Shown: positions 1-5,219 of the stretch, one piece after another
Position numbering within the stretch: position 1 is the stretch's first letter
How the letters are laid out: the number at the start of each line of letters is the position of its first letter
Assembly: GCA_016188625.1 (NCBI GenBank)
Contig: JACPHL010000216.1
Location: forward strand, 1 to 5,219
Length of the DNA stretch: 5,219 nt
Reading direction: 5' to 3'
Origin: Candidatus Rokuibacteriota bacterium
GTDB lineage: Bacteria; Methylomirabilota; Methylomirabilia; Rokubacteriales; JACPHL01
The notes under the pieces: generated by a model
The model's database searches: none
Seen by the model: only the letters and a program-made list of their open reading frames with translations
Told to the model about the DNA's origin: nothing
Position numbers and translations under genes: made by a program

Positions 1-738
1 GAGCTCCATGGTGACCTTCTTGATCCCGGCCACCTGGCAGATCCGCTCCCCCACGTCCCGGCTCCCCGTGAAGGTGATCTTCCGCACCCGCCGGTCGCGG
101 CAGAGCGCGTCCCCGATCTCGCCGCCGGGGCCCGTGAGACACTGGATCCCCTCGGGCGGGAGCCCGGCCTCCAGGAGGATCTCGGTCAGCTTCAGGGCCG
201 AGAGGGGGGTGTCGGTCGCCGGCTTGACGCTGACCGCGTTCCCGCCGGCCAGGGCCGGCCCCACCTTGTGGCAGACCAGGTTCAGGGGGAAGTTGAAGGG
301 GCTGATGGCGACGACGATCCCGCAGGGGACCCGGATCGTGAAGGCGAACTTCCCCGCCCCGCCGGGCGCCCCGTCCACGGGCACCGTCTCCCCGTGGATC
401 CGCTTGGCCTCCTCCGCCGAGCCCAGGATGGTCTCCACGGCCCGGCTCGCCTCGAGACGGCCCTCCGCGAGGATCTTCCCCTCCTCCATGCTGATGGTCC
501 GGCCGAGCTCCTCGCTCCGGGCCCGGAGGAGGTCCGAGGCCTTGCGGAGGATCTGGTAGCGCTCGTACCCGGAGAGCTTGGCCATCGCCTTCGCCCCGCG
601 GACCGCGCTCTCCAGGGCCCGCTCCACATCGGCGGCGTCGGCGCGGGGGACGGTGTCGATCACGCTCCCGTCATAGGGGTTCACGACCTCCAGCTTGGCG
701 GGCTTGTCGATCCACTGGCCGGCGACGTACATACGCAT
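1..738 (-). CDS. Aldehyde dehydrogenase family protein, N-terminal 246 residues (3' end beyond window)
   Basis: NAD(P)-dependent aldehyde dehydrogenase, which oxidises an aldehyde to its acid in the cytoplasm. The 246 visible residues cover most of the cofactor-binding domain. SPFNFPLNL (146-154) contains the oxyanion-hole Asn149, VKPA (171-174) contains the cofactor-binding Lys172, and FTGS (223-226) is the Rossmann-fold signature. The fragment ends in VTMEL, where Glu245 is the family's general base. The catalytic Cys lies off the window. The start MYVAGQWID and the overall pattern resemble the lactaldehyde/succinate-semialdehyde/GapN-like branch (M. jannaschii MJ1411 type); the exact substrate cannot be told. 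The ATG at 738 is preceded by GGAGGT with a 6-base gap; a second in-frame ATG at 732 is less well placed. It lies 40 bases downstream of the phosphatase gene on the same strand, probably in one operon. Family assignment is firm, substrate unknown. Confidence 0.93.
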   Translation of the reverse strand, partial: MRMYVAGQWIDKPAKLEVVNPYDGSVIDTVPRADAADVERALESAVRGAKAMAKLSGYERYQILRKASDLLRARSEELGRTISMEEGKILAEGRLEASRAVETILGSAEEAKRIHGETVPVDGAPGGAGKFAFTIRVPCGIVVAISPFNFPLNLVCHKVGPALAGGNAVSVKPATDTPLSALKLTEILLEAGLPPEGIQCLTGPGGEIGDALCRDRRVRKITFTGSRDVGERICQVAGIKKVTMEL

Positions 739-744
739 GGCAGG

Positions 745-750
745 ACCTCC
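745..750 (-). promoter_or_regulatory. Shine-Dalgarno site of the aldehyde dehydrogenase gene
   Basis: GGAGGT read on the minus strand, 6 bases before the ATG at 738. It fixes that start in preference to the ATG at 732. It is the clearest ribosome binding site in the window and contrasts with the rightward genes at 1668 and 3159, which lack a well-placed one. Confidence 0.8.
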
Positions 751-778
751 GTGTGTCAGGCGTTGGGGTTCAGAAGGA

Positions 779-1582
779 TCATGATCCGGGCCGCGCGGGG
801 CCGCAAGCGGCCTCCAGCACCTCGAGCATGGCTGGATGGAGCTTCCCGTTGGTGGCCAGCACCCCGGGGCCGGCCAGCGTGAAGGGGCCGCCCTGGACGT
901 TGGTCACCACGCCGCCCGCCTCCCGGACGACGAGGCTCCCGGCCGCCAGGTCCCAGGGGCCGAGGGCCAGCTCCCAGTAGCCGTCGAACCGCCCGGCCGC
1001 GACGTAGCAGAGGTCGAGGACCGCCGAGCCGATCCGCCGGACGGCGCGGGCGCGGAGGCTGAAGGCGGCGAACTCGGAGAGGTTGGTGCGGGTGGTGGAG
1101 CGGATGGTGTAGGGGAAGCCGGTGGCCAGGAGGCTCTCGTTCAGGGCCGCCGTCTCCGAGACCCGGATCGGCTCGCCGTTGAGGGAGGCCCCGCCCCCGC
1201 GCTCGGCGACGAAGAGCTCCTCCAGGTTGGGGTCGTAGGCGACCCCGAGGACGATCTCGCCGGCGGCCTCGAGGGCGATGGCGACGCAGAACATCGGCAG
1301 CCCGTGGGCGTAGTTGGTGGTCCCGTCCAGGGGGTCGATGATCCACCGGTACTCGGAGGGCCCGCCCTGCACCCCGCCCTCCTCGGCCAGGATCCCGTGG
1401 TCGGGGTAGGCCTCGCAGAGGATCTCGACGATCGCGCGCTCCGCGCGCCGGTCCATCTCGGTGACGAGGTTGATGGCGCTCGCCCCCTTGTAGCTGATCC
1501 GGCGTACCCCGCCCAGCTCCTGGCGGAGGAGCTTGCCCGCGGTGCGGGCGGCCTCGATGGCGATCGTCGCGAAGGCGGTCAC
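779..1582 (-). CDS. suhB: Inositol monophosphatase family protein (SuhB-like)
   Basis: Mg2+-dependent sugar/inositol phosphate phosphatase, 267 residues, a normal length for the family. All metal-site motifs are intact: NLVTEMD (38-44), AEEGG (66-70), WIIDPLDGTTNYAHG (80-94, with Asp83 and Asp86), and WDLAAG with EAGG (210-215, 221-224). RRIGSAVLDLCYVAAGRFDG (182-201) is typical of bacterial SuhB-type enzymes. The likely reaction is hydrolysis of myo-inositol 1-phosphate, but members of this superfamily also act on histidinol phosphate, fructose 1,6-bisphosphate or other sugar phosphates, and the sequence does not settle which. The frame is open upstream to 1723, but the GTG at 1582 matches the family N-terminus and has AAGGT 7 bases upstream. 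It is transcribed divergently from the RNase H-like gene and is followed after 40 bases by the aldehyde dehydrogenase. The symbol is by family resemblance only. Confidence 0.93.
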   Translation of the reverse strand: MTAFATIAIEAARTAGKLLRQELGGVRRISYKGASAINLVTEMDRRAERAIVEILCEAYPDHGILAEEGGVQGGPSEYRWIIDPLDGTTNYAHGLPMFCVAIALEAAGEIVLGVAYDPNLEELFVAERGGGASLNGEPIRVSETAALNESLLATGFPYTIRSTTRTNLSEFAAFSLRARAVRRIGSAVLDLCYVAAGRFDGYWELALGPWDLAAGSLVVREAGGVVTNVQGGPFTLAGPGVLATNGKLHPAMLEVLEAACGPARPGS

Positions 1583-1667
1583 GCGTTCTACCTTAGCACA
1601 GGCGGGGGCGCGCGTCGAATGTCGCCACGCCTTGACGGATTCCCCGAGAGGATGGTATACGGGGGAC
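1583..1667. promoter_or_regulatory. Divergent intergenic region between phosphatase and RNase H-like genes
   Basis: These 85 bases must serve both outward transcription units. The rightward promoter is described separately. On the minus strand a weak candidate is TAAGGT (1595 to 1590), preceded by TGC as in an extended -10 and lying 7 bases before the GTG at 1582; TTCGAC at 1619 to 1614 sits 18 bases upstream. The AAGGT within it could equally be a ribosome binding site, so the two readings cannot be separated by eye. The palindrome GTATAC (1655-1660) offers a -10-like core on both strands. Confidence 0.4.
1632..1661 (+). promoter_or_regulatory. Sigma70-type promoter of the RNase H-like gene
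   Basis: TTGACG (1632-1637) and TATACG (1656-1661) are separated by 18 bases, matching 5 of 6 and 4 of 6 positions of the housekeeping consensus. They stand out in this GC-rich background. The usual initiation distance places the transcript start at about 1668, which is the G of the predicted GTG start codon, so the mRNA would have little or no leader. Inferred from sequence only. Confidence 0.6.
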
Positions 1668-2093
1668 GTGGGCACCAAGCCGAAGCACGACGAGCGACCG
1701 ATCCTCATCGTCACCGGGAGCATCGGGCGCGGGTTCGGACCGGGCGGGTGGGGCTTCGTGATCTGCTATCCGTCCGGGCAGGAGGTCGAGGCCGCGGGCG
1801 CGGAGCCGGAGACGACCGGTCATCGCATGGCGCTCACCGCGGTGATCCGCGCCCTCGAGCGGCTCGATCCCAAGGAGCGCCTGGCGGTCCGGGTCGTGAG
1901 CGCGAGCCCGTACGTCGTGGACGGGGCCCTGGGGAAGGTCGAGCGCAAGGCGAACGAGGACCTCTGGGCGGAGCTCGATGAGCGGGCCAAGGGGCGGAGC
2001 ATCGCCTGGGAGTGGGAGCCCGAGCAGACCATGTACTACCAGGAGCGGGCGGTGGAGCTGGCGACCGAGGTCGTGAAGCGGCTCAAGGGGTGA
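1668..2093 (+). CDS. RNase HI-fold protein lacking the catalytic residues (predicted inactive)
   Basis: 141-residue protein with recognisable RNase HI layout: a first strand with VTGS and GPGGWG (15-18, 24-29), an RMALTAVIRAL helix (53-63), a VVSASPYVVDG strand (76-86), DLW..LDE (98-105), WEW (114-116) and a C-terminal QERAVELA helix (125-132). The residues that bind catalytic metal in E. coli RNase HI (D10, E48, D70, D134) align with Thr16, Ala55, Ala79 and Val129, and the His of the active-site loop is absent. It is therefore probably not a nuclease; binding of an RNA/DNA hybrid or a protein partner is speculation. The GTG at 1668 has no well-spaced ribosome site but lies 6 bases after a -10 hexamer, suggesting leaderless translation. 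No other in-frame start fits before residue 54. The PanE-like gene begins 5 bases after the stop. Confidence 0.8.
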   Translation: MGTKPKHDERPILIVTGSIGRGFGPGGWGFVICYPSGQEVEAAGAEPETTGHRMALTAVIRALERLDPKERLAVRVVSASPYVVDGALGKVERKANEDLWAELDERAKGRSIAWEWEPEQTMYYQERAVELATEVVKRLKG

Positions 2094-2098
2094 GGGGC

Positions 2099-3034
2099 GT
2101 GCGGATCGCGGTGGTGGGGAGCGGCGGGATCGGCGGGTACTTCGGGGGATGCCTGGCCAGGGCCGGGGAGGCGGTGACCTTCCTCGCCCGGGGGGAGCAC
2201 CTCCGCGCCATCCAGGCCCGGGGTCTCGCGGTGAAGAGCCCCCACGGGGACTTCACGGTCGAGGCCCCCGCCACCGACGACCCCCGCGCCGTCGGGCCGG
2301 TGGACCTGGTGCTCTTCTCGGTGAAGTCGTACGACACCGAGGCCGCGGCCGGGGCGATCCGCCCCCTCCTGGGGCCCGAGACCGCCGTGCTCACCCTCCA
2401 GAACGGGGTGGACAACGAGGAGCGGCTCGGCCGCCTCCTCGGGACCGAGCGGATCCTCGGGGGCGCGGCCTTCATCATGTCCGTCATCGAGGCCCCGGGC
2501 GTGATCGCCCACACCTTCGGGGGCCGGATCATCTTCGGGGAGCTCGACGGCTCGGAGACCCCCCGCGCCCGGCGGATCCTGGAGCGGTTTGCCGCGGCCG
2601 GGATCCGGGCCGAGCTCTCGACGGCGATCGGGAGGGTGCTCTGGGAGAAGTATCTCCTCATCGCCGCGGTGGCGGGGATGACGGCCCTGAGCCGGCGGCC
2701 CATCGGGGAGATCCGCGCCTGCCCCGAGGCCCGCCGGATGTGCCGGGGGATCCTCGAGGAGCTGGCCGCCCTCGCCAAGGGGAGCGGGGTCGCCCTCGAC
2801 CCCGACGCGGTGGACCGCACCCTGGGCGCCATCGACCGCCTCGCCCCCGGCATGTACTCTTCCCTCTACCACGACCTTACCCACGGCAAGCGTCTCGAGC
2901 TGGAGGCGCTGCACGGCCACGCGGTCCGGCTCGGCGAGCGCCTCCGGATCCCTACCCCCATGACCTTCGCGGTCTACGCCGCGCTCCGGCCCCACGCGGT
3001 GGCCATCGAGTCCGGTCCGCAACCCCACGGGTAG
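2099..3034 (+). CDS. Ketopantoate reductase (PanE/ApbA) family protein
   Basis: 311-residue cytoplasmic NADPH-dependent reductase of the family that converts 2-dehydropantoate to pantoate in pantothenate synthesis. The N-terminus carries the Rossmann motif GSGGIGGYFG (7-16), followed by SVKSYD with Lys76 and LQNGV with Asn102. In the C-terminal domain, Lys184 (LWEKYL), Ser255 (SSLYHDL) and Glu267 (KRLELE) align with E. coli K176, S244 and E256. The three pocket Asn of E. coli (N180, N184, N194) are Ile188, Ala192 and Ile202, so this may be a paralogue with another 2-oxoacid substrate; no symbol is given. The GTG at 2099 yields the expected VRIAVVG start and has AAGGGG 8 bases upstream. A GTG at 2090 overlapping the previous stop would add three residues but is poorly placed for a ribosome site. 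Probably co-transcribed with the RNase H-like gene. Confidence 0.9.
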   Translation: MRIAVVGSGGIGGYFGGCLARAGEAVTFLARGEHLRAIQARGLAVKSPHGDFTVEAPATDDPRAVGPVDLVLFSVKSYDTEAAAGAIRPLLGPETAVLTLQNGVDNEERLGRLLGTERILGGAAFIMSVIEAPGVIAHTFGGRIIFGELDGSETPRARRILERFAAAGIRAELSTAIGRVLWEKYLLIAAVAGMTALSRRPIGEIRACPEARRMCRGILEELAALAKGSGVALDPDAVDRTLGAIDRLAPGMYSSLYHDLTHGKRLELEALHGHAVRLGERLRIPTPMTFAVYAALRPHAVAIESGPQPHG

Positions 3035-3061
3035 GGTCGGGGGGGGAGGCAGGCCCCGAAG

Positions 3062-3096
3062 CCTTTCGCCAGCGGCCAAGCCGGACTGGCGAAAGG
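3062..3096. repeat. 11-bp perfect inverted repeat
   Basis: CCTTTCGCCAG at 3062-3072 is matched exactly by its reverse complement at 3086-3096. The 13-base middle can form a further 4-bp stem (CGGC/GCCG) with a 3-base loop and a 2-base bulge. It is the longest uninterrupted stem in the intergenic gap. It may act as a transcript end or RNA-stability hairpin; there is no following T-run on either strand. Confidence 0.65.
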
Positions 3097-3116
3097 TGGG
3101 CTTTGCCCAGGGCCGT

Positions 3117-3142
3117 CGGAAGGGGGGCGGAGCCCCCCTCCG
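3117..3142. repeat. GC-only stem-loop immediately upstream of the ABC promoter
   Basis: GGGGGGC (3122-3128) pairs with GCCCCCC (3132-3138) around a GGA loop. CGGA (3117-3120) pairs with TCCG (3139-3142) outside a single bulged A at 3121. It ends 4 bases before TATAAT and covers the place where a -35 element would lie. Confidence 0.6.
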
Positions 3143-3146
3143 AGGT

Positions 3147-3152
3147 TATAAT
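3147..3152 (+). promoter_or_regulatory. Consensus -10 element of the ABC exporter operon
   Basis: A perfect TATAAT stands out in a GC-rich gap. No -35 is recognisable: the position 17 bases upstream reads GGGGCG inside the GC hairpin. Exactly 6 bases separate the hexamer from the ATG at 3159, so initiation at the normal distance would begin on the start codon itself. No Shine-Dalgarno sequence precedes that ATG. Confidence 0.65.
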
Positions 3153-3158
3153 CTTGGT

Positions 3159-4934
3159 ATGCCCCTCCGGATCCTCGTCGGCTATCTCCGTCGCCAGCGC
3201 CCCCGCTACCTCGTCGGCCTCACCCTCCTCCTCCTGAGCAACGCCTTCGCCCTGGCGATCCCCTGGATCCTGATGGGCGCCATCGAGGCGATCAGGACCG
3301 GCACCACCGTGGCCGCCCTGACCGGATCGGCCCTCGCGATCGTCCTCCTGGCCTCGCTCCAGGGCCTGACCCGCGCCTGGTCCCGCTTCGCCCTCCTCGG
3401 GGCCAGCCAGCGGGTGGAGGCCCGGATCCGCGACGACCTCTTCGCCCGGCTCCTCCGCCTCCCCCCGGCGTTCTACCAGACCCAGCGCACCGGGGACCTC
3501 ATGTCGCGCGCCACCAACGACCTCCAGGCCGTGGCCATGCTCATCGGCTTCGGCTTCCTCTCGCTGGCGAACACCGCCATCATCTACCTCGGCACCCTGG
3601 GGGCTATGCTCCGGATCGACCCCTGGCTCACCCTCTACGCCCTCGCCCCGTACCCGGCCCTCATCGCCCTGGCCAAGCGCCTGAACGGCCGCCTCCACGC
3701 CGAGACCCTCGCGGTCCAGGAGCAGCTCTCCGAGCTGTCGGCCAAGGTCCAGGAGAACCTCACGGGGGCGGCGGTGGTCCGGGCCTACGCCATGGAGCCC
3801 CGGGAGGTCGGCGCCTTCGCCCGGCTGAACGCCGAGTACCTCCGCCGGAGCCTCCGCGCCCTCCGGACCCAGGGGGCCTTCTCGCCCCTCATGGGGATCA
3901 TGGGCGGGGTCGGGACCCTGACCGTGCTCTGGCTCGGGGGGAAGGCGGTCGTGGACGGGCGGATCACCCTGGGGGCCCTGGTGGCCTTCTCGAGCTACCT
4001 CGCCTTCCTCACCTGGCCGACGATCGCCCTCGGCTGGGTCCTCTCCATCGTCCGGCGCGGCCTCACCGCCATGGAGCGGGTCGTCGAGGTCCTCACGGTC
4101 GAGCCGGCCGTCGCCGACGGGCCGGAGGCCCGGGGGCCGGTGGCGATCCAGGGGGCGATCGAGTTCCGCGACCTGAGCTTCGCCTACGACGGTCGGGACC
4201 CGGCCCTCCGGGGGATCTCGCTCGCGATCCCCGCCGGCGCCTGCGTCGCGGTCGTCGGCCCCACCGGGGCGGGGAAGACCACCCTGGCCGCCCTGATCCC
4301 CCGACTCTGGGACCCGCCGCGCGGCCGGCTCTTCATCGACGGGCGCGAGATCCACACGATCCCGCTCGCGGACCTCCGGCGGGCCATCGGGTACGTCCCC
4401 CAGGAGACCTTCCTCTTCTCCCGCCCCCTCGCCGAGAACCTGGCCCTCGGCGGCGGCGACGGCCGGCTCGGCTGGGCGGCGAGGGTCGCCGGGCTCGCCG
4501 ACGAGGTCGCGGCGTTCCCCGAGGGGTGGGGGACCGTGGTCGGCGAGCGGGGGCTGACCCTCTCCGGCGGCCAGCGCCAGCGGGCCGCCCTGGCGCGCGC
4601 CCTCCTGGTGGATCCCCGGATCCTCATCCTCGACGACCCCTTCTCGAGCGTGGACGCCGAGAAGGAGGCCGAGATCCTCGCCGGGCTCCGGGAGGTCCGG
4701 CGCGGCCGGACCACCCTCCTCATCTCCCACCGCCTCCGGGCCGCGCGCGAGGCCGATCGGATCATCGTCCTCGACGGGGGGGAGATCGTGGAGGAGGGGA
4801 CCCACGACGAGCTGCTCGCCCGGGAGGGGGTGTACGCGCGGCTCTGGCGGCGGCAGCGGCTCGAGGAGACCCTGGAGCGCTTCGGCGGCACCCCCGTCCC
4901 CGCGGGAGGGTCGCCGGGGGGGAGCGGGCCGTGA
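3159..4934 (+). CDS. ABC exporter, fused permease/ATPase, subunit 1 with degenerate ATP site
   Basis: 591-residue half-transporter of the inner membrane, a normal length for the type. Six membrane segments lie at roughly 17-40, 54-75, 126-150, 153-174, 240-262 and 268-295, with the exporter motif GDLMSRATNDL at 112-122. The ATPase domain starts near 334: Walker A GPTGAGKT (367-374), Q-loop Gln415, signature LSGGQ (468-472), Walker B ILILD (488-492) and His524 of the switch. The catalytic Glu after Walker B is Asp493, as in the first subunit of heterodimeric exporters such as BmrC/YheI or TM287, so its own ATP site is probably weak and the partner supplies the active one. The cargo (drug, lipid or peptide) is unknown. 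The ATG at 3159 follows a TATAAT by 6 bases and has no ribosome site; the frame is open back to a GTG at 3096, but that would cross the hairpins. It overlaps the next gene by 4 bases. Confidence 0.95.
   Translation: MPLRILVGYLRRQRPRYLVGLTLLLLSNAFALAIPWILMGAIEAIRTGTTVAALTGSALAIVLLASLQGLTRAWSRFALLGASQRVEARIRDDLFARLLRLPPAFYQTQRTGDLMSRATNDLQAVAMLIGFGFLSLANTAIIYLGTLGAMLRIDPWLTLYALAPYPALIALAKRLNGRLHAETLAVQEQLSELSAKVQENLTGAAVVRAYAMEPREVGAFARLNAEYLRRSLRALRTQGAFSPLMGIMGGVGTLTVLWLGGKAVVDGRITLGALVAFSSYLAFLTWPTIALGWVLSIVRRGLTAMERVVEVLTVEPAVADGPEARGPVAIQGAIEFRDLSFAYDGRDPALRGISLAIPAGACVAVVGPTGAGKTTLAALIPRLWDPPRGRLFIDGREIHTIPLADLRRAIGYVPQETFLFSRPLAENLALGGGDGRLGWAARVAGLADEVAAFPEGWGTVVGERGLTLSGGQRQRAALARALLVDPRILILDDPFSSVDAEKEAEILAGLREVRRGRTTLLISHRLRAAREADRIIVLDGGEIVEEGTHDELLAREGVYARLWRRQRLEETLERFGGTPVPAGGSPGGSGP
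4919..4924 (+). promoter_or_regulatory. Shine-Dalgarno site of ABC subunit 2
   Basis: GGGGAG lies inside the end of the upstream ABC gene, 6 bases before the GTG at 4931. It supports the 4-base GTGA stop/start overlap as the true start and implies translational coupling of the two subunits, consistent with a 1:1 complex. Confidence 0.65.
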
Positions 4935-5219
4935 GCCACGATCTCGGGCTCCACGACGAGGAGGTGGTGGGGCGGGCCTACGACCGCCGCCTCATGATCC
5001 GGCTCGCCGGCTACACCCGCCCGTACCGCGGGGTCCTGCTCCTGTCGGCCTGCCTCTTCCCCGCCATCGCGGTGGTCGAGCTACTCCAGCCGTACCTGGT
5101 GAAGGTCGCCATCGACGACCACATCCTCCAGGGCGACTGGCCCGGCCTCACCCGCATCGCCGCCGTCTTCCTGGCCACCCTCGTGGCCCAGTACCTGCTC
5201 CGCTACTGGCAGGTCTACC
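4931..5219 (+). CDS. ABC exporter, subunit 2, N-terminal 96 residues (3' end beyond window)
   Basis: Start of the second half-transporter. About 35 cytoplasmic residues, rich in Asp, Glu and Arg, precede a first membrane segment at roughly 34-55. Then comes LLQPYLVKVAIDDHIL (51-66), typical of the first extracytoplasmic turn of YheH/BmrD/TM288-type subunits, and a second membrane segment begins near 73. The ATPase domain is off the window. As the partner of the subunit with Asp493, it is expected to carry the complete Walker B Glu; that is inference. The GTG start shares the bases GTGA with the upstream stop codon and has GGGGAG 6 bases before it. The open frame continues to the last base with no interruption. 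Confidence 0.92.
   Translation, partial: MSHDLGLHDEEVVGRAYDRRLMIRLAGYTRPYRGVLLLSACLFPAIAVVELLQPYLVKVAIDDHILQGDWPGLTRIAAVFLATLVAQYLLRYWQVY

Follow-up and report, generated by a model that had tools for sequence, protein, structure and literature searches.

The window, the whole 5,219-nucleotide stretch analysed here, belongs to a Rokubacteriales genome bin (G000) of 2.6 Mb that is 84% complete. It contains a gene for an RNase HI-like protein lacking the catalytic acids (pseudo-RNase HI), located between a divergent inositol monophosphatase family gene and genes for a ketopantoate reductase homologue and ABC transporters (Table 1). The reading frame of the pseudo-RNase HI is open from its GTG start through all 141 residues. 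A promoter-like pair, TTGACG (1632–1637) and, after 18 nt, TATACG (1656–1661), ends some 6 nt upstream of the GTG, so that any leader would be very short or none. In five relatives TTGACA stands in a comparable position, without a clear −10 box.

Table 1. Features of the window and residues of the pseudo-RNase HI at the catalytic positions of E. coli RNase HI.
Feature	Position (nt)	Strand	Description and evidence
Inositol monophosphatase family gene	779..1593	-	Divergent neighbour; PF00459; true start probably near 1584-1593
Pseudo-RNase HI CDS	1668..2093	+	141 aa, GTG start, TGA stop; translation, PF00075, AlphaFold2 model and fold match, conserved family
Gly17 codon	1716..1718	+	Catalytic Asp10 position; in the nine clade members Ser 6, Gly 2, Ala 1; alignment
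Ala55 codon	1830..1832	+	Catalytic Glu48 position; Glu kept in 7/9 members, Ala in 2; alignment
Ala79 codon	1902..1904	+	Catalytic Asp70 position; in the nine members Ala 8, Ser 1; alignment
New motif EWEPxxTMxxQxxA, residues 115-128	2010..2051	+	Replaces the active-site loop with His124; invariant columns
Val129 codon	2052..2054	+	Catalytic Asp134 position; in the nine members Tyr 5 and one each of Val, Ala, Gly, His; alignment
Ketopantoate reductase PanE/ApbA homologue	2099..3034	+	5 nt downstream, probably in the same operon; PF02558, PF08546
ABC transporter, membrane and ATPase domains	3156..4934	+	PF00664, PF00005; synteny
Second ABC transporter gene	after 4934, cut by the window end		Follows the first ABC transporter gene

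The protein matches the Pfam family PF00075 (RNase_H) with an E-value of 9.8e-9 and 35.9 bits, above the curated cut-off of 25.8. It matches the NCBIfam ribonuclease HI model NF001236 (E 4.6e-16) with 58.7 bits, far under the equivalog cut-off of 160, and a HMMER search of PDB sequences found solved RNases HI, the strongest at E 1.8e-8. An AlphaFold2 model reached a pLDDT of 93.8 and a pTM of 0.87. The input alignment combined the window protein and five Rokubacterial copies with 36 other RNase HI sequences; since most of these are active enzymes, the model leans towards the RNase HI fold and cannot be taken as evidence separate from the sequence homology. The top Foldseek match of the model was E. 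coli RNase HI (E 2.4e-12), and the best VIA-align superposition was that on C. tepidum RNase H1 (Z 21.0, rmsd 1.9 over 128 residues). The sequence matches and the predicted structure confirm the protein as an RNase HI homologue with a predicted RNase H fold, as the preliminary description of this DNA had proposed from sequence landmarks.

Residues were compared by aligning the window protein and its clade with E. coli RNase HI and with 65 acid-retaining RNases HI as references. Among these 65 reference enzymes, D10, E48 and D70 are each present in all, D134 in 61, and the active-site histidine H124 in 64. The window protein has Gly17, Ala55, Ala79 and Val129 instead of the DEDD metal ligands of ribonuclease HI, and glutamine at the H124 position. 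The preliminary description was thus right that all four acids are replaced and the loop histidine is absent, and its assignments of E48, D70 and D134 agree with the alignment. Its pairing of D10 with Thr16 was mistaken: Thr16 pairs with E. coli Thr9, and Gly17 replaces Asp10. Gly17 occupies this position in the 65-enzyme alignment, with a gap only in the HMMER and MAFFT alignments.

Strong copies of the gene are carried by nine of 59 Rokubacteriales genomes, the window's own included, and the carriers span four families. The other eight copies are 49–63% identical to the window protein over the alignment. A clade profile run over 95 genomes of the phylum recovered the same nine and otherwise RNases HI only (E 1.5e-18 or weaker); beyond the nine carriers, the genomes sampled from the phylum thus showed no pseudo-RNase HI. 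A scan of genome_contigs gave no match with the window protein as the query; with a relative as the query it found five Rokuibacteriota copies and other RNases HI. The 30 clade-profile matches read from a 400-genome sample of Chloroflexota were all acid-bearing enzymes or partly decayed relatives. The nine copies are monophyletic in two trees, with supports of 100/99 and 100/100. None contains an internal stop, and each comes from a separate MAG. Nei–Gojobori dN/dS is 0.09–0.22 among the five closest members and 0.22–0.32 between these and G025, which indicates purifying selection on the six; it reaches up to 0.7 in more distant pairs, but their large dS makes them less informative.

The acids are lost throughout the clade. 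D10, D70, D134 and H124 are missing from all nine members, and in the alignment no member has another acid at the position of D10, D70 or D134. The replacing residues vary, so what the clade has in common is the loss and not the exact Thr/Ala/Ala/Val pattern for which the preliminary description had proposed to search. E48 is replaced only in the window protein and G003, and was probably the last of the acids to be lost. The minor-groove contacts of RNase HI, N16 and N44, which are kept in 64 and 65 of the 65 active enzymes, respectively, are lost in all nine members. K122 is proline in all nine, and the basic protrusion (W81 to K91) is absent from the clade; the preliminary description had mentioned none of these further losses. 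T43 (eight members, serine in the ninth) and N100 (all nine), which form part of the DNA-phosphate pocket, are kept, as are R46, S71 and Y73. The pI is near 9 in seven of the nine members and 5.8 in the window protein.

A new motif occupies the place of the active-site loop. WEWEPxxTMxxQxxA is invariant in the clade, where active enzymes have a loop with K122, G123, H124 and N130. Fourteen positions, including C33, R75 and A79, hardly vary within the clade but carry residues that are seldom seen in active enzymes; five of them (E117, P118, T121, M122 and Q125) fall within the old loop.

The gene has a fixed position. Eight carriers have the divergent inositol monophosphatase gene upstream; in G025 the stretch just upstream resembles, by eye, the end of a CorA-like gene. 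On the contigs that allow a view, the ketopantoate reductase gene lies within about 30 nt downstream in eight carriers and is mostly followed by two ABC transporter genes. Relatives lacking the pseudo-RNase HI have the same neighbours with the slot empty or, as judged by eye, holding a CorA-like gene; therefore, gene order alone proves no partner. By eye, a CorA-like transporter gene fills the slot between phosphatase and reductase in L163, L164, L166 and L168. The carriers form one side of the ABC transporter tree, yet they fall into two groups on the trees of the reductase and the phosphatase, a pattern that fits either one gain or an older origin followed by loss.

The active enzymes nearest to the clade resemble short-loop RNases HI from Binatia-like and Dehalococcoidia genomes; the stem leading to the clade is long, and its placement varies between trees. 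Derivation in place from the canonical Rokubacterial rnhA was rejected, because the locus is different and the two form separate clades, although a tree joining the clade with that of canonical rnhA was not rejected (p-AU 0.07). A viral origin was also discarded, as no relatives were found in viral_contigs and the phrog_531 match reflects the general RNase H family. PADLOC models of anti-phage defence gave no match up to E 0.1. The Binatia-like RNases HI (L039–L044, L046, L048, L061) have no basic protrusion, and most of them carry a C-terminal CxxC...C extension that resembles a zinc motif. L053, L193, L195 and L202, from Dehalococcoidia-like genomes, are RNases HI fused to a C-terminal part; in L053 and L193 this part looks MoaC-like by eye. 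The active-site histidine and D134 are missing from L053 and probably from L195.

The carriers possess other RNases H. RNase HII is present in all nine. Canonical bacterial rnhA (PF00075, E 1.6e-33 or better), which sits after genes reading as mutS2, dnaG, rpoD and a zinc-ribbon protein, was found in 38 of 50 non-carriers and in none of the nine carriers. The carriers cluster on the trees, so this exclusivity represents few events, perhaps one or two; counting them as nine independent cases was rejected. The source genome contains an archaeal-type RNase HI with the acids (G000:C196, L003:1474-1896) beside zinc-ribbon and rpoD genes, in the place where many relatives have canonical rnhA. The intact second RNase HI that the preliminary description had suggested looking for is thus present, but it is of the archaeal type and is not the canonical bacterial gene. 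Archaeal-type copies occur in five of the nine carriers (G000, G019, G025, G028, G037) and in the non-carrier G033; none was detected in the other four carriers, two of which have incomplete genomes.

Based on these observations, a history of the protein can be proposed. Loss of D10 and D70 should abolish the metal sites, as is established for E. coli RNase HI. Hydrolysis is therefore very unlikely, and from the sequences we infer that the family lacks RNase H activity. We are confident that the family is catalytically dead and under selection: nine members of one clade share the loss, the closer ones have dN/dS of 0.09–0.32, and the position is fixed and the predicted fold confident. The claim that the protein was kept and has not decayed is supported, and neither of two refuting conditions named in the preliminary description held: the predicted fold is that of RNase H, and the close homologues lack the acids as well. 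An RNase HI may have lost two-metal catalysis in the ancestor of the carriers and then been retained as a non-cleaving binding protein. The protein probably serves another, non-cutting binding job. This stable pseudoenzyme reading as a whole we favour with modest confidence. The new loop together with purifying selection argues for a new partner or ligand, and the invariant EPxxTMxxQ that has replaced the old active-site loop would, with the remodelled cleft, make up a putative site where a protein partner or a small ligand binds instead of an RNA:DNA hybrid. That the cleft binds in this manner is a tentative proposal, about as open to doubt as to belief. More speculative, and rather unlikely in our estimate, is a role of the old cleft as a ligand or protein site regulating the adjoining reductase and ABC transporter operon or another RNase H, which would make the protein a convergent bacterial counterpart of the retroviral tether.

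Other functions of a retained protein are less probable. A non-cleaving nucleic-acid binder could grip the backbone of a DNA or RNA:DNA duplex through the retained RNase H surface and protect or mark the duplex. The T43 and N100 equivalents, R46, S71 and Y73, the basic pI of most members, and the predicted RNase H fold speak for it; the loss of N16 and N44, the K122 proline, the missing protrusion and the acidic pI of the window protein speak against it and disfavour a simple hybrid binder. We regard this function as unlikely. The preliminary suggestion of retention for another task stands, whereas its example of hybrid binding is weakened. It is improbable that the protein serves the cell's own archaeal-type RNase HI or its RNase HII, either as a non-catalytic subunit or as a regulator. 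The presence of these enzymes in carriers and the mutual exclusion with canonical rnhA would agree with such a role, but four carriers lack a detected archaeal-type copy, the exclusion may reflect one or two evolutionary events, and the genes are unlinked.

It is very improbable that the protein remains a nuclease whose active site has moved, built for example from Glu117 and other acids: Glu117 is new and invariant, but E48 is gone from the window protein and G003, and the other three acidic positions are not refilled in any member. The least credible reading is that the gene is a relic in decay or an artefact of assembly or sequencing. The variation at positions 10 and 134 and the stepwise loss of E48 could be read as decay, but nine separate MAGs with open frames, the new invariant motif, and dN/dS well below 1 in closer pairs oppose it. 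Sequencing error and decay were rejected on the strength of the nine MAGs and the selection, which already refute an artefact.

For an enzyme as well known as RNase HI, a selected stand-alone bacterial version without catalytic acids makes the use of the fold without catalysis testable. Automatic annotation would probably name such genes ribonuclease HI, which would make the number of RNase H genes counted in a genome misleading. The preliminary description knew of no named family with this pattern, and we likewise found neither a named family with it nor a description of these proteins in the open-access literature, preprints aside, on inactive bacterial RNase HI and Rokubacterial RNase H. 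RNase H domains that have degenerated are known from other systems, such as the retroviral tether; the stand-alone Rokubacterial pseudo-RNase HI is apparently undescribed.

The window protein shares with bacterial RNase HI (E. coli RnhA) the fold, the GPGGWG, RM, DLW and WEW landmarks, and about 30–34% identity, and differs in lacking the four acids, His124, N16, N44 and the basic protrusion. The RNases HI of Halobacterium and B. subtilis probably keep the metal-binding acids, which the Rokubacterial clade has lost. Like the clade, the Halobacterium enzyme and B. subtilis NP_390082 have no basic protrusion. Halobacterium RNase HI, without the catalytic-site histidine and the protrusion, is yet active (PMC9719913); the B. 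subtilis enzyme did not show nuclease activity (PMC1950709). Tandem RNases HI of Chloroflexota (L052, L055, L057, L062, L063, L064) have an intact first domain and a second, RNase HI-like domain in which D10, D70 and D134 are replaced by Arg, Thr and Gly. These second domains share the loss of the three acids with the Rokubacterial clade; however, they are fused behind an intact RNase HI, keep E48, N16, N44 and the protrusion, and form a separate clade of their own (support 100/100). The retroviral tether, or connection, is an RNase H domain that was retained after degenerating (PMC9040795). Within the Pol polyprotein the tether adjoins an RNase H that was acquired anew, whereas the Rokubacterial gene is stand-alone and chromosomal.
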